Below the pieces are notes generated by a model, which did no database searches, was not told the DNA's origin, and saw nothing but the letters and a program-made list of their open reading frames with translations. Made by a program: the position numbers and the translations under genes. From Endozoicomonas sp. 8E (GTDB lineage Bacteria > Pseudomonadota > Gammaproteobacteria > Pseudomonadales > Endozoicomonadaceae), in assembly GCF_032883915.1 (NCBI RefSeq), contig NZ_CP120717.1, positions 4,471,697-4,535,696 on the forward strand: a stretch of DNA of 64,000 nucleotides, written 5' to 3'. Positions 1-64,000 of the stretch are shown in pieces. Within the stretch, counting starts at the first letter, position 1; every line of letters begins with the position of its first letter.

Positions 1-1023
1 CGCGCCACTTTCATGGGCTTTATGCCATTCGGTAATGTTTGCCAGCGCCTGTTTGAGTGACCAACGTGGTCGCCAGTTTAACCGGGCATAGGCTTTTGAG
101 CAGTCCAATTTCAGATAATGGGCTTCGTGGGGGTGCTCATTACCGTCTGTTTGCCATTGGGCCTGCTCGCTCCACAGACTGCTGATTTCTTTGGCTACCC
201 AGCTGACAGGTTTGGCATCGTGCAGCTCAGGGCCGAAATTCCAGGCTTCGGCAAATTCCGGACCGTGCTCACACAGTTTTTGAGCCAGTTCCAGATAGCC
301 GGCAAGCGGTTCCAGAACATGCTGCCAAGGGCGGATTGCATTGGGGTTACGGATAACAGCCAGTTGCTCGTTGATAAACGCGTTGATCATATCTGGAATT
401 AAACGGTCTTCAGCCCAGTCCCCACCACCTATTACATTTCCGGCTCGGGCTGTCGCAATGGCCGTTTTGTGCTCGTCGTACTTCTGCGGTAGGAAATAGG
501 AGTTTCGGTAAGAAGCTGTCAATAGCTCCATACAGCCTTTGCTGCTGCTGTACGGGTCAAAGCCACCCATTGGGTCGATTTCCCGATAGCCCCAGTCCCA
601 TTCCCTGTTTTCGTAGCACTTGTCGGTTGTGATCAAAACACAGGAGCGAACTGTGTCGGTACTGCGAATAGCTTCCAGCAAATGCAATGTTCCCATCACA
701 TTGGTTTGATAAGTTTCTACAGGTTCACGATATGAGTACCTTACCAGTGGTTGAGCCGCCAGATGTAAGACAATTTCTGGTCTTGCTTCTTTCATTGCTT
801 GCTTAAGATTACTCCCATCTCGGATATCTCCGATAACGTGCCCCATATTCTGTGACACGTTAGCCAGGGTAAAAAGAGATGGTTTTGTTGGTGCAGGAAG
901 TGAGTACCCAGTTACTTCTGCGCCGAGATCCTGCAACCAGAGAGATAGCCAGCTGCCTTTGAAGCCTGTGTGGCCTGTCAGGAATACTTTTTTTCCCTGC
1001 CAGAAGCTCTTGTTTAGTGCCAT
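1..1023 (-). CDS. rfbG: CDP-glucose 4,6-dehydratase (3' part beyond window)
   Basis: Makes CDP-4-dehydro-6-deoxyglucose from CDP-glucose, the entry to CDP-dideoxyhexose sugars of O-antigen. The frame is open from the ATG at 1023 to the left edge, so the C-terminus is missing. An N-terminal Rossmann motif [13 protein letters not shown] is visible, followed by [16 protein letters not shown] and the short-chain dehydrogenase-type region [13 protein letters not shown], where YSSSK supplies the catalytic Tyr and Lys. The start overlaps the end of rfbF by 10 bases, implying translational coupling. The pairing with the cytidylyltransferase rfbF makes the assignment firm. Extended short-chain dehydrogenase family; other NDP-sugar dehydratases are less likely given this partner. 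Confidence 0.9.
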
Positions 1024-1787
1024 GTTTTCCAAGGTGCTTTTCCTGACTGCCAGAGTTTTTCCAAGTGCACTTTATCCCGAAGGGTATCCATTGGTTGCCA
1101 AAAACCGTGGTGTTCATAGGAAGAGAGTTCCCCATCCTCTGCCAATTTCATTAATGGTTCCTGTTCCCATGTAGTTTGATCATTATCAATGTAGTCAATC
1201 ACTTTGGGAGATAGCACGAAAAATCCACCATTAATCATGCCTCCATCGCCTTTTGGCTTTTCGTCGAACGACATGACTTTATGCTTATCGGTGGTTAAGG
1301 CACCAAAACGACCGGGTGGATAAGTTGCGGTAAGTGTTGCCAGGGTATTCTGTTTTTTGTGGTGCTTGATGGTTGCGGTGATATCAACATCTCCGACACC
1401 GTCACCGTAGGTAAAACAGAATGCCTCTTCATTCTCCACGTAATCTTTAACCCGCTTCAAACGACCTCCAGTCATGGAGGCGTCACCAGTATCTACCAGG
1501 GTCACCTTCCATGGCTCCGCTTTTCGGTGGTGTACATGCATCTGGTTGTCGCTCATATCAAAAGTAACATCAGACATATGCAGAAAATAGTTGGCAAAGT
1601 ATTCCTTGATTACATAGCCTTTGTAGCCACAACAAATAATAAAATCGTTTATCCCATGGGTGGAATAGATTTTCATAATATGCCAGAGGATAGGTTTGCC
1701 ACCGATTTCAACCATTGGTTTTGGCTTGGTTTCGGTTTCTTCACTGATACGGGTGCCCAGACCCCCTGCTAAGATTACGGCTTTCAT
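1014..1787 (-). CDS. rfbF: Glucose-1-phosphate cytidylyltransferase
   Basis: Joins CTP and glucose-1-phosphate to CDP-glucose, the substrate of the next gene. The 257-residue length is normal for the family. The nucleotidyltransferase signature [11 protein letters not shown] lies at residues 3-13, with the [16 protein letters not shown] block right after it. Asp residues of the GDGVGDVD region probably bind the metal. It is followed at once by rfbG with a 10-base overlap. About 180 bases without a clear terminator separate it from manC upstream, so it may belong to the same long leftward transcript. Confidence 0.95.
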
Positions 1788-1969
1788 ACATTATTTACTT
1801 GTAAATGAGTTGATTTTCATACCATGTACAGAACTGAATTTGGTATGAAATGCAATTTAAAATATCAATTTTGATTATTGATATTTTCGAAGAAATGTTT
1901 GAAGAGAGCGCTACTGATCATTCGATTTAAACGGTCAGAAAAAATAGAGCAGAGTCTGACATAATGACT

Positions 1970-3397
1970 TCATACTCTGCCATAAGTATCTTCAAATCGA
2001 ACAATATCATCTTCCCCAAGATAAGACCCGCTTTGAACTTCTATCAGCTCAAGGTCAAACTTACCGGGATTTTTCAGCCGATGAATAGCCCCGATAGGGA
2101 TAAAGGTTGATTGGTTTTCGGTAAGTAGTGTCTCCTGGTCTCCATTGGTCACCAGCGCTGTACCTTTAACCACAATCCAATGTTCTGCCCGGTGATGGTG
2201 CTTCTGCAAGGATAACTGTGCACCCGGCTTCACGGTAATCCTCTTAACCTGAAAGCGGTCGCCCATATCAATGGAGTCGTACGCCCCCCAAGGCCGGTAA
2301 ACTTTACGGTGCAGTTTTACCTCTGGCCTTTTTTCTGCTTTCAACCGATCAACAATTTTTTTAACATCCTGCACCCGGCTCTTATGGGCCACCAGGATGG
2401 CATCGTCGCTTTCGGTGATGACCAGGTCATTAACACCCAGTGTAACAATCAGTTTTTTCTCACTGCGAACGTAAGTGTTGCGGGTATCCTGTAGCAACAC
2501 ATCACCCTGAACAGAGTTCCCAGATTCATCCTTTTTACAGATATCCGCCAATGATGACCAGGAGCCGACATCGGACCAGCCCGCATCCAGTGACACCACT
2601 ACCGCATCGGTGGTTTTTTCCATTACCGCATAATCGATGGATTCCTCGGGGCAGGCTTGAAATGCCGCTTCATCGAGTCGAACGAAATCAAGATCAGTAC
2701 TTTCAATTGCCATGGCCTTTTCACAGGCTTGTAATATATCGGGGCGAAACTTGTTCAGCTCTTCCAGATAGCGGGTAGCCTTAAATAGGAACATACCGGA
2801 GTTCCAGTAATAGTCGCCGTCAGCAAGATAGCCCTGAGCTGTTTCCAGTTCAGGCTTCTCGACAAAACTTTCTACCAGGGCAACCTGTTCACTGTTACCT
2901 ATTAATTCTTCACTGGCCTTGATATAGCCATAGCTGGTTTCCGGATGTGTAGGCACAACTCCAAAAGTCACCAGATCGCCGTCACTGGCCGCAGGTAACG
3001 CCGCTTCAATAGCATGATGAAAAGCAGGTACATCCTTAATCACATGATCCGCAGCCAACACTAATAACAGTGGCTCATTTTCCTCGGAAACAGCTTTGGC
3101 TTTCATTGCTGCCAGAGCAACCGCAGGTGCAGTATTTTTACCAACAGGTTCAAGAATGATGGCTGAAGCTTTTCGCCCTATCTGCCGAATTTGCTCAGCC
3201 ACCAGGAAACGGTGCTCTTCATTTGCAATGACCATTGGATCGGAAACAGAGTCCAGCCCATCCAACCGGGAAAGGGTGTTTTGCAGCATTGTCTGTTCGT
3301 TTACCAGCGGCAAAAACTGCTTTGGATATAAAGAGCGGGACTGGGGCCAAAGTCTGCTGCCGGAGCCTCCGGACATGATTACGGGTATTAAATTCAT
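1970..3397 (-). CDS. manC: Mannose-1-phosphate guanylyltransferase / mannose-6-phosphate isomerase
   Basis: Bifunctional type II enzyme (ManC/CpsB/AlgA family) of 475 residues. The N-terminal half makes GDP-mannose from GTP and mannose-1-phosphate; its pyrophosphorylase signature GGSGSRLWP is at residues 10-18 and PKQF at 25-28. The C-terminal cupin-like half carries the isomerase with the metal-site stretch [16 protein letters not shown] and [14 protein letters not shown]. The full length keeps both domains. It works with the phosphomannomutase at 6471-7841 to feed Gmd and Fcl. Lies 80 bases downstream of gmm on the same strand. Confidence 0.95.
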
Positions 3398-3480
3398 ATT
3401 GATGTTTTTGCAGTTGTGGGTTGTTTGGTAGAACTGTTTTTAGGGCTTGAACTCATGCCTCAAAACACATCACTCACAAC

Positions 3481-3939
3481 TTATAGAAAATAATCTTTGG
3501 TATGTTGATGAACTTGCTCAGAAGCCAACAGCTCATTAACGGTAAACCAGCGATAATCCTGATGCTGATCAGCAGACAGATTATTGAGATTAATATCCAG
3601 TTTCAGCTCATAACCCAGCACCACGTAATGAGTACTAAAATTCTCGCCGGAAAAGTTATCAGGATATAAATGTTGATAAGACCGTAAGAACCGCGCTTGC
3701 TCAAACCATGCGTCACATCTCAGCTCCATTTTAACCAGACGATCAAAAGCATTTTCAAACCGTTCCTCTTTCTGAATGCGACCACCGGGTACAAACCAAT
3801 ACCCTTGGCCTGGGCGGTTATTCCGCAACCCCAACAATACCTGCTCTTGACTATTGCGAACAACTAAATCAATAGCCACAAGCGGCGTTGAGGCAACAAT
3901 AGTTTTAAAGATTTCAACTTCAAGCATCTTAAACGACAT
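3481..3939 (-). CDS. gmm: GDP-mannose mannosyl hydrolase (Nudix)
   Basis: Nudix-fold enzyme of 152 residues that hydrolyses GDP-mannose or GDP-glucose with inversion, thought to balance GDP-sugar pools during capsule or O-antigen synthesis. STPLVAIDLVV, the glycine-rich QGYWFVPGGRIQKEE and FSTHYVVLGYEL match the Gmm type of Nudix box, in which the usual REXXEE is altered. An upstream in-frame extension exists, but the ATG at 3939 overlaps the fcl stop as TGATG, the classic coupled start, and gives the expected N-terminus. A second Met four codons later (3927) is an alternative. Confidence 0.92.
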   Translation of the reverse strand: MSFKMLEVEIFKTIVASTPLVAIDLVVRNSQEQVLLGLRNNRPGQGYWFVPGGRIQKEERFENAFDRLVKMELRCDAWFEQARFLRSYQHLYPDNFSGENFSTHYVVLGYELKLDINLNNLSADQHQDYRWFTVNELLASEQVHQHTKDYFL

Positions 3940-4901
3940 CAAACCGAGCGTAACTCGGCAGCATGTTCCAGAAACCAATGGTAAGTCATCTCCAGTCCAT
4001 CCTGTAAGGAAACTGAAGCCTTCCATCCCAGCCGCTCCAGCCGGGAAACATCCATCAGCTTGCGGGGAGTACCATCGGGCTTGGAAGTATCAAACAAAAT
4101 TTCCCCTTCAAACCCTACTACCACCTTCATAGTTTCGGCCAGTTGACGAATGGTGCAATCTACACCGCTACCCACATTGATATGGGACATCATCGGTTGG
4201 GTGTGTTCGCTGTAGATGGTCTTATCCAGTTCCATGACATGAATACAGGCCGCCGCCATATCATCCACATGTAGAAACTCTCGCATGGGGGTGCCGGTTC
4301 CCCAGACCACTACTTCTTTGTCGTCCCGTAGTTTCGCCTCATGAAAGCGACGCATCATGGCCGGGATCACATGGCTGTTTTCCGGATGGAAATTATCATT
4401 CTCACCGTAAAGGTTGGTAGGCATTACCGAGCGGTAATCCACACCGTATTGGCGATTGTATGATTCACACAATTTGATGCCGGCAATTTTAGCGATGGCA
4501 TAAGGCTCATTGGTGGCTTCCAGATGCCCGTTTAGCAGCACAGTTTCTACCATAGGCTGCTGTGCCAGCTTCGGATAAATACAGCTGGACCCGAGAAACA
4601 GCAATTGCTTGACACCAGCAGCATAAGCCTGATGGATAATATTGCACTCCATCATGAGGTTTTCATAAATAAACTCAGCCGGATAGGTATTATTGGCGTG
4701 AATGCCGCCAACTTTCGCTGCGGCCAGGTAGACCTGTTCAATTTTTTCAGACTGGAAAAAATCCTGAACCTCTGCCTGACTTGTTAGGTCCAGCAACTCC
4801 CGCTCACGGCTGACAATGTCAAAACCACCAATGGCTTCCAGTTTGCGTACAATAGCGGATCCCACCATCCCACGGTGGCCTGCTATATAGACTTTCTTCA
4901 T
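3939..4901 (-). CDS. fcl: GDP-L-fucose synthase
   Basis: Epimerises and reduces GDP-4-keto-6-deoxymannose to GDP-L-fucose with NADPH. 320 residues, normal size. The Rossmann motif GHRGMVG is at residues 8-14, and the catalytic YAIAK has Tyr134 and Lys138. The GSSCIYP stretch around 104-110 holds the conserved Ser and Cys. It sits directly downstream of gmd (23-base gap), which makes its substrate, and couples to gmm by a one-base overlap. The pair points to fucose, or a fucose-derived sugar, in the surface glycan. Confidence 0.95.
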
Positions 4902-4924
4902 ATAATCTTGTTAACAACCGTCAA

Positions 4925-6046
4925 TTATTCCCGTGATACTTTTATATCGTATCCGTGAGATTTGAGAAGTGCATGCTGCTTGGCCTTAGCAAGGTCGTGA
5001 GTGACCATCTCGGTTACCATATCCTCAAGTGAGGTTGTTGGCTCCCAGCCTAATTTTAATTTGGCATTGGTTGGATCACCTAAAAGGGTCTCGACTTCAG
5101 CAGGCCTGAAATAACGGGGGTCGACAGCAACAATTTTCTGTCCGACTTTTAAGGCTGGTGCATTTTCGCCGTTTATTTCTTTGACGTATCCACACTCTTC
5201 TGTACCTTGACCTTTCCAGGTTAACGTTATGCCCAGAACGGTTGCGGTAAACTCAACAAATTCTCTTACTGAGTATTGAACTCCGGTGGCTATTACAAAA
5301 TCTTCCGGTTTTTCTTGCTGTAACATCAGCCACTGCATCTCGACATAATCACGAGCGTGCCCCCAATCCCGCAGTGCATCCATATTGCCCAGGTAGAGGC
5401 ACTCTTCAAGGCCCTGGACAATGTTGCATAGTCCCCGGGTTATTTTGCGGGTAACAAAGGTTTCTCCCCGTCTCGGGGACTCGTGATTAAACAGAATCCC
5501 GTTACAGGCATACATGCCATAGGATTCTCTGTAGTTCACACTAATCCAGTAGGCATAAAGTTTGGCAACCGCGTAGGGAGAGCGCGGGTAAAACGGCGTT
5601 GTTTCCTTTTGGGGAGTCTCTTGTACAAGACCATATAGCTCAGAGGTCGACGCTTGATAAAATCGAGTCTTTTTTTCCAGCCCGAGAAAACGAATTGCTT
5701 CAAGCAATCTAAGGGTACCCAGTGCATCTACATCGGCGGTGTATTCTGGAGACTCAAATGAGACAGCAACATGGGACTGGGCTGCTAAGTTATAGACTTC
5801 ATCGGGTTCTACTTCGCTAATGATGCGCGTCAGATTGGAGCTGTCGCTCAGATCACCATAATGTAATTTAAAACTTTGATTTTCTCTGTGCGGATCTTGA
5901 TAGATATGGTCGATACGCTCGGAGTTAAATGAAGATGCGCGGCGTTTGATTCCATGCACATCATAACCTTTGTCAAGTAAAAACTCAGCAAGGTAAGAGC
6001 CATCTTGCCCTGTTACACCTGTGATAAGGGCAACTTTCTTGGACAT
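4925..6046 (-). CDS. gmd: GDP-mannose 4,6-dehydratase
   Basis: Converts GDP-mannose to GDP-4-keto-6-deoxymannose, first committed step to GDP-fucose. 373 residues, typical length. NADP-binding GVTGQDG lies at residues 10-16, catalytic Thr134/Glu136 in QASTSELYG, and Tyr158/Lys162 in [21 protein letters not shown] is a hallmark of Gmd proteins. First gene of the gmd-fcl-gmm-manC run; a 424-base gap with IS scars separates it from manB upstream, so a promoter for the run probably lies there. Confidence 0.96.
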
Positions 6047-6088
6047 AAATTTATCCTTTCGGAGATGAAAATAAAAAGCGGAAAATTC

Positions 6089-6150
6089 CAGGGAAAATCA
6101 TGAAACCCCTCACCATGCGAGTACTTCAGACAAATAGAGTGTAGAAATTG
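6089..6150. repeat. Solitary ISAs1-type terminus, decayed
   Basis: Reads CAGGGAAAATCATGAAA and continues with a diverged copy of the sub-terminal IS sequence (GTACTTCAGACAAATAGAGT here, GGACTTCAGCCAGATAGCGT at 7917 and 8111). Same orientation as the left end of the intact element. About 60 bases remain, with no transposase part. It records an earlier insertion or end-mediated deletion. Confidence 0.7.
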
Positions 6151-6174
6151 CTACCAATTAATCACCATCATACC

Positions 6175-6193
6175 CAGGGAAAAATCTTGAAAT
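6175..6193. repeat. Possible solitary IS inverted-repeat tip
   Basis: CAGGGAAAAATCTTGAAAT differs from the IS tip CAGGGAAAAATCATGAAA by one internal base, and lies 86 bases from the previous scar. Nothing of the IS interior follows, so this could be chance or a very old remnant. Confidence 0.4.
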
Positions 6194-6470
6194 TCTCTGC
6201 TATCACTAGGTTACAGCAGCATATATGCCCTGCGACTTAATGGTTATAAAGCATGCAATTTAATTCAAAACCAGACCAATTAAGACTTCAAAAGCATCAG
6301 GCATTTTTCTCTTTGCTAGTAATGAGCTTTGAGCTTAGTGAACACCAGCACTTTTATTTCTAAAAAAATGCAGGGTTTTATTATCCCCCCTGCATTTAAT
6401 GCCTTTTGTCAGGTTCTTAAAGTTTTGAGTACTTTTAAATTCTTTCTATTTAGATTCAGGACATTCGAAA

Positions 6471-7841
6471 TTAACTGCGGAGCAATCCAAGAATATCTTT
6501 TGTTTTTTCACTCATCAACACTTCATCTTTTTTACTTTCAACATTTAATCGCACTACTGGCTCAGTATTAGAACAACGAAGATTGAAACGCCAGTCTTGA
6601 AATTCAAGACTAACACCATCTGTATGGCCTATCGAAAGAGCATCTTGTTGATAGGCACTGAGTACTTTTTTAATTGCACTATTTGGGTTTTCTAATTTGC
6701 TGTTAATTTCGCCTGAAGATGGATAAGCTGCGATTCTTTCTTTCACCATCTCAGAAAGCTTCATTTTTTTGCGACACATAAGTTCAGCCACCAGGAGCCA
6801 GGGAATCATACCACTATCGCAGTAGGCAAAGTCACGGAAGTAGTGATGAGCACTCATTTCTCCACCGTAAATAGCATCTTCAGATCGCATTCTTTCTTTA
6901 ATGAATGCATGACCCGTTTTGCTCACTATAGGAGTACCACCTAAATTTTTGACAACTTCAAGCGTATTCCAAATCAGTCTTGGATCGTGAATGATTTTTG
7001 CACCTTTCTCTTGATCAAGAAAAGCTTCTGCCAAGAGACCTACTATATAGTAACCCTCTATGAACTTGCCATTCTCATCAAAGAAAAAGCAACGATCAAA
7101 GTCACCATCGAAAGCGATGCCCATATCTGCATCATGGGCCTTTACTGCATCTATGGTATCTTGTCGACACTCTGGTAGCAGGGGGTTGGCTATGCCATTA
7201 GGGAATGTACTATCTGGTTCATTGTGAACTTTGATTAGTTCTACTGGTATATTGGCTGAAATAAACTTGCTTTCAATTGCATCAATGACATGACCCGCAG
7301 CTCCATTGCCACTGTTAATTACAAGTTTGAGGAGTGACAGGTTGTTAAGATTAATAAAACTGAGAATCTTCTCAATATAAGCATCGAGTATCGATACTTT
7401 CGTAAAAGTTCCTATCTGGCTTCTATTTTCAAACTTCCAGTTCCCAGTCTCAACAAGTTTTTTAATCTCAAATAATCCAGTATCTCCGCTTATCGGCTTA
7501 GCGTGTTCACGAACAAGCTTCATACCATTGTAATCAATTGGATTATGGCTTGCAGTGACTTCAATCGCACCATCGATATCAAGATATTGTGCGGCAAAAT
7601 AGACTTCTTCTGTTCCGGTTAGCCCAAGATCTAGTACATCAGAACCTGCATCCTGCAAGCCTCGGGCTAGAGCGACCTTTAACTCTTCACTTGTTTCTCT
7701 AGCATCTCCACCTAAAGCAACTTTTTTAGCATTTAAATATTCACCAAATGCCCTGCCAATTCGATAGGCAACTTCATTATTTAATTCGGAGCCTAATTGT
7801 CCGCGAATATCGTATGCTTTAAAACAGGTTAATTCGTCCAT
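6471..7841 (-). CDS. manB: Phosphomannomutase (alpha-D-phosphohexomutase family)
   Basis: Interconverts mannose-6-phosphate and mannose-1-phosphate, supplying manC. 456 residues. The phosphoserine loop TASHNP has Ser98; the metal loop DGDFDR spans 245-250; the sugar loop [10 protein letters not shown] follows; the phosphate-binding RCSNTEP lies near the C-terminus. Base composition is more AT-rich than the rest of the cluster, and the gene is flanked by IS termini on both sides (6089-6193 and 7867-9336), which suggests separate acquisition. It may also accept glucose phosphates, as many family members do; the GDP-mannose neighbours favour mannose. Confidence 0.9.
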
Positions 7842-7866
7842 CTCTTAGCTAGACCCTTATTAAACC

Positions 7867-7887
7867 CACGGAAAAATCATGAAACCC
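7867..7887. repeat. Solitary IS terminal repeat
   Basis: CACGGAAAAATCATGAAAC matches the tip of the intact IS at 8082. It lies directly against the next IS end at 7888. Only the tip remains. Confidence 0.6.
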
Positions 7888-8081
7888 CACGGCAAAATCA
7901 TGAAAGTGCCTGCCCAGCAAGGACTTCAGCCAGATAGCGTGTACTCATAGCGGCTTTCTTTTGTTTTCTCTTCAGGCCTGCTTTGAAGGTTTTCGTGTTG
8001 TTCAGCAGATTGACTGCAATATGCCTAAAGCCTGCTAAAATTTCTGCTCCGTCATTTCTTCGAATGCGACACTCGTCTTCT
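7888..8081. repeat. 194-bp duplicate of the IS left end, in tandem with the intact IS
   Basis: This segment repeats 8082-8275 with only two mismatches seen (C/A at 7893 versus 8087, and C/T in ATGCCTAAAG versus ATGTCTAAAG). It encodes the last part of the transposase and ends abruptly where the intact copy begins. The simplest reading is that the intact IS inserted into, or recombined with, an earlier identical copy whose remainder was lost. Confidence 0.85.
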
Positions 8082-9336
8082 CACGGAAAAATCATGAAAG
8101 TGCCTGCCCAGCAAGGACTTCAGCCAGATAGCGTGTACTCATAGCGGCTTTCTTTTGTTTTCTCTTCAGGCCTGCTTTGAAGGTTTTCGTGTTGTTCAGC
8201 AGATTGACTGCAATATGTCTAAAGCCTGCTAAAATTTCTGCTCCGTCATTTCTTCGAATGCGACACTCGTCTTCTCTCATCGCAACATCGAGTTTCCAGT
8301 GAAGCTTATTCTCTATGTGCCAATGCTCCCGGCTGGCCTTACCCAATTGCTCAGCCGTTAGCTCTGCAGAGCTGATGTAGTAGCGAATGTAGACATCATC
8401 CAAGCTCACCAGCTCACCCTCAATTTCTCTCGATGACAGTACTGTTCCCAGGGTTTTTAAACCCGGCCAGTCGAAGGAAAAATTCACAAACTCATCGAAG
8501 ATATCACTGACAAAATACATCCGGCTTTCTGTGCGGCCATGGCCTGTTTCTCGGGTCATATAGCTATCACCTTGCCATTGGTTCAGCTTCTCCAAAGAGA
8601 AGTGATGATCGAAGGCCTTTTCAAGCTTGCCCTGATTGCCCTTGACCGCCAGCAGATAGTCAGCCTCCTTTTCGACTATGGCCCGGGCTATATCTCGCTG
8701 ACATCCCATGGCATCGAGTGTCACCAGACAGCCCTTTATTTCCAAGAGCTTCAGGAGTTCGGGGATGGCGGTTATTTCATTAGATTTCTCTTCTGTTTTA
8801 AGCTGCCCCAGCACCACGTTATTGGCCGCAGAGAAAGCACTAACCCTATGAATCGCACCGCGTTTTTTACTTTTATCGTAAGAACGTCTGAGCGTCTTGC
8901 CGTCGATGGCTATAACGTCTCCTTGAGTGACGTCATGACAGGCATTCATCCAGTCAATAAAGCACTTCTGGAATCGCTTTGGGCTGATGGTACTCACGAC
9001 TCGCGCTATGGTGTCATTAGAAGGAACGCCTTCTTCAAAGTCACCGTACTGCTTAAGCCAGTCCAGCCGTTCATGACCAAAGTCTTCGATTTCACCCCAG
9101 CCTTCTGCGCCAGCAATGACAGCACAGATGGTCAGAAAAAGGATGTCTGTTAGCTTGTGACCGACTTTCCAAGCTTGGCGTGGGTCACTGATGATAGAGA
9201 GTTGTGAAATCAAATCGTGAGCATTCATGCTGAGGCCTTATCCTGATGTACAGGTATAAGACCATAGACGTATTAAAAAGAAAATAAATATAAGCTACGG
9301 GTCAATAATTTCAGGGGTTTTCATGATTTTTCCCTG
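8082..9336 (-). mobile_element. Insertion sequence, ISAs1-like, about 1.25 kb
   Basis: Bounded by imperfect terminal inverted repeats: CACGGAAAAATCATGAAA at the left and, on the other strand, CAGGGAAAAATCATGAAAA at the right (9319-9336). It contains a single intact transposase gene whose stop codon lies inside the left repeat. No clear target duplication is seen: the flanks at 8074-8081 and 9337-9344 differ, as expected if the left flank is the older IS copy. Confidence 0.85.
8092..9228 (-). CDS. ISAs1-family transposase
   Basis: 378-residue DDE transposase of the ISAs1 / H-repeat-associated type. The N-terminal SIISDPRQAWKVGHKLTDIL and the SNDTIARV region are typical of the family. Catalytic acidic residues probably include the Asp in VIAIDGKTLRRS and the Asp in LVTLDAMGCQRDIA; REHWHIENKLHW supplies the final acidic residue. 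The frame is uninterrupted, so the element may still be active. The stop codon overlaps the IS terminal repeat. Confidence 0.93.
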   Translation of the reverse strand: MNAHDLISQLSIISDPRQAWKVGHKLTDILFLTICAVIAGAEGWGEIEDFGHERLDWLKQYGDFEEGVPSNDTIARVVSTISPKRFQKCFIDWMNACHDVTQGDVIAIDGKTLRRSYDKSKKRGAIHRVSAFSAANNVVLGQLKTEEKSNEITAIPELLKLLEIKGCLVTLDAMGCQRDIARAIVEKEADYLLAVKGNQGKLEKAFDHHFSLEKLNQWQGDSYMTRETGHGRTESRMYFVSDIFDEFVNFSFDWPGLKTLGTVLSSREIEGELVSLDDVYIRYYISSAELTAEQLGKASREHWHIENKLHWKLDVAMREDECRIRRNDGAEILAGFRHIAVNLLNNTKTFKAGLKRKQKKAAMSTRYLAEVLAGQALS

Positions 9337-9664
9337 CTGTCACAATGGCTTGCTGCTATGACTCAGTCAATCGCACCGTGCTCTCTCAATCATTGTTTTT
9401 AGAAACGCTACCGCCCTCCAGATAACACCTCCCTCTGAAAAGCAGCTTAAAAACCGTCTAATTTTTATTGACTACACAACCAACTACAGACTCTCCAAAG
9501 CGAAGCAACTGAGAGTTAAGAGACTTCTCCATATATCATGAAAAATTAAAACAAGAGTACCATTTATACATACACTGACAAGTACCAATCACCGAAATTA
9601 CACGTCAAAATACGAATAATTTCATAAAGATACTAAAGTGTACGTAATACTCATATCAAAATTC
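9337..9664. other. Intergenic, no gene seen
   Basis: AT-rich spacer between the IS right end and the folC stop. No frame with a start signal, no clear terminator and no IS remnant was found. In relatives folC is followed by a SPOR-domain gene, cvpA and purF; here the IS and polysaccharide cluster take that place. Confidence 0.6.
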
Positions 9665-10981
9665 TTATTTCAAAGGCAAGGCTTCACTGCCACCACCCAT
9701 AACAGCACCAACCGTCAAAAACGACCCCACAACGAGAACCCTATCCCTGCTAGTTGAAACTTCTTTTAATTGTTGAAATCCAAGCTCCAAATTTTCAGTC
9801 ATCACAGGCAAACCAGAATATCTAGCCACTGCTTCACTCAGATCAGCCTTATCAAGCGCTCTAGGCGAGTCAATATCAGTAACAACCCACTCATCAACAA
9901 CTTCAGACAGAGTCTCGATAACCCCGTGATAATCCTTATCTTTATAGATGGCCATCAGTGCACGAGTTTTTCCTGATACAGGGTCTGATTTCAGACGCTC
10001 TACCAGCTTAGCTGCTGCCTGGGGGTTATGAGCAACATCAAGAACAACCTGAATTTTCTCCCCGCTTTTGTTGGTCTCAACGACTTTTTCATAGCGACCA
10101 GGAAGGCGCGATGCTTTTAAACCTTCTACGATGGCACCACGGCTTACCACTTCAGGTAAAAACTGAATTGCTTGCAGAGCAGTAGCAGCGTTATCAATGA
10201 CTAACGCAGGTACAGGGAGGTCGACATACTCAATACAATCACCCGTTTTGTTCAAACCCTTCCAACTCCATGTTTTACCTTTTTCTTTTAGCTCGAACTC
10301 TTTATTTCTTCTATACAGAGCCGACTTCAGTCTGACAGCTTGATCGACAATACTGTCCGGTGTCTCAACACCACCAAATATTGCTGGTTTTTCGGAGCGA
10401 AAAATACCTGCTTTTTCTTTTGCTATGGCTTCGATACTGTAACCCAACCAGTCCTGATGATCCAAGCCTACTGTAGTAATAACTGAAACATCGGGCTCAA
10501 TCACATTCGTGGCATCCAGACGACCACCGAGGCCAACCTCCATGAGCGCGATATCTACTTTTTCTTTCCGGAACACATCTACGGCCAACAGGACTGCAAA
10601 CTCAAAATAGGAAAGCCAGTCACCGCCTAGCCCGTCATTTACTTTTTGAAAAGAATCACAGAGGCTTTCATCACTCGCTTCAGCACGATTGACTTTAATT
10701 CGCTCATTGAATCTGTGTAAATGCGGGGAGGTGTAGACGCCCACTTTATAACCAGCCGCAAGGAGAATAGACTCAAGAATAGCGACAGTCGAGCCCTTGC
10801 CATTGGTACCACCTACCGTGATAACGAAAGGCGCTGGCTTGATAAGAACCAGCCTCTCGGCCACCTTTCTAATTCTGTCCAAGCCAAGTTCCATTTCGTG
10901 TTCAGGCCGGGTGTTTTCCAACCAGTCAAGCCAATCAGACAGCTGCTCGAACGGAGGCTGACTGTTTTGCTGGTATGTCAT
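9665..10981 (-). CDS. folC: Bifunctional folylpolyglutamate synthase / dihydrofolate synthase
   Basis: Adds glutamate to dihydropteroate and to folates; a cytoplasmic Mur-ligase-fold enzyme. The ATP loop VGGTNGKGST sits at residues 56-65, followed by YTSPHLHRFNERI and GLGGRLDATN, all FolC hallmarks. The frame extends upstream to 11026, but the ATG at 10981 has AAGGA eight bases upstream and gives the usual 438-residue protein. Lies downstream of accD in the conserved truA-trpF-accD-folC order. The 11143-11394 gene sits between accD and folC on the other strand. Confidence 0.94.
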   Translation of the reverse strand: MTYQQNSQPPFEQLSDWLDWLENTRPEHEMELGLDRIRKVAERLVLIKPAPFVITVGGTNGKGSTVAILESILLAAGYKVGVYTSPHLHRFNERIKVNRAEASDESLCDSFQKVNDGLGGDWLSYFEFAVLLAVDVFRKEKVDIALMEVGLGGRLDATNVIEPDVSVITTVGLDHQDWLGYSIEAIAKEKAGIFRSEKPAIFGGVETPDSIVDQAVRLKSALYRRNKEFELKEKGKTWSWKGLNKTGDCIEYVDLPVPALVIDNAATALQAIQFLPEVVSRGAIVEGLKASRLPGRYEKVVETNKSGEKIQVVLDVAHNPQAAAKLVERLKSDPVSGKTRALMAIYKDKDYHGVIETLSEVVDEWVVTDIDSPRALDKADLSEAVARYSGLPVMTENLELGFQQLKEVSTSRDRVLVVGSFLTVGAVMGGGSEALPLK

Positions 10982-11142
10982 GCAGGGATTCCTTGGAAGT
11001 ACATCATGAAGGACGAATGGTTGCATATTTGCTTAAATCATTCCACGTCTGGTTTTGAACAGGTGATCTTTGATGAATTTTAACTAGAATGAACATTCAT
11101 TTCTCAAATGGGGAAGCCCTGAGCTATGATCCAATACTTTAG

Positions 11143-11394
11143 ATGGCCCAGCTTATGTGCGGTTTAAAGTTTGATCATGAAACCTCTGATAAGTTTCATG
11201 AGCTGGCTCGATTAAGAGATCAGTGTATCTCCTATCTGATCCGTGGAGCAGTTAATGACTTGATTGAGAAGACAGCGTGGCAAATAGTAGAGGTAGAAAA
11301 GACACTGGAGGACATTGATTCTGGCAAAGTTTCTACCAGGCCACTGGATGATTTTTTGACAGAAGCCAAAGAAATCCTCTCCAAACAGTCATAA
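11143..11394 (+). CDS. Ribbon-helix-helix (CopG-like) putative antitoxin
   Basis: 83 residues: a short beta strand then two helices (LKFDHETSDKFHELARLRDQ, then ISYLIRGAVNDLIEK), the usual layout of ribbon-helix-helix DNA-binding proteins. The C-terminal stretch EVEKTLEDIDSGKVSTRPLDDFL resembles antitoxin tails that wrap a RelE/ParE toxin. No toxin gene follows: the 150 bases to accD hold only a weak frame lacking a start codon. It is thus an orphan antitoxin or a lone regulator. Inserted between folC and accD on the opposite strand. No strong ribosome site. Confidence 0.6.
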   Translation: MAQLMCGLKFDHETSDKFHELARLRDQCISYLIRGAVNDLIEKTAWQIVEVEKTLEDIDSGKVSTRPLDDFLTEAKEILSKQS

Positions 11395-11543
11395 AATCAA
11401 GAAAATCAAAACGAGCAGAGGAAGACTTCCACAGCCATATCAAACACTTTGATCGACTTAACCCGGAAACCCGTATCCCTCTGTCGAGCAGTATCAAAAT
11501 AGAAAAAATACAGTTTGAATTTTCCGGGTTAACTCTTCAACCA

Positions 11544-12473
11544 TCACCCAGTCGCTGAAATCACCTCTTCCTCAACCTCACTAAATTCCGAATCCGGCTC
11601 AGCAGGCGCAGGGGCCATGCCCTGCATTTTTCTGCACAGTCTTGCAACCGTCGAACGCATTTCGCCTCGATCAACAATCATATCGATGGCACCATGCTCC
11701 AGCAGAAACTCGCTGCGCTGGAAGCCTTCCGGCAACTTTTCACGAACGGTCTGTTCGATCACCCGTGGACCGGCAAAACCTATTAATGCTCCAGGCTCGG
11801 CAATATTCACATCACCCAACATAGCCAGAGAGGCAGACACACCGCCATAAACGGGATCTGTCAGCACCGAGAAATAAGGTACCGCCTGCTGTTTCATACG
11901 CTCCAGTGCCGCACTGGTTTTAGCCATCTGCATCAGGGAGAACAAGGCTTCCTGCATACGAGCACCGCCACTGGCAGAAAAACAGACAAAAGGAATCTTG
12001 AGCTCCAGGCTAAGCTCTGCCGCACGGGCAAACTTCTCGCCAACAACAGAACCCATTGATCCACCCATAAAGCTGAATTCGAAAGCCACAGCGACCACAG
12101 GCAGACCATCAAGCTGGCCCTTCATGGCCACCAGAGCATCTTTTTCACCGGTCTGCTTTTGGGCCGATGACAGGCGATCCTTGTATTTCTTTGAATCCCG
12201 GAACTTGAGCTTATCGACAGGCTCTATCTCAGAGAACAGCTCTTCAGTGCTGTTTTTATCCAGAAAATACTGCAGACGTTTTCGGGCACCGATACGCATG
12301 TGATGATTACATTTTGGACAAACGTACAAATTTTTCTCAAGCTCTGGACGATACAATACCGACTCACACTTAACACACTTGCGCCACAATCCTTCTGGCA
12401 CATTGCTGCTCTTCTGTTGACTCGCAGAACGTGACAGCGAAGGTATCAGTTTGTCGACTAGCCAGTTACTCAT
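11544..12473 (-). CDS. accD: Acetyl-CoA carboxylase carboxyltransferase, beta subunit
   Basis: Transfers the carboxyl group from biotin carrier protein to acetyl-CoA, first step of fatty-acid synthesis, in complex with AccA. 309 residues. The N-terminal zinc ribbon has Cys33, Cys36, Cys52 and Cys55. The crotonase-like core shows [17 protein letters not shown] and [18 protein letters not shown], with [15 protein letters not shown] further on. Follows trpA by 90 bases and precedes folC, as in many gammaproteobacteria. Confidence 0.96.
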
Positions 12474-12563
12474 TCACGCTTCCTGTCTGTTAGCAAGACT
12501 GAAAACAGGGAGCACCTGGATGTTCAGAGCACTCCCCATTTTCTATCGCCTTAATTCATTGGG

Positions 12564-13364
12564 TTAACCTTTATCCATTGCCTGACGCATGGCCTTCACA
12601 TGGTCAGAAACCCGGTCGATAGCACCTTCCCCCTGGCTTTCATAATTAGCCAGCTCAGATACCAGCAGGGACCCTACTACCACACCATCCGCAACCGAAG
12701 AAATGGCAGCGGCAGACTCACCATCGCGAATACCAAATCCTACTCCTACAGGCAGATCGGTAAACCCTTTGATGTGAGTGACTCTGGACTGAACACTGTC
12801 CAGATCCAGCTTGTTCGAGCCTGTGACTCCCATTACCGAAACGTAATATACGAATCCTGAGGCAACAGAACAGATCTTCTGAATGCGCTCATCGGTGGTA
12901 GTCGGCGTAATCAGGTTGATCATATCAATCTGTCTGGGCTTTAAATACTCAACCAGATCACCGGCAAATTCCGCAGGCAGATCAACAATCAGTACACCGT
13001 CTACACCGGCTTCAGCTGCCCGGGTTGCAAACGCCTCATAACCCATAATCTCTACCGGGTTCAGGTAGCCCATCAGGACAATCGGTGTATTATTATCGTT
13101 TTCCCTGAAGCGAGTTACCATTGAAAAAACGTCATTCAATGTAACACCTTGTGATAATGCCCGCTCGTGAGCCTCTGCAATCACCGGCCCGTCAGCCATG
13201 GGGTCAGAGAACGGAAACCCCAGCTCAATCAGGTTAGCACCACTGGCTACCATCTTGTGCATAATGTCTACGGTCTTGCTGGCCGGATCACCCGCCGTTA
13301 TGTATGGCATCAGAGCCTTCTGACCTTCTGAAGACAGTCGCTCAAAGCATCTTTTAATTCTCAT
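12564..13364 (-). CDS. trpA: Tryptophan synthase alpha chain
   Basis: Cleaves indole-glycerol phosphate to indole, which passes to TrpB. 266-residue TIM barrel. Catalytic Glu47 and Asp58 lie in LIELGFPFSDPMADGP; GFVYYVSVMGVTG and VGVGFGI are family signatures for phosphate binding. Twenty bases downstream of trpB, so the two are co-translated in the expected operon. Confidence 0.96.
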   Translation of the reverse strand: MRIKRCFERLSSEGQKALMPYITAGDPASKTVDIMHKMVASGANLIELGFPFSDPMADGPVIAEAHERALSQGVTLNDVFSMVTRFRENDNNTPIVLMGYLNPVEIMGYEAFATRAAEAGVDGVLIVDLPAEFAGDLVEYLKPRQIDMINLITPTTTDERIQKICSVASGFVYYVSVMGVTGSNKLDLDSVQSRVTHIKGFTDLPVGVGFGIRDGESAAAISSVADGVVVGSLLVSELANYESQGEGAIDRVSDHVKAMRQAMDKG

Positions 13365-13384
13365 AATGTTTTCTCCTCGAATGC

Positions 13385-14599
13385 TTAGAACGAAAGTCCA
13401 TCAATCTCGGCCACGGTGTGAATATCCTTGTCACCCCGACCAGACAGATTGACAAGAATAATCTGATCCTTTTCCATGGTTGGAGCCAGCTGCTCAACAA
13501 AAGCCAGGGCATGAGAACTCTCAAGCGCCGGCATAATACCTTCCATTCGTGTCAGGCTTCTGAATGCCGCCAGGGCCTCATCATCTGTCACGCAAGGGTA
13601 CTCTGCACGACCCACGGTTCTGAGATGGCTATGCTCTGGCCCTACTCCCGGATAATCCAGTCCAGCCGATACAGAATAGCTTTCAGTTATCTGACCATCG
13701 TCGTCACACATCAGGAAACTGCGCTGCCCCTGGAAAACGCCCTGTCTTTCACCAGACATTCTTGCGGCATGCTCTCCGGACTCGACACCGTGACCACCGG
13801 CTTCAACACCGTAGATTTTGACGTCTTCATCCTGCAGGAATTCATAGAACAATCCCATAGCATTAGAGCCCCCCCCCACACAGGCCACCAGCGCATCAGG
13901 CAGACGCTGAGTCATTTCCAAACATTGCCTGCGAGCCTCACGACCAATAACACTCTGAAAATTACGCACCATTTCCGGATACGGATGAGGGCCACAAACC
14001 GTTCCCAGAATATAGAAGGTTTCTTCCGGACGGGTTACCCAGTCACGCAGTGCTTCGTTGATGGCATCTTTCAGTGTTTGAGAGCCACTCTCCACCGGTA
14101 CCACAGTGGCCCCAAGCAGCTTCATTCGGTAAACATTCAGCGCTTGTCGTTTTACGTCTTTAGCGCCCATGTAAACGATGCACTCCAGACCCAGTCTGGC
14201 AGCAACAGTAGCGGTAGCCACACCGTGCTGACCGGCACCGGTTTCGGCAATAATCCGCTTTTTACCCATGTGTTTGGCCAGCAGAGCCTGACCAATGGCA
14301 TGATTGATTTTGTGGGCACCGGTATGATTCAGATCTTCGCGCTTCAGGTAGATTTGCGCACCACCCAGACTTTCAGACCAGCGCTCAGCATGATAAAGCG
14401 GTGAAGGCCTGCCTACGTAATGAGCCAGATCACGGTCAAAGTCAGCCTGAAATTCCGGATCATTCCAAAGCTTCTTGTAGGTCGACTCCAGCTCTTCAAG
14501 GACACACATAAGCGTTTCAGCCACATAACGTCCACCAAAACGACCAAAATGGCCGGATTCATCCGGCAGTTCGTGCAACTTTTTATAATCTACAGTCAT
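13385..14599 (-). CDS. trpB: Tryptophan synthase beta chain
   Basis: PLP enzyme joining indole and serine. 404 residues. The PLP lysine is Lys97 in [17 protein letters not shown], and the phosphate cradle is [10 protein letters not shown]. The start codon overlaps the trpF stop by four bases (ATGA), which shows tight coupling trpF-trpB-trpA. No leader peptide with repeated Trp codons was seen upstream of the operon. Confidence 0.97.
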
Positions 14600-15210
14600 T
14601 GTTTTACCGCCTCGACAAAGGCTTTCATCTTTTCGGGGTCTTTACCCCTGTCATTCTCTACACCACTGCTGACATCGACAGCAAAGGGCGCAACCTGTTC
14701 TATGGCTTGCGAAACATTCTCAGGATTCAGGCCACCCGCCAGAATAACAGGCTTATCCAGACTGTCGGGTATCAACTGCCAGTCAAAGGCCTCACCGGTT
14801 CCACCGGGTATACCTTTACGATAAGAATCCAGAAGCAGACCACAGGCACCGGGATAAGCGGCAGCACTTTCCTCAACAGACGTCCCGAGACGTACTCTGA
14901 GTGCCTTGATATATCTTCTTCGCCATCGCTCACACTCCTGATCGGTCTCATTGCCATGAAACTGCAACAGATCCAGAGGGACCTGATCCAGAACACCCCG
15001 GATAACCGCTTCCTCAGCGTCAACAAACAAACCTACCAGAGTGATAAAGGGCGGGACCGCAGCGGCAATTTCTCGAGCCTTACTAACGGACACAAACCGC
15101 TTGCTGGGCGCATAAAACACCAAACCCAATGCATCGGCACCCGCATTAACCGCTGCAAGCGCTTCTTCTACAGAGGTGACCCCACAGACCTTGATCCGAG
15201 TCTTCAACAA
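14596..15210 (-). CDS. trpF: Phosphoribosylanthranilate isomerase
   Basis: Catalyses the Amadori rearrangement before indole-glycerol phosphate synthase. 204-residue TIM barrel. Catalytic Cys9 lies in [12 protein letters not shown], the general acid Asp in [10 protein letters not shown], and LQFHGNE is typical. First of the trpFBA group; preceded by 266 bases holding an 8-bp hairpin (15429-15452) but no obvious attenuator. In relatives truA lies directly upstream; here two accessory genes intervene. Confidence 0.96.
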
Positions 15211-15428
15211 TACCTCTCCTGTATGTGCCTATGGCTAATAAGGAACGCCTAAGGCATTCGATAACAGTGAACTCTCCCGGTCATCAGATAAACCGGTTAA
15301 ATACGGCTTCTTTGATGAGTGAGCGATGGGAGTCATTGAACAGGATGCTTCCGTACCCCTCCTCAAGGAGAAGGAAATAAAACAGGATCAGAAAGCAGAA
15401 CGTGGATGTTAGCAGAAATAGCCGACCC

Positions 15429-15452
15429 TTGTCTCATGGTGAAGAGACAAGA
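15429..15452. repeat. Perfect 8-bp inverted repeat upstream of trpF
   Basis: CTTGTCTC, 8-base loop, GAGACAAG. No T-run follows on either strand, so it is not a typical terminator. It lies in the leader of trpF, just past the stop of the 15477-16529 gene, and could slow read-through or bind a regulator; this is speculative. Confidence 0.45.
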
Positions 15453-15476
15453 GCCAAATCAAGAGTAAAACTCATT

Positions 15477-16529
15477 TCAATTCAAACGCCTGGAAGGGTA
15501 CTGCCCTCTGATGGCCAGATTGTAATAGCGACCCACAGATTCGGCCGACAGCAAATCCTGATAGACACTCTCAGGCACATCATAATATCGATAGAGACTG
15601 TCACTACCCACAAACTGGATTTCCAGTATCCGGGCCGTTGGATCATAGCCCGCAGACGCCAGCGCAGTTGAATCTACTGGCTGCCGATCAAAAGGTAAGG
15701 TTTCCAGACTATAGGCAACACTTCTGATCTGCTCCCTCAACATCTGGCCGCTGGGATCGCCCAAAACATAACTCATCCCAAAACTATGATTTTTCCAGTC
15801 GTCGCTCACAGTACTGTTTGTTACATTGGCGGGCAGAGGTCCGAAGGCAGCACTTCTCAAGAAATTAATCACCAGATCATCAGAAAGCGTCAGGTATCGG
15901 GTCACACTCTGTTGATCAACGGGATAACTCAACGGGTAACCTACCTGACTGGCCGGAGTGGCCACTGACACCATCCCCATTAACTTCAACTCATCCCAGG
16001 CGATGCCAGCGGTGAAAGTCTGATAAACCGAACGCCAGGACTCATTACCATAAAAGTTCCCCTGAGAATGAGCCACCAGCAAAACCTTTCGGCATTGGCT
16101 GATGTCTTGCGTGTATTGACTAATATGCCTGCGAAGGTCGCTATCGAAAACATAACTGAATGCATCATAGCTGACCACTATCAGCTCCAATCCTTCCCGG
16201 AACCAATTAGGTGCCGACTCCACTCCTGCAAGCCACAGTAAAATATTACTGTAATCTTGCAGCAGTTTTTGTCGCGCCACTTCGAGTATTTGATCAACAG
16301 GATTTTCGTTGTAGTTATAAGAAAGCCTGTAGCTGACCCGGTAACCGGGAAGCTGGCTTGCCATCATCACCTTCAGCCTACCCTGAGACTCAACGGCATC
16401 CTCCCGGTCGTTAAACATCCCATTACCATAAGCCATTGTTAAATCAGGTCTTGAAACAGGACACTCTGCAGCCCATAAATTCAAGCTGAAGCACACAATA
16501 AACAAGAGCATTACTTTCTTCATAATCAT
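15477..16529 (-). CDS. Secreted alpha/beta-hydrolase-like protein with C-terminal KTSC domain
   Basis: 350 residues. A signal peptide (hydrophobic 7-20, cleavage after LWAA or so) directs export. Residues 145-160 give KVLLVAHSQGNFYG, a nucleophile elbow with Ser155; candidate triad partners are Asp217/218 in LSDDLV and His248 in WKNHSFGM. The last 64 residues (about 287-350) match the KTSC pattern: YDP near the start, LEIQFVGSDSLYRYYDVPE, then SVGRYYNLAIRGQY. KTSC is usually found alone or with phage and nuclease proteins; its fusion to a hydrolase is uncommon in my knowledge. Substrate unknown: lipase, esterase or thioesterase are all possible. Follows the 16565 gene by 35 bases, probably one transcript. 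Confidence 0.7.
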   Translation of the reverse strand: MIMKKVMLLFIVCFSLNLWAAECPVSRPDLTMAYGNGMFNDREDAVESQGRLKVMMASQLPGYRVSYRLSYNYNENPVDQILEVARQKLLQDYSNILLWLAGVESAPNWFREGLELIVVSYDAFSYVFDSDLRRHISQYTQDISQCRKVLLVAHSQGNFYGNESWRSVYQTFTAGIAWDELKLMGMVSVATPASQVGYPLSYPVDQQSVTRYLTLSDDLVINFLRSAAFGPLPANVTNSTVSDDWKNHSFGMSYVLGDPSGQMLREQIRSVAYSLETLPFDRQPVDSTALASAGYDPTARILEIQFVGSDSLYRYYDVPESVYQDLLSAESVGRYYNLAIRGQYPSRRLN

Positions 16530-16564
16530 CCCTGAAAGAAGTTGAGACAGTGACTCATCCAGAA

Positions 16565-17488
16565 CTATTCGGTTGAACCATTCACTGCAAAATCACATTG
16601 ACTCGCAAAATCTTCCGGTAATGTGTAGGGCAGTCCACTTAGATGGCTATTCATTTTATTCCATGCCTCTATACGCTCTGACGTGTTATATATTTTCGCC
16701 TTCATTTTATGGCGAAATGCGGTGGCATCCCGGCCCATTATATGCAATAGACAAAGCACTGCCGAACCTGACTCATCATCCAATTCAATAATTTTTTCCC
16801 TGTCATAGGCATTTTCAAGTTTCTTCTGACTCACTTCCGCCAACTGCCTGGCTGCTTTCTTTTCTTGTTCAGAATCAGTCAGAGTTCTCTCAATAAACCG
16901 CTCAATATCGTCACGAACACCATCTTGATTACTGTCAATTCCTGCTAAACCTATCAAGCCATCCTCACCAGGATCGGGTGGCAGATCAAATAACCAGCGG
17001 GTTTCGACCGATTGCAGACATTGCTCCCAGGAGAGACTTTCAAAGCGCTTGTTTTTGTTCAATACCAGACAGTAGCGACTGTTTCTGAACTCAAAACTCA
17101 AACGTTGTTGCAGGTACTGAACCGGATAAAGGACACCGAATTTGCGCTCAGAGGCTACCGGATAGAACTGCTTGCGCCATCGAAAAACGTTCAGGGTTCT
17201 GCCTTCAAGAGAAACCACCTCATCTTCATCCACCTCCCAGTCCTGCAGTCTGCTCTGATCACAAGAACGGGAATAGACCATCCTTCCACTGCTAAAGTGA
17301 GGTAGCCAGTTAAACTTCTTTTTAATATTTTGACTCCATTGGTCTCGCTCCTTCGAACCCTCCTGAAGACAGATTCCCTCCTCCTGAGCAGCTGATTCCA
17401 GTGATCCGGCCCGTGCTATTCCACTCAAGACCAATGAAACTAAGACGTAGACGATAAAGCCTGCTGTAGACCGATGTCGTTTTCTCAT
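16565..17488 (-). CDS. Secreted protein with EF-hand-like calcium motif, function unknown
   Basis: 307 residues from the ATG at 17488, preceded by a GGGATGGGAT stretch; the longer frame to 17545 would bury the signal peptide. Residues 5-28 form a signal peptide (STAGFIVYVLVSLVLSGIARA). The middle is rich in Cys, Trp and Tyr. Residues 185-195 give DSNQDGVRDDIE, a DxNxDGxxDDxE calcium loop like those in thrombospondin type 3 and related bacterial secreted proteins. A helical C-terminal part follows. Family not recognised. It lies between truA and the KTSC hydrolase on the same strand and probably forms a two-gene unit with the latter. Confidence 0.6.
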   Translation of the reverse strand: MRKRHRSTAGFIVYVLVSLVLSGIARAGSLESAAQEEGICLQEGSKERDQWSQNIKKKFNWLPHFSSGRMVYSRSCDQSRLQDWEVDEDEVVSLEGRTLNVFRWRKQFYPVASERKFGVLYPVQYLQQRLSFEFRNSRYCLVLNKNKRFESLSWEQCLQSVETRWLFDLPPDPGEDGLIGLAGIDSNQDGVRDDIERFIERTLTDSEQEKKAARQLAEVSQKKLENAYDREKIIELDDESGSAVLCLLHIMGRDATAFRHKMKAKIYNTSERIEAWNKMNSHLSGLPYTLPEDFASQCDFAVNGSTE

Positions 17489-17600
17489 ATCCCATCCCTG
17501 ATTGCCTATTTCCTTAGCTACAAAAACATCAATCGATAAAGACAAATGCTTTATTCAATAAAAAGACCTCTTACCAACCAGTTTGTCAAGTACCTTCAGA

Positions 17601-18404
17601 TCACCAAGGCAGCGTCGAGGCTACAAAGAAAGGATTTGGTTCACTTTTTGGCAGTTCGTAATCTGCCGGATAACCCACATCAACAAAATAAAGACCATGG
17701 GGCTTGGCTGTGGTACCGCCTTCAGAACGTTTTCGGGCCTCCAACACTTCTTTTGCCCAGACTGGTGGTTTTCTGCCCGCACCAATTTCCAGAAGAACAC
17801 CCGTGATGTTTCTTACCATATGATGAAGAAAAGCATTCGCCCTGACATCAATCACCACCATATCGCCATGTCTGTAGACATTCAGATGCTGAATTTCACG
17901 AACTGCATGTTTCGCCTGACACTGCACCGCACGGTAAGAATCAAAATCATGCTCACCAACAAGGTGCTGCCCGGCAATATTCATCAACTCTACATCCAGT
18001 GGCCGGTAGTAAAATGTGACACCTTTGGGCAGGTGAGCGGGTCTCACCGGTCGATTGAGAATCACATAGCGATATCTGCGCCACAGAGCAGAATAGCGGG
18101 CATGAAAGTCTTCACTGACAGGCTGAACCCAGTTGAAGGTAATGTCATCCGGCAGGTTGGAGTTCCCTCCAAATGTCCAACCATAACCACTACGAACAGA
18201 CTCAGTATCAAAATGAATAATCTGGTTGCAACCATGCACTCCGGCATCCGTCCGTCCTGCACAAACGACAGATACAGGATGATTGGCTACGTTCGACAAC
18301 GCCTTTTCTACAGCAGTCTGAACCGAGGGAAGCCCTGACTTCAGACTCTGCCAACCATGGTAACGGGAACCGTCGTATTGAACACTGGCAGCTAATCGCG
18401 GCAT
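17601..18404 (-). CDS. truA: tRNA pseudouridine(38-40) synthase
   Basis: Makes pseudouridine at positions 38-40 of the anticodon arm. 267 residues. Catalytic Asp53 in CAGRTDAGVHG; further TruA signatures are SRYHGWQ, FHARYSALWRRYRYVI and NAFLHHMVRNITGVL. In many gammaproteobacteria it lies between fimV and trpF; here accessory genes separate it from both. Confidence 0.96.
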   Translation of the reverse strand: MPRLAASVQYDGSRYHGWQSLKSGLPSVQTAVEKALSNVANHPVSVVCAGRTDAGVHGCNQIIHFDTESVRSGYGWTFGGNSNLPDDITFNWVQPVSEDFHARYSALWRRYRYVILNRPVRPAHLPKGVTFYYRPLDVELMNIAGQHLVGEHDFDSYRAVQCQAKHAVREIQHLNVYRHGDMVVIDVRANAFLHHMVRNITGVLLEIGAGRKPPVWAKEVLEARKRSEGGTTAKPHGLYFVDVGYPADYELPKSEPNPFFVASTLPW

Positions 18405-18717
18405 GAAAAATACTCACTCCATCCATTAAAGAGGCTGCTGCAAAACGCCAATAACTCATTTCCACGCTGGGACCAGGAGAGCTTTGAGCATAGGTGCCAG
18501 AGTTTTACAACAGCCGCTAAAAGGAGGGAAATTTATCAGGAGGCAGAAACAATTGGTAGGGCAGCAAGCCGAATAAATATAGGGTCCGACTCGTATTTAT
18601 ACTCAGAGAAGCAATCTTTGGTAGTCGAATGAAAAACACGTTTATTTCCCAGATCCATCACTTTCCTGGTCTATCTTTACCTCCTACAAAAACACAAATA
18701 GATGTAAGGATAGATTT
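18405..18717. other. Intergenic between truA and the divergent finger-protein gene
   Basis: Holds the palindromic element at 18431-18515 (listed separately) and the divergent start regions of truA and the 18718 gene. The motif AATAGATGTAA occurs twice (18697-18707 and just inside the gene near 18738). No other gene seen. Confidence 0.5.
18431..18515. repeat. Dispersed palindromic repeat, copy 1
   Basis: Left arm GAGGCTGCTGCAAAACGCC, followed by a TCATTTCCACGCTGGGA stretch; right arm AGTTTTACAACAGCC. The arms pair imperfectly. The same family occurs at 29070-29160 and 29375-29440 (GAGGCTGTCGCAAAACTC). Non-coding, placed between genes in both sites, so it looks like a REP/MITE-type element of this genome. 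Confidence 0.65.
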
Positions 18718-20055
18718 TTGAAAAACTTACTCTCTAATAGATGTAATGACAGAGTCTTCAGAAAACCACTCTCTGCGGGACTCGTGTTGCTGTTACTCAC
18801 ATTGCCTGCCCTATGCCAGGCCGAATCATTTAAAAGAGGCTTTGTTGTCGAGTTGCAACAGGATGGAAGCTCTCCAACAGGCAGCTTTTCCATACTGCAA
18901 GATCCGCACACCTTACTGAGCACCCCGTCATACCTTACCGATATAAACGACTATGCGGAAGCAATTCTGCCATCTGAAGACAAAACAGACAAACTTGGCT
19001 ATGGGGTAAAAACCTCCTTATTTGATTCGATCTCATGGCAGTTGATTTACGCCACTCATTTTCTGGTTGCTTACAAACTGGTTATGATTACCAGCGACGC
19101 CACTCTGCGCACAAAACTTTATTCAGGGGTACCTGCAGAAGCGTTTGTCGCTGTCGGCACGCTTTTGCAAAGCTATTGGAACACCGATTCCCCCCTGTTC
19201 AATCCGATAGGGCAACTGGAGGCAAGTCAGGATGATCCGTTTGTGATCACCACGATGATGCTCCCCGGACATGGTCAACAACAAAGTCAACAAAAAAGCC
19301 AGGAACCAAACCAGCCATCAGCATCACCCGGTCAGCAAGCCTCTCATTCAACCAGGCTACTTAAAGCCACTCTCACCTACCGTTCTGGCTCCGGTGACGG
19401 TAACAAAGGCCCCGGACAACAAAAGCATACTTTAGGTTTAAATTGTCACGTCGACACCTGTAATGGCGTTTGTAAACTTCGACAATCATCGGATAGTAGC
19501 GAGTCATCAGAAGAGGGGTCGCTGAATGCCGCAGAAACTCCAACAAACCATACCACAGGGACAACAGAACAAGGCATGCAATGCGCACGAATGGATGATC
19601 TCATCCAAGCCCTGCACGATCTTCAGCCACACGCCCTTACATCATCGTTTATCAAGCCGGAAAATGAACCGCGTGAACAGAGAAGAGCCCAAAAGAAGCA
19701 ACCCAAGCGCTTACATAGCACCGTCAGCAGCCTGAATAGAAGAAGATCCAGTCTCTTCGAGCAACACCATTGTAACGAGACAGTGGTCGGAGCGGATGGC
19801 AAAGAGCACCGATGCGATCGGGTCTCAGTCAGCGCTTCAGCCCTCAAGCGTCACAAAAAAAGATTCCACACCGAATCACAAACTTGTGACGAGCCAGCGG
19901 TTGGAGAGGATGATCAACAGCAGCCATGCGGAACGACCTTAGAGAACTGTGAAGCGCTGCCCTATCAAACTGAAGCGCATCGAAAAGGCAAGCAGCCTCT
20001 TGATACAAAACAGGATGATAATGACTTTAATCCTTCAGAAGAAAGTAAAGAGTGA
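18718..20055 (+). CDS. Secreted protein with two C2H2-like finger modules, unknown function
   Basis: 445 residues from a TTG start with TAAGGA seven bases upstream; the nearby upstream ATG is followed by a stop, which supports TTG. Residues 17-36 form a signal peptide ending LCQA. The middle is Gln/Ser/Pro-rich and low in complexity. Near the C-terminus are two tandem modules with equal spacing: C-x13-C-x12-H-x4-H starting at HHCNETVVGADG, then C-x13-C-x12-Q-x3-H starting at QTCDEPAVGEDD, where one His is replaced. The tail is highly charged. C2H2-like fingers with an export signal suggest a protein that acts outside the cell, perhaps in a eukaryotic host; this is inference. Unique insertion between truA and fimV. 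Confidence 0.6.
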   Translation: MKNLLSNRCNDRVFRKPLSAGLVLLLLTLPALCQAESFKRGFVVELQQDGSSPTGSFSILQDPHTLLSTPSYLTDINDYAEAILPSEDKTDKLGYGVKTSLFDSISWQLIYATHFLVAYKLVMITSDATLRTKLYSGVPAEAFVAVGTLLQSYWNTDSPLFNPIGQLEASQDDPFVITTMMLPGHGQQQSQQKSQEPNQPSASPGQQASHSTRLLKATLTYRSGSGDGNKGPGQQKHTLGLNCHVDTCNGVCKLRQSSDSSESSEEGSLNAAETPTNHTTGTTEQGMQCARMDDLIQALHDLQPHALTSSFIKPENEPREQRRAQKKQPKRLHSTVSSLNRRRSSLFEQHHCNETVVGADGKEHRCDRVSVSASALKRHKKRFHTESQTCDEPAVGEDDQQQPCGTTLENCEALPYQTEAHRKGKQPLDTKQDDNDFNPSEESKE

Positions 20056-20209
20056 TCCAGCTTCCAACCCTATTAAAAGACACTTCCAGAATGGATAGAC
20101 ATCTCAGATATCATCAGTTTTTTCATCCCAACAAAAGGTCTGTTCTGAAATGCTGGTTAAACTTCTGGCAGACATTCGTTACCTGTTGCTTTAATCCCGA
20201 TTCCAATGA
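20056..20209. other. Intergenic, 3' flank of the intron nest
   Basis: Between the finger-protein stop and the 3' end of the outer intron. It includes a perfect hairpin AATCCCGATTCC-AATG-AATCGGGAT (about 20193-20217) that straddles the predicted 3' splice junction. No gene. Confidence 0.5.
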
Positions 20210-20283
20210 ATCGGGATAGGGCGTAGCCTCACAGCTACGCTCACCGGGTAGAAGGAGCTACCAATTGTAGCTCCAACCCCCTC

Positions 20284-20317
20284 AGATCCCGGCGTGCGGA
20301 TTTCCCGCACCGGGCTC
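20284..20317 (-). other. Domain V of the inner group II intron
   Basis: 34-nt catalytic hairpin with a GAAA tetraloop, AGC triad at the 5' side (20316-20314) and CG bulge on the 3' side. Intact by eye, so the ribozyme core could still be active. Confidence 0.85.
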
Positions 20318-20330
20318 TTCGATATTTGAC

Positions 20331-21637
20331 TCACAGCACAGCCATGGATTTCATTGCCATAAAAGGCAGCATCATCCTCGGTTTCTGTAACGGCAGAAGC
20401 TGCTTGAGATTATGGTACTTTTCCCATGGAATCTTGCCTTTCCGGCATCGGCTACACAGCATCTTGTACCAGTAGCGGTCAACAAACCGGTAAAGCTTCT
20501 CCATACTTCGGAAGTTTCCTCCCAGACCGTAATACGCATAATGCCCTCTCAACCGTCGATTGATCGCTGTCACTTGTTCGTGCAGCGGATCATGGCGTAT
20601 TCGTCTCAGCAGTTCCTTCAGTTTGGCTATGCTGCGTCTTAGGCGGGATTTTTCCGTTCTCCTTCCCACCATGAAGTTTCCTTTCAGATTCCTTGTGCAG
20701 TAGTGCGTAAAGCCAAGGAAGTAAACCGTCTCCGATCGTCTTCCCCACGACTGGCAAAACGTCCGAACCTGACTAACCGGGTTTTATCCGGCTCCAGTTT
20801 CAACGCAAATTTCTCCAGTCGCTGTGGCAGCACATTCATGAACCGCTCCGCATCACTGCGATACTGAAAACACACCACAAAGTCATCAATGTACCTGATC
20901 AGCCATGCCTCGCCTTTTAGCCGGGGCTTGACCTTGCACTCGAACCAGAGGTCAAGCACATAATGCAGGTACAGGTTGCTCAGAACTACGCTGATCGGCC
21001 CACCCTGAGGCGTACCTTCTTCACACTCTTGCAACTCCCCGGCCTCCATCACCCCGGCTTTCAACCAGCGCCGTATAAGGTTCAGAATTCTGGGATCACC
21101 GACCCGGTGTTCCACAAAACGAAGCAGCCATCCATGGTCAAGACTCCCAAAGAAATTCTTCAAGTCCGCTTCCAGCACCCAGCTGACCTTTCGGCCTGAA
21201 ACCACCTCGTTAAAAGTGGACAGGGCATGGTGCGCTCCCAGTCGTGGCCTGCCACCCATGGAACAGGGCAAAAAGTCCTGCTCATAAATAGCATTCAGCA
21301 CATCAGCAACACTTCGCTGCAAAGCCCGGTCATTGATGCAGGGAACACCCAGAGGGCGCTTTTCCTTTTTCCCCGGCTTGGGTATCCATGCCCTTTTGAC
21401 CGGCGGTGCCTTGTAGCCTTGCCGATGGATAGACGTCAGTGTCTGTTGCAACCACCGCTTAAAGTCTTTCTTTGTCTCTTCGACAGTCAGCCCATCGACT
21501 CCGGGCGATGTGTTGTGTGGAATCTTGTTCAGATTCATACACAGGCTCGCCGGGGTAATATGATGTGCCAGACTTGTGAAGCGAAGTTTCGGATAACTCC
21601 GGGCTTTCGCTGCTACCCTCTCCAGTCCCGTTGCCAT
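20331..21637 (-). pseudogene. ltrA: Group II intron reverse transcriptase/maturase (inner intron), frameshifted
   Basis: Two adjoining frames make one protein. The first (20684-21637, 317 residues) has the RT core: SPGVDGLTVEETK, KRPLGVPCINDRALQ, EADLKNFFGSLDH, GTPQGGPISVVLSNLYLHY and the catalytic RYIDDFVV. It leaves frame near 20735, where the +1 frame reads ETVYFLGFTHYCTRN, and continues into 20331-20672 with the maturase domain (GRRTEKSRLRRSI, INRRLRGHYAYYG). A single indel explains the break. No endonuclease domain is seen. The start ATG at 21637 follows AAGG. Confidence 0.85.
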
Positions 21638-21639
21638 GG

Positions 21640-22168
21640 CTGGTTTACCTTCTCACTGCGTAAAAGACCGTAACTCCCTCAGATGTGGAGCCCATGTTTC
21701 CCTGGAAAGGCTCAAATACCGCCAGCCGCTTCCCCATGTGACGGGCTCTCCCCGCCTCGGAGTACTATCAGCTGGTCTGACTTCCTGAACGTCATCAAGT
21801 CGTTCTTGCTTTACAGGCTCGTCGGACCCTACAGGCTCCGCCTGAACGTTCAGGATCTCCCTTGTTCACGTAAAATCATTCGATAACATGCCGTGGGTAC
21901 GAACCCCGGAAGCAGTCGGGATGCCTTGTCATTAGCGGAGCTCCCGACTTCCGCTTTCCCCATTGAGAGAGAAGGTCAGCCACTTCAACCACGTTCAATT
22001 TCGGGGCTAATTATCCCTTAGCAGACGTTACGGCCTGTTATCACCCTGTCTACGCTTCGCAGTAGTCGTTACCTTCTACCACGCAAGACTCGGTACACGG
22101 CTGCCGACCACAGCTTTACCGCGATGACCATTTCAGGTCACAAGATTTTACGCGCTTGCAAGGCGCAA
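21640..22168 (-). other. 5' ribozyme domains (I-IV) of the inner intron
   Basis: About 530 non-coding bases upstream of the inner reverse transcriptase. On the minus strand they contain many short helices and the stretches GAACGTGGTTGAAGTGGC and GGGGAGAGCCCGTCAC, in a layout common to bacterial group II introns. The small frames here have no start signals and are not genes. Confidence 0.65.
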
Positions 22169-22172
22169 CTCC

Positions 22173-22206
22173 CACAACACCCAGCATACGGGTCCGTACT
22201 GGGCGT
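22173..22206 (-). other. Domain V of the outer group IIC intron
   Basis: CGCCCAG (22205-22199) pairs with CTGGGTG (22184-22178), TACG with CGTA above a TG bulge. The CGC triad at 22205-22203 separates this class from the AGC of other group II introns. It lies 11 bases past the reverse transcriptase stop. Confidence 0.8.
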
Positions 22207-22215
22207 TTCGGTCAG

Positions 22216-23501
22216 TTAAGCAGCCAATAATCTAATCAAACCTAATTCATCGAACCAACTATTCGGCAATGCTAAGTGTAGCGCAGGACTCCGGCTTATC
22301 CGCCAGTACCCTTTGCTCGATCCTACTGTCTGCCTCGTCAGCTCTTCACTGACTCCTCGCCTTCTTAGCTCCGCATATCGCTTCGGACTTTTCTTCCATT
22401 GATACCAGAGCAAACTTCTCAATCGTCGCCTGATCCAGCAGTCAAAGTTTTCAAACTCCGAACGGGTTTCAACTTCTCGAAAGTAGTTCTTCCAGCCCCG
22501 TAAATAGCGATTCAGAGACTCCAATCTCTGCTCCAGTGACCGCCCGCCTTTGCGGGTTAGTTGTTTGACCTTGTCCCTGAACCGCTTGCAGGTTTTATCT
22601 GCCAGCTTCTTCCTGCCATCTCTGGTAAAGCTGTATCCCAGGAACGCCCGCCTCCATGCCTTGTCAACTGCACTTTTCGCAACGTTGACCTTTAGCTTCA
22701 GCTTACTTTCGATGTAACGAGTCAAACTTGCCATCACTCTCTCGCCTGCTTTCTTGCTTCGCACAAACACCCGACAGTCGTCAGCATAACGTACAAATCG
22801 TAAATCACGCTTTTCTAACTCTTTATCGAGTTCATCCAGTACGATGTTAGATAACACAGGTGAGAGCGGTCCTCCCTGAGGCACTCCTTCAGTCTGCGGT
22901 TTTACCAGCCCGTTCTCCATCACTCCGGACTGTAGGAATCGTCGAATTAAACGTAATACATCCTTGTCATCTGTGTGAACGGCCAGTTTTGCCATCAGTC
23001 GATCATGGTTAACCCGGTCGAAGAATTTCGACAGGTCAATGTCCACAACCCAGTTATATCCTTCTCGGATATACGACTGAGCCTGATTAATCGCCTGATG
23101 AGCTGACCGGTTCGGCCTGAACCCGTAACTGAAAGCTGAAAACCTTAGTTCCCACTCGGCCTGCAATACTTGCTGTATCGCTTGCTGCACCATTCGGTCT
23201 AAGGCGATTGGTATACCCAACTGCCTTTCTCCTCCGTCCGGTTTGGGAATCAGTACTCGCCTTACGGGAGCAGGACGCCATTCTCCCTGCAAAGACATTG
23301 CCGCAGTTCATGACCATGTTCTTGTAGATGGGTGTACAACCCTTCCACTGTCATACGGTCGATGCCTGCTGCGCCTTTATTGCGTTTAACTCGCTGAAAG
23401 GCTCTTGTTAAATTATTGGGGTTGGCGATACGTTCCATCAGGCTCGTACCACCCGCCGGGCTTTCGTAATCCTGTGATACCGACACGACCTCAGCTCTCA
23501 T
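22216..23501 (-). pseudogene. ltrA: Group IIC intron reverse transcriptase/maturase (outer intron), frameshifted
   Basis: N-terminal piece (frame of 23262-23501, from ATG 23501 with GGAGG upstream) reads NNLTRAFQRVKRNKGAAGID, then runs off frame at about 23290. The rest (to 22216) continues QGEWRPAPVRRVLIPKPDGG, the RT blocks DIDLSKFFDRVNHD, EGVPQGGPLSPVLSN, the catalytic RFVRYADDCRVFV, and the C-terminal WYQWKKSPKRYAELRRRGV and GYWRISRSPALHLAL typical of class C proteins. One missing base between LRQ and LQGEW accounts for the break. No endonuclease domain, as usual for class C. Confidence 0.85.
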
Positions 23502-23992
23502 AGCCTTGCAGCCTCCGGTTCCGCCGTGACCACTTGGCATGAGTTCCAGTGTTTTCTGGATTTGTCTGCGTCCAGTGTATCGAATAACAGAAACTACTCA
23601 CCACTCTGTACCGTTCAAGCCTTCACTGACATACGCCAGCTACTATGCCATCTGCTGACTTCTGTGTGGCGGTCAAGTCACCTTACGATGGCCTCAGTCC
23701 GAAATATCAGACACCACACAGACCTCCCGAGGTAAGTCACACCGCCTTCGCCGCACAACCGCCAGATCTACTGCCTGAATGTCCGGATGAGTATGGACTT
23801 CGTCATCATACGCTGACTCGTCCTCACGCAAACAGCCTCATATCTGATTTCTGTTCGTCGGCTCGCGGTTTTGCTCCACACTGCCTTCAGCCTGCACCTC
23901 ACGATACAAACCTTGTGCTTCACTAGTCCTTCGCCCTCATCTGGCTGGACAGGGGACTTTCACCCCCAAGCTGTGTGACATGCTCGGCACAC
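23502..23992 (-). other. 5' ribozyme domains (I-IV) of the outer intron
   Basis: About 490 non-coding bases from GTGTGCC at 23992 to the reverse transcriptase start. Contains GGGGGTGAAAGTCCCC close to the 5' end. Short frames here lack ribosome sites and are not called. Confidence 0.7.
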
Positions 23993-23995
23993 ATA

Positions 23996-24030
23996 AAAAA
24001 ACCCGAAATGAATCATTTCGGGTTTTTTCA
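23996..24030 (-). terminator. fimV rho-independent terminator and intron target
   Basis: On the minus strand AAACCCGAAATGA-TT-CATTTCGGGTTTTTTT: a 10-bp stem with a small loop and a T-run, starting 17 bases after the fimV stop. The outer intron begins three bases after the T-run. Confidence 0.9.
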
Positions 24031-24046
24031 GTAGAGATCAGTAATG

Positions 24047-26452
24047 TTAAACCGCCTGTTCCATCAATGCCTGAGCTTCCCGCTTCTGCTCATCAGAGCC
24101 CGACTCAAGCACTTCTTGCAGAATGTCCCGGGCACCTTCTGTATCACCCATGTCAATGTAAGCCCTTGCCAAATCCAACTTGGTTGCGGCTTCATCATCA
24201 TCAGAAAGGAACTCCAGATCATCACCTTCCAGAACCGACTCCAAGTCAGGCAAACCATCATCAAAGCTTAGCGACTCTTCTTCAGCATCGGCATAGCCTT
24301 CATCCAATTCAAGCTTCAGATCGTCAAGGTCATCAACCGGAGCAGGAACCTCTTCCTGAACAGGTACATCCGATTCTGACGGCAGCTCCAGTTCCTCAAG
24401 CGACCCAGAAGTATCAGTATCATCTTCGCCCTCTTCCGGCTCCAGATCATCCAGCTGGAAGTCCAGATCATCAGACGACTCAGTCGGCTCATCATTGAAT
24501 TCCAGGTCATCAAGATCAAACTCCAGATCACCCAGCTCGCCATCAGGATCAACATCGCTTTCATCGCTAAGCGCTTCATTCAGGTCGAATTGCTCAAAAT
24601 CGTCATCTTCCTCTTCAGTAGCCGCTTGTGGAGTAGCATCTCCAGAGAAAGCTTCAGCCGGGAACCGGGCTTTGTAGGCATCAGCCTGACGCAGGGCATC
24701 TTGATCATCCAGCGACTCAACACCTGCCAGAGCTGCCTTAAAGTTATCCAGATCATTATTTTCAGAATGAACTTCCAGCAGTTTGAGTCTCAGATCCGAA
24801 CGATCCGGCTCGTTTTCAATGGCTTTTTCCAGCAGCTCAACAGCTTGCGGGAATCGGCCGTAGGCAATATAGATATCGGCCTCACTGATTGCATCATCGG
24901 TCTGCTGAGTCGTCTCTTCTGGCTCTTCATCTTCCAGCAGAATGTCTTCATCGATTTCGAGTGTCTCATCCAGCTCAAGCTTTTCCTGGTCATCCTGTTG
25001 AGGTTCATCAGGAATCAGCGACATCGGCTCCAGACTGGACTCTTCCTCAACTTCGATCTCATCCTCTTCTTCCTTGCGACGACGGTAAACTAACAAGGCC
25101 ACAATCAGACCTAATGGCAGCAGAGCTGACAGAGCCAAATAAAGAGGATGACCAAACAGGAAGCTCAGGAAGCCAGGCTCAGATTCTGGTAATGGTTGCT
25201 CAGCTACAGGAACCGGCCTGGTTTCCGGCGCTTTTTGCGCCGGTGTCCCGGCAGGCTGCTGTGTCAGAGCTGCCATCTGATCATCTTTCAGATCTATCAG
25301 TCGTTTCAAGGTACTGATCTGATCGTCGAGATCTTTCAAACGGCTTTTAAGCTCTTCATTCTCGCGAGTCAGGTTATCCATCTTCTCACGAGTCATTGCC
25401 AACTCATTCTGAAGCGCCGTGGTTGCCGCGTCTGCAGACCCTCTTCCCAGATCGCTGCCCGTACCGGAGCTATCATTTGTAGCAACAATCGACAAACGCC
25501 CATTATTTCCAGCACCTTTTCCACCCGATTCGGCTGAGCTGCGACGTGTTGCATCCAGCTGCTCGAGACGAGCCTGCCACTCACGGTTCTGTCGAGCCAC
25601 CTCACCAACAGCATCCTGAAAGCTCACTTGTTCAATTTCATCTCTGTCAGGCAAACGCAACACCTGTCCTTTTTTGAGACGGTTGATGTTATTTTGAACA
25701 AAGGCTTGAGAATTCTTTTTCTGCAGGGCCAGCATCGTCTGCTGAATACTCAGATCACTGGCAGGCCTGACACTTCTGGCAATATTCCAGAGACTATCAT
25801 TAGGCTGCACTTCATAAGTATCTCGCTGGCCTGGTCCAGAATAGCTACCGACACCAGTGCGGACAGGCTCTTCCCTGACCGGAGTGGCCTGGATCGGCCT
25901 GGCTGATTCTTCCGGCTGATAGGATGAAGATTGACTCTCAGAGTACCCTCTCTGATCGAACGGATTCACACTTTGACCACGTGAAGGCTCAGGAAAACCA
26001 CCGTTGTACGTCTGGGTAGAAGCAGGATTTACCGGAGCCGCTGCTTCCTGACTGAAGGCAGGCGGATCCAGCAGCATGGTGTATTCCCGGAGCAAGCGGC
26101 CACTGGGCCAGTGCACTTCCAGCAGGAAATTAAGGAAGGGCTCACGAACCACCTGACTACTGGTGACATGAATATAGCCCGTACCGTCCTCTCTCAGAAT
26201 GGTTTTAAACTTCAGGCCAGTCAGACTGAAAGGTCTGTCGAGCCCCGCCCGCTGAAAATCTGCACGACTGGCAAGATTGGGCAGAATCTCGTTCCGGGTC
26301 AACTCTCTGACTTGCAGCAATTCAATCTCGGCATCCAGCGGTTGATTGAGCGCAGAATTTAAGCGCACTTCACCCAACCCCAGTGCGTTCGCCAGACCGG
26401 AACCCATTGCTCCTGATATGACCATAGCTGCTACAAGCTTTTGCAGTTTCAT
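24047..26452 (-). CDS. fimV: FimV/HubP-family polar and pilus assembly protein
   Basis: 801 residues. Inner-membrane, peptidoglycan-binding scaffold for type IV pilus secretin assembly and polar organisation. Signal peptide 1-23, then the FimV N-terminal domain (LGLGEVRLNSALNQPLDAEI), a LysM-like segment starting TYEVQPNDSLWNIARSV near residue 210, a coiled coil around 345-400 (ALQNELAMTREKMDNLTREN), one membrane span near 440-460 (LYLALSALLPLGLIVALLVY), a long acidic cytoplasmic region with TPR-like repeats, and the FimV C-terminal domain (LDLARAYIDMGDTEGARDIL) near 757-775. All expected parts are present. Normally followed by truA; the intron nest and a finger-protein gene lie between. Confidence 0.93.
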   Translation of the reverse strand: MKLQKLVAAMVISGAMGSGLANALGLGEVRLNSALNQPLDAEIELLQVRELTRNEILPNLASRADFQRAGLDRPFSLTGLKFKTILREDGTGYIHVTSSQVVREPFLNFLLEVHWPSGRLLREYTMLLDPPAFSQEAAAPVNPASTQTYNGGFPEPSRGQSVNPFDQRGYSESQSSSYQPEESARPIQATPVREEPVRTGVGSYSGPGQRDTYEVQPNDSLWNIARSVRPASDLSIQQTMLALQKKNSQAFVQNNINRLKKGQVLRLPDRDEIEQVSFQDAVGEVARQNREWQARLEQLDATRRSSAESGGKGAGNNGRLSIVATNDSSGTGSDLGRGSADAATTALQNELAMTREKMDNLTRENEELKSRLKDLDDQISTLKRLIDLKDDQMAALTQQPAGTPAQKAPETRPVPVAEQPLPESEPGFLSFLFGHPLYLALSALLPLGLIVALLVYRRRKEEEDEIEVEEESSLEPMSLIPDEPQQDDQEKLELDETLEIDEDILLEDEEPEETTQQTDDAISEADIYIAYGRFPQAVELLEKAIENEPDRSDLRLKLLEVHSENNDLDNFKAALAGVESLDDQDALRQADAYKARFPAEAFSGDATPQAATEEEDDDFEQFDLNEALSDESDVDPDGELGDLEFDLDDLEFNDEPTESSDDLDFQLDDLEPEEGEDDTDTSGSLEELELPSESDVPVQEEVPAPVDDLDDLKLELDEGYADAEEESLSFDDGLPDLESVLEGDDLEFLSDDDEAATKLDLARAYIDMGDTEGARDILQEVLESGSDEQKREAQALMEQAV

Positions 26453-26885
26453 TATGAGTCCTTGTTATCTGCACGAATCAGAAAACCCGCCCGTAAACAC
26501 ACCTTACATCGACAGCCAGAAGCAGAACCGAGTTAAAAACTGAACAATTCAGGTCATCAACTATTCTCAACCCCCGCCTTTCAGGTCATGAGGTTTTCTC
26601 TGACGACACTTTTTATAACAAACAGCTTTCCAGACGTGTGCTGCACCCTCGAACAGAAGACAGGTGCCCAATCTGTACTCCAACATGGAATACACCAAAA
26701 ACTATGATCACTCATAGCCATAAAACCGGTACGGTTAACAGTTCCCGATAGCCTGAAGCCCTGCTGCTCCAAGAGCCTGTCGAACTTAAGACCGACAGGC
26801 TCCTCGTCAAAGCAAGGCTTCAGGATAAATTTTTTATTATTCTGACAATTTCAATAAGGAACTGTCACTAGTCTAAGCTAAGTTA
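26453..26885. other. Intergenic between usg and fimV
   Basis: 433 bases with no convincing gene; a 63-codon minus-strand frame (26581-26772) has no ribosome site or recognisable content. Holds the long palindrome at 26752-26824 and the promoter region of fimV. Confidence 0.55.
26752..26824. repeat. Long interrupted palindrome
   Basis: Outer arms CCTGAAGCC and GGCTTCAGG, inner arms GAGCCTGTCG and CGACAGGCTC around ACTTAAGAC. About 73 bases, able to form a cruciform or RNA hairpin on either strand. No T-run, so it is REP-like rather than a standard terminator; it might still stop transcription from usg. Confidence 0.6.
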
Positions 26886-27893
26886 TCATTTTAAAAAGTC
26901 TTTTAGCAATATCTCTGCCACCGCCAATGCCTGAAATGCGCCACATCGCACCGGATCAGCAACAATCCAGAGACATATTTGATCAGCATGATCCGGATTT
27001 TGACGAATCCGACCAACAACAATGGCATCTTTTCCCGCAACGGTTTCAACAGAAGGCATTTCATCAACGGCCGCCAACTCAATACCAGCAACTCCTGCAA
27101 GGAGATCCCTGACAGTCTGCTCATCAATTGGACGGTCAAGATCCAGGTGAACCGCCAGGCTGTCACCGAAGAATACAGGCACACGCACACAGGTAGCACT
27201 GACTCTGAGATCATCCTGATCCAACCCTTTCATGAGTTCTTGAGCAATCATTCGCTCCGGTGATGTAAAGCCTGACTCAGTGACGACACCTACCTGTGGC
27301 AGAACATTAAAGGCAATTCGCTGCTCAAAAAGCTTTTTCTTGACCGGCTTGCCACTGAGCAAATCAATGGTTTGCTCACGCAGTTCTTCAATCCCTCTCT
27401 GACCACTTTCAGCCAGTGAAAGGTTAGCCATGAGATTGATAGAATCAATACCGACTGCATCCTGAAGCGGCTTCATGACCTGAAGCATCAGGGCAGCAGG
27501 ACTGGCTGGAATAGAGACCTCCTGCAAACCTGACAGTTCCGCAGCATCCGACAGACCTGGCAGGTACATTTCGGCCTCGGCACCAATAGCACCATTAACC
27601 ACACGACAGCCAGCCTCACTGGCCAGATTCAGAACCTCAGGATTAATTTTTGAGCCAGCGGGTACAATCAGAAGATCGGCATCGGCATAATTAAACGTCA
27701 ACGCATCAAGCACATCGATTTCAGTGCCTTTGAAAGCCACTGCATTCTCATCTCCAGGCTCAGTGGAGGCTTCATCCCCTGTCAGTGGATAGACCACTCC
27801 GGGTGTTAAATGACTCTCTTCCAGGATAGACAACACTGCTTCCCCGGCAAGACTCTGTGCATCATAAATCGCTAAATCAAAGGTTCCGCTCAT
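26886..27893 (-). CDS. usg: Usg-type aspartate-semialdehyde dehydrogenase homologue, likely non-catalytic
   Basis: 335 residues with the Asd fold: a Rossmann N-terminus (DLAIYDAQSLAGEAVLSIL), the middle domain and the conserved C-terminal pattern. The active-site NC(S/T) of true Asd is replaced by PASPAALML, so the catalytic Cys is absent, and the GH of the RVPV..GH motif reads VPVFFGDS. This matches Usg proteins, whose role is unknown. It precedes fimV, as in many pseudomonad-like genomes; a real asd normally sits just upstream, but here two thioesterase genes do. Confidence 0.85.
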   Translation of the reverse strand: MSGTFDLAIYDAQSLAGEAVLSILEESHLTPGVVYPLTGDEASTEPGDENAVAFKGTEIDVLDALTFNYADADLLIVPAGSKINPEVLNLASEAGCRVVNGAIGAEAEMYLPGLSDAAELSGLQEVSIPASPAALMLQVMKPLQDAVGIDSINLMANLSLAESGQRGIEELREQTIDLLSGKPVKKKLFEQRIAFNVLPQVGVVTESGFTSPERMIAQELMKGLDQDDLRVSATCVRVPVFFGDSLAVHLDLDRPIDEQTVRDLLAGVAGIELAAVDEMPSVETVAGKDAIVVGRIRQNPDHADQICLWIVADPVRCGAFQALAVAEILLKDFLK

Positions 27894-28002
27894 GAGCTTC
27901 TCTGCATCTGTACAAAATTGTCGGGAAATGTATCAGGAAGTTTTCTGGAAAGCATCACTCAGGCACGAATTGCAGTCATGCCCGAGTTTATGAGATCAGG
28001 CT

Positions 28003-28452
28003 CTACAAGCTATCAAGCCGAAAGTGAGCTCTTGCTGTCGCCACCGGTGTTTCCCTGCGGCTCTGCCAGGCGGTGATCGCAACATTGGCGATCCGGCTAC
28101 CCTGTCTCACCACATCGCATTCTGCAAAAACATCCTGAATTTTTGCGCTTCTCAAATAATCAATAGAAAAATCCACAATCTTGGGAATTTTTGGCTCATC
28201 CATAAACAACATCAGGTGAATGGCTGCCGACATTTCCATAAAACCTCCCAGCACACCACCATGGAGTGCCGGTAACACCGGATTACCCGTGTTGTCCCTG
28301 TTTTCAGGCAGAACAAAAAGGGCATCATCACCCAAGGACTGGCAACTCATGCCAATTTTCCTGGCATAGGGCAAGAGCTCTGTCAAATAACTGTAATCAC
28401 TGGTCGCTCTGGCCTGAAGCAGAGCCTCACGAAAATCTTTCTGAATCTTCAT
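28003..28452 (-). CDS. PaaI-family (hotdog-fold) thioesterase
   Basis: 149 residues, single hotdog domain. PALHGGVLGGFMEMSAAI is the HGG motif and following helix that binds the acyl-CoA thioester; VDFSIDYLRSAK is the conserved central strand. Its ATG overlaps the stop of the upstream thioesterase gene by four bases, so the two are co-translated and may work as a pair. The acyl substrate cannot be told from sequence. Confidence 0.8.
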   Translation of the reverse strand: MKIQKDFREALLQARATSDYSYLTELLPYARKIGMSCQSLGDDALFVLPENRDNTGNPVLPALHGGVLGGFMEMSAAIHLMLFMDEPKIPKIVDFSIDYLRSAKIQDVFAECDVVRQGSRIANVAITAWQSRRETPVATARAHFRLDSL

Positions 28453-28910
28453 TTTGCCAGCCCCTTAGCCATTTGACTCAACGTTCGCCCGGATCTCATA
28501 AAGGTTCCCACACCGTGCGCAAAAGGGTCGTTACGGTTATCCTGATAGACTACCCCTCTGGTAAAGACAACGGTTTTAGTTACGCGATAGGCTTCAGCAA
28601 AGCAGCGAACCGGCTTAAAAGGAGCCGGAAAACCCAAATGATCAATTCGCAGGTCAATGGTAGGACAGGTCTCAAAGCCAGGCAGACTTACACAGGCGGC
28701 TACACCAAAAGCACTATCCATCAAGGTTGTTATCGCACCTGAATGGATGATTCCACTCCCCGGGTTGGCTTCAAGCTCTTCATTAAACGGCATCTTAATG
28801 ACAACACCTTCAGAAGAGGCATGCTCCGGCTCCATCTTTAATATACGACAGTGGGGTATTGCTTGGAAAAACTGCTGAACAATGCTGACTATCTGCTCAT
28901 CGGTATTCAT
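28449..28910 (-). CDS. PaaI-family (hotdog-fold) thioesterase
   Basis: 153 residues. GIIHSGAITTLMDSAFGVAA is the hotdog signature (HSGA in place of HGGA), followed by TIDLRIDHLGFPAP. Only distantly similar to the next gene, so the pair is an old duplication or a hetero-oligomeric set. First gene of the two-gene unit. Confidence 0.82.
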   Translation of the reverse strand: MNTDEQIVSIVQQFFQAIPHCRILKMEPEHASSEGVVIKMPFNEELEANPGSGIIHSGAITTLMDSAFGVAACVSLPGFETCPTIDLRIDHLGFPAPFKPVRCFAEAYRVTKTVVFTRGVVYQDNRNDPFAHGVGTFMRSGRTLSQMAKGLAK

Positions 28911-29069
28911 GTCAATACAATCTCAAATCATAGTACGCACCAATGTACAGCATAACCATTTTCAAACAACTGTTTAATTTACTGGTGGCTCTAAGACCTG
29001 TTTGCACCTTCGCTAAAGGAGAGAAAAAATCGTCGTTAATCGAAATTTTACAGATACTCCCGCGAAGGA

Positions 29070-29160
29070 GGCTGTCGCAAAACTCTAACAACTCGTTCCC
29101 ACGCTCTGAGAGGCTGTCGCAAAACTCCAACAGCTTGTTCCCATGCTCTGAGGTCGTCAT
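29070..29160. repeat. Two tandem copies of a GAGGCTGTCGCAAAACTC repeat
   Basis: Units of about 45 bases: each starts GAGGCTGTCGCAAAACTC and ends with GTTCCCA then GCTCTGAG. An inverted copy lies at 29375-29440, so the region can fold into a large hairpin. Same family as 18431-18515. Confidence 0.75.
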
Positions 29161-29176
29161 TCCCGCGAAGGCGGGA
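29155..29176. repeat. REP-like inverted repeat
   Basis: GTCATTCCCGCGAAGGCGGGAATCC: arms ATTCCCGC and GCGGGAAT around GAAG. A matching unit occurs at 29266-29288 (GGATTCCCGCCTTCGCGGGAATGAC). This type of palindrome is common in intergenic regions of many proteobacteria. Confidence 0.7.
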
Positions 29177-29284
29177 ATCCAGCGCAAACGGTGGATCTCT
29201 GCCTTCTCGGGGATGACAAGGCCAAGGGGGCACCGGGCAGTATGTTTCTGGTGGTGAGTCAGTGTGGATTCCCGCCTTCGCGGG

Positions 29285-29365
29285 AATGACGAGAATGAAG
29301 TCGGGAATGACGAGAATGAAGTCGGGAATGACGAGAATGAAGTCGGGAATGACGGGAGTCAACTC
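29285..29365. repeat. 21-bp tandem repeat, three perfect units plus a partial one
   Basis: Unit GGGAATGACGAGAATGAAGTC, repeated three times, then GGGAATGACGGGAGTC. It seems to have grown out of the right flank of the REP-like palindrome. Confidence 0.85.
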
Positions 29366-29374
29366 ATTCCTTCG

Positions 29375-29440
29375 CTGGTGAGGGTTTTGCGACACCCTCT
29401 GGAGCGTGGGAACCAGAGTTTTGCGACAACCCCCTTCGCG
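29375..29440. repeat. Inverted copies of the GAGGCTGTCGCAAAACTC repeat
   Basis: GAGGGTTTTGCGACACCCTC and CCAGAGTTTTGCGACAACCCC are the reverse complement of the 29070-29160 units, with GGAGCGTGGGAACC between. They close a roughly 370-base composite structure. Confidence 0.7.
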
Positions 29441-29512
29441 GGAATGACAGGAGTGTAGCCGGGAATGACGGGGGTTTAGCCGGGAATGACGGGAGTGAAG
29501 GCGGGCATCATT
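29441..29512. repeat. Second set of 21-bp repeat units, diverged
   Basis: Three units: GGGAATGACAGGAGTGTAGCC, GGGAATGACGGGGGTTTAGCC, GGGAATGACGGGAGTGAAGGC. Same 21-base period and same core GGGAATGAC as the first array. Confidence 0.8.
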
Positions 29513-29655
29513 AAGCTTGAGTTAATAAGCTTGCAGTTATACCTGCTGGCGAGTACCCACTCTCCCTTATATATCAAGATTCCTTACGAAATTGTCTCCT
29601 ACAGAGCACTTGCACCCAGTTTTTTTTTGGCCCAGGCAGTCTATTCTCGGTCAGC

Positions 29656-31122
29656 CTAGCGGCGCGATTTCTGTTTTTTCTTTTTATCGTCCTTCTTCTT
29701 GCCTTTCAGCTCGATAACACGACGCTTGTGAGTCACCTTCCGCTCACCGCCTGGGCTTTTCTTGTGAACTACTTTGCGTTCTGCATAAGGGTTTTCGGAA
29801 GAACGGAATTCAATCCGAATGGGGGTTCCCATGATCTTGAGAACTTTTCTGAAGGTATTTTCCAGATAGCGCTTATAGGAAGCAGGAACTTCTTCCGTCT
29901 GATTACCATGAATAATGATGGTCGGTGGATTCATGGCCCCCGCATGACAGTACCTCAGTTTGATACGACGGTTTCGAACCATGGGTGGCTGGTGAATCTT
30001 GGTAGCATCTTCCAAAATTCGGGTCAGCTGGTTGGTGGACAGCTTGCGCGTCGCACACTCATAGGCTTCATCAATGGAGTCGTAGAGATGACCGACATTG
30101 GTTCCGTGTTTGGCAGAGATCATATGAATACGGGCAAAATTGATAAACTCCAGCCTTCTGGACAGTTCTTCCTTAACCTTTTTTCGATCTTCTTCTTTCA
30201 TGCCGTCCCATTTGTTCACGGCAATCACAACGGCACGACCAGCTTCCAGCACAAAGCCCAGCAGATGCAGATCCTGTTCCACAATCCCTTCTCTGGCATC
30301 CACAACCAGCACCACGACATTGGCATCTTCAATAGCCTGAAGGGTTTTAATGACTGAGAACTTTTCAGCCACTTCATGGACTTTACCACGGCGGCGAACG
30401 CCTGCCGTATCGATCAAAGTGTAATCCTGCCCCCAGCGCTCATAAGGTATGTAAACACTGTCGCGGGTAGTTCCTGCCTGATCATAAACGACAACACGCT
30501 CCTCCCCCAGCAAACGATTGACCAGTGTCGACTTACCCACATTGGGTCGTCCTACAATGCCAATTTTGATACCTCTGGCCTTGACCGTTTCCGAGTCATC
30601 TTTATCTTCTTCAAATACATCGGACTCTGGGCCCATCACTTCTTCGAGGACACCTTCAATCATGCCTTTGACACCACGGCCATGAACAGCAGCAATATGG
30701 AAGGCTTCACCAAAGCCAAGAACGGCAAAATCGGCTTCTGCCTGATCAGCATCAACGGCATCCGTCTTGTTAAGCACCAGATGGTACTGCTTGTTCTGCT
30801 TACGCAGATGATCAGCTATCATTTCATCAGCGGCAGTCAATCCGGCCCTGGCATCGACCAGGAACAGAACAATATCGGCTTCCCGGATGGCCGCCAGGGA
30901 CTGTTCTGCCATAGCTGAATCAATGCCTTCCTCATCGCCGCTGATTCCACCGGTATCAACAACAATATAAGGTCTGGAACCCATTCTGCCTTCCCCGTAC
31001 TTACGATCACGGGTAAGACCGGCTACATTGGCAACCAAAGCATCACGAGAGCGAGTCAGACGATTAAATAGCGTAGACTTGCCAACATTGGGACGCCCCA
31101 CCAGGGCAATTACAGGAACCAT
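29656..31122 (-). CDS. der: Ribosome-biogenesis GTPase Der (EngA)
   Basis: Double-GTPase needed for 50S assembly. 488 residues from the ATG at 31122 ([17 protein letters not shown]), the usual Der start; the frame runs further upstream to 31263 without support. Two G domains, each with GRPNVGKST (residues 8-16 and around 180-190), DTGG and NKTD in the first, DTAG and NKWD in the second, then the KH-like domain ([10 protein letters not shown]) and a very basic tail. Last gene of the isc-to-der block; follows bamB with a terminator between. Confidence 0.96.
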
Positions 31123-31271
31123 AGACTTCATTCCACAGGGGCTATTGAATACCCCCAAAGCTTTAAACCAGTTACAGACAAACCGCCGCTTAAGTGAGAG
31201 CAGCCTGTCCTGAAATCTGTCCTGACAGGCCCTGATGGGCCAATTGCAACAGATTCCCAACATTCTAATAA

Positions 31272-31305
31272 CAGAAAAAGGGCTGAACCTTCCAAGATTC
31301 AGCCC
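31272..31305 (-). terminator. Rho-independent terminator after bamB
   Basis: On the minus strand GGGCTGAAT / TTCAGCCC stem followed by TTTTTCTG. Lies 42 bases past the bamB stop. der may therefore have its own promoter or depend on read-through. Confidence 0.8.
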
Positions 31306-31346
31306 GGCTTTAATCCTTTGCCAAACTCACTGATTAATTCAGCAAG

Positions 31347-32501
31347 TTATTTTTGGTTCAGCGCAGTCAAAGTACCGTCGGCACTGAGCACATAGAGGAA
31401 ATCACCCGATACCACAGGGGGGGCTTTGATCGCTGATGAACTGGCTTTGAACCGACCTGCCATAACGCCATCAACCTGAGACAAAAGATGTACATAACCT
31501 TCCAGATCACCCACAACTACGTAGCTGCTGTAAGTCGTTGGTGCTGTCAGCAAACGATATTCCAGCTTATCCTGCCTCCAGCTGACCGCTCCACTGCGCT
31601 GATCCAGAGAACTGACATAACTGCTGTCATCCGTCAGATACAGAGAGCCAAAACCTTCTGCAATCGACTTGAAGCTGGATAACTCTCGACTCCAGCGTAC
31701 ACGGCCACTGTACATATCCATGGCAGCTACATTACCCTGAAAACTGACCATAAACAGGTTGTCACCCACGATCAGTGGCTCTGCCTTAATGTCGACCATT
31801 CTTTCCAGTTCGGAAGCACCTTTCGGAATAGATACCCGACTGTTCCACAGAGGACCGCCGTCATTCACTCTGAATGCTTTCGCCTCACCATTGGAGAGCC
31901 CCACAAACACCGCTTCACCTTCAATAAGCGGCGTACTGGAGCCTCTCAGAGTCAATGCAGGCTGCAGGTTTTCCTGATGCCAAAGTTCCTTGCCAGTTTC
32001 AGCATCCAGAGCCGTAATCGTATCGTCAATACTCTGAACCATTACGACGCGACCATTGGTTTGGGGAGAAGAAATCACTTCACTGCTCACTCTGGCTTTC
32101 CAGAGTTCACTGCCATCTTCCTCTTTCAGAGCAATGACATGCCCATCCAGGGTTCCCAGAAGCAGCATTCCGTAGTCAGCAGTAATGCCACCACCGACAG
32201 CTAATTCCAGAGTTTTCTTCCAGATCTCCTTACCAGACTCGAGGTTCAGGGCAATGACATTCCCCTGGGCGCCTGCAGCATAAATAACGTCGCCTGATAC
32301 AGAAGGCACCAGTCGTTCATAGCTGTCTTCGACACCTTTACCGATACTTTTGGACCAGACCTCTTGCAATTCAATATCCGATTCAAACTCGGTGAGGGGT
32401 TTTGGTTTGCGGACTATTTCCTCGTCATCAGAAAACAGACTGCAGGAAGCCAGCCCCAGCGTCAGGAAAACGATCAGCAGTGATCTGATTATTTTCTCCA
32501 T
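31347..32501 (-). CDS. bamB: Outer membrane assembly lipoprotein BamB
   Basis: Lipoprotein of the BAM complex that inserts beta-barrel proteins. 384 residues. Signal peptide with lipobox LASC, lipidated Cys20. The rest is an eight-bladed PQQ-like beta-propeller, with repeated blade motifs such as GNVIALNLESGKEIWK, GHVIALKEEDGSELWK and DTITALDAETGKELWH. Three bases downstream of yfgM and co-transcribed with it. Confidence 0.96.
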   Translation of the reverse strand: MEKIIRSLLIVFLTLGLASCSLFSDDEEIVRKPKPLTEFESDIELQEVWSKSIGKGVEDSYERLVPSVSGDVIYAAGAQGNVIALNLESGKEIWKKTLELAVGGGITADYGMLLLGTLDGHVIALKEEDGSELWKARVSSEVISSPQTNGRVVMVQSIDDTITALDAETGKELWHQENLQPALTLRGSSTPLIEGEAVFVGLSNGEAKAFRVNDGGPLWNSRVSIPKGASELERMVDIKAEPLIVGDNLFMVSFQGNVAAMDMYSGRVRWSRELSSFKSIAEGFGSLYLTDDSSYVSSLDQRSGAVSWRQDKLEYRLLTAPTTYSSYVVVGDLEGYVHLLSQVDGVMAGRFKASSSAIKAPPVVSGDFLYVLSADGTLTALNQK

Positions 32502-32504
32502 CCA

Positions 32505-33170
32505 TTAGCCCTCTTTTACGTTAGCTGCCAGATCATCCAGTTTGAACTGCAGCAGAGGCCGGGATTCTCCGTTAGTACGGGCAGCTTCCAGTGCCTTTTC
32601 ATAGGATTCACGTGCTCTGTCTCTCTGACCCATTGCCAGATGCGCATCGCCTCGAACGGACTCGATAGTTGCAACAAAACCGGCTTCTGAATCGGCTTTG
32701 GCCAAAACATCCAGCGCCGCTTGTGCGTTATCGTCAGACTGGCTCAGCATCACTCGAGCCAGTCGGGCACGAGTCACCAGTTCAACTTCCAGATCGGGCT
32801 TTTGAGCCAGCACCCATTCAAGGGAAGAACGGGCACCATCAAGATCATTATCGAGAACTTGTTCACGAGCCTGAAACAGTGTTGCAAAAGCCGCATAATC
32901 AGAGTTCTCGTAATCAGACTGCAGAGTTTCCACCACGTGTTTAACGGTGGATTTCTGTTGTTCTGACAGTGGCTGTCCCTGAGTCGTGACTTCCAGAAGG
33001 CTCTGGTAAAGCTGCGATGAAGCAGCTGCTGTTTCCAGCTGATTCTTCTGGTAAGCCTTATAGCCGAAAATAGCTACGACTGTGATAGCAACACCAGTAA
33101 CAACAGGCTTGCCGTATTCCTGCCAGAGGTTTTTGAGCAGTTCTACTTCTTCTTCATCTGTCCGGCTCAC
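32505..33170 (-). CDS. yfgM: YfgM-type ancillary translocon/TPR protein
   Basis: 221 residues, anchored by one N-terminal membrane helix (VVTGVAITVVAIFGYKAY, about 20-37) with a periplasmic TPR domain. In E. coli YfgM works with PpiD at the SecYEG translocon to pass clients to periplasmic chaperones. Sits between hisS and bamB, three bases from each, the standard arrangement. Confidence 0.9.
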   Translation of the reverse strand: MSRTDEEEVELLKNLWQEYGKPVVTGVAITVVAIFGYKAYQKNQLETAAASSQLYQSLLEVTTQGQPLSEQQKSTVKHVVETLQSDYENSDYAAFATLFQAREQVLDNDLDGARSSLEWVLAQKPDLEVELVTRARLARVMLSQSDDNAQAALDVLAKADSEAGFVATIESVRGDAHLAMGQRDRARESYEKALEAARTNGESRPLLQFKLDDLAANVKEG

Positions 33171-33173
33171 TCT

Positions 33174-34454
33174 TTACTCCTGAATTCGCTTTTTCAAAAA
33201 TTCAACCACAGCAGGAATATCCATGCTTTCCTGCTCACCATCTGTTGACAGAGGCTTAACGGTCACCAGCTGACTAGCCAACTCATCTTCCCCAATGATG
33301 AAGGCGAAATCAGCTCCACTGTTATATGCCCTTTTCATCTGTCCTTTAAAGCCTCCACCGCAATTCACCAGAATGCGTACATCCGGAACCACTGTTCTTA
33401 TTTGCTCGATCAAAGGCAGAGCTTTAGCACTGACACCCTCCCCACGGGTGACCACAGCGACATCAACTGTCTTTTGAACCGACTCGGGAATCAGATTCAA
33501 CGTTTCCAGCATCAGTACTAGACGTTCCAGCCCCATGGCAAATCCTACTGCCGGCGTTGGCTTGCCACCCAGCAGTTCAACCAGGGCATCGTAACGGCCA
33601 CCACCGCAAACGGTGCCCTGTGCGCCAAGACTGTCTGTTATCCATTCAAACACGGTCCGGCTATAGTAATCCAGCCCGCGAACCAGACGTGGATTGACCA
33701 CGTAAGAAATCCCTGCCGCATCAAGAATACTTTTCAGGGTTTCAAAATGCTCAGCCGATTCCGCGTCCAGATAATCATGCAATACTGGTGCATCCGCGAC
33801 AATTTCCCGGGTGCGTTTATCTTTACTGTCGAGGATTCTCAGAGGATTGATACCCAGACGATTCCGACTGTCTTCATCCAATTCCTTTTCGAAGCGGGAT
33901 AAATACTCGACCAGAGCCTCACGATAGTTCTGCCGCGCTTCCAATGTACCCAGAGTATTGAGCTCCAGACGCACATGCTGATCAATACCCAACTCTTTCC
34001 AGAGTCTCGCAGTCAACAATATAAGCTCTGAGTCAATGTCGGGGCCAGCCATGCCAAAGGTTTCAACACTAAACTGATGAAACTGACGATAACGGCCTTT
34101 CTGTGGACGCTCATAACGAAACATAGGTCCCATAGTCCAGAGCCTTTGTGTCTGGTTATAGAGCAAACCGTGCTGGATACCGGCACGAACACAACCGGCT
34201 GTCCCTTCAGGACGCAGAGAAAGACTCTCGCCGTTGCGATCCTCAAAGGTGTACATTTCCTTTTCTACAATATCCGTACCTGCACCAATGCCCCGGCTAA
34301 ATAGTGGACCGGGCTCAACCACAGGCATCCTGATTTCGCGATAACTATAGGTCGCCATCAGGTTACGGAGCCTGGACTCCAGATACTGCCAGGCAGGACT
34401 CTGATCTGGCAGGATGTCATTCATCCCACGAATGGCTTGAAGTTGCTTTGCCAA
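33174..34454 (-). CDS. hisS: Histidyl-tRNA synthetase
   Basis: Class II synthetase of 426 residues. The TTG at 34454 is chosen as start: AGAGGG lies nine bases upstream and the protein then begins [16 protein letters not shown], as in relatives. The frame reaches a further TTG at 34472. Motif 2 [20 protein letters not shown], the histidine-specific [20 protein letters not shown], and motif 3 [11 protein letters not shown] are present; the C-terminal anticodon-binding domain is complete. ispG, which usually lies just upstream, is absent. Confidence 0.95.
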
Positions 34455-34646
34455 GTTCTGACGCCCTCTCAATCCTCTAAATGACCGTTGGTGAGCAGAT
34501 AATAATGGCAGATAATGCCAGAAGTATTACTATCAACCGGCAAAAATTGCTCAAAAAGGCTTATTCCAACGGCAAAAGCGCCAACTATAACTTTTCCGGC
34601 GCCCTGAGTATAGGCAGACTGGCTTGTCACAGAACCGGATTCTCAG

Positions 34647-35603
34647 TCAGCCAGCTTTCAGCAGCAGGCTTGCTACCCTTCGACCCGACTCAGGTGTCTT
34701 GACCGCAACTTTTTTGCCATTAAACTTTAGATCCGCCACACCTTTCACATTCCCAAAGCGGACCTGAACGGATGAGGGTACTTCAAGCTCCAGGTTAGAG
34801 CCTGCTCTCTGAACATCGGTATAGAGATCACGACCACTCATATCCTTGATTTGAATCCAGCAGTCCTCTGCAAACTCAATAGCCAGACTGACACGGGAGC
34901 CATCGACTTCATAAGGAGAGTCATCAGTTTCCGAGAGAGAGCCGTCAGCTTCGGGAAGCCCCCCTTCAATTTGACTAAGAGGCTCTTCACTGTCCTGATC
35001 AACAGCGGGCATATCATCATTTTCTGATTCTGACTCAGGCTCTACCACTTCTGTTTCAGAATCATCAAAGTCAACCTGAGCGGGCATCACTTTTTCCGCT
35101 TCAGAAACATCATCTGACGACTCGATAACAACAGAGGGCTGTTGCCGGAAAATAGCTTCCGATTGTGAAGCAGAACGTTTGTCCAAATTCCATCCATAAT
35201 AACTACCCGCACCCACCAGAATAACGGTGAGAAGGCTTGCTCCCCAAGCAAAAACAGAAGACATTGGACGCCAGGTTGTCAAAGCAGCACCTGCTTTCAG
35301 GTGAGGGGTTTCAGACCCGCTGTGCCCGGTGAAACGATCAAAGTGATCTACCAGCTCGTCACCATCCAACCCGAGAGCACGGGCATAGCGTCTGACGTAC
35401 CCTCGGGCAAAAACCAGACCTGGCAGTGTCTCAAACTCATTACTTTCCAAGGCCAGAATATAAGACTCTGGCAATTTCAAACGGTCTGCAGCCTCATCTA
35501 TTGAAAGACCTGCTTTTTGCCTTCCAGCACTTAGTAACTGACCAGGAGTGACAGCAGAAGCCTCCTCCTGGTCTTCCAGGCTGTTTTGCTCATCAGTACT
35601 CAT
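34647..35603 (-). CDS. rodZ: Cytoskeleton protein RodZ
   Basis: Links MreB to the membrane for rod shape. 318 residues: cytoplasmic helix-turn-helix domain (about 20-90, LLSAGRQKAGLSIDEAADRL), single membrane helix at about 115-137, a long acidic periplasmic linker rich in Asp, Glu and Ser, and the C-terminal DUF4115-type domain (VSLAIEFAEDCWIQIKDMSG). Overlaps the end of pilF by 11 bases. Confidence 0.93.
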   Translation of the reverse strand: MSTDEQNSLEDQEEASAVTPGQLLSAGRQKAGLSIDEAADRLKLPESYILALESNEFETLPGLVFARGYVRRYARALGLDGDELVDHFDRFTGHSGSETPHLKAGAALTTWRPMSSVFAWGASLLTVILVGAGSYYGWNLDKRSASQSEAIFRQQPSVVIESSDDVSEAEKVMPAQVDFDDSETEVVEPESESENDDMPAVDQDSEEPLSQIEGGLPEADGSLSETDDSPYEVDGSRVSLAIEFAEDCWIQIKDMSGRDLYTDVQRAGSNLELEVPSSVQVRFGNVKGVADLKFNGKKVAVKTPESGRRVASLLLKAG

Positions 35604-36351
35604 AACTGCTTCTACTCCGCACTCCCCCTCCAGTGGAAGAAGGGAATAAACGCCCTAATTGCAAAGAATAACTGGCTGCAGCATCCTTATCGCCATTAAT
35701 TCTGGCCAAGCGAACCCCCAGCCTCAGGGATCGCTCATTCTGACGGGAAAGACGGGTAAAGACCTGATAGTACTTCCAGGCTTCACGAAACTGGCCTTGC
35801 TCTTCAAGTATCGCCGCTAATTCCAGACTTGCACGAGGTAAGTTACTGTTCAGTTTAAGAGCTTTGTCAAAATGCTCTACTGCCAGGGATCGTCGACCTT
35901 GTTTTAATGCCACCAGACCCAGGTTTTCATAAGCCCGGCTGCGGCTAGTATAACGAACGTCATCGGCGGCTTTCTCAAATTCACGGTAAGCCTCGCCCAA
36001 GCGGTTCTGACTGAAGAGAAATACACCAAAGTTATTATGGATTTCAGAAGAGTCAGGATTGAAAGACAGGGCTTTCCTGAAGGAAGTCTCTGCCAGGCTG
36101 GCTTCTCCCTGAAGCTGATAAACCAACCCAAGCATGCCGTAGGCATCGGCTGATCGGGGCTGGATCTCCAACGCCCGGTTGATGGGCTTGACTGCCTTCT
36201 CGGTTAGACCCTGTTGCACATATCCCCTGGCCAGTTCAAGATAGCTACGAACAGCTTCATCTTCATTCACGGGCTCAAGCCCGCCGGTTGCAACACAACC
36301 ACTCAGGATGATACTGAACAAAACTGCACTGATTCCCAGTTTTGCGATCAT
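35593..36351 (-). CDS. pilF: Type IV pilus assembly lipoprotein PilF/PilW
   Basis: Pilotin that places and assembles the PilQ secretin in the outer membrane. 252 residues with lipobox ILSGC (Cys19) and six TPR-like repeats, for example AVKPINRALEIQPRSADAYG and ETSFRKALSFNPDSSEIHNN. Position between rlmN and rodZ is conserved. Works with the FimV encoded at 24047-26452 in pilus biogenesis. Confidence 0.93.
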   Translation of the reverse strand: MIAKLGISAVLFSIILSGCVATGGLEPVNEDEAVRSYLELARGYVQQGLTEKAVKPINRALEIQPRSADAYGMLGLVYQLQGEASLAETSFRKALSFNPDSSEIHNNFGVFLFSQNRLGEAYREFEKAADDVRYTSRSRAYENLGLVALKQGRRSLAVEHFDKALKLNSNLPRASLELAAILEEQGQFREAWKYYQVFTRLSRQNERSLRLGVRLARINGDKDAAASYSLQLGRLFPSSTGGGVRSRSSYEY

Positions 36352-36494
36352 GCTTCTCCCCGCTTTTTAATTATTTTGAACATAGTAAGTGAACCGGGAT
36401 AGTCGAGGCCACAGAAATCTGGCCCCTGCGGTCATAATTTTCAGCTCAAACAGGCTTTTATCAGAACCAATGAATTGGAAACCGGATACTCTGA

Positions 36495-37643
36495 TCAGCC
36501 AAGATTTAGCTGACGAGCAGCGATATAACGTTCACTTCTTCGTGTTTTGTCTGCAACCTGCCCCACCAGCTGACCACAGGCAGCATCAATATCGTCACCA
36601 CGAGTCTTGCGCACGGTCACATTAAAACCGGCTTCCTGTAGTTGCTCCTGAAAACGACGTACAGCATTGTTACTGGGGCGTTCATAACCGGAATGCGGGA
36701 ACGGATTAAAGGGGATCAGGTTGATTTTACAGGGGACATTCTTCAACAACTGAATCAGCTCAGTCGAATGCTCAGGCTGATCATTCACTCCCGCAAGCAA
36801 CGTATATTCAATGGTTACGACACGTTTGTCGGGAAGCCCACTCATGTATTGATCGATCGCATCCAGCAACTCTGACAACGGATACTTGCGATTGATGGGA
36901 ACCAGCACATTTCTCAATTCGTCATTAGGTGCATGGAGTGACACAGCCAGTGACACATCGGTCACCTCACCCAGTTTACGCAGGGCGGGAACAACCCCCG
37001 AAGTACTCAGTGTTACCCTGCGCTTGGACAGACCATAACCCAGGTCGTCCATCATCAGGTTCATGGCATCAACGACATTGTCAAAGTTCATCAGAGGCTC
37101 GCCCATCCCCATCATTACAACGTTGGTGATAGAACGATCTTTCTTTGCGGGAACATTATTAAAGTGACGCGCGGCAATCCAGACCTGACCGATAATTTCA
37201 GCCACAGTGAGGTCGGAGTTAAAACCCTGCTTACCGGTAGAGCAGAAGCTGCAGTCCAGTGAACACCCTGCCTGGGAAGATACACAGAGGGTGCCGCGCT
37301 TTCCTTCCGGTATATAGACTGTCTCGACACAACTGCCTGAGGCGACTCTTACCACCCACTTGCAGGTACCATCTTCAGAAAACTGGCTGCTGATGACTTC
37401 GGGACCTCGAATTTCAGCCACATCTTTCAGCTTTTGCCTTAGGGTTTTGCTGATATTGGTCATTTCATCAAAATTATCGACGCCGAAGTGGTGAATCCAC
37501 TTGAGCATCTGCTCGGCACGAAACTTCTTTTCACCTATGCTGAGAAAAAAATCCACCATCTTGCTGCGGGACAGATCCAACAGGTTAACAGGTGTATTTT
37601 GAACCTCACCGGCCTCAGCGCTTACGGTGATTAATTCTGACAT
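36495..37643 (-). CDS. rlmN: 23S rRNA (A2503-C2)/tRNA (A37-C2) methyltransferase
   Basis: Radical-SAM enzyme of 382 residues that methylates C2 of A2503 in 23S rRNA and of A37 in some tRNAs. The cluster motif CSLDCSFC has Cys127, Cys131 and Cys134; [14 protein letters not shown] and the C-terminal AACGQLVGQ with its reactive Cys are typical. Needs a 4Fe-4S cluster, provided by the isc genes nearby. Confidence 0.97.
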
Positions 37644-37869
37644 TCTTAATACCTCAAAAAGCCATGAGCGCTATAATTCGCCCAACAGCCATGGGGCGGC
37701 CACGCATTATTCCTCGCAGGAATTTAATGCAAACCCGAAATGGCTGCATTCTCATTAACTGCCATGATTGACTGTAGAGATAAGTCGTCGACACTGAGCT
37801 AATGAAAAATGATTGACGATAAAAACATGAGCGCCATTAAACCACAATAGCCACGGCATTTTTATAGAT

Positions 37870-37922
37870 AAAAATACAGGGCATACGCCTGCCCCTGATT
37901 TCAGGGTGCAGAATGAATGCCC
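37870..37922 (-). terminator. Probable terminator after ndk
   Basis: On the minus strand GGGCAT (37922-37917) pairs with ATGCCC (37884-37879) enclosing a second hairpin CCCTGA-AA-TCAGGG; the T-rich TGTATTTTTA follows. Lies about 10 bases past the ndk stop. Two-stem shape makes it less standard. Confidence 0.5.
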
Positions 37923-37932
37923 CGTTATGTCA

Positions 37933-38364
37933 TTATCGAGTGCGAGGACAAACGCCTGCATCTTCAAAGAAGTAGGACACTTCTCTGGCAGCAGAAGTCG
38001 GAGAATCCGAACCATGCACTGCGTTTTCATCAATAGTCTGAGCAAAGTCGGCACGGATAGTTCCCGCAGCGGCTTCGGCCGGATTGGTAGCGCCCATCAG
38101 CTCACGATGATGAGCAACCGCATTCTCACCTTCCAGAACCGACACAACGACAGGGCCCGATGTCATGAAGGCCACCAGATCCTTAAAGAAAGGACGCTCT
38201 TTATGCTCTGCATAAAAACCTTCTGCCTTCTCTTTGCTCAGGTGAACCATGCGGGTTCCGACAACTTTCAGGCCGGCTTTTTCAAAGCGGCTAAAAATCT
38301 CGCCGATGACGTTTTTAGCAACAGCGTCAGGCTTGATAATTGACAAAGTGCGCTCTACGGCCAT
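37933..38364 (-). CDS. ndk: Nucleoside diphosphate kinase
   Basis: Balances NTP pools by phosphate transfer through a His. 143 residues from the ATG at 38364, which has GGAG six bases upstream; the frame reaches 38406 without support. [15 protein letters not shown] opens the protein; active-site His117 is in [10 protein letters not shown]. Usual position between iscX and rlmN, though the serpin gene now separates it from iscX. Confidence 0.96.
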
Positions 38365-38681
38365 TACACTCTCCAAACTTTCTTTTATTGGCCCGCTAAG
38401 GGTCAAGTTTATAATTCATTACGCCACCTCCAGTCATTGGGGAAGCTTGGTCGGCATTGTAAACGATCACTATCCCGGTGTCAGTCATATCCGTAAAAAT
38501 CATACAAGAGAAAAAACAAACTCATATCATCAAGTTTCAAGACGCCAATACCACGCCTATCTCATTTGAGAGACCAGCAGTGCGCCCAATGTGTGTCTAC
38601 AATTCTTACGCACTCGCACATGTGCCAGAACATTTCTATTTACTCAAGCTTAATAACTCACTCACTAAGGCAAGCATAACA

Positions 38682-40058
38682 TTGACTTTAACAAATAAGT
38701 TGAGCAGCCGTTCCTCTCGATGCGCTGCAATACAGCTTTCACTATTGACATTCTGTTTCATATTAACATCACCTCCGCTTCGGGCCGCCCCCCAAACATG
38801 CCAGGAGTGTATGTCTGCTTTCAATGATAGTGACTTTCTAGTCTGCCCAGTCTGCCACCCGGGACCTGACGATCCGGCTCAGTCCTTGCCAAAAGCCAAT
38901 CAGCCTATCGCCAGCTACACGACACCTAACAATCCAGTAACTCAACCTGCAATACCACACTCCCAACATCTGGATGTGGTGATGAGACTTTTTATGTTGG
39001 CAGCCCAGACCCATTCAAATTCAAATTTTGTTTTTTCCCCTGACAGCCTTTTTCACGCCCTGTCGGCCATACTCGCGGGAGCCTCTGGCACCACCCGGGA
39101 GTTGCTCGCAAATTTTCTGGAAAGCAGTGCTTTCCCCACCACAACAGAAGAACCAGGTGCCGGCTCAGGACAAAGCGAGGTCTACTCTGTGGGCAACGCT
39201 TTATTACTGGCCTCCCGACACCAGCTTCAGGATACCTATCGAAGGGAAGCTGAAAAGATGAATACGATTGTTCATGAGGATATTGACTTTACTAACAGAC
39301 CATCCGTGAAAGCACTCGCAAGGCATCTTAACGAAGAGTTCTGCTATTTAACCCATGGCATGATTCAATCTTTTTGCAGTGCTGATGATTGGAACACAGA
39401 GACTGCACTTATTCTCATCAATTCTGTTTATTTCAGAGGGCTGTGGAAACAACCTTTTTATCGTAAACAGGAAGGAGGAATGTTTACTTTAGCAAACGGA
39501 AGAGTGCATCTCAGAAGAGTTTTACATCAGGAAATACGACAAACAGGTTACGCTACCCACGATGAGTGGCAAGCAGTAACGGTTCCCTACCGGGGTAACT
39601 ATGAAATGGTTCTGGTTTTACCTCCGGAAGGAACAGCAGTTTCAGGAATATCTAGTGGAATAATGGCCGATTTACTTGCGTCAATGCAAACTGTACCAGA
39701 AGTGGATCTTACTTTACCCGCTTTTGAGACCCATTCCAAAAGTGACCTGCATTCCGCCTTACAAAACACGGGTCTGGGATGTTTGTTTGAGCTAGGCAGA
39801 GTCAATTTAGGTGGCATGCTAGTAGGTTCTTCGAAAGAGATCTTTTTAAGCGGTGCTCAACAAAATTGCGCCATAAAAGTCAACGAATTAGGGACTGAAG
39901 CTTCAGCAGTCACTCAAACCATGTTTGTCGATGGTATCAGAAATAATATCAAAATTAATTTTAACAGGCCATTTCTTTATATATTACGACATAAGAAAAC
40001 GGAGAGAATACTCTTTATCGGGCAGATACTTCACCCTGAAGACCTTAACTATCGTTAA
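38682..40058 (+). CDS. Secreted serpin with N-terminal four-Cys motif
   Basis: About 458 residues if it starts at the TTG 38682 (AAGG 11 bases upstream), giving a standard signal peptide LSLLTFCFILTSPPLRAA; other in-frame starts at 38589 (ATG) and 38478 (GTG) would add an odd leader. The mature N-terminus has CQECMSAFNDSDFLVCPVC-type Cys pairs (Cys40, 43, 55, 58). The serpin fold follows: NFVFSPDSLFHALSAILAGA, LILINSVYFRGLWKQPF, YEMVLVLPPEG, the hinge NELGTEASAVTQT and FNRPFLYILRHKKTERILFIGQ. The hinge is close to the inhibitory consensus (small residues, Thr at P14 and P8), so it may be an active protease trap; the scissile bond lies around DGIRNN. It lies antisense to the isc-ndk genes, between iscX and ndk, an unusual site. 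Likely role: protection from host or competitor proteases (inference). Confidence 0.9.
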   Translation: MTLTNKLSSRSSRCAAIQLSLLTFCFILTSPPLRAAPQTCQECMSAFNDSDFLVCPVCHPGPDDPAQSLPKANQPIASYTTPNNPVTQPAIPHSQHLDVVMRLFMLAAQTHSNSNFVFSPDSLFHALSAILAGASGTTRELLANFLESSAFPTTTEEPGAGSGQSEVYSVGNALLLASRHQLQDTYRREAEKMNTIVHEDIDFTNRPSVKALARHLNEEFCYLTHGMIQSFCSADDWNTETALILINSVYFRGLWKQPFYRKQEGGMFTLANGRVHLRRVLHQEIRQTGYATHDEWQAVTVPYRGNYEMVLVLPPEGTAVSGISSGIMADLLASMQTVPEVDLTLPAFETHSKSDLHSALQNTGLGCLFELGRVNLGGMLVGSSKEIFLSGAQQNCAIKVNELGTEASAVTQTMFVDGIRNNIKINFNRPFLYILRHKKTERILFIGQILHPEDLNYR

Positions 40059-40117
40059 CTGGAAGAATAGAATCAACAATCACTAAAGGCGCTCATTGGT
40101 ACTGTCGGCTGGGCTGA

Positions 40118-40312
40118 TCACTCAAGCTCTTCTATCCAGGCCGCCTGAATAGCTTCCAGAACCTTTTCTCCACAACGCTCTGGATCATCATCAAAATCTT
40201 CCAGAGCCATCACCCAGCTTCTCAGATCAACAAAATTGACAAACTTTGGATCAACATCCGGATGGGCATCGACCAGCTCAGCAGCAATGTCGTAAACGTC
40301 TGTCCATCTCAT
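40118..40312 (-). CDS. iscX: Fe-S cluster assembly accessory protein IscX
   Basis: 64-residue acidic protein that binds IscS and iron and modulates cluster assembly. WTDVYDIAAELVDAHPDVDP opens the protein and RSWVMALEDFDDDPERCGEKVLEAIQAAW is its family core (shown here as the span 30-60). Last isc gene, after fdx. Confidence 0.95.
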   Translation of the reverse strand: MRWTDVYDIAAELVDAHPDVDPKFVNFVDLRSWVMALEDFDDDPERCGEKVLEAIQAAWIEELE

Positions 40313-40394
40313 TGCCTTTCTTCCTCCTATTCGTGATCCGCTCTACGAAAAGAAAGAGACTCATTGGAGCCTCTCCAGCGAAAACACATCAGGA

Positions 40395-40733
40395 TCAGTG
40401 TTTCTCTGACACCTGGTTAAGCGTGTACCTGGGTATTTCTACCACCAGATCCTTTTCAGCAACCACCGCCTGACAGCTCAAACGAGATTCAGGCTCCAGA
40501 CCCCAGGCTTTGTCGAGCAGATCTTCTTCCAGCTCATCCGCTTCTTCCATACTGTCAAAACCCTCACGAACAATCACGTGACAGGTAGTACAGGCACAGG
40601 ACTTTTCGCAGGCATGTTCAATCTCAATACCATTAGCCAGAGCCGCATCACATACGGTCACCCCCGCCTCAGCTTCAATCACAACCCCTTCCGGACAGAT
40701 TTCATCATGGGGCAGAAATACGATTTGCGGCAT
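40395..40733 (-). CDS. fdx: ISC-type 2Fe-2S ferredoxin
   Basis: 112-residue adrenodoxin-type ferredoxin that delivers electrons for cluster synthesis. Ligand Cys lie in EHACEKSCACTTCHV (C-x5-C-x2-C) and a fourth in SRLSCQAVV. Three bases downstream of hscA. Confidence 0.95.
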   Translation of the reverse strand: MPQIVFLPHDEICPEGVVIEAEAGVTVCDAALANGIEIEHACEKSCACTTCHVIVREGFDSMEEADELEEDLLDKAWGLEPESRLSCQAVVAEKDLVVEIPRYTLNQVSEKH

Positions 40734-40736
40734 TGT

Positions 40737-42602
40737 TCAGGACTCCTTGAATTCGTCAATCTTATGGCCCGAGAGTGCTTTTCGTATGCCCGAATTCATT
40801 CGACGGGCAGCAAACTCATCACTGGCCTTATTGATACGTTCTATTTCTAGCTTGATGGCGTCGGCATTGCCCAGACGCCTTACAGTTCCGAGTTGTTCCA
40901 GATCAGCCACCAGCCGGTTAAATTCATCTTCACTCAGCAGTTCACGCCCGTCGACTTCAAGTGCCGTTGTCAGAGCTTCTGTCAAACGATCAGCCTCAAC
41001 TTCCTGCTCCCGCAGTTTCCTGGCATCCCGGTCTTCGACAGCACTACTCATGGACTCTTTCAGCATACGAGCGATTTCATCATCGGTCAGACCAAATGAG
41101 GGCTTGACCTGTACACTGCTTTTAACACCCGTTGCCATTTCTTCCGCTGAAACATCCAGCAGACCGTCCGCGTCGACCTGGAAAGTCACACGAATCTTGG
41201 CAGCACCGGCAGGCAGTGGCGGAATACCGCGCAACTCGAAGCGAGCCAGCGAACGGTTATCTCTCACCAGTTCCCGCTCACCTTGCAAAACCTGTATGGC
41301 CATCGCGGTCTGGCCTTCTTTATAGGTAGTGAACTCCTGAGCCCTGCTGACCGGGATAGTGGTATTTCTGTGAATGACTTTTTCCATCAGTCCACCCATG
41401 GTCTCCAGACCGAGCGAAAGAGGAATAACGTCCAACAGCAACATTTCTTCAGCAGACTTGTTCCCTGCCAGAACATTGGCCTGTTGTGCAGCGCCCATTG
41501 CAACGACCCGATCCGGATCAATAGACGTCAGGGGTTGCTTGCCGGCAAATTCAGCCACAGACTCTCGAACCAAGGGTACACGGGTAGAACCACCCACCAT
41601 AACTACATCACGAATGTCAGCCGCCTTAACGCCTGCATCACGCAGGGCTCGCTTGAACGCTCTGATGGTTCTGGAAACCAGTGGCTTAATCAGTCCATTG
41701 AACCGAACACGGCTCAGCTCACCTTGCCAGCCAGCAAAGGCGACGGGCACACTATCAAAGTCAGTCAGGGCTTCTTTGACCCTGCAGGCCTCTGTCATTA
41801 CAGCCCTGAAAAGCCCACTGTCGAGATCCGCTTCGGAAACGGAAGCGGACTCCAGAATCCAACGGGCAACGGCTTTGTCAAAATCATCACCACCCAGTGC
41901 AGTATCACCACCCGTAGCCATGACTTCGAACACGCCTTTCTTCAACCTGAGCACAGAAATATCGAAGGTACCACCACCCAGATCGAAGACAGCAATAACC
42001 CCTTCCGCGCCTTCATCCAGTCCGTAGGCAACGGCCGCTGCGGTGGGTTCATTCAAAAGACGGTACACATGTAAACCTGCCAGCCTGGCTGCATATTTAG
42101 TTGCCTGCCGTTGTGCATCGTCAAAATAGGCAGGCACGGTAATGACCGCGCCATCCAAATCACCGCCCAGGCTTTCCCTGGCACGCTCTGATAATGAACG
42201 AAGAATTTCAGCAGACACCTCAACCGGACTGACAGCACCCATACGGGTTTCTATCAGAGGCATACTGCTTTCTGATTGAGTGAAGTGATAAGGCATCACC
42301 TCACCCAGCGTATTGACATCTTCCAGACCTCGTCCCATTAATCGCTTAACCGAGACAATGGTATTCAGGGAATCCTCCACGACGTGAGGTTTCGCAGCCA
42401 GCCCCACCTCGATACCCTGGTCTGCGTATCGAACTATTGAGGGCAGAATATGATGGCCATCGTGATCTGGTAATGTTTCCACAGAGCCGGATCGAACGGT
42501 CGCTACCAGGGAGTTGGTCGTTCCCAGATCGATGCCTACTGCACGTTTTTGCTGATGAGGTTCCGGAGCCTGCCCGGGTTCAGATATCTGAAGAAGTGCC
42601 AT
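40737..42602 (-). CDS. hscA: Hsp70-class chaperone HscA
   Basis: Specialised Hsp70 for cluster release from IscU; ATP-driven and stimulated by HscB. 621 residues. Nucleotide-binding domain with GIDLGTTNS at 23-31, [16 protein letters not shown] and [15 protein letters not shown]; substrate-binding domain after about residue 390 ([14 protein letters not shown]). Lies 9 bases after hscB. Confidence 0.97.
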
Positions 42603-42611
42603 ATTCGATTC

Positions 42612-43166
42612 TCAATCATCCAGGAACTCGGCTTCCAGCTGTTCCAGTTCGGTAGACAGCTTAACCATGAATTGCATTTTTTGAACGACAGCCGCAGCCT
42701 GCTCCAGAGAAGCCTCATCGCCCTTTTGCCAGAGAGAGGCAAATTCGTTTTGATAATCCGTTACAGATTGGTCCACTTGAGCCATCAGCCGATCCAGTTC
42801 AGACTCAGGATCCTGATGTTCACGAATTTCGCTGACAACTTCTCTCAGCTCCATCTGCTCCATCAGGAAGACCGTGTCCATAAGCGTATTATTTTCAAGA
42901 TCAACAGGACGACCAGCCAGGTCCAGCAGGTAAAGTGAGCGATTGAGAGGCAACTTCAGTGTTTCGAACCCTTCATTAACATAGGCCGCATACTGAACCG
43001 CCAACCTTTGCTGACGCTCGTCTTCCCCGGCAAAACGGTCAGGATGAACCGACTTTTGCAATTCGCGATATCGCTCGGATAATAACGCCTGGTCGACCTG
43101 AAATTCGACAGGCAACTGAAACAGCTCGAAAAAATTCTTGGTTAAATCGACCACGATACCGGACAT
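42612..43166 (-). CDS. hscB: Co-chaperone HscB
   Basis: J-protein partner of HscA that brings IscU. 184 residues from ATG 43166; the frame runs upstream to 43325 but the J domain starts just after 43166. J-domain HPD at 41-43, and the C-terminal three-helix bundle contacts IscU. The ribosome site before 43166 is weak, and a GTG a few codons inside (before DLTKNFFELF) is a possible start. Confidence 0.9.
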   Translation of the reverse strand: MSGIVVDLTKNFFELFQLPVEFQVDQALLSERYRELQKSVHPDRFAGEDERQQRLAVQYAAYVNEGFETLKLPLNRSLYLLDLAGRPVDLENNTLMDTVFLMEQMELREVVSEIREHQDPESELDRLMAQVDQSVTDYQNEFASLWQKGDEASLEQAAAVVQKMQFMVKLSTELEQLEAEFLDD

Positions 43167-43360
43167 TCCAAATAGGTGAATGCTGGAATTCCAGCAACAA
43201 ATAAAATGTCTGAAATCCCAAAACTTATTTATTACGCAGCCTTTATTGCGACACTCTCTCAATGCCAAAAAGTCTTTCATCACCTGCGCGACAAAAGACT
43301 TTTCAATGCATTCAAAAACGGACAAGGTCAGGCTGCATAGGTATCACTGTACGTCAGGAT

Positions 43361-43684
43361 TCAAACGTTAAAGCTCTCACCACAACCGCACTCACTGGCT
43401 GCATTGGGGTTGTTGAATTGAAAGCCTTCATTCAAACCTTCCCTGACAAAATCAAGCTCAGTGCCATCAAGGTAGACCAGACTCTTCTGATCCGAGTATA
43501 TGTAGACGCCCTGACTTTTAAAAGACAGCTCGTCTTTGGCAGTTTCATCCACGAACTCCAGCACATAAGCCATGCCCGAACAGCCAGAAGTTCGCACCGC
43601 AACACGGATACCTAGCCCTCTGCCGCGCTTCTTCAGTTGATCCCTTACATGCCGGGCTGCGGCCTTTGTCATGGTGATCGCCAT
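43361..43684 (-). CDS. iscA: A-type Fe-S carrier IscA
   Basis: 107 residues. Three ligand Cys: Cys35 in [10 protein letters not shown] and Cys99/Cys101 in [12 protein letters not shown] 43684 has GGAG six bases upstream and fits the family N-terminus better than the ATG 12 bases further up. A gap of about 195 bases separates it from hscB. Confidence 0.96.
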
Positions 43685-43738
43685 GAAATACTCCAACTCA
43701 ATACATAAATCCAGCAGGTCAATGAAATATCACTGACC

Positions 43739-44125
43739 TTAAGACTCGCCGTGCTTGGTACGATAATCGTCTATTGCAGCCTTGATTGCATCTTCAGCCA
43801 GCACTGAACAGTGGATCTTCACAGGAGGAAGCGCCAACTCTTCAGCAATATCTGTGTTTTTAATTTCTGCTGCCTGATCCAGGGTCTTGCCTTTCATCCA
43901 CTCTGTTGCCAAAGAGCTGGAGGCAATAGCAGAACCACACCCGTAGGTTTTGAAACGGGCATCTTCAATCACACCCTCATCGCTGACCTGAATCTGAAGA
44001 CGCATTACATCACCACAGGCGGGCGCACCGACCATACCGGTACCTACCTTGTCAGATTTGTCGTCGAGTTTGCCGACATTGCGGGGATTCTCGTAGTGAT
44101 CGATTACTTTTTCACTGTATGCCAT
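43739..44125 (-). CDS. iscU: Fe-S cluster scaffold IscU
   Basis: 128 residues, the scaffold on which 2Fe-2S clusters are built. Ligands Cys37 (GAPACGD), Cys63 (TYGCGSA) and Cys106 (KIHCSVL) plus the Asp39 region; LPPVK at 99-103 is the HscA-binding motif. Follows iscS by 27 bases. Confidence 0.97.
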   Translation of the reverse strand: MAYSEKVIDHYENPRNVGKLDDKSDKVGTGMVGAPACGDVMRLQIQVSDEGVIEDARFKTYGCGSAIASSSLATEWMKGKTLDQAAEIKNTDIAEELALPPVKIHCSVLAEDAIKAAIDDYRTKHGES

Positions 44126-44152
44126 GATATTTTCCTCCCACCCGGTTCGATA

Positions 44153-45367
44153 TTAGTGTGCTACCCACTGAACAGTGCTCAGATCTACGCCATCCTTGTA
44201 CATATCCCAAAGAGGTGAAAGTTCACGCAGTTTTCCTACGGCCTCTCTTACCTGGGCTACAGCATGATCTACTTCTTCAGCCGTTGTGAAACGACCAAAG
44301 CTGAAACGCAGGGAACTGTGTGCCAGCTCATCGCTGACGCCCAGCGCACGCAGCACATAAGACGGTTCCAGACTGGCTGAAGTACAGGCCGACCCGGAAG
44401 AGACAGCAATATCTTTCAGAGACATAATCAGGGACTCACCTTCCACGAAGGCAAAGCTGATATTGAGATTACCGGCAACACGGTGTTCAAGACTGCCATT
44501 GACATGAACTTCTTCCATGTCTGAAATACTGTTCAAAAAGCGTTGACGCAACTTCAGGCTGTGCTCGTTATCGGCACCCATCTCTTCTTTGGCGATACGA
44601 CAAGCTTCACCCATACCGACGAGCTGATGTGTAGCAAGAGTACCTGAACGCATACCACGCTCATGACCGCCGCCATGAATTTGAGCCTCGATACGAACGC
44701 GTGGCTTACGGCGCACGTACAGGACACCCACACCTTTAGGGCCATACATTTTGTGAGCCGATAAAGACATCAGATCCACTTTGAGACTACCCAGGTCAAT
44801 AGGCAGTTTACCGGCACTCTGCGAAGCATCAACGTGGAACAAAACCTTGTTGGCCCGGGTGATTTCGCCAATCGCTGCGATATCTGTGACCACACCAATT
44901 TCATTATTGACGTGCATGAGACTAACCAGAACAGTGTCTTCACGCAGTGCATTGCTTACCTGCCCGGGAGTAATCATCCCTTGAGAATCTGGCTCGAGGT
45001 AAGTCACCTCAAAACCTTCACGCTCTAACTGACGACAGGCATCCAGAACCGCTTTGTGTTCAATCCTTGAAGTAATGACGTGCTTACCCTTCTTGCTGTA
45101 AAAGTGCGCTACGCCTTTAATGGCCAGGTTGTCAGACTCGGTGGCACCTGAAGTCCAGACAATTTCGCGGGGGTCAGCATTCAACAAGTCCGCAACCTGC
45201 CTGCGAGCATTTTCAACCGCTTCTTCTGCCTTCCAGCCGAATACATGTGAACGGGATGCAGGATTACCGAAATTGCCCTCAGACAACAGACATTGACTCA
45301 TCTTCTCAGCAACACGAGGATCACAGGGTGTTGTTGCTGAATAATCCAGGTATATAGGTAGTTTCAT
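44153..45367 (-). CDS. iscS: Cysteine desulfurase IscS
   Basis: PLP enzyme that takes sulfur from cysteine for Fe-S clusters and thio-tRNAs. 404 residues from ATG 45367, with GGAG upstream and the standard [14 protein letters not shown] start; the frame runs 9 codons further. PLP Lys in [13 protein letters not shown], active-site Cys in [14 protein letters not shown] near residue 328. Follows iscR by about 85 bases. Confidence 0.97.
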
Positions 45368-45452
45368 CCCGTACATCTCCAGGCGCTCGGACACTGATGT
45401 CGTTCGAGTCGCTCAAGGCTGTTTGTCCCTGCGATCAACTGAACTTCCCTCA

Positions 45453-45929
45453 TCAAAGAAGACTATTGATCGCACTCTTGTTTTTCAGTCCCTGCTGCTC
45501 ATCCTGACGGATTGCAACACTCTGAACCTCACGTCTGGCAACGAGTTCAGCAAGACTGATACCACTGAGGAACTCGTGGATCTGCTGGCTAAGATCATGC
45601 CAGAGGTCATGGGTAAGGCACTTAGCTCCTTTCTGGCAGGAACCACTGCCGTGACATCGCGTGGCATCGACCGATTCATTAACCGCATCAATCACTTCTG
45701 CCACATAGATTTCATCAATATCACGACTGAGGCGATAACCACCTCCAGGCCCTCGAACACTGCATACCAGGTCTCCCTTACGGAGACGAGAAAACAGCTG
45801 CTCCAGATAGGACAGAGAGATACCCTGACGATCGGAAATATCAGCCAGCGCTATAGGCCCTTCACCAGCATGAAGAGCCAGGTCCAACATAGCGGTTACG
45901 GCATAACGCCCTTTTGTTGTTAATCGCAT
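45453..45929 (-). CDS. iscR: Fe-S cluster-sensing regulator IscR
   Basis: Rrf2-family repressor of 158 residues. Winged helix at the N-terminus ([40 protein letters not shown]). 2Fe-2S ligands Cys92, Cys98 and Cys104 in [15 protein letters not shown], plus His107. With its cluster it represses the operon; the matching operator is seen at 46075-46099. Confidence 0.97.
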
Positions 45930-46333
45930 GCTGGCAACATCTCCGAACTAGCCGACCAGAGCCGGTATTATCAAAAGAATCCAATCTACTGATTTTGCTG
46001 CCTGTCCAGATAGCAGCTCCATCCTGTATACGTAATAAAACCATCGCAGGATCAGTATTCGTGCGAATTATGAAATACCCTAGTAATTTAGTCAAGTATT
46101 ATAAATGATAGCTCGAGAGCCTGTTTTGGCCTTAAGCCAACCAATGCGAGAGAGAGAGGAGTGGGTTGAAGAGCGATAAGGCAGAATTGAGATCAAGCCA
46201 ACTGAAAAGATCACCTAAAGTAAGGACCTGTTGCTCAACTATCTGGAAACGTTACTAGCAAAACACTATAAAAAACGTACCGACCTATAAGCCGACGCCA
46301 TTGTATACAAGCAGCGCCCTGCATCCAAGCAAA
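45930..46333. other. Intergenic upstream of iscR
   Basis: About 400 bases between cysE and iscR. It holds the iscR promoter/operator at 46067-46099; in the remaining part no gene or terminator is clear. Short frames here are not supported. Confidence 0.6.
46067..46099 (-). promoter_or_regulatory. iscR promoter with type 1 IscR operator
   Basis: On the minus strand ATACTTGACTAAAT followed by TACTAGGGTAT (46099-46075) fits the 25-bp type 1 IscR box, a palindrome with ATAC...GTAT ends. It contains the -35 TTGACT (46095-46090); 17 bases later comes the -10 CATAAT (46072-46067). This overlap is how E. coli IscR represses its own operon. Confidence 0.85.
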
Positions 46334-47140
46334 TTATGGATGCGTAAGCACCTCATCCTCCCCGCCTGACTTGACGCTGGCAAAATCTTCTTTTCTTAAC
46401 TCAGGCAGCTGCTTGTCACCACAATCAAGCCCGCGCTCCCTGAGCGTCATACAGAGCTCTTCTATACGGCTATCCACTGCCTGCATATGATCCAGCATCG
46501 CAGATATAGCGTTTGCGGTAGGATCCGGCATATCTTCTGTAACTGCATAGGCATCAAAACCTATCTTTTCGGCCATTTTCTGGCGCCGACAGTCCACTTC
46601 TTCACGCTTTTTGACGATACGCCCCGGTATGCCGACCACCGTAGCACCTTCAGGTACTTCACGAACCACCACTGAGTTGGAACCAATTTTGGCATTTGCG
46701 CCAACAATAAATGGGCCCAACACCTTGGCACCTGCACCAACCACAACTCCCTCCATAAGTGTCGGGTGACGCTTACCCTGATTCGAAGGGTGATTTTTAC
46801 CTCTATTTGGCGAAGTCCCACCCAGCGTTACACCATGATAAAGAGTCACATCGTCATGAATGATGGCCGTTTCACCGATCACCACACCCATTCCATGGTC
46901 TATGAAAAAACGTCGACCAATGCTGGCACCAGGATGTATTTCTATACCAGTTAACCAGCGACTGAATGTCGATAGTGATCGACCCAACCAGCAGAACCCG
47001 GACTTCCAGATTTTATGCGCCGCACGATGCAACAGCAGAGCATGAAGCCCCGGATAGTTGGTAAGAACTTCAAAGGTGCTCCGGGCAGCCGGATCACGTA
47101 CCATGACCGTTCTTATGTCTTCTTTTAAACGTTCAAACAT
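46334..47140 (-). CDS. cysE: Serine O-acetyltransferase
   Basis: Makes O-acetylserine for cysteine synthesis, so it feeds the substrate of IscS. 268 residues; N-terminal helices then a left-handed beta-helix of hexapeptide repeats ([30 protein letters not shown]-type). Catalytic Asp/His are in [13 protein letters not shown]. The long C-terminal tail (about 80 residues) matches the longer proteobacterial form. Adjacent to trmJ and isc as in many gammaproteobacteria. Confidence 0.95.
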
Positions 47141-47194
47141 GGGTCAATTCGTCACTTGTTTCTGGGTGCTGTTGTTATTATTGAATGTACATTC

Positions 47195-48061
47195 TTACTT
47201 CTTTTGAGTCTCTTCAGCCTCTTCAGTCCTGCCGGAACAATCTGCAAACTTCCCCGTCTCTGACAAAATGCCTCTAAGGATACTCAGCTCGACGCGATCT
47301 GGACGAATGCGGCCGTACATACGCCTGAGCTTGGCCATGATCTTCTCATGACTGCTGTGCTCAAGAAAGCCGATTTGCACCAGCGTCTTATATAAATGCT
47401 CATAAAAACGCTCCACATCATCCTGGGAAGCCAGTTCATGGGTTCGCGGTGAAGGCAACGGAACTTCACCCCGAGTTACAGCCAGCCATGTCATTCTCAA
47501 CTCGTAGGTCATAACCTGGACAGCAGCTCCGAGGTTCAGCGAGCTGAAATCCGGATTGGTCGGTACATGCACCTGAAGATGACACATCTGTAATTCTTCA
47601 TTAGTCATCCCGCGATCCTCCCTACCAAAAACCAGAGCAATACCTCCTGAACTCGCTTCAGAAAGAATCTGGTTAGCACAGGCACGTGGATCAACCAGGG
47701 GGAGCGACACCCCTCTGACTCTGGCACTGGTACCGACTACAAAGTGACAGTCTGCTACTGCCTCTTCTAAAGTACTCACCACTCTGGCATCAGCCAGCAG
47801 ATCGTCCGCTCCGGAAGCCAGCGCACTAGCCTTACCTGAAGGAAACTCCTGCGGCTCCACCAACACCAGCTTACCAAGCCCCATGGTCTTCATAGCCCTT
47901 GCTGCCGCTCCGATATTACCGGGATGAGTGGTATTGATCAGAACAATGGAAATATTGTCGAGCACCAAAGGCTCAATTGCTACTGCGTCACTCACTGAGG
48001 GATATCTCGTTTGCACCAAAAAACAAGGAGCCAGAAGCTCATTAAAAGCCATAAAACTCAT
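47195..48061 (-). CDS. trmJ: tRNA (cytidine/uridine-2'-O-)-methyltransferase TrmJ
   Basis: SPOUT-fold enzyme methylating ribose 32 of tRNA. NISIVLINTTHPGNIGAAARAM and later GIALVFGREDRGMTNEEL and SSLNLGAAVQVMTYEL are the SAM-knot signatures. 288 residues in the full frame; homologues begin close to VLDNISIVL, so the first 30 residues may be untranslated and a start within 47970-48010 (GTG or TTG) is possible. Confidence 0.93.
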   Translation of the reverse strand: MSFMAFNELLAPCFLVQTRYPSVSDAVAIEPLVLDNISIVLINTTHPGNIGAAARAMKTMGLGKLVLVEPQEFPSGKASALASGADDLLADARVVSTLEEAVADCHFVVGTSARVRGVSLPLVDPRACANQILSEASSGGIALVFGREDRGMTNEELQMCHLQVHVPTNPDFSSLNLGAAVQVMTYELRMTWLAVTRGEVPLPSPRTHELASQDDVERFYEHLYKTLVQIGFLEHSSHEKIMAKLRRMYGRIRPDRVELSILRGILSETGKFADCSGRTEEAEETQKK

Positions 48062-48410
48062 CCAAAACCTGTAGCGGATGATTTTTTATGATGTCTACGA
48101 TCGAAGCGGCAAGTTTAACCCAAACAATGACTGACAGCCACGCAAGGGAAGCTTCTATTGACCTTAAAACCGATATAGTTAACAACCAATACCTTCATCC
48201 TGATCATCACCATTAAATCAGAGACTACACAGGAGCGCAGCGAAAGGTTTCCAGTCTTAAATAACACTGTTATACTCACGCGATTATTTTCCCAGTCACT
48301 GGCCTAATACTCGGAGCTTTATTTTTCCGGAGTAGGAAACCAGTCTGTACCAGGCTGCCGATCTCCTCGGTCAGCATTTCGATCTTTCACAGTCAGACGT
48401 AGTCCAGCCT
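48062..48410. other. Divergent intergenic region trmJ / suhB
   Basis: 349 bases with no gene. Should contain promoters for both flanking genes. TGTTATACT near 48267-48275 is a fair extended -10 for suhB; no convincing -35 accompanies it. Confidence 0.4.
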
Positions 48411-49226
48411 ATGCAACCCATGGTGAATATGGCCCTGCGAGCAGCTCGCTCGGCCGCCGAAATCATCCTTCATGCCCATCAGGACCTCGAGAGCCTCAAG
48501 GTGCAGGCAAAAGACCGGAACGACTTTGTCACTGAAGTCGACAGAGCTTCCGAGCAAGCCATTATCGGCGCATTAAAGAAGGCGTACCCCGACCACGGAT
48601 TTTTTGGTGAAGAGTCCGGAATTATTGAAGGAAAAGGTGAAGGTAAGGACTACCTCTGGATCATTGATCCACTGGATGGCACCACCAACTTCATCCGTGG
48701 CATCCCCACTTTTGCTATTTCTATTGCCTGTCAATATCGCGGCCGTATTGAACACGCCGTTGTGCTTGACCCCATTCGTGACGAGGCATTTTGCGCCAGC
48801 CGTGGACAAGGTGCCACAATGAACAGCAAACGCATTCGCGTGAGCAACCGCAAAAGCCTTGAAGGCGCATTAATCGGGACAGGCATCCCTTTCTCCGGAA
48901 ACAGCCTGAACTATCTGGACGGCTACCTGAACATGATGCGCGCCTTACTGGGCGATACTGCCGGCATTCGTCGTGCAGGCGCTGCCGCACTTGATCTGGC
49001 CTACGTTGCCTGCGGCCGTCTGGACGCATTCTGGGAATTCGGTCTGCAAAAATATGATATGGCAGCTGGCATACTGTTGATTCAGGAAGCCGGTGGTCTT
49101 TGCAGCGATTTCAATGGCAGACACGACTTCCTGGACAAGGGTCAGGTCGTTGCCGCCAACCCCAAATGCTTCAAGGAAGTGCTGCAACGTATTCGTCCAT
49201 TTACCCATGAAAACATGGGACGCTGA
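48411..49226 (+). CDS. suhB: Inositol-1-monophosphatase / antitermination factor SuhB
   Basis: 271 residues. Metal-binding motifs of the inositol monophosphatase family: GEESG, WIIDPLDGTTNFIRGIP and the C-terminal WEFGLQKYDMAAGILLIQEAG. In E. coli SuhB also joins the rRNA antitermination complex. Begins MQPMVNMALRAARSAAEI, matching homologues. Conserved neighbour of trmJ and secDF; followed by a clear terminator. Confidence 0.95.
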   Translation: MQPMVNMALRAARSAAEIILHAHQDLESLKVQAKDRNDFVTEVDRASEQAIIGALKKAYPDHGFFGEESGIIEGKGEGKDYLWIIDPLDGTTNFIRGIPTFAISIACQYRGRIEHAVVLDPIRDEAFCASRGQGATMNSKRIRVSNRKSLEGALIGTGIPFSGNSLNYLDGYLNMMRALLGDTAGIRRAGAAALDLAYVACGRLDAFWEFGLQKYDMAAGILLIQEAGGLCSDFNGRHDFLDKGQVVAANPKCFKEVLQRIRPFTHENMGR

Positions 49227-49233
49227 CCTCATA

Positions 49234-49267
49234 GAGCCTTACCCTTACGGGCTAAGGCTCGTTTTTC
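49234..49267 (+). terminator. Rho-independent terminator after suhB
   Basis: GAGCCTTA, 11-base loop, TAAGGCTC, then GTTTTTC. Starts eight bases past the suhB stop. On the other strand it would also shield the end of the convergent hydrolase gene. Confidence 0.9.
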
Positions 49268-49275
49268 AGGCAAAG

Positions 49276-49815
49276 TCATTTCACCAGTTTCGCCAGATCC
49301 CGAAAAACATCACTCTCGGCAGTTCTCATCAGTTCAAACAACGCCATTTCAACATTGGTCACCTCAACACCCTTGCGTGCCAATTTATCTAACGCCAGTC
49401 GCTTGCTGTGCTTAGATCTGGATGAAGTCGCATCAGCCACTATTTCAACTTCATAGCCTGAAGCCATTAAATCCAGAGCCGTCTGATAGACACAAATATG
49501 AGTCTCAATACCGGACAGCAAAATGCATGTTTTTCCAGTTGCCATAAGTGAATCCATAAACGTCTGGTGCCCACAACCACTGAATGTTGCCTTAGCTATG
49601 GGAGTCACACCCTCCAACTCATCTGCAACCTCAGGAGTCGTTCGCCCCAATTTTTCGGGCAACTGCTCCAGCCATAAAACAGGCATATTCAGCATTCGAA
49701 CCCCTTTAATCATTTTCACCAGAGCGTCATGCATTTTCTCCTGCTTATACATCAATGTGGCAAGCTTACCCTGAACATCAACAACAACCAGAGCGGTATT
49801 ATTCTGACTCAGCAT
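49276..49815 (-). CDS. Isochorismatase-family cysteine hydrolase
   Basis: 179 residues, YcaC-like. Catalytic triad visible: Asp in ALVVVDVQGKL, Lys in IAKATFSG, Cys in GIETHICVYQTALDL with the cis-peptide GIETHIC before it. Probably acts on a small amide or related compound; substrate unknown. Convergent with suhB. Confidence 0.85.
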   Translation of the reverse strand: MLSQNNTALVVVDVQGKLATLMYKQEKMHDALVKMIKGVRMLNMPVLWLEQLPEKLGRTTPEVADELEGVTPIAKATFSGCGHQTFMDSLMATGKTCILLSGIETHICVYQTALDLMASGYEVEIVADATSSRSKHSKRLALDKLARKGVEVTNVEMALFELMRTAESDVFRDLAKLVK

Positions 49816-49933
49816 ACTGACACCTCAACGCGGTAGTACAAACAGTTTAATAATATTTGGGACCTGATCCAAAGCCATTGTACAGGTTGCTTTTTATGCA
49901 GCATGACAAGATGTAAAACATTGAGTCAGAGCG

Positions 49934-49963
49934 CAAAAAAAACCGACCTTTTTACGGCCGGTT
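49934..49963 (-). terminator. Rho-independent terminator after secF
   Basis: On the minus strand AACCGGCC-GTAAA-AAGGTCGGTT followed by TTTTTT. About 50 bases past the secF stop; closes the queA-tgt-yajC-secD-secF transcript. Confidence 0.9.
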
Positions 49964-50014
49964 ATTCATTAAACTGACAGGCGCCTCAATACAGAGACCT
50001 GGTAACGACAGCCA

Positions 50015-50956
50015 TCAGGGTCTGTGATCAGCATCATCTTCCTTAACAGGAACAATCAGGTCTTCGCGACTGATCTTCATGTAAATCAGCAGATTAGAGG
50101 CAATATAGATGGAGGAATAAGTACCCACACCAATACCTACAATCAGTGCTGTGGCAAAACCATTGATCATCTCACCTCCAAACAGGAACAGAGAGAGCAG
50201 TACCATCAAGGTAGTACCCGAGGTCGCCAATGTCCGGCCCAATGTCTGAGTCAGGGAAACATTGATGATTTCATCAGCATCACCCTTCCTCAGCTTCCTG
50301 AAGTTTTCACGAATTCTGTCGTAGACAATAATGGTATCGTTCAACGAGTAACCAATAACCGCCAGTATCGCCGCCAGAACGGTGAGGTCGAACTGCAACT
50401 GCAGAAAGGAGAACAATCCCAGAACGATAATGGTGTCATGAGTCAATGCCAGAACGGCACCAACAGAAAACTTGAACTGGAATCGGAAAGCGATATAAAG
50501 CATAACCAGACCCAGGGCCATCAGCATCCCCAGGCCACCCTGCTCTCTCAGTCGCTCACCCACCTGAGGACCAACAAACTCGACTCGTTTGACGACAACG
50601 CTGCCATCGTGATTCTGATTCAACTGCCTGGCAATATTATGACCCAGAGCAGGGTCATCACCGGGAATACGAACCAGAATGTCACGCACAGAACCGAACT
50701 CCTGCACGACGGCGTCATTATAACCAGCTTCACCCAGCTGATTACGAATCTCTTCAGTGTTCGCAGGCTGATCATAAACCAACTCGATCAGGGTACCGCC
50801 GGTAAAATCCAGACCCCAGTTAATTCCTTTAGTGGCCAGGGAAGCCAGGGAGCCCAGAATCATCACAACGGAAAGAATAGTTGCATAGGTACGCAACTTC
50901 ATAAAATTAATGGTTTTATCGCTCAAGGCTGCTTTCTTGTCTGCCATTGTGACCAC
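50015..50956 (-). CDS. secF: Protein translocase subunit SecF
   Basis: Partner of SecD; uses the proton gradient to pull exported proteins through SecYEG. 313 residues with six membrane helices and the periplasmic domain after helix 1; NWGLDFTGGTLIELVY is the family motif and IGYSLNDTIIVYDRIREN is in the conserved membrane part. Separated from secD by one base. The Met at 50947 (MADKKAAL) is an equally good start. Confidence 0.96.
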   Translation of the reverse strand: MVTMADKKAALSDKTINFMKLRTYATILSVVMILGSLASLATKGINWGLDFTGGTLIELVYDQPANTEEIRNQLGEAGYNDAVVQEFGSVRDILVRIPGDDPALGHNIARQLNQNHDGSVVVKRVEFVGPQVGERLREQGGLGMLMALGLVMLYIAFRFQFKFSVGAVLALTHDTIIVLGLFSFLQLQFDLTVLAAILAVIGYSLNDTIIVYDRIRENFRKLRKGDADEIINVSLTQTLGRTLATSGTTLMVLLSLFLFGGEMINGFATALIVGIGVGTYSSIYIASNLLIYMKISREDLIVPVKEDDADHRP

Positions 50957-50957
50957 C

Positions 50958-52820
50958 TCAGATGCTCAGTTTCTTCAGATCACGACGTCCGCCATACACC
51001 AGATTCACCAGTGAGCGGGTCACCATAATCGCGGTGAACATGGATGTGACGATACCGATAGACAGAGTCACAGCGAAGCCCTTGATTGGACCGGTTCCCA
51101 CGGCAAAGAGAATCAGACCGACCAAAAGCGTGGTAATATTACCATCAAAAATCGATACAAAAGCACGATCATAACCATCATGAATCGCACGCTGTATAGG
51201 ACGCCCCAGCTTAATCTCCTCTCGAATACGCGAGAACACCAGCACGTTGGCATCCACCGCCATACCCAGTGTCAGAACGATACCGGCAATACCGGGCATT
51301 GTCAGGGTAGCACCAAAGATACTCATGACAGCAATCAAGAGCATAAGATTGATAGCCAGGGCAATATTCGCCAGCAAACCAAACACCCGGTAGACCACCA
51401 CCATAAACATGACAACCAGACCCAGCCCCATCAGAGTAGAGTCCAGCCCCATCTTGATATTCTCGGCACCCAGGCTTGGGCCCACTGTACGCTCTTCAAC
51501 AAAATACATAGGCGCCGCCAGGGAGCCAGCTCTTAGCAACAGAGCCAGCTCAGAGGCTTCACCCGAAGAATCCAGACCGGTAATACGGAACTGGTTACCC
51601 AGTGCCGACTGAATAGTAGCCAGACTGATCACTCGTTTTTCTTCGCGGAAACCAGGCACTTTAACTTTGACCAAGTTTCCGTCAATTTCACGAGTTTCAG
51701 TACGGGTCACAGGCTTCTGCTCAATAAAGATGACCGCCATGCTGCGCCCGACATTATTTCGCGTGGCGTTATTCATTTTCTTGCCGCCGGTACTATCCAG
51801 ACTGATGTTTACCTGAGGCTGACCACTTTCGGTATCAAAGTTTGACTGAGCACTGGAAACTCGCTCACCGGTAATAATTATGTCGCGCTCCAGGTTAACG
51901 GAACGCCCCTGGTAATCAAAAGCCTCTGAAGTACTGCGAGAAGCATTTGGCAGCGCCTCGAGACGGAACTCGAGGTTAGCGGTTTTACCGAGAATACGCT
52001 TGGCTTCCGCGGTATCCTGAACACCCGGAAGCTCAACAACGATGCTGTTACGCCCCTGACGCTGTACCAGAGGTTCAGAAACACCCAACTCGTTAACACG
52101 GTTACGAACAGTCGTCAGGTTTTGCTTGACCGCATAATCCTCCAGTTCACGAATATACTGTTCGGAGTAGCGATAGGAAACAGCATAACGCTCCCCCAGG
52201 TCATCAGCCTCTACCAGCAAATCAGGAAACTCACGTTTGATCAGGCGCTCTGCCTTGTCACGGGTTGTTTCATCCAGGAATGCCAGCTGACGGGCACCGT
52301 CAGCACGATCTGGCATAGTGCGATAGCGGAGCCTTTCTTTTCGGAGCAGTGTACGAATTTCGGTATTGGAAATATCCAGCTTGGTCTTAACAGCCCGATC
52401 CGTATCCACCTCCAGCTGGAAGTGCACACCGCCCGACAAATCCAGACCCAGTTTCATGGGATAGGCGCCCATGGATGTCAGCCATTCAGGTGTTGTCGGA
52501 GCCAGATTGAGCGCTACGATGTAGTCATCGCCCAGTGCGTCCTTTATCACCGATTTAGCCAACTGCTGTTGATCAGCATGCTTCAGTCGAATCAACAAGG
52601 CATCGTTATTATTATCACTGGCCTTAACCTCAATATTGGCCTCAGCAAGCGCTTTCTGCGCCTTATCCTGCACACCAGCATTGATGGTTTCAGATGAACT
52701 GGCGCCCGATATCTGAATAGCAGGGTCATCGGGATACAAATTGGGCAGAGCGTACACAAAGCCAAGGGCAACGATGATTGCAATCAGCAGGTACTTCCAC
52801 AGCGGATATCGATTGAGCAT
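50958..52820 (-). CDS. secD: Protein translocase subunit SecD
   Basis: 620 residues. N-terminal membrane helix (YLLIAIIVALGFVYALPNLY), large periplasmic domain with LGLDLSGGVHFQLEVD, and five C-terminal membrane helices including GIAGIVLTLGMAVDANVLVFSR-type signatures. Full length, followed at once by secF. Confidence 0.97.
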   Translation of the reverse strand: MLNRYPLWKYLLIAIIVALGFVYALPNLYPDDPAIQISGASSSETINAGVQDKAQKALAEANIEVKASDNNNDALLIRLKHADQQQLAKSVIKDALGDDYIVALNLAPTTPEWLTSMGAYPMKLGLDLSGGVHFQLEVDTDRAVKTKLDISNTEIRTLLRKERLRYRTMPDRADGARQLAFLDETTRDKAERLIKREFPDLLVEADDLGERYAVSYRYSEQYIRELEDYAVKQNLTTVRNRVNELGVSEPLVQRQGRNSIVVELPGVQDTAEAKRILGKTANLEFRLEALPNASRSTSEAFDYQGRSVNLERDIIITGERVSSAQSNFDTESGQPQVNISLDSTGGKKMNNATRNNVGRSMAVIFIEQKPVTRTETREIDGNLVKVKVPGFREEKRVISLATIQSALGNQFRITGLDSSGEASELALLLRAGSLAAPMYFVEERTVGPSLGAENIKMGLDSTLMGLGLVVMFMVVVYRVFGLLANIALAINLMLLIAVMSIFGATLTMPGIAGIVLTLGMAVDANVLVFSRIREEIKLGRPIQRAIHDGYDRAFVSIFDGNITTLLVGLILFAVGTGPIKGFAVTLSIGIVTSMFTAIMVTRSLVNLVYGGRRDLKKLSI

Positions 52821-53044
52821 GGCCCACCGGTTCCTGTTCTAAATTTTAAATGCCTGGATCAGAAAGAAGCCTGTTCAAGGAACAAAAACTCTCCCTGATG
52901 CTCAGGCAAAGTCCGTTTCTCCAGAAATAACCGGAAACCATCCTCGATTTCCGGTCACGCTTTTTATCATGAAAAAATTTTTCATCATCAACGATGCGGA
53001 AAAATCATTTCCATAGCTCATGACTATTAATTAGCACATGACTA

Positions 53045-53383
53045 TTACTGAATGGCTTTAATAGTGCCCTTGGGCAGAGAAGCAGCTACTGAAGATTTTT
53101 GGAAGTTCAGTTCGATGTTCTCGGCAACCTTAAGGGTAATAAACTCATCGGTAGTGTTCACGACCTTGCCAACGATACCACCAGTGGTCACGACCTCATC
53201 CCCCTTGGACAGGTTGCTGAGCAGATTCTTGTGCTCCTTGGCCCGCTTGGACTGCGGGCGCCAGATCAGCAGCCAGAAAATCAGGACAAAACCGCCCAGC
53301 ATGATCAGCTGACCGTACATGCTAGGACCCACAGGGGCTGATCCAGCCGCTTCAGCAAATGCCGGACTGATGAATGGGATCAT
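53045..53383 (-). CDS. yajC: Preprotein translocase subunit YajC
   Basis: 112 residues with one membrane helix (MLGGFVLIFWLLIWRPQ region) and a small cytoplasmic domain with KGDEVVTTGGIVGKV. Part of the SecDF-YajC complex. Located between tgt and secD as in most gammaproteobacteria; about 225 bases from secD. Confidence 0.96.
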   Translation of the reverse strand: MIPFISPAFAEAAGSAPVGPSMYGQLIMLGGFVLIFWLLIWRPQSKRAKEHKNLLSNLSKGDEVVTTGGIVGKVVNTTDEFITLKVAENIELNFQKSSVAASLPKGTIKAIQ

Positions 53384-53450
53384 TCAAATGCTCCTTAAAA
53401 CAATACACAGTTAAATTCCGTTACATCAAAAACAGGATCTTACCGACCGA

Positions 53451-54596
<1,146 letters not shown>

Positions 54597-54703
54597 TCAG
54601 ACGACACAGCAGACTGCATTCATCTGAGTCATATCTAAAATAAAATCAAGTTTAAGGTGGGAACGGATCCGTTTTTTTCAAGCCCGACGTCCGACTTTCA
54701 TAT

Positions 54704-55816
54704 TCAGGCTTTGCGGGTCAGCCACATGGCATCGCCATAACTGAAGAATCGATAGCCTTCTTTCACCGCCTCGTTGTAGGCCCGAAGTATGGCGTCTTTA
54801 CCTGAAAAGGCACTGACCAGCATCAACAATGTGGACTGTGGAAGGTGGAAGTTCGTGATCATTGCATCTACAGAACGGAATTCATAACCCGGGAAAATAA
54901 AGATATCTGTGTCGCCGAAGAAGGGTTTGATTTCCCCATCTCTGGACGCTGACTCCAGGGAACGTACCGACGTAGTCCCTACAGCCACGACTTTATTACC
55001 CCGGGCACGAACGGCATTGACTGCTTCACAGACTTCTTTCGGCACCTCTATGTACTCAGAATGCATTTCATGGTCAGCGATATTCTCAACCCGCACTGGC
55101 TGAAAAGTGCCAGAACCTATGTGCAAAGTAACAAAAGCCTGCTCAACACCTTTATCTTTCAGGCGTTGCAACATGGCTTCGTCAAAATGCAGACCGGCAG
55201 TTGGCGCTGCCACAGCACCGTCTTTTTGAGCAAACACTGTCTGATACCTCAGACGATCCGCACTACCATCTTCCCGGTCAATATAAGGCGGAAGAGGCAT
55301 ATGACCATGCTCTTGTAACTGAGGCAGCACGGGCTTATCAAAGTCAATGAGAAACAGAGCCCCTTGCCGACCTGTCACTTCTGCTTCCACACAACCATCA
55401 GCCAGAAAGATACGGCTGCCGGACTTTGGCGCTTTACTGGAACGTATGTGCGCTAAAACTTTTCGTTCTTCCAAAACACGTTCTATCAAAACTTCCAGTT
55501 TGCCACCGGTCTCCTTTTGGCCAAACAACCTCGCAGGAATAACCCGGGTATTGTTCATGACCAGGAGATCGCCGGGCACGAGCAGACTTTCTACATCGGA
55601 AAACTGCCCATGGGTAATGGTCTCTGTCGGACCATCAAGCCGCAACAAACGACTACCGGTTCGTTCCCTGGCAGGAAACCGGGCAATCTGTTCGTCGGGC
55701 AGCTCAAAATCAAAATCACTGACGCGCATAGTAAGTGTGTGGCCTGGTACTTGAAAACTAAACAGCCAGAAGCAGCTCAACCGATTCGAATCACGAGTCC
55801 GGGCAAACAGGGCCAT
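54704..55816 (-). CDS. queA: S-adenosylmethionine:tRNA ribosyltransferase-isomerase
   Basis: Adds the epoxycyclopentane group during queuosine synthesis, the step after Tgt. Core motifs: [20 protein letters not shown]-type N-terminus, [14 protein letters not shown] and [10 protein letters not shown]. The frame gives 370 residues, but homologues start at [14 protein letters not shown] (ATG near 55729), leaving about 341 residues; the extra 29 residues lack support. Confidence 0.95.
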
Positions 55817-55959
55817 TTCTCAAAAAAGCACGTCAATATACTGCAAAACCCCAACTCTGTCAGGCGACATTCTATGCACTTTGGTTTCAGTCACTACGAA
55901 AAGAAGGAAGAGAAAACAATCAGAAACACCGAATACCAACTCTCAGGGCAAAACGGCTG

Positions 55960-55987
55960 TTGAAAACGGTTCGGGCTTATGTATACT
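55960..55987 (+). promoter_or_regulatory. Promoter of tRNA-Leu
   Basis: -35 TTGAAA (55960-55965), 16-base spacer, -10 TATACT (55982-55987), about 40 bases before the mature tRNA. Good match to the housekeeping sigma consensus. Confidence 0.8.
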
Positions 55988-56027
55988 ACGCCACATCTTG
56001 TCGGGACAGCACAGTCCCGAAGACAGT

Positions 56028-56114
56028 GCCGGTGTGATGGAATTGGTAGACATAGGGGATTCAAAATCCCCCGCCTTTGCGGGCGTGGCGGTTCGAGTCC
56101 GCCCACCGGTACCA
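56028..56114 (+). tRNA. tRNA-Leu (anticodon CAA)
   Basis: 87 nt including encoded CCA. Acceptor arms GCCGGTG and CACCGGT with discriminator A; D arm TGGAATTGGTAGACA; anticodon stem GGGGA / TCCCC around loop TTCAAAA, so the anticodon is CAA, reading UUG. Long variable arm (class II) around GCCTTTGCGGGC; T arm GGCGGTTCGAGTCCGCC. Confidence 0.97.
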
Positions 56115-56123
56115 GTAAGAAAA

Positions 56124-56197
56124 CCCCTCTGCGTTAGTGAGCACCACAAGTCTTTTTCTGTCTGTGAATCAGGGACAGGCAGAGGGGCAGATTTTTT
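56124..56197 (+). terminator. Terminator after tRNA-Leu
   Basis: CCCCTCTGC pairs with GCAGAGGGG, separated by about 45 bases that hold a small inner hairpin; ATTTTTTG follows. The long loop is unusual but stem and T-run are clear. Confidence 0.7.
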
Positions 56198-56296
56198 GCA
56201 ACACTCAATCGCTCATATCTCCTTGAACTGTTGGTAAGTATCGCCCGTCGCCTGGCGAGAACTCACTCGATAAATATCATTCAACAGCCATCCCGT

Positions 56297-56809
56297 TCAC
56301 ACACTGGTTTCAACAGTGTTACCTTTTATCGTATCAATGTATTGTCTCAGCTCTTCTATTTTATGTTCAATTATTACTCTTTCACTGGGGAGTTCATTGC
56401 GATAATGAATAAGATGGCCAATTATCATATGTGCCAGGCCTCTCATCATATTTGCATCAATTTTTGACCAGTCCTGGTTGAGGGGGTGAGAGAGTGTGTC
56501 ATCAGCAACTTTTAGCAAATCATGAAACTTGGTTGTAAAGTAACCATGAGGATTAGAGTCGAAAGACCTCAAGAAGGCTTTGATCTCTCTATCCATCTTT
56601 TTGACCCGATCCCCACAAAACAAAGCAACGCTTCTTTCCTGAAGAAGACATCCTGCATTTTCTGGCCGACGTTGAGAAAGCTCATTGCCAATATCACTGG
56701 GTTTAACCTCCTTGTTATCATCAAAAGCACGGACGACTTCCTCATCATCTGTTGGCGGCAGACTGCTTAATGCTGAAGTTGTAGCACTGGTTTCAGGTAT
56801 GTTGTTCAT
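56297..56809 (-). CDS. Hypothetical protein
   Basis: 170 residues from the ATG at 56809, which has AGGA eight bases upstream; a longer frame to 56872 would use a TTG. No signal peptide or membrane helix. The N-terminal 50 residues are Ser/Thr/Asp-rich and probably disordered, the rest helical (KMDREIKAFLRSFDS, MMRGLAHMIIGHLIHYRNEL). Family not recognised. It sits between the tRNA and a decayed condensin fragment, in accessory DNA. Confidence 0.5.
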   Translation of the reverse strand: MNNIPETSATTSALSSLPPTDDEEVVRAFDDNKEVKPSDIGNELSQRRPENAGCLLQERSVALFCGDRVKKMDREIKAFLRSFDSNPHGYFTTKFHDLLKVADDTLSHPLNQDWSKIDANMMRGLAHMIIGHLIHYRNELPSERVIIEHKIEELRQYIDTIKGNTVETSV

Positions 56810-56939
56810 TCCTTTTTTCCTGTTTTTTATTGCATAAATCAGAGATTTTCTAAACTCTGTCGTTTTGACCAATAAATCAGAAAATAGTTCAAATGACCCA
56901 GTAGAATGCCCAGGAAATTACTGAGCATCCAAAGAATCT

Positions 56940-57150
56940 GAAGCGAAACTGATTATCGTTCGGGATGTGGAGCAACTGGATATTCTCGACCGCGATAGAC
57001 ATTGGCTCTGGCTCTATCTACCAAAAACTAATCTGGAATGAGAAATCCTGTCCGCCATTACATTAATCGGGAGATGTTAAACTATGAGCGTTTTTTTGTC
57101 TGACTGATTGCTTCCGCGACGCAAAAACAAGCAACCCCATCAGACGTCAC
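56940..57150 (+). pseudogene. Decayed mksF 3' end plus mksE 5' end
   Basis: Aligns by eye along its length with 59735-59945 of the intact operon: GAGCAACTGGATATTC, ACCGCGATRGACAYTGGCTC, CTGTCCGCCATTA, AAACTATGAGCG, and ACTGATTGCTTCCG with many point changes and a premature stop (TGGAATGAG for the GGAAGGGGAA region). It preserves the mksF-mksE junction, proving a former second copy of the operon. Confidence 0.85.
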
Positions 57151-57343
57151 GTACATAGTGACGATTTGATGAGTAGTGAGGCAGTTACCGAATGTGATAA
57201 AAAGAAGATAAACAAAAATTGAACTTTCAGTTAATTTACTTGTCTAAAACTTAGAGAACTTAATGTTACCAAAATTGAATCTTAAAATAGGACTCTCACA
57301 CTATTGACTGATATTGGGTGAGTAACGAAAAGGAGTATTTTCA

Positions 57344-57958
57344 ATGAATCCAGGTATTAATAGTGTTGGCCAGCCTTATTGTAGTGGTGCTTTCAGCAAT
57401 AAAGATGACGGATTGCGCCAAAAAAAGGAAAGCGCAGGCTCATATGCCAGCCGCTCCGTTTCTGTTCATCAAAATCAGGAAGTCCAGCCTTCAATTCAGA
57501 AACCCATTAAGCATGAAGAGCATTCCCGTCTCGGGGGCTATTTCGATGTCGGAAGCTATAGAGCTTTCAAGCATGAAGCACCACCTCTCTACTTCGGCCA
57601 AGACATAGTTAGGGCTGAACGGAAAGCTCGTTTGGAAAAATTACATCACCCTTCTGTGCATCTGAAAGTGGATGGCTATTCAAAAAAGATATTTGTCGGA
57701 TGTCTGGATTTTAAACAATTGTTGAAAGGCCGCATCGAAATTCTCCCAACTATATCAGGTTCTGGATTCTCTGCTCATCCTTTGGGCGGTTCAAAGGAAC
57801 GCAAGGTCGAAATGGAGTGGGAAAATGAGGAAACGATCATTACGTTTACAGGTGATGACGAAATTAGGCCAACAAAGCTCCATATTAGTAATGAATATTG
57901 GAAGCATAATAGTATTAAAGTACTGATTGAAAAGTATAAATCCATGAACCTCATATAG
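57344..57958 (+). CDS. Hypothetical protein
   Basis: 204 residues; ATG with AAAGGAG ten bases upstream, so it is probably translated. N-terminal 60 residues are Ser/Gln/Lys-rich and look disordered, and the C-terminal part (about 85-204) has beta strands, for example VHLKVDGYSKKIFVGCLDF and TIITFTGDDEIRPTKLHISN. No signal peptide. Not recognised. Base composition is more AT-rich than the flanks. It lies between the two fossils of the condensin operon and probably arrived with the event that broke them. Confidence 0.55.
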   Translation: MNPGINSVGQPYCSGAFSNKDDGLRQKKESAGSYASRSVSVHQNQEVQPSIQKPIKHEEHSRLGGYFDVGSYRAFKHEAPPLYFGQDIVRAERKARLEKLHHPSVHLKVDGYSKKIFVGCLDFKQLLKGRIEILPTISGSGFSAHPLGGSKERKVEMEWENEETIITFTGDDEIRPTKLHISNEYWKHNSIKVLIEKYKSMNLI

Positions 57959-58370
57959 TGTTCTGGCTACCGTTTAAGACACCCTGAAATAACAGCAGGT
58001 AGAACGGAACAACTGTATCAGCCGTTCGGTATCAATGTTCTGGTCATTTTAAGGATCAATAAGTCATATATCACCAGCTGACTGATGACTTAACTATTGA
58101 TTAGCCATACATGCTATGAAAATTAGCCTGTACGACTGTTTATTACGGGCCAAGAAGCCAGGATTGGTCCCAGTGATGCAGAGGTTGATATTGGAGAACT
58201 GCTTACCCGGCTTCAGGTCTACCTGTGCGATATGTTTTGTTGGTTACCATTGGCAAGGAAAGGACAAAGACATATCAAAACGATGAACTTTTAAAAAGTT
58301 CTGTAGTCCGATAATATCGCCAACTATTATAAAAACAGCCCCTATTCCAGCACCTGACGGGACTACAAAA
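57959..58370. other. Intergenic with mksE fossil, upstream of mksF
   Basis: Contains the mksE fragment at 58151-58234, given separately, and the presumed promoter of the intact operon. No gene seen. Confidence 0.5.
58151..58234 (+). pseudogene. Decayed internal fragment of mksE
   Basis: 84 bases matching 60306-60389 of the intact mksE with about ten differences: CAAGAAGCCAGGATTGGTCC here, CAAGAAGCCGGGATTGGTGC there; shared CTTCAGGTCTACCTG. No start or stop, so untranslated remnant. Confidence 0.85.
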
Positions 58371-59867
58371 ATGCTCTCCCCCGATAGTAAACTCAGCAAC
58401 GACCTAGTGCTGGCCCGCAACCAAAATCCAGCCTGGCAACTGCTGGCATCCCGGCGTGGCCCCTTGATGATCAGTTGCCTTAAGACTCTGTTCGAGCAGG
58501 AACGGGAGGCAGTTTCAGAAGAAGAAGCCCTCCACGTTCTGGCCGAAATTCTCAGTCAGTTTGTCAATCACGATGAGTTCGATATCGATACCGAAGACTT
58601 TCTGTTATTGGCCAAAAAGGAGATGAGAGAGTGGCGTCGACGCAAGCTGATCGTAGAACGGGAAGGTCAGCTGTTTGCTACGGATGCCCTGCAACAGGCC
58701 ATGGAGTTTATTGACGGCATGGATAATCGCATTATGACGTCTACTGCTTCCCGCCTGGCCACTGTCCAACGGGAGATCGATACTCTTGAAGCCAAGCTGA
58801 ACCCCGATCAGAAAAGCCGGGCAAATGCACTGAAACGACAGATCGAGGCACTTCAACAGGAGCTGGAACGGGTTAATCGTGGTGAATTTAAAGTGCTTGA
58901 CGGGCCATCTGCAGTGGAAAATATACGGGAAGTTTATAACCTGGCCATGACACTGAAGTCGGACTTTCGCAGAGTTGAAGATTCCTATCGTGAGGCGGAC
59001 CGACACCTCCGCCAATCCATTATCAGTGAACAGCACCACCGGGGAGAGATCGTCGACCGCCTGCTCGATAGCCACGACCATCTCCTGAACACACCCGAAG
59101 GTCAGGTTTTCCACGGCTTTTATCAGCAGCTGAGCCACTCGGTTGAGCTGGAGAATATGAAGCATCAATTACGGAGTATTCTTGGCAGTGCCCCCTGCCG
59201 CAAGGCCCTGACACAACAGCAGTCCGCCGAACTGCGCTGGCTCACCTCCAGCCTGGTCCGGGAGTCCGAATATGTGATTCGTGCCAGGGCCCGCAGCGAA
59301 CGCGATGTGAAAGGTTTTCTGAAATCCGGGCTGGCAGCCGAGCACCACCGTGTGGGCCAACTGCTGAATGACATTATGGAAAGCGCATTGAATCTGGATT
59401 GGCAGAGCCAGAAACTACGACGCGCCCCCGCGCCATTCAAGCCGCTGGCAATCCCCTTATCCGGACTGCCTCTGATTGAACGACTGACGTTCAAATCCCT
59501 TGAGCAGCTGGAGTCCCGGGAGCTAATGCTCACTCAAGGTGCCGTCGATCTGAATGAGCTGGACGATGATTTCTGGGACGCCTTTGATGGTCTGGACAGA
59601 GAAGCACTTCTGGAAGAGACCATTGCCCTGTTAAAGCGCCGGGGCACACCCATGACCATCGCCGAGCTGGCAGAACACCTGCCCCCGACCCACGACCTGG
59701 AAACCCTGGCACTCTGGTTAAGCATGGCCAGGGAAGCGGAACTGATTGTCGATCAGGATGAGGAGCAACTGGATATTCAGGACCGCGATGGACACTGGCT
59801 CCGATTCTATCTGCCAAAAGCTAATCTGGAAGGGGAAACCCTGTCCGCCATTAATTGGGAACTGTAA
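58371..59867 (+). CDS. mksF: Kleisin-like condensin subunit MksF / Wadjet JetA (DUF3375)
   Basis: 498 residues. Kleisin that bridges the SMC-like ATPase in MksBEF/Wadjet complexes. DUF3375 features: N-terminal helical domain (NPAWQLLASRRGPLMISCLK), then a winged segment with REWRRRKLIVEREGQLFAT and long coiled-coil helices (KRQIEALQQELERVN). C-terminal half has a second winged-helix-like part (MTIAELAEHLPPTHDLETLA). Order F-E-B matches jetA-jetB-jetC. Four bases separate its stop from mksE. Confidence 0.87.
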   Translation: MLSPDSKLSNDLVLARNQNPAWQLLASRRGPLMISCLKTLFEQEREAVSEEEALHVLAEILSQFVNHDEFDIDTEDFLLLAKKEMREWRRRKLIVEREGQLFATDALQQAMEFIDGMDNRIMTSTASRLATVQREIDTLEAKLNPDQKSRANALKRQIEALQQELERVNRGEFKVLDGPSAVENIREVYNLAMTLKSDFRRVEDSYREADRHLRQSIISEQHHRGEIVDRLLDSHDHLLNTPEGQVFHGFYQQLSHSVELENMKHQLRSILGSAPCRKALTQQQSAELRWLTSSLVRESEYVIRARARSERDVKGFLKSGLAAEHHRVGQLLNDIMESALNLDWQSQKLRRAPAPFKPLAIPLSGLPLIERLTFKSLEQLESRELMLTQGAVDLNELDDDFWDAFDGLDREALLEETIALLKRRGTPMTIAELAEHLPPTHDLETLALWLSMAREAELIVDQDEEQLDIQDRDGHWLRFYLPKANLEGETLSAINWEL

Positions 59868-59871
59868 AACT

Positions 59872-60618
59872 ATGAGCGATTTTTTTGACCAACTGATTGC
59901 TTCCGGGACGCAGAAGCAGCCGCCCCCGGCAGATGTTCCAGAGGACCAATCCAACAGCCAGCAGCATGAAAACCCCACCACAATAACGGCTAAAAACATA
60001 AAGAAGGCTGTACAGGAGCTGATGAAATTCGGTTATCTTGAAGCCAGCCGTCGACCCAATCTCTATCAACAGTCCGTTGTCTCCCGGGAGCAGATCAATC
60101 AAATTCTGGAACCTCTGGATCTGAAACTCACCATTGATGATATCCGTGGCCTCGCATTTCTGGTGGTAAGCGACCTCTGGCAGAACCAGGAAGAGGACGG
60201 GACAGACGGTGATGAATGGACACATCCACTGGTCAGGCGACAACGGATAACTATGGAACAATCTCTCCTGATCGCCATACTTCGGCAGCAGTATATCTCC
60301 CATGAACAAGAAGCCGGGATTGGTGCCAGTGATGCACGGGTTGATATTGAAGAACTGCTTTCCCAGCTTCAGGTCTACCTGGGTGATATGGGGAGCGACT
60401 CCCGTGAACGCAAGCGGCTGGATAATCTGCTGGACAAACTCTCAAGCCACGGACTGGTTTCAGTAGACGACAAACAGCAAACAGTAACCATCCGACCCAT
60501 CATCACACATCTGGCGAATCCTGAGAGCCTGCAAACCTTGTTGAACCACTTCAAACAATTACACAGTCTGTCTGATGACGTTTCCACAACCATTGTCCGT
60601 GATGAGGCAGAGCAGTAA
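59872..60618 (+). CDS. mksE: Condensin accessory subunit MksE / Wadjet JetB (DUF4194)
   Basis: 248 residues from the ATG at 59872; the frame extends upstream within mksF but that part is a shadow. DUF4194-type protein: acidic Gln-rich N-terminus, then the winged-helix core (AVQELMKFGYLEASRRPNLY, LLIAILRQQYISHEQEAG, DIEELLSQLQVYLG). MksE dimers bind the kleisin and regulate ATPase activity. Coupled to mksF (4-base gap) and mksB (3-base gap). Confidence 0.87.
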   Translation: MSDFFDQLIASGTQKQPPPADVPEDQSNSQQHENPTTITAKNIKKAVQELMKFGYLEASRRPNLYQQSVVSREQINQILEPLDLKLTIDDIRGLAFLVVSDLWQNQEEDGTDGDEWTHPLVRRQRITMEQSLLIAILRQQYISHEQEAGIGASDARVDIEELLSQLQVYLGDMGSDSRERKRLDNLLDKLSSHGLVSVDDKQQTVTIRPIITHLANPESLQTLLNHFKQLHSLSDDVSTTIVRDEAEQ

Positions 60619-60621
60619 GCC

Positions 60622-63600
60622 ATGAGTGACCATAACAATTCACAACACGACGACGCTCTACCACCGAAAAACAAGAATGGCCCGACAAAAAGCATTGATC
60701 TTTTTCAAGCAACAGAGCAACCGGACACCGCTTTTGTTCTGAAAGAGCTGAGCCTCTACAACTGGGGACCGTTCCATGGTCCCAACCAGGCTACGTTTGA
60801 CCTGAATGGTACCGCTATTATTGGCCCAACAGGCAGTGGTAAAACCACACTGGTTGATGCCCTGATGACCTTGATCGTTGCTCAACCCAAATACAATCTG
60901 GCCTCCACTGGAGGGCATGAAAGCGACCGGGATCTGATCTCCTACGTTCGCGGGGTGACAGGTGCCGGTAACAACTCTGGCGATGATAACCATATCGCCC
61001 GCACCGGTAGGACCATCACCGGGTTGGCAGCTCGTTTTGAACACCGCGATCAGGTGGTGCATATTGGCGGTCTGTTCTGGATTGATGTGCCAGGCAATGC
61101 TTCCACAGACCTGAAAAGACTCTGGCTATTTACCCAACGCGACGATCAAACTCTGGAGGAGTGGCTGACCCGACTGCACGAAGGCGGTAAACGCGCACTG
61201 AGGCAGTTTGAGCGCAATACGCCCGATCTAAAACTGTTTGACAGCAAAAGAGCTTACCTGGATAAGATTCAGCGTTTTTTTGAAGTGGGCAAAAATGCCT
61301 TTCCCCTGCTGAACCGCGCAGCAGGTCTGAAACAACTGAACAGCGTTGACGAGATATTCCGGGAGCTGGTACTCGAAGACCGTTCAATGTTTGTGCGGGC
61401 TGGTGAAGTGGCTACGGAATTTGACGATCTTGCCATCATCCATGAAGAGCTGAACACTGCCCGCCGTCAACAGAGTTCACTCCAGCCCCTGCTGAGCCTC
61501 AATAAAGACTATCAGAAACAGACACTTAAGCTATCCGAGCAGCAGGAACTGTCGGGCATCATTCCTATCTGGTTTGCCATGGCAGGCCACCAACTCTGGG
61601 AAGCCAGGATTGAGGCCTTGGATGCGTCAATAGCCGATGTCCAAAACAACATTGAAACGGGTCAGAAGCAACATACCCAGCTTCAGGATCAGGCAGACCG
61701 GTTAAATGAAGTGTATCTGAAGGCGGGAGGGGCCAGTATTGAGTCTTTAGGCCGTGAAATTGAACAGCAGGAAAGACTGACCGCCGACTGTCGTCAACGA
61801 GCCAAAAATTACCAGACACTGGCCCGCAATCTCAACCTTGATGACACCCTGTCGGCAAAAGCACTCACTGCCAACCAACAGCAGATAGACCAGCAGCAGC
61901 AAGCGTTGCAGCTACAGTCAGAACAACGGGAAAACGAAGTAAAAGAACTGGGATTTGAGCTGGTATCCAGAGAAAAGCAGCTGACAGAAGCCGGCAAGGA
62001 ATACGACAGCGTTAAAGCCAGACCCGGCTCCAATATCAAGGGATCACTGCAGAGTTTCCGTAGCGATCTGGCTGAAGCACTGCAGCTACAAGAGGAATCT
62101 CTGCCGTTTGTGGCAGAGCTGGTGGAAGTCAAGGCTGAAGAAAAAGCGTGGCGCGGAGCGATTGAACGTGCCATTGGCAGCCATCGTGAGCGGATCCTGG
62201 TCCCTTCAGAGCATATGAAGGCGGCACTTCGCTGGATCAACAGTCGTCATAACCGAGTCCATGTTCGACTCCAGGATGCCAGGAAACCGGATACACAACC
62301 CCGGTTTTATGACGATGGTTTTACCCGCAAACTCAACTTTAAAGACCATTCTCACCGGGAAGCACTGAAAATGCTTCTGGCCAGTATTGATCGCCATTGT
62401 GTCGACTCACCGGACCAGTTAAAAATAACCCCCCACGCCATGACCCAACAGGGCTTGATGTCCGGCTCCGGCGGTCGCTATGAAAAGCAGGATCAACGCT
62501 CCCTCCGTGAGAACTGGATGACCGGCTTTGACAACCGCGACCGTCTCGCCAGTCTGGAGACAGAAATTCAGACACTGCGGCAGGAAGAAAAGCTCTTCAA
62601 TCAGAAATATACAAAAGCCGAGGGGCAGAAACAGGCAATACAACAAAAGCTGGACTTATTAAGCAGGCTATCAGAGATTAGCTTTGAAGAGATCAACCTG
62701 CCGGAGTACGAACAGCAACTGAGCCACCTTAAGCAACAGCTGGCCACCCTTTTAGCACCCGATTCCGATGCCGCCAAAGCCAAGGTGGAGCTGGATCAGG
62801 TCAGAGCGGCAATGACGGAAGTACAGGCACAAATAAGTGCGAAAAGGCAACAACTGGGCGCGCTGGACAATCAACTGAACGCTGCCGAGCAGAAAAAGAA
62901 CAAAGCATTTTCGGCCATTGGTCCTGGCCTGACCAATGAGCAAATGGAGCTGGCAACAGGACGACTGCCTGATCTCTCTGCAGTTAACCCTGACGACCTG
63001 CCCGACCAGGAAAAAGACTCCCAGAACAAGTCAACGACCCGTATTAAGGAACTGCAGGAGACAATAAAGACCACCGAAGGAAAACTGATCCGGCAGATGA
63101 ACGAGGCCCAGAAACAGGATACCGGCGCCCTCAGTGAAGCGGGCACCGAGCTAATGGATATGCCTCAATACCTCGAACGACTGAAAGTTCTGACCGAAGA
63201 AGCCTTACCGGAAAAACAGAAGCGTTTTAAAAACTACCTTAACCAATCCTCTGATCAGGGTGTCACGCAGCTGCTGAATACTATTGATAACGAAGTCAGC
63301 CAGGTGGAAGAGCGCATTGAAGACCTGAACCGTACCCTGCAACGGGTGGATTTCAAGCCCGGGCAATATCTTCAGTTAAAACCCCAGCGCGTTGTCCATG
63401 AGAGTCTGCGTACTCTGGAGTCGGCCCGTCGCCATCTGCGGGCAGCCTCCCTGAAAGACGACGATGGTGAAAGCCATTACCAGGCCCTGGTGAATATGGT
63501 GAGTTTACTGCGGGAGGCCAGTGACAATCGCAGAACTCTGGGGGCTCGGGCACTGCTTGATCCCCGCTATCGACTGCAGTTCACGGTAGAAGTTTGCGAC

Positions 63601-64000
63601 CGTACGGATCACACCATTATTGAACGGCTTAAAGGGTCCCAGAGTGGCAGTGGCGGTGAAAAAGAAATCCTGGCCAGCTACATTCTGACCGCTTCCCTGA
63701 GCTATGCACTCTGTCCTGCGGGTGCAGCCCGCCCATTGTTTGGGACAATTGTCCTTGATGAGGCCTTCTCCAAAAGCTCCCAGGCAGTGGCGGGCAGAAT
63801 AATCTCTGCCCTCAATGAGTTTGGTCTTCACCCACTGTTTGTCACGCCAAATAAAGAGATTCGCCTGCTACGGGCACATACCCGGTCAGCCATTCTGGTG
63901 CACCGTAAAGGGATGAAAGCCACGCTGACGCCCATGCGTTGGGAAACCCTTGCCCAACACGCTGCCGAAAAGAGCCTGACCGCAACCCAATCACCTGTTG
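60622..64000 (+). CDS. mksB: SMC-like ATPase MksB / Wadjet JetC (end beyond window)
   Basis: 1126 residues seen, open to the right edge. Walker A GPTGSGKTT at about 68-76, then long coiled coil from about residue 280 to 960 with a hinge-like central part, the ABC signature SGSGGEKE, and Walker B TIVLDEAFSKSSQ near the end. This is a complete SMC-type head pair. It powers DNA loop extrusion; in Wadjet the loop signal activates JetD to cut small circular DNA. ATG at 60622, three bases past the mksE stop. A jetD/mksG gene would lie to the right if present. Confidence 0.9.
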   Translation, partial: MSDHNNSQHDDALPPKNKNGPTKSIDLFQATEQPDTAFVLKELSLYNWGPFHGPNQATFDLNGTAIIGPTGSGKTTLVDALMTLIVAQPKYNLASTGGHESDRDLISYVRGVTGAGNNSGDDNHIARTGRTITGLAARFEHRDQVVHIGGLFWIDVPGNASTDLKRLWLFTQRDDQTLEEWLTRLHEGGKRALRQFERNTPDLKLFDSKRAYLDKIQRFFEVGKNAFPLLNRAAGLKQLNSVDEIFRELVLEDRSMFVRAGEVATEFDDLAIIHEELNTARRQQSSLQPLLSLNKDYQKQTLKLSEQQELSGIIPIWFAMAGHQLWEARIEALDASIADVQNNIETGQKQHTQLQDQADRLNEVYLKAGGASIESLGREIEQQERLTADCRQRAKNYQTLARNLNLDDTLSAKALTANQQQIDQQQQALQLQSEQRENEVKELGFELVSREKQLTEAGKEYDSVKARPGSNIKGSLQSFRSDLAEALQLQEESLPFVAELVEVKAEEKAWRGAIERAIGSHRERILVPSEHMKAALRWINSRHNRVHVRLQDARKPDTQPRFYDDGFTRKLNFKDHSHREALKMLLASIDRHCVDSPDQLKITPHAMTQQGLMSGSGGRYEKQDQRSLRENWMTGFDNRDRLASLETEIQTLRQEEKLFNQKYTKAEGQKQAIQQKLDLLSRLSEISFEEINLPEYEQQLSHLKQQLATLLAPDSDAAKAKVELDQVRAAMTEVQAQISAKRQQLGALDNQLNAAEQKKNKAFSAIGPGLTNEQMELATGRLPDLSAVNPDDLPDQEKDSQNKSTTRIKELQETIKTTEGKLIRQMNEAQKQDTGALSEAGTELMDMPQYLERLKVLTEEALPEKQKRFKNYLNQSSDQGVTQLLNTIDNEVSQVEERIEDLNRTLQRVDFKPGQYLQLKPQRVVHESLRTLESARRHLRAASLKDDDGESHYQALVNMVSLLREASDNRRTLGARALLDPRYRLQFTVEVCDRTDHTIIERLKGSQSGSGGEKEILASYILTASLSYALCPAGAARPLFGTIVLDEAFSKSSQAVAGRIISALNEFGLHPLFVTPNKEIRLLRAHTRSAILVHRKGMKATLTPMRWETLAQHAAEKSLTATQSPV

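Follow-up and report, generated by a model that had tools for sequence, protein, structure and literature searches.

To our knowledge, bacterial twintrons, in which one intron lies within another and each has its own ends, are described as rare. In Trichodesmium, one RT-bearing group II intron lies within a distant relative that also bears an RT, at a single locus in a gene, and the inner intron is reported to splice first in vivo (PMC4649490). In Thermosynechococcus elongatus, several copies of an intron-within-intron arrangement share one conserved site, located between two start codons of the host RT ORF; the hosts are described as close relatives and the inner introns as ORF-less, and outer and inner introns are thought to move separately (PMC2882425). 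The nested introns of the archaeon Methanosarcina acetivorans are described as repeated site-specific homing into group II introns, several levels deep (PMC4424553); judging by the title of the original study, the targets are the ORFs of related introns. In the Euglena psbF twintron, a group II intron lies in domain V (DV) of another, so that the host is said to be unable to fold before excision; the passage concerned presents one plastid case, without demonstrated mobility or a site-specific lineage (PMC8393795).

The element described here lies in a 64,000-nucleotide stretch of Endozoicomonas sp. 8E (contig NZ_CP120717.1), hereafter the window. It resembles the Trichodesmium twintron in nesting two distantly related RT-bearing introns, those of T. 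elongatus in occupying one conserved site in several copies whose parts appear to move separately, those of M. acetivorans in apparently repeated site-specific homing, and that of Euglena in placing one group II intron within a domain of another. Here the inner intron occupies the junction of DV and domain VI (DVI) and, unlike the inner introns of T. elongatus, has its own RT gene; it belongs to a lineage for which this junction appears to be a fixed structural target in unrelated introns of several classes, in bacteria of six phyla. By description, it is also similar to bacterial class E (IIB) introns, whose RT/maturase likewise lacks an En domain (PMC3552965, PMC5894124). A class E intron has been reported from Sinorhizobium meliloti, plasmids of which also carry the present lineage, and the passages on class E introns in these two sources contain nothing on insertion into introns (PMC3552965, PMC5894124). 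A lineage homing to DV/DVI was not found described in the portions of the literature searched, and one may have been published earlier.

The 3783-nt composite (Table 1) consists of a 1857-nt outer group IIC-type intron and a complete 1926-nt inner group II intron inserted in its DVI. Seven composites in the genome start with GTGTGCC (23992 in the window) and end with CCCTATCCCGAT (20210), each at a different site with different flanks. These shared ends bear out the initial annotation, which had placed the outer start behind the fimV terminator and the outer 3' half at 20242-20210.

Table 1. Features of the composite element and its surroundings (window coordinates).
Feature	Coordinates	Strand	Basis or remarks
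Whole composite element	20210..23992	minus	3783 nt; same two ends in seven genome copies
fimV terminator hairpin	23996..24028	minus	perfect 15-bp hairpin, ends 3 nt before outer insertion point
fimV-like ORF	24047-26452		ORF list; gene name from initial annotation
Outer group IIC-type intron, 5' part (DI to DV and first DVI bases)	22169..23992	minus	RF02001, RF01998; alignment to outer-only copies
Outer RT/maturase, frameshifted	22216..23540	minus	TIGR04416, RVT_1, GIIM; ORFs 23262-23540 and 22216-23298
Outer domain V, CGC triad	about 22176..22207	minus	32-nt stem in fold of 22163-22207; triad by eye
IBS1 for inner intron (5' strand of outer DVI)	22169..22174	minus	6/6 pairs with EBS1; GGGAG at 22173-22169
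Inner group II intron, TTGCGCC...CCCGGT	20243..22168	minus	1926 nt; ends from empty sites: three hosts and one repeat
Inner ribozyme domains	21894..22133	minus	RF02005, 105.7 bits
Inner EBS1 (CUCUCA)	21964..21969	minus	lineage alignment and pairing test
Inner RT/maturase without En domain, frameshifted	20331..21637	minus	ORFs 20684-21637 and 20331-20672
Inner domains V and VI	20243..20319	minus	RF00029, 45.8 bits (gathering threshold 40); fold of 20243-20330 has z = -4.06
Outer intron, 3' part (rest of DVI, bulged A, 3' splice site)	20210..20242	minus	contiguous with GGGAG in outer-only copies and fossil L045; covariation

Covariance models recognize both introns, the inner through RF02005 and RF00029 and the outer through RF02001 (23908-23737) and RF01998 (23696-23618). 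No fit ends the outer intron before 22169, although the Rfam models that match here do not cover its 3' end. The outer DV had been read as carrying a CGC triad, a feature of group IIC introns; the stem and triad were indeed found in the sequence, but RF00029 gave no match to this domain at E<=1. Such a triad has been reported in DV "for some introns" in one available account (PMC4424553). Domain searches detected no En domain in the outer RT/maturase. Outer-type introns were inserted behind terminator-like hairpins at 18 of 24 sites in five genomes, compared with 312 of 20,000 random positions; by this same strict test, four of the seven composites pass.

The nesting itself can be read from empty and filled sites with an exact junction. 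When 22168..20243 is removed, the rest of the composite aligns over its full length with seven introns of a sister species (G002) that lack the interruption (98.8-98.9%) and with two such introns of a further genome, G007 (82%). All 14 outer-only copies listed, from three genomes, run without a break from DV through DVI, and the outer 3' part is likewise contiguous with GGGAG in a fossil copy (L045). The joined outer DVI folds with z = -4.06; across six distinct sequences, one being the joined sequence from the window, no row loses any of the 13 pairs, and four pairs are changed on both sides. These compensatory changes and contiguous copies uphold the proposal that joining 22169 to 20242 restores the DVI pairs, opening with GGGAG where first stated and leaving a bulged A 8 nt from the 3' end. 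Each occurrence of the 20210-20242 hairpin that was found formed the 3' terminus of an outer-type intron or of a fossil of one. Thus, at the level of sequence, the window element is confirmed as a bacterial twintron, an inner group II intron in the DVI of a group IIC-type outer one, with base-exact coordinates. The nesting stands as first proposed; its description as a rare case does not, as the comparative data point to a recurrent, target-specific lineage.

The second intron between the two halves has, as first noted, its own DV, DVI and RT, the last of these an RT/maturase split over two frames. An AGC-triad DV and the Rfam-recognized ribozyme domains mark it as a group II intron, whereas its termini depart from the usual 5' GUGYG and 3' AY: empty sites set them as UUGCGCC ... 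GGU. Empty sites are also known for two further hosts, L041 and one from E. acroporae, both uninterrupted in a relative. Terminal bases are correlated in the lineage, with U1 accompanied by G at -2 in 22 of 22 called loci and G1 by A at -2 in 15 of 15. Nine of the eleven full-length inner copies in the genome lie directly behind a DV, and the other two in a repeat.

This preference extends to the lineage. Loci were collected by similarity to the inner RT, many of them on MAG contigs. Because the outer DV escaped RF00029, a test was written that accepts a hairpin with an AGC, CGC or AAC triad whose 3' end lies 3-11 nt before the insertion, and its rate was measured at random positions. By this test, 19 of 23 relatives starting with UUGCGCC lie directly behind the DV of another group II intron, compared with 178 of 39,894 random positions (0.45%); the flanks comprise 17 distinct sequences with a median identity of 48%. 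The test reads some IIC hosts (L140, L141 and L154) out of register, overlooks DVs that have visibly decayed (L139, L209) and does not work where flanks are short or masked (L124, L183); L135 and L139 failed with full flanks. In four rhizobial plasmids, 17 of 21 readable sites lie behind a DV and four failed. Between EBS1 and IBS1, 118 of 126 positions are paired in the lineage. Among distinct combinations, 94 of 102 positions pair, against 81.8 ± 2.6 when partners are exchanged, a value equalled or exceeded in one of 20,000 trials. Pairing of EBS2 with the 3' strand of DV was noticed, by informal reading, in part of the loci.

In an RT tree, 20 DV-site rows fall in a 26-row clade (94/96), compared with none in its 15-row sister group. 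Four rows labelled "other" also lie inside this clade, one of which (L136) is behind a DV by eye; L142, L153 and L167, at sites without a DV call, belong to the same clade. The DV-site label requires five changes on the tree, and some members of the lineage lie outside DV sites. Contigs with DV-site members come from six phyla (Pseudomonadota, Bacillota, Acidobacteriota, Nitrospirota, Thermodesulfobacteriota and Myxococcota). Among 398 sampled genomes of the phylum, close relatives were detected in the window's own genome alone, two other matches being 42% identical; on these sequences, the distribution is patchy. The lineage likely lives mainly as a hyperparasite of other group II introns that homes to the DV/DVI junction, which hosts of several classes could alter only at the cost of catalysis; within the lineage, the first base and the penultimate one would have changed together from G.A to U.G.

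A twintron whose inner lineage uses the DV/DVI junction of other group II introns as its homing site is very likely the best explanation of these data. A mobile group IIC-type intron, inserting behind hairpins, would have been invaded in its DVI by a mobile group II intron with an En-less RT. Insertion would proceed by retrohoming: in the excised inner RNA with its RT, EBS1 would pair with the 5' strand of the host DVI, EBS2 would probably pair with the 3' strand of the host DV, and the RNA would then reverse-splice there. The target would fit introns of several classes because its sequence is part of the catalytic core, where hosts have little freedom to vary. The inner intron would most likely splice first, restoring the host DVI, so that the host could still splice and move. 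The lineage would be active today, and new host copies would be invaded again.

An unlikely but credible alternative holds that both introns of the window copy are defunct fossils and that the site preference reflects past activity only. Frameshifts affect both RTs of this copy, and some hosts are truncated, with no RT lying within 2.5 kb at 12 of 26 loci. The genome nevertheless also carries intact frames: five of the seven composites have an open outer frame, and L040 and L043 have an inner one of 440 aa, compared with longest frames of 250-368 aa in the composites, in all seven of which the inner RT is interrupted. The composite copies are 99.2-100% identical, so their spread appears recent. 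Since neither RT of the window copy is intact and every composite has an interrupted inner RT, movement would need help in trans, and RTs are described as capable of such action in T. elongatus (PMC2882425).

It is improbable that the inner intron need not leave, both introns splicing as one large unit or the outer one reacting by hydrolysis without a usable branch point. Plant mitochondrial "zombie" twintrons are reported to splice as one unit (PMC8393795), and hydrolysis is described as competing with branching in group II introns (PMC7161350). Here, the inner intron is inserted above the basal DVI helix that contains the bulged A, and this helix could assemble with the inner intron still in place. 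However, the inner intron keeps complete ribozyme domains and its lineage keeps the correlated terminal bases, as expected of a splicing intron; inner-first splicing also has a bacterial precedent in the Trichodesmium study cited above.

That the seven copies arose because the outer RT mobilized outer and inner introns as one element, the latter being a passenger, is more doubtful still. All seven full-length outer copies found in the genome are filled, their RT frames are open in the outer intron more often than in the inner, and two inner SNPs (element positions 2838 and 3620) track one group of composites, a pattern that is also compatible with common movement. As a sole cause, composite mobility is weakened by the comparison of distances. 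L037-L039 share identical outer introns, yet the inner intron of L039 differs at 16-18 positions; conversely, L033-L035 share identical inner introns, while the outer intron of L033 differs at 17-18 positions. Inner and outer distances are uncorrelated (Mantel r -0.09, 1884 of 5040 permutations as high; for outer bases 1-900, r 0.07, 1152 of 5040), although gene conversion could blur such comparisons. Because the two histories disagree, the inner intron probably moved separately from the outer one in this genome. Finally, that the introns lie side by side, the 20210-20242 stem being an unrelated terminator that folds well alone and could be extended by downstream sequence, is hardly conceivable given the same 3' end in seven composites and the 14 contiguous outer-only copies.

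Nesting of this kind looks like a strategy, in which a mobile ribozyme targets the stretch that is most conserved in other mobile ribozymes of its kind, across classes. Such a target would be predicted to give the lineage a wide host range among introns hardly able to escape. It would also place the parasite under pressure to splice well, because failed excision would silence its host. These twintrons offer natural, recurring material for asking in what order nested group II introns splice, whether a composite is mobile, to what extent IIC introns depend on DVI, and how the first nucleotide interacts with the penultimate one.

The initial annotation described a group II intron nested in domain VI (DVI) of a group IIC-type intron, and its coordinates proved right wherever they matter: the composite ends recur in seven copies, and the empty sites fit the junction. 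In the 7.38-Mb, single-contig genome from which the window derives, the outer 5' end is represented by seven full copies starting as at 23992, besides a partial match of 49 nt, and the 20210-type 3' end occurs in the seven composites. When aligned, these are 3783-3786 nt long and share 99.2-100% identity with the window copy, and their flanks differ. The window element encodes two group II reverse transcriptase (RT)/maturases, each broken into two frames in this copy. As far as sequence comparison goes, the nesting, the exact ends and the site preference of the inner lineage are established.

Parts of the composite element in the window
Feature	Position	Strand	Remark
Composite element	23992..20210	minus	3783 nt, single element
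Outer ribozyme domains	within 23908-23618	minus	Rfam RF02001 and RF01998
Inner ribozyme domains	22133-21894	minus	Rfam RF02005, 105.7 bits
Inner 3' domain match	20319-20243	minus	Rfam RF00029, 45.8 bits

Relatives carrying the outer intron alone, proposed as a check on the nesting, were found: with 22168..20243 removed, the outer 1857 nt aligns end to end, and across the junction, with seven introns in a sister species (G002; 98.8-98.9%) and with two in G007 (82%). The junction is also uninterrupted in four short G007 copies (691 nt) and one G027 copy (561 nt), bringing the total of outer-only copies to 14. G002 lacks any match to the inner 5' region. The window's genome also contains a fossil 3' end, L045, in which DVI is likewise uninterrupted. 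The initial annotation noted that joining 22169 to 20242 restores DVI pairs; all 13 pairs are kept in six distinct sequences, two of which (window and L040) were joined computationally by removing the inner intron. Four of the 13 pairs are changed on both sides. Among 500 shuffles, one reached the paired percentage, 33 the number of both-side-changed pairs, and 297 the count of additional pair types. The inner intron is inserted between the fifth and sixth DVI pair, on the 5' strand, above a bulged A that lies 8 nt from the 3' end of the joined outer DVI, as originally stated.

Outside the composites, the window's genome holds four full-length inner copies and one 150-nt 3' fragment. The host of L040 is a 5'-truncated outer-intron relative with a diverged outer DVI; that of L041 is an unrelated intron, interrupted in its DVI (host DV, 56 bits with RF00029; HNH-like motif by eye), which was found uninterrupted in the relative G015 (L231). 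L042 and L043, probable ectopic insertions, occupy a genomic repeat that Rfam does not match; a similar empty repeat beside L042 agrees with the same inner-intron ends. The site in this repeat, CGGTTTTGTGAGGA, imitates a domain V (DV) end. Thus, 9 of the 11 full-length inner copies (seven composites, L040 and L041) are in a DVI. The joined site of the Endozoicomonas acroporae twintron (L121, on the contig of L124) has three mismatch-free occurrences in G015; its reversed-pattern control gave no matches in 33 genomes.

An alignment of two inner RTs, used in a single scan of the species genomes, yielded 65 loci, 23 of which have TTGCGCCTTG 516-536 nt upstream of the RT. A test for DV (a hairpin with triad, its 3' end 3-11 nt upstream of the insertion) was positive in 19 of these 23, versus 178 of 39894 random positions of the same loci; the misses were L124 (39-nt flank), L183 (partly N), L135 and L139. 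The 19 positive flanks represent 17 distinct sequences with a median ungapped identity of 48%. L133, starting GTGCGCC, was also positive, and L136, starting TTGTGCC, lies behind a DV by eye. None of 16 relatives starting GTGCGCCAGG and neither of two starting TTGCGCCAGG (L159 and L184) was positive; the remaining loci were truncated or had no callable 5' end. By eye, the 3' flanks of lineage members resemble the remainder of a host DVI, and the host of L126 is another member, itself inside a third intron. Four rhizobial plasmids contributed 30 loci, with a readable 5' end in 22 and, L215 and L219 being one element, 21 sites; 17 of these sites and five of nine distinct 48-nt flanks passed. The annotated regions L195-L199 all carry a second RT or maturase-domain gene, whose end lies 30-46 nt upstream of the inner intron. 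Similarity places a host RT no more than 2.5 kb upstream at 14 of 26 loci, with L195 and L197 matching through the genes annotated there; hosts without a nearby RT may be fragments or ORF-less. At L240 and L238 (G015), an uninterrupted host DVI is followed by a series of additional DVI-like ends, which suggests deeper nested arrays. Short fragments like the inner 5' end, starting GTGCGCC, occur in G011 (L061, L064 and L067); of these, L061 looks like a small deletion derivative that keeps both ends.

In a 42-row RT tree, all 20 DV-site rows fall inside a 26-row clade (94/96), and a 15-row sister group (98/98) has none. The clade also holds L142, L153 and L167, outside the DV-site set, and L135 and L139, which failed the test; the DV-site label needs five changes on the tree. 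DV-site rows, several of them MAG contigs, span six phyla.

A 6-nt loop segment of inner domain I, taken from the lineage alignment, was compared at 21 loci with the final six bases ahead of the insertion, and 118 of 126 positions paired; sliding the target gave 98 at offset 2 and at most 70 at other offsets. Among the 17 distinct combinations, pairing covers 94 of 102 positions, versus 81.8 (sd 2.6) with exchanged partners, only 1 in 20000 exchanges being as high. Deviant sites are matched by deviant loops (L137, CCCCGU/GCGGGG; L143, CCCGCU/GGCGGG; L125, CGCUCA/UGAGCG). At some of the loci, a probable EBS2 (GAAC or GAUC) could pair with the 3' strand of DV (GUUC or GAUC). The first base of a group II intron generally contacts the penultimate one. 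The inner intron begins with U and ends with GGU, versus the usual GUGYG...AY; where both ends are callable, U1 accompanies G at -2 in 22/22 and G1 accompanies A at -2 in 15/15, counts that include near-copies and omit L136, L159, L184, L172, L156 and L186, each with one unreliable end. An interaction of the first and last intron nucleotides is stated in PMC4424553.

Hairpins precede the outer intron: a perfect one of 7 bp or more lies just upstream at 18 of 24 insertion sites in five genomes, versus 312 of 20000 random positions. Four of the seven composites passed this strict test, and the remaining three show imperfect stems by eye. One repeated hairpin, TTCCCACGC...GCGTGGGAA followed by TGCATAC, often precedes the outer intron in G002 and the window's genome (L104-L110, L034-L036), as if this dispersed repeat were a favoured target. 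The short derivatives (L114-L117 in G007, L120 in G027) cannot accommodate an RT and are probably ORF-less forms moved in trans. Elsewhere in the window, an ORF at 29048-29395 with repeated VIPDFILVIPDFILVIPAKAGIH is closer in character to translated dispersed repeats than to a gene.

The inner intron is present in each of the seven full-length outer copies found in the window's genome. L037-L039 have identical outer introns, but the L039 inner intron shows 18 and 16 differences from the inner introns of the other two; conversely, L033-L035 have identical inner introns, and the L033 outer intron differs from the others at 17 and 18. Inner and outer distances are uncorrelated (Mantel r -0.09; 1884/5040 permutations as high). 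Identical inner introns in diverged outer ones are taken as a sign of independent insertion in PMC2882425; however, two inner SNPs track one group of composites, counting against separate inner movement, and gene conversion is a possible source of the discordance. The longest outer frame is 460 aa in five composites and 363 aa in two, including the window copy; the longest inner frame is 250-368 aa in composites and 440 aa in L040 and L043, so that a working inner RT would act in trans.

Several bacterial twintrons are known, and Methanosarcina introns home into one another, according to PMC4424553. Inner introns of T. elongatus sit in the host RT between a pair of start codons (PMC2882425), splicing in Trichodesmium is sequential (PMC4649490), and an inner intron of Euglena sits in DV (PMC8393795). 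A lineage aimed at DV/DVI was not found in the open-licence literature searched, a set lacking some key papers. We infer retrohoming, splicing order and activity. The best reading is that of a dispersed group II intron lineage whose homing target is other group II introns, specifically their catalytic 3' core.
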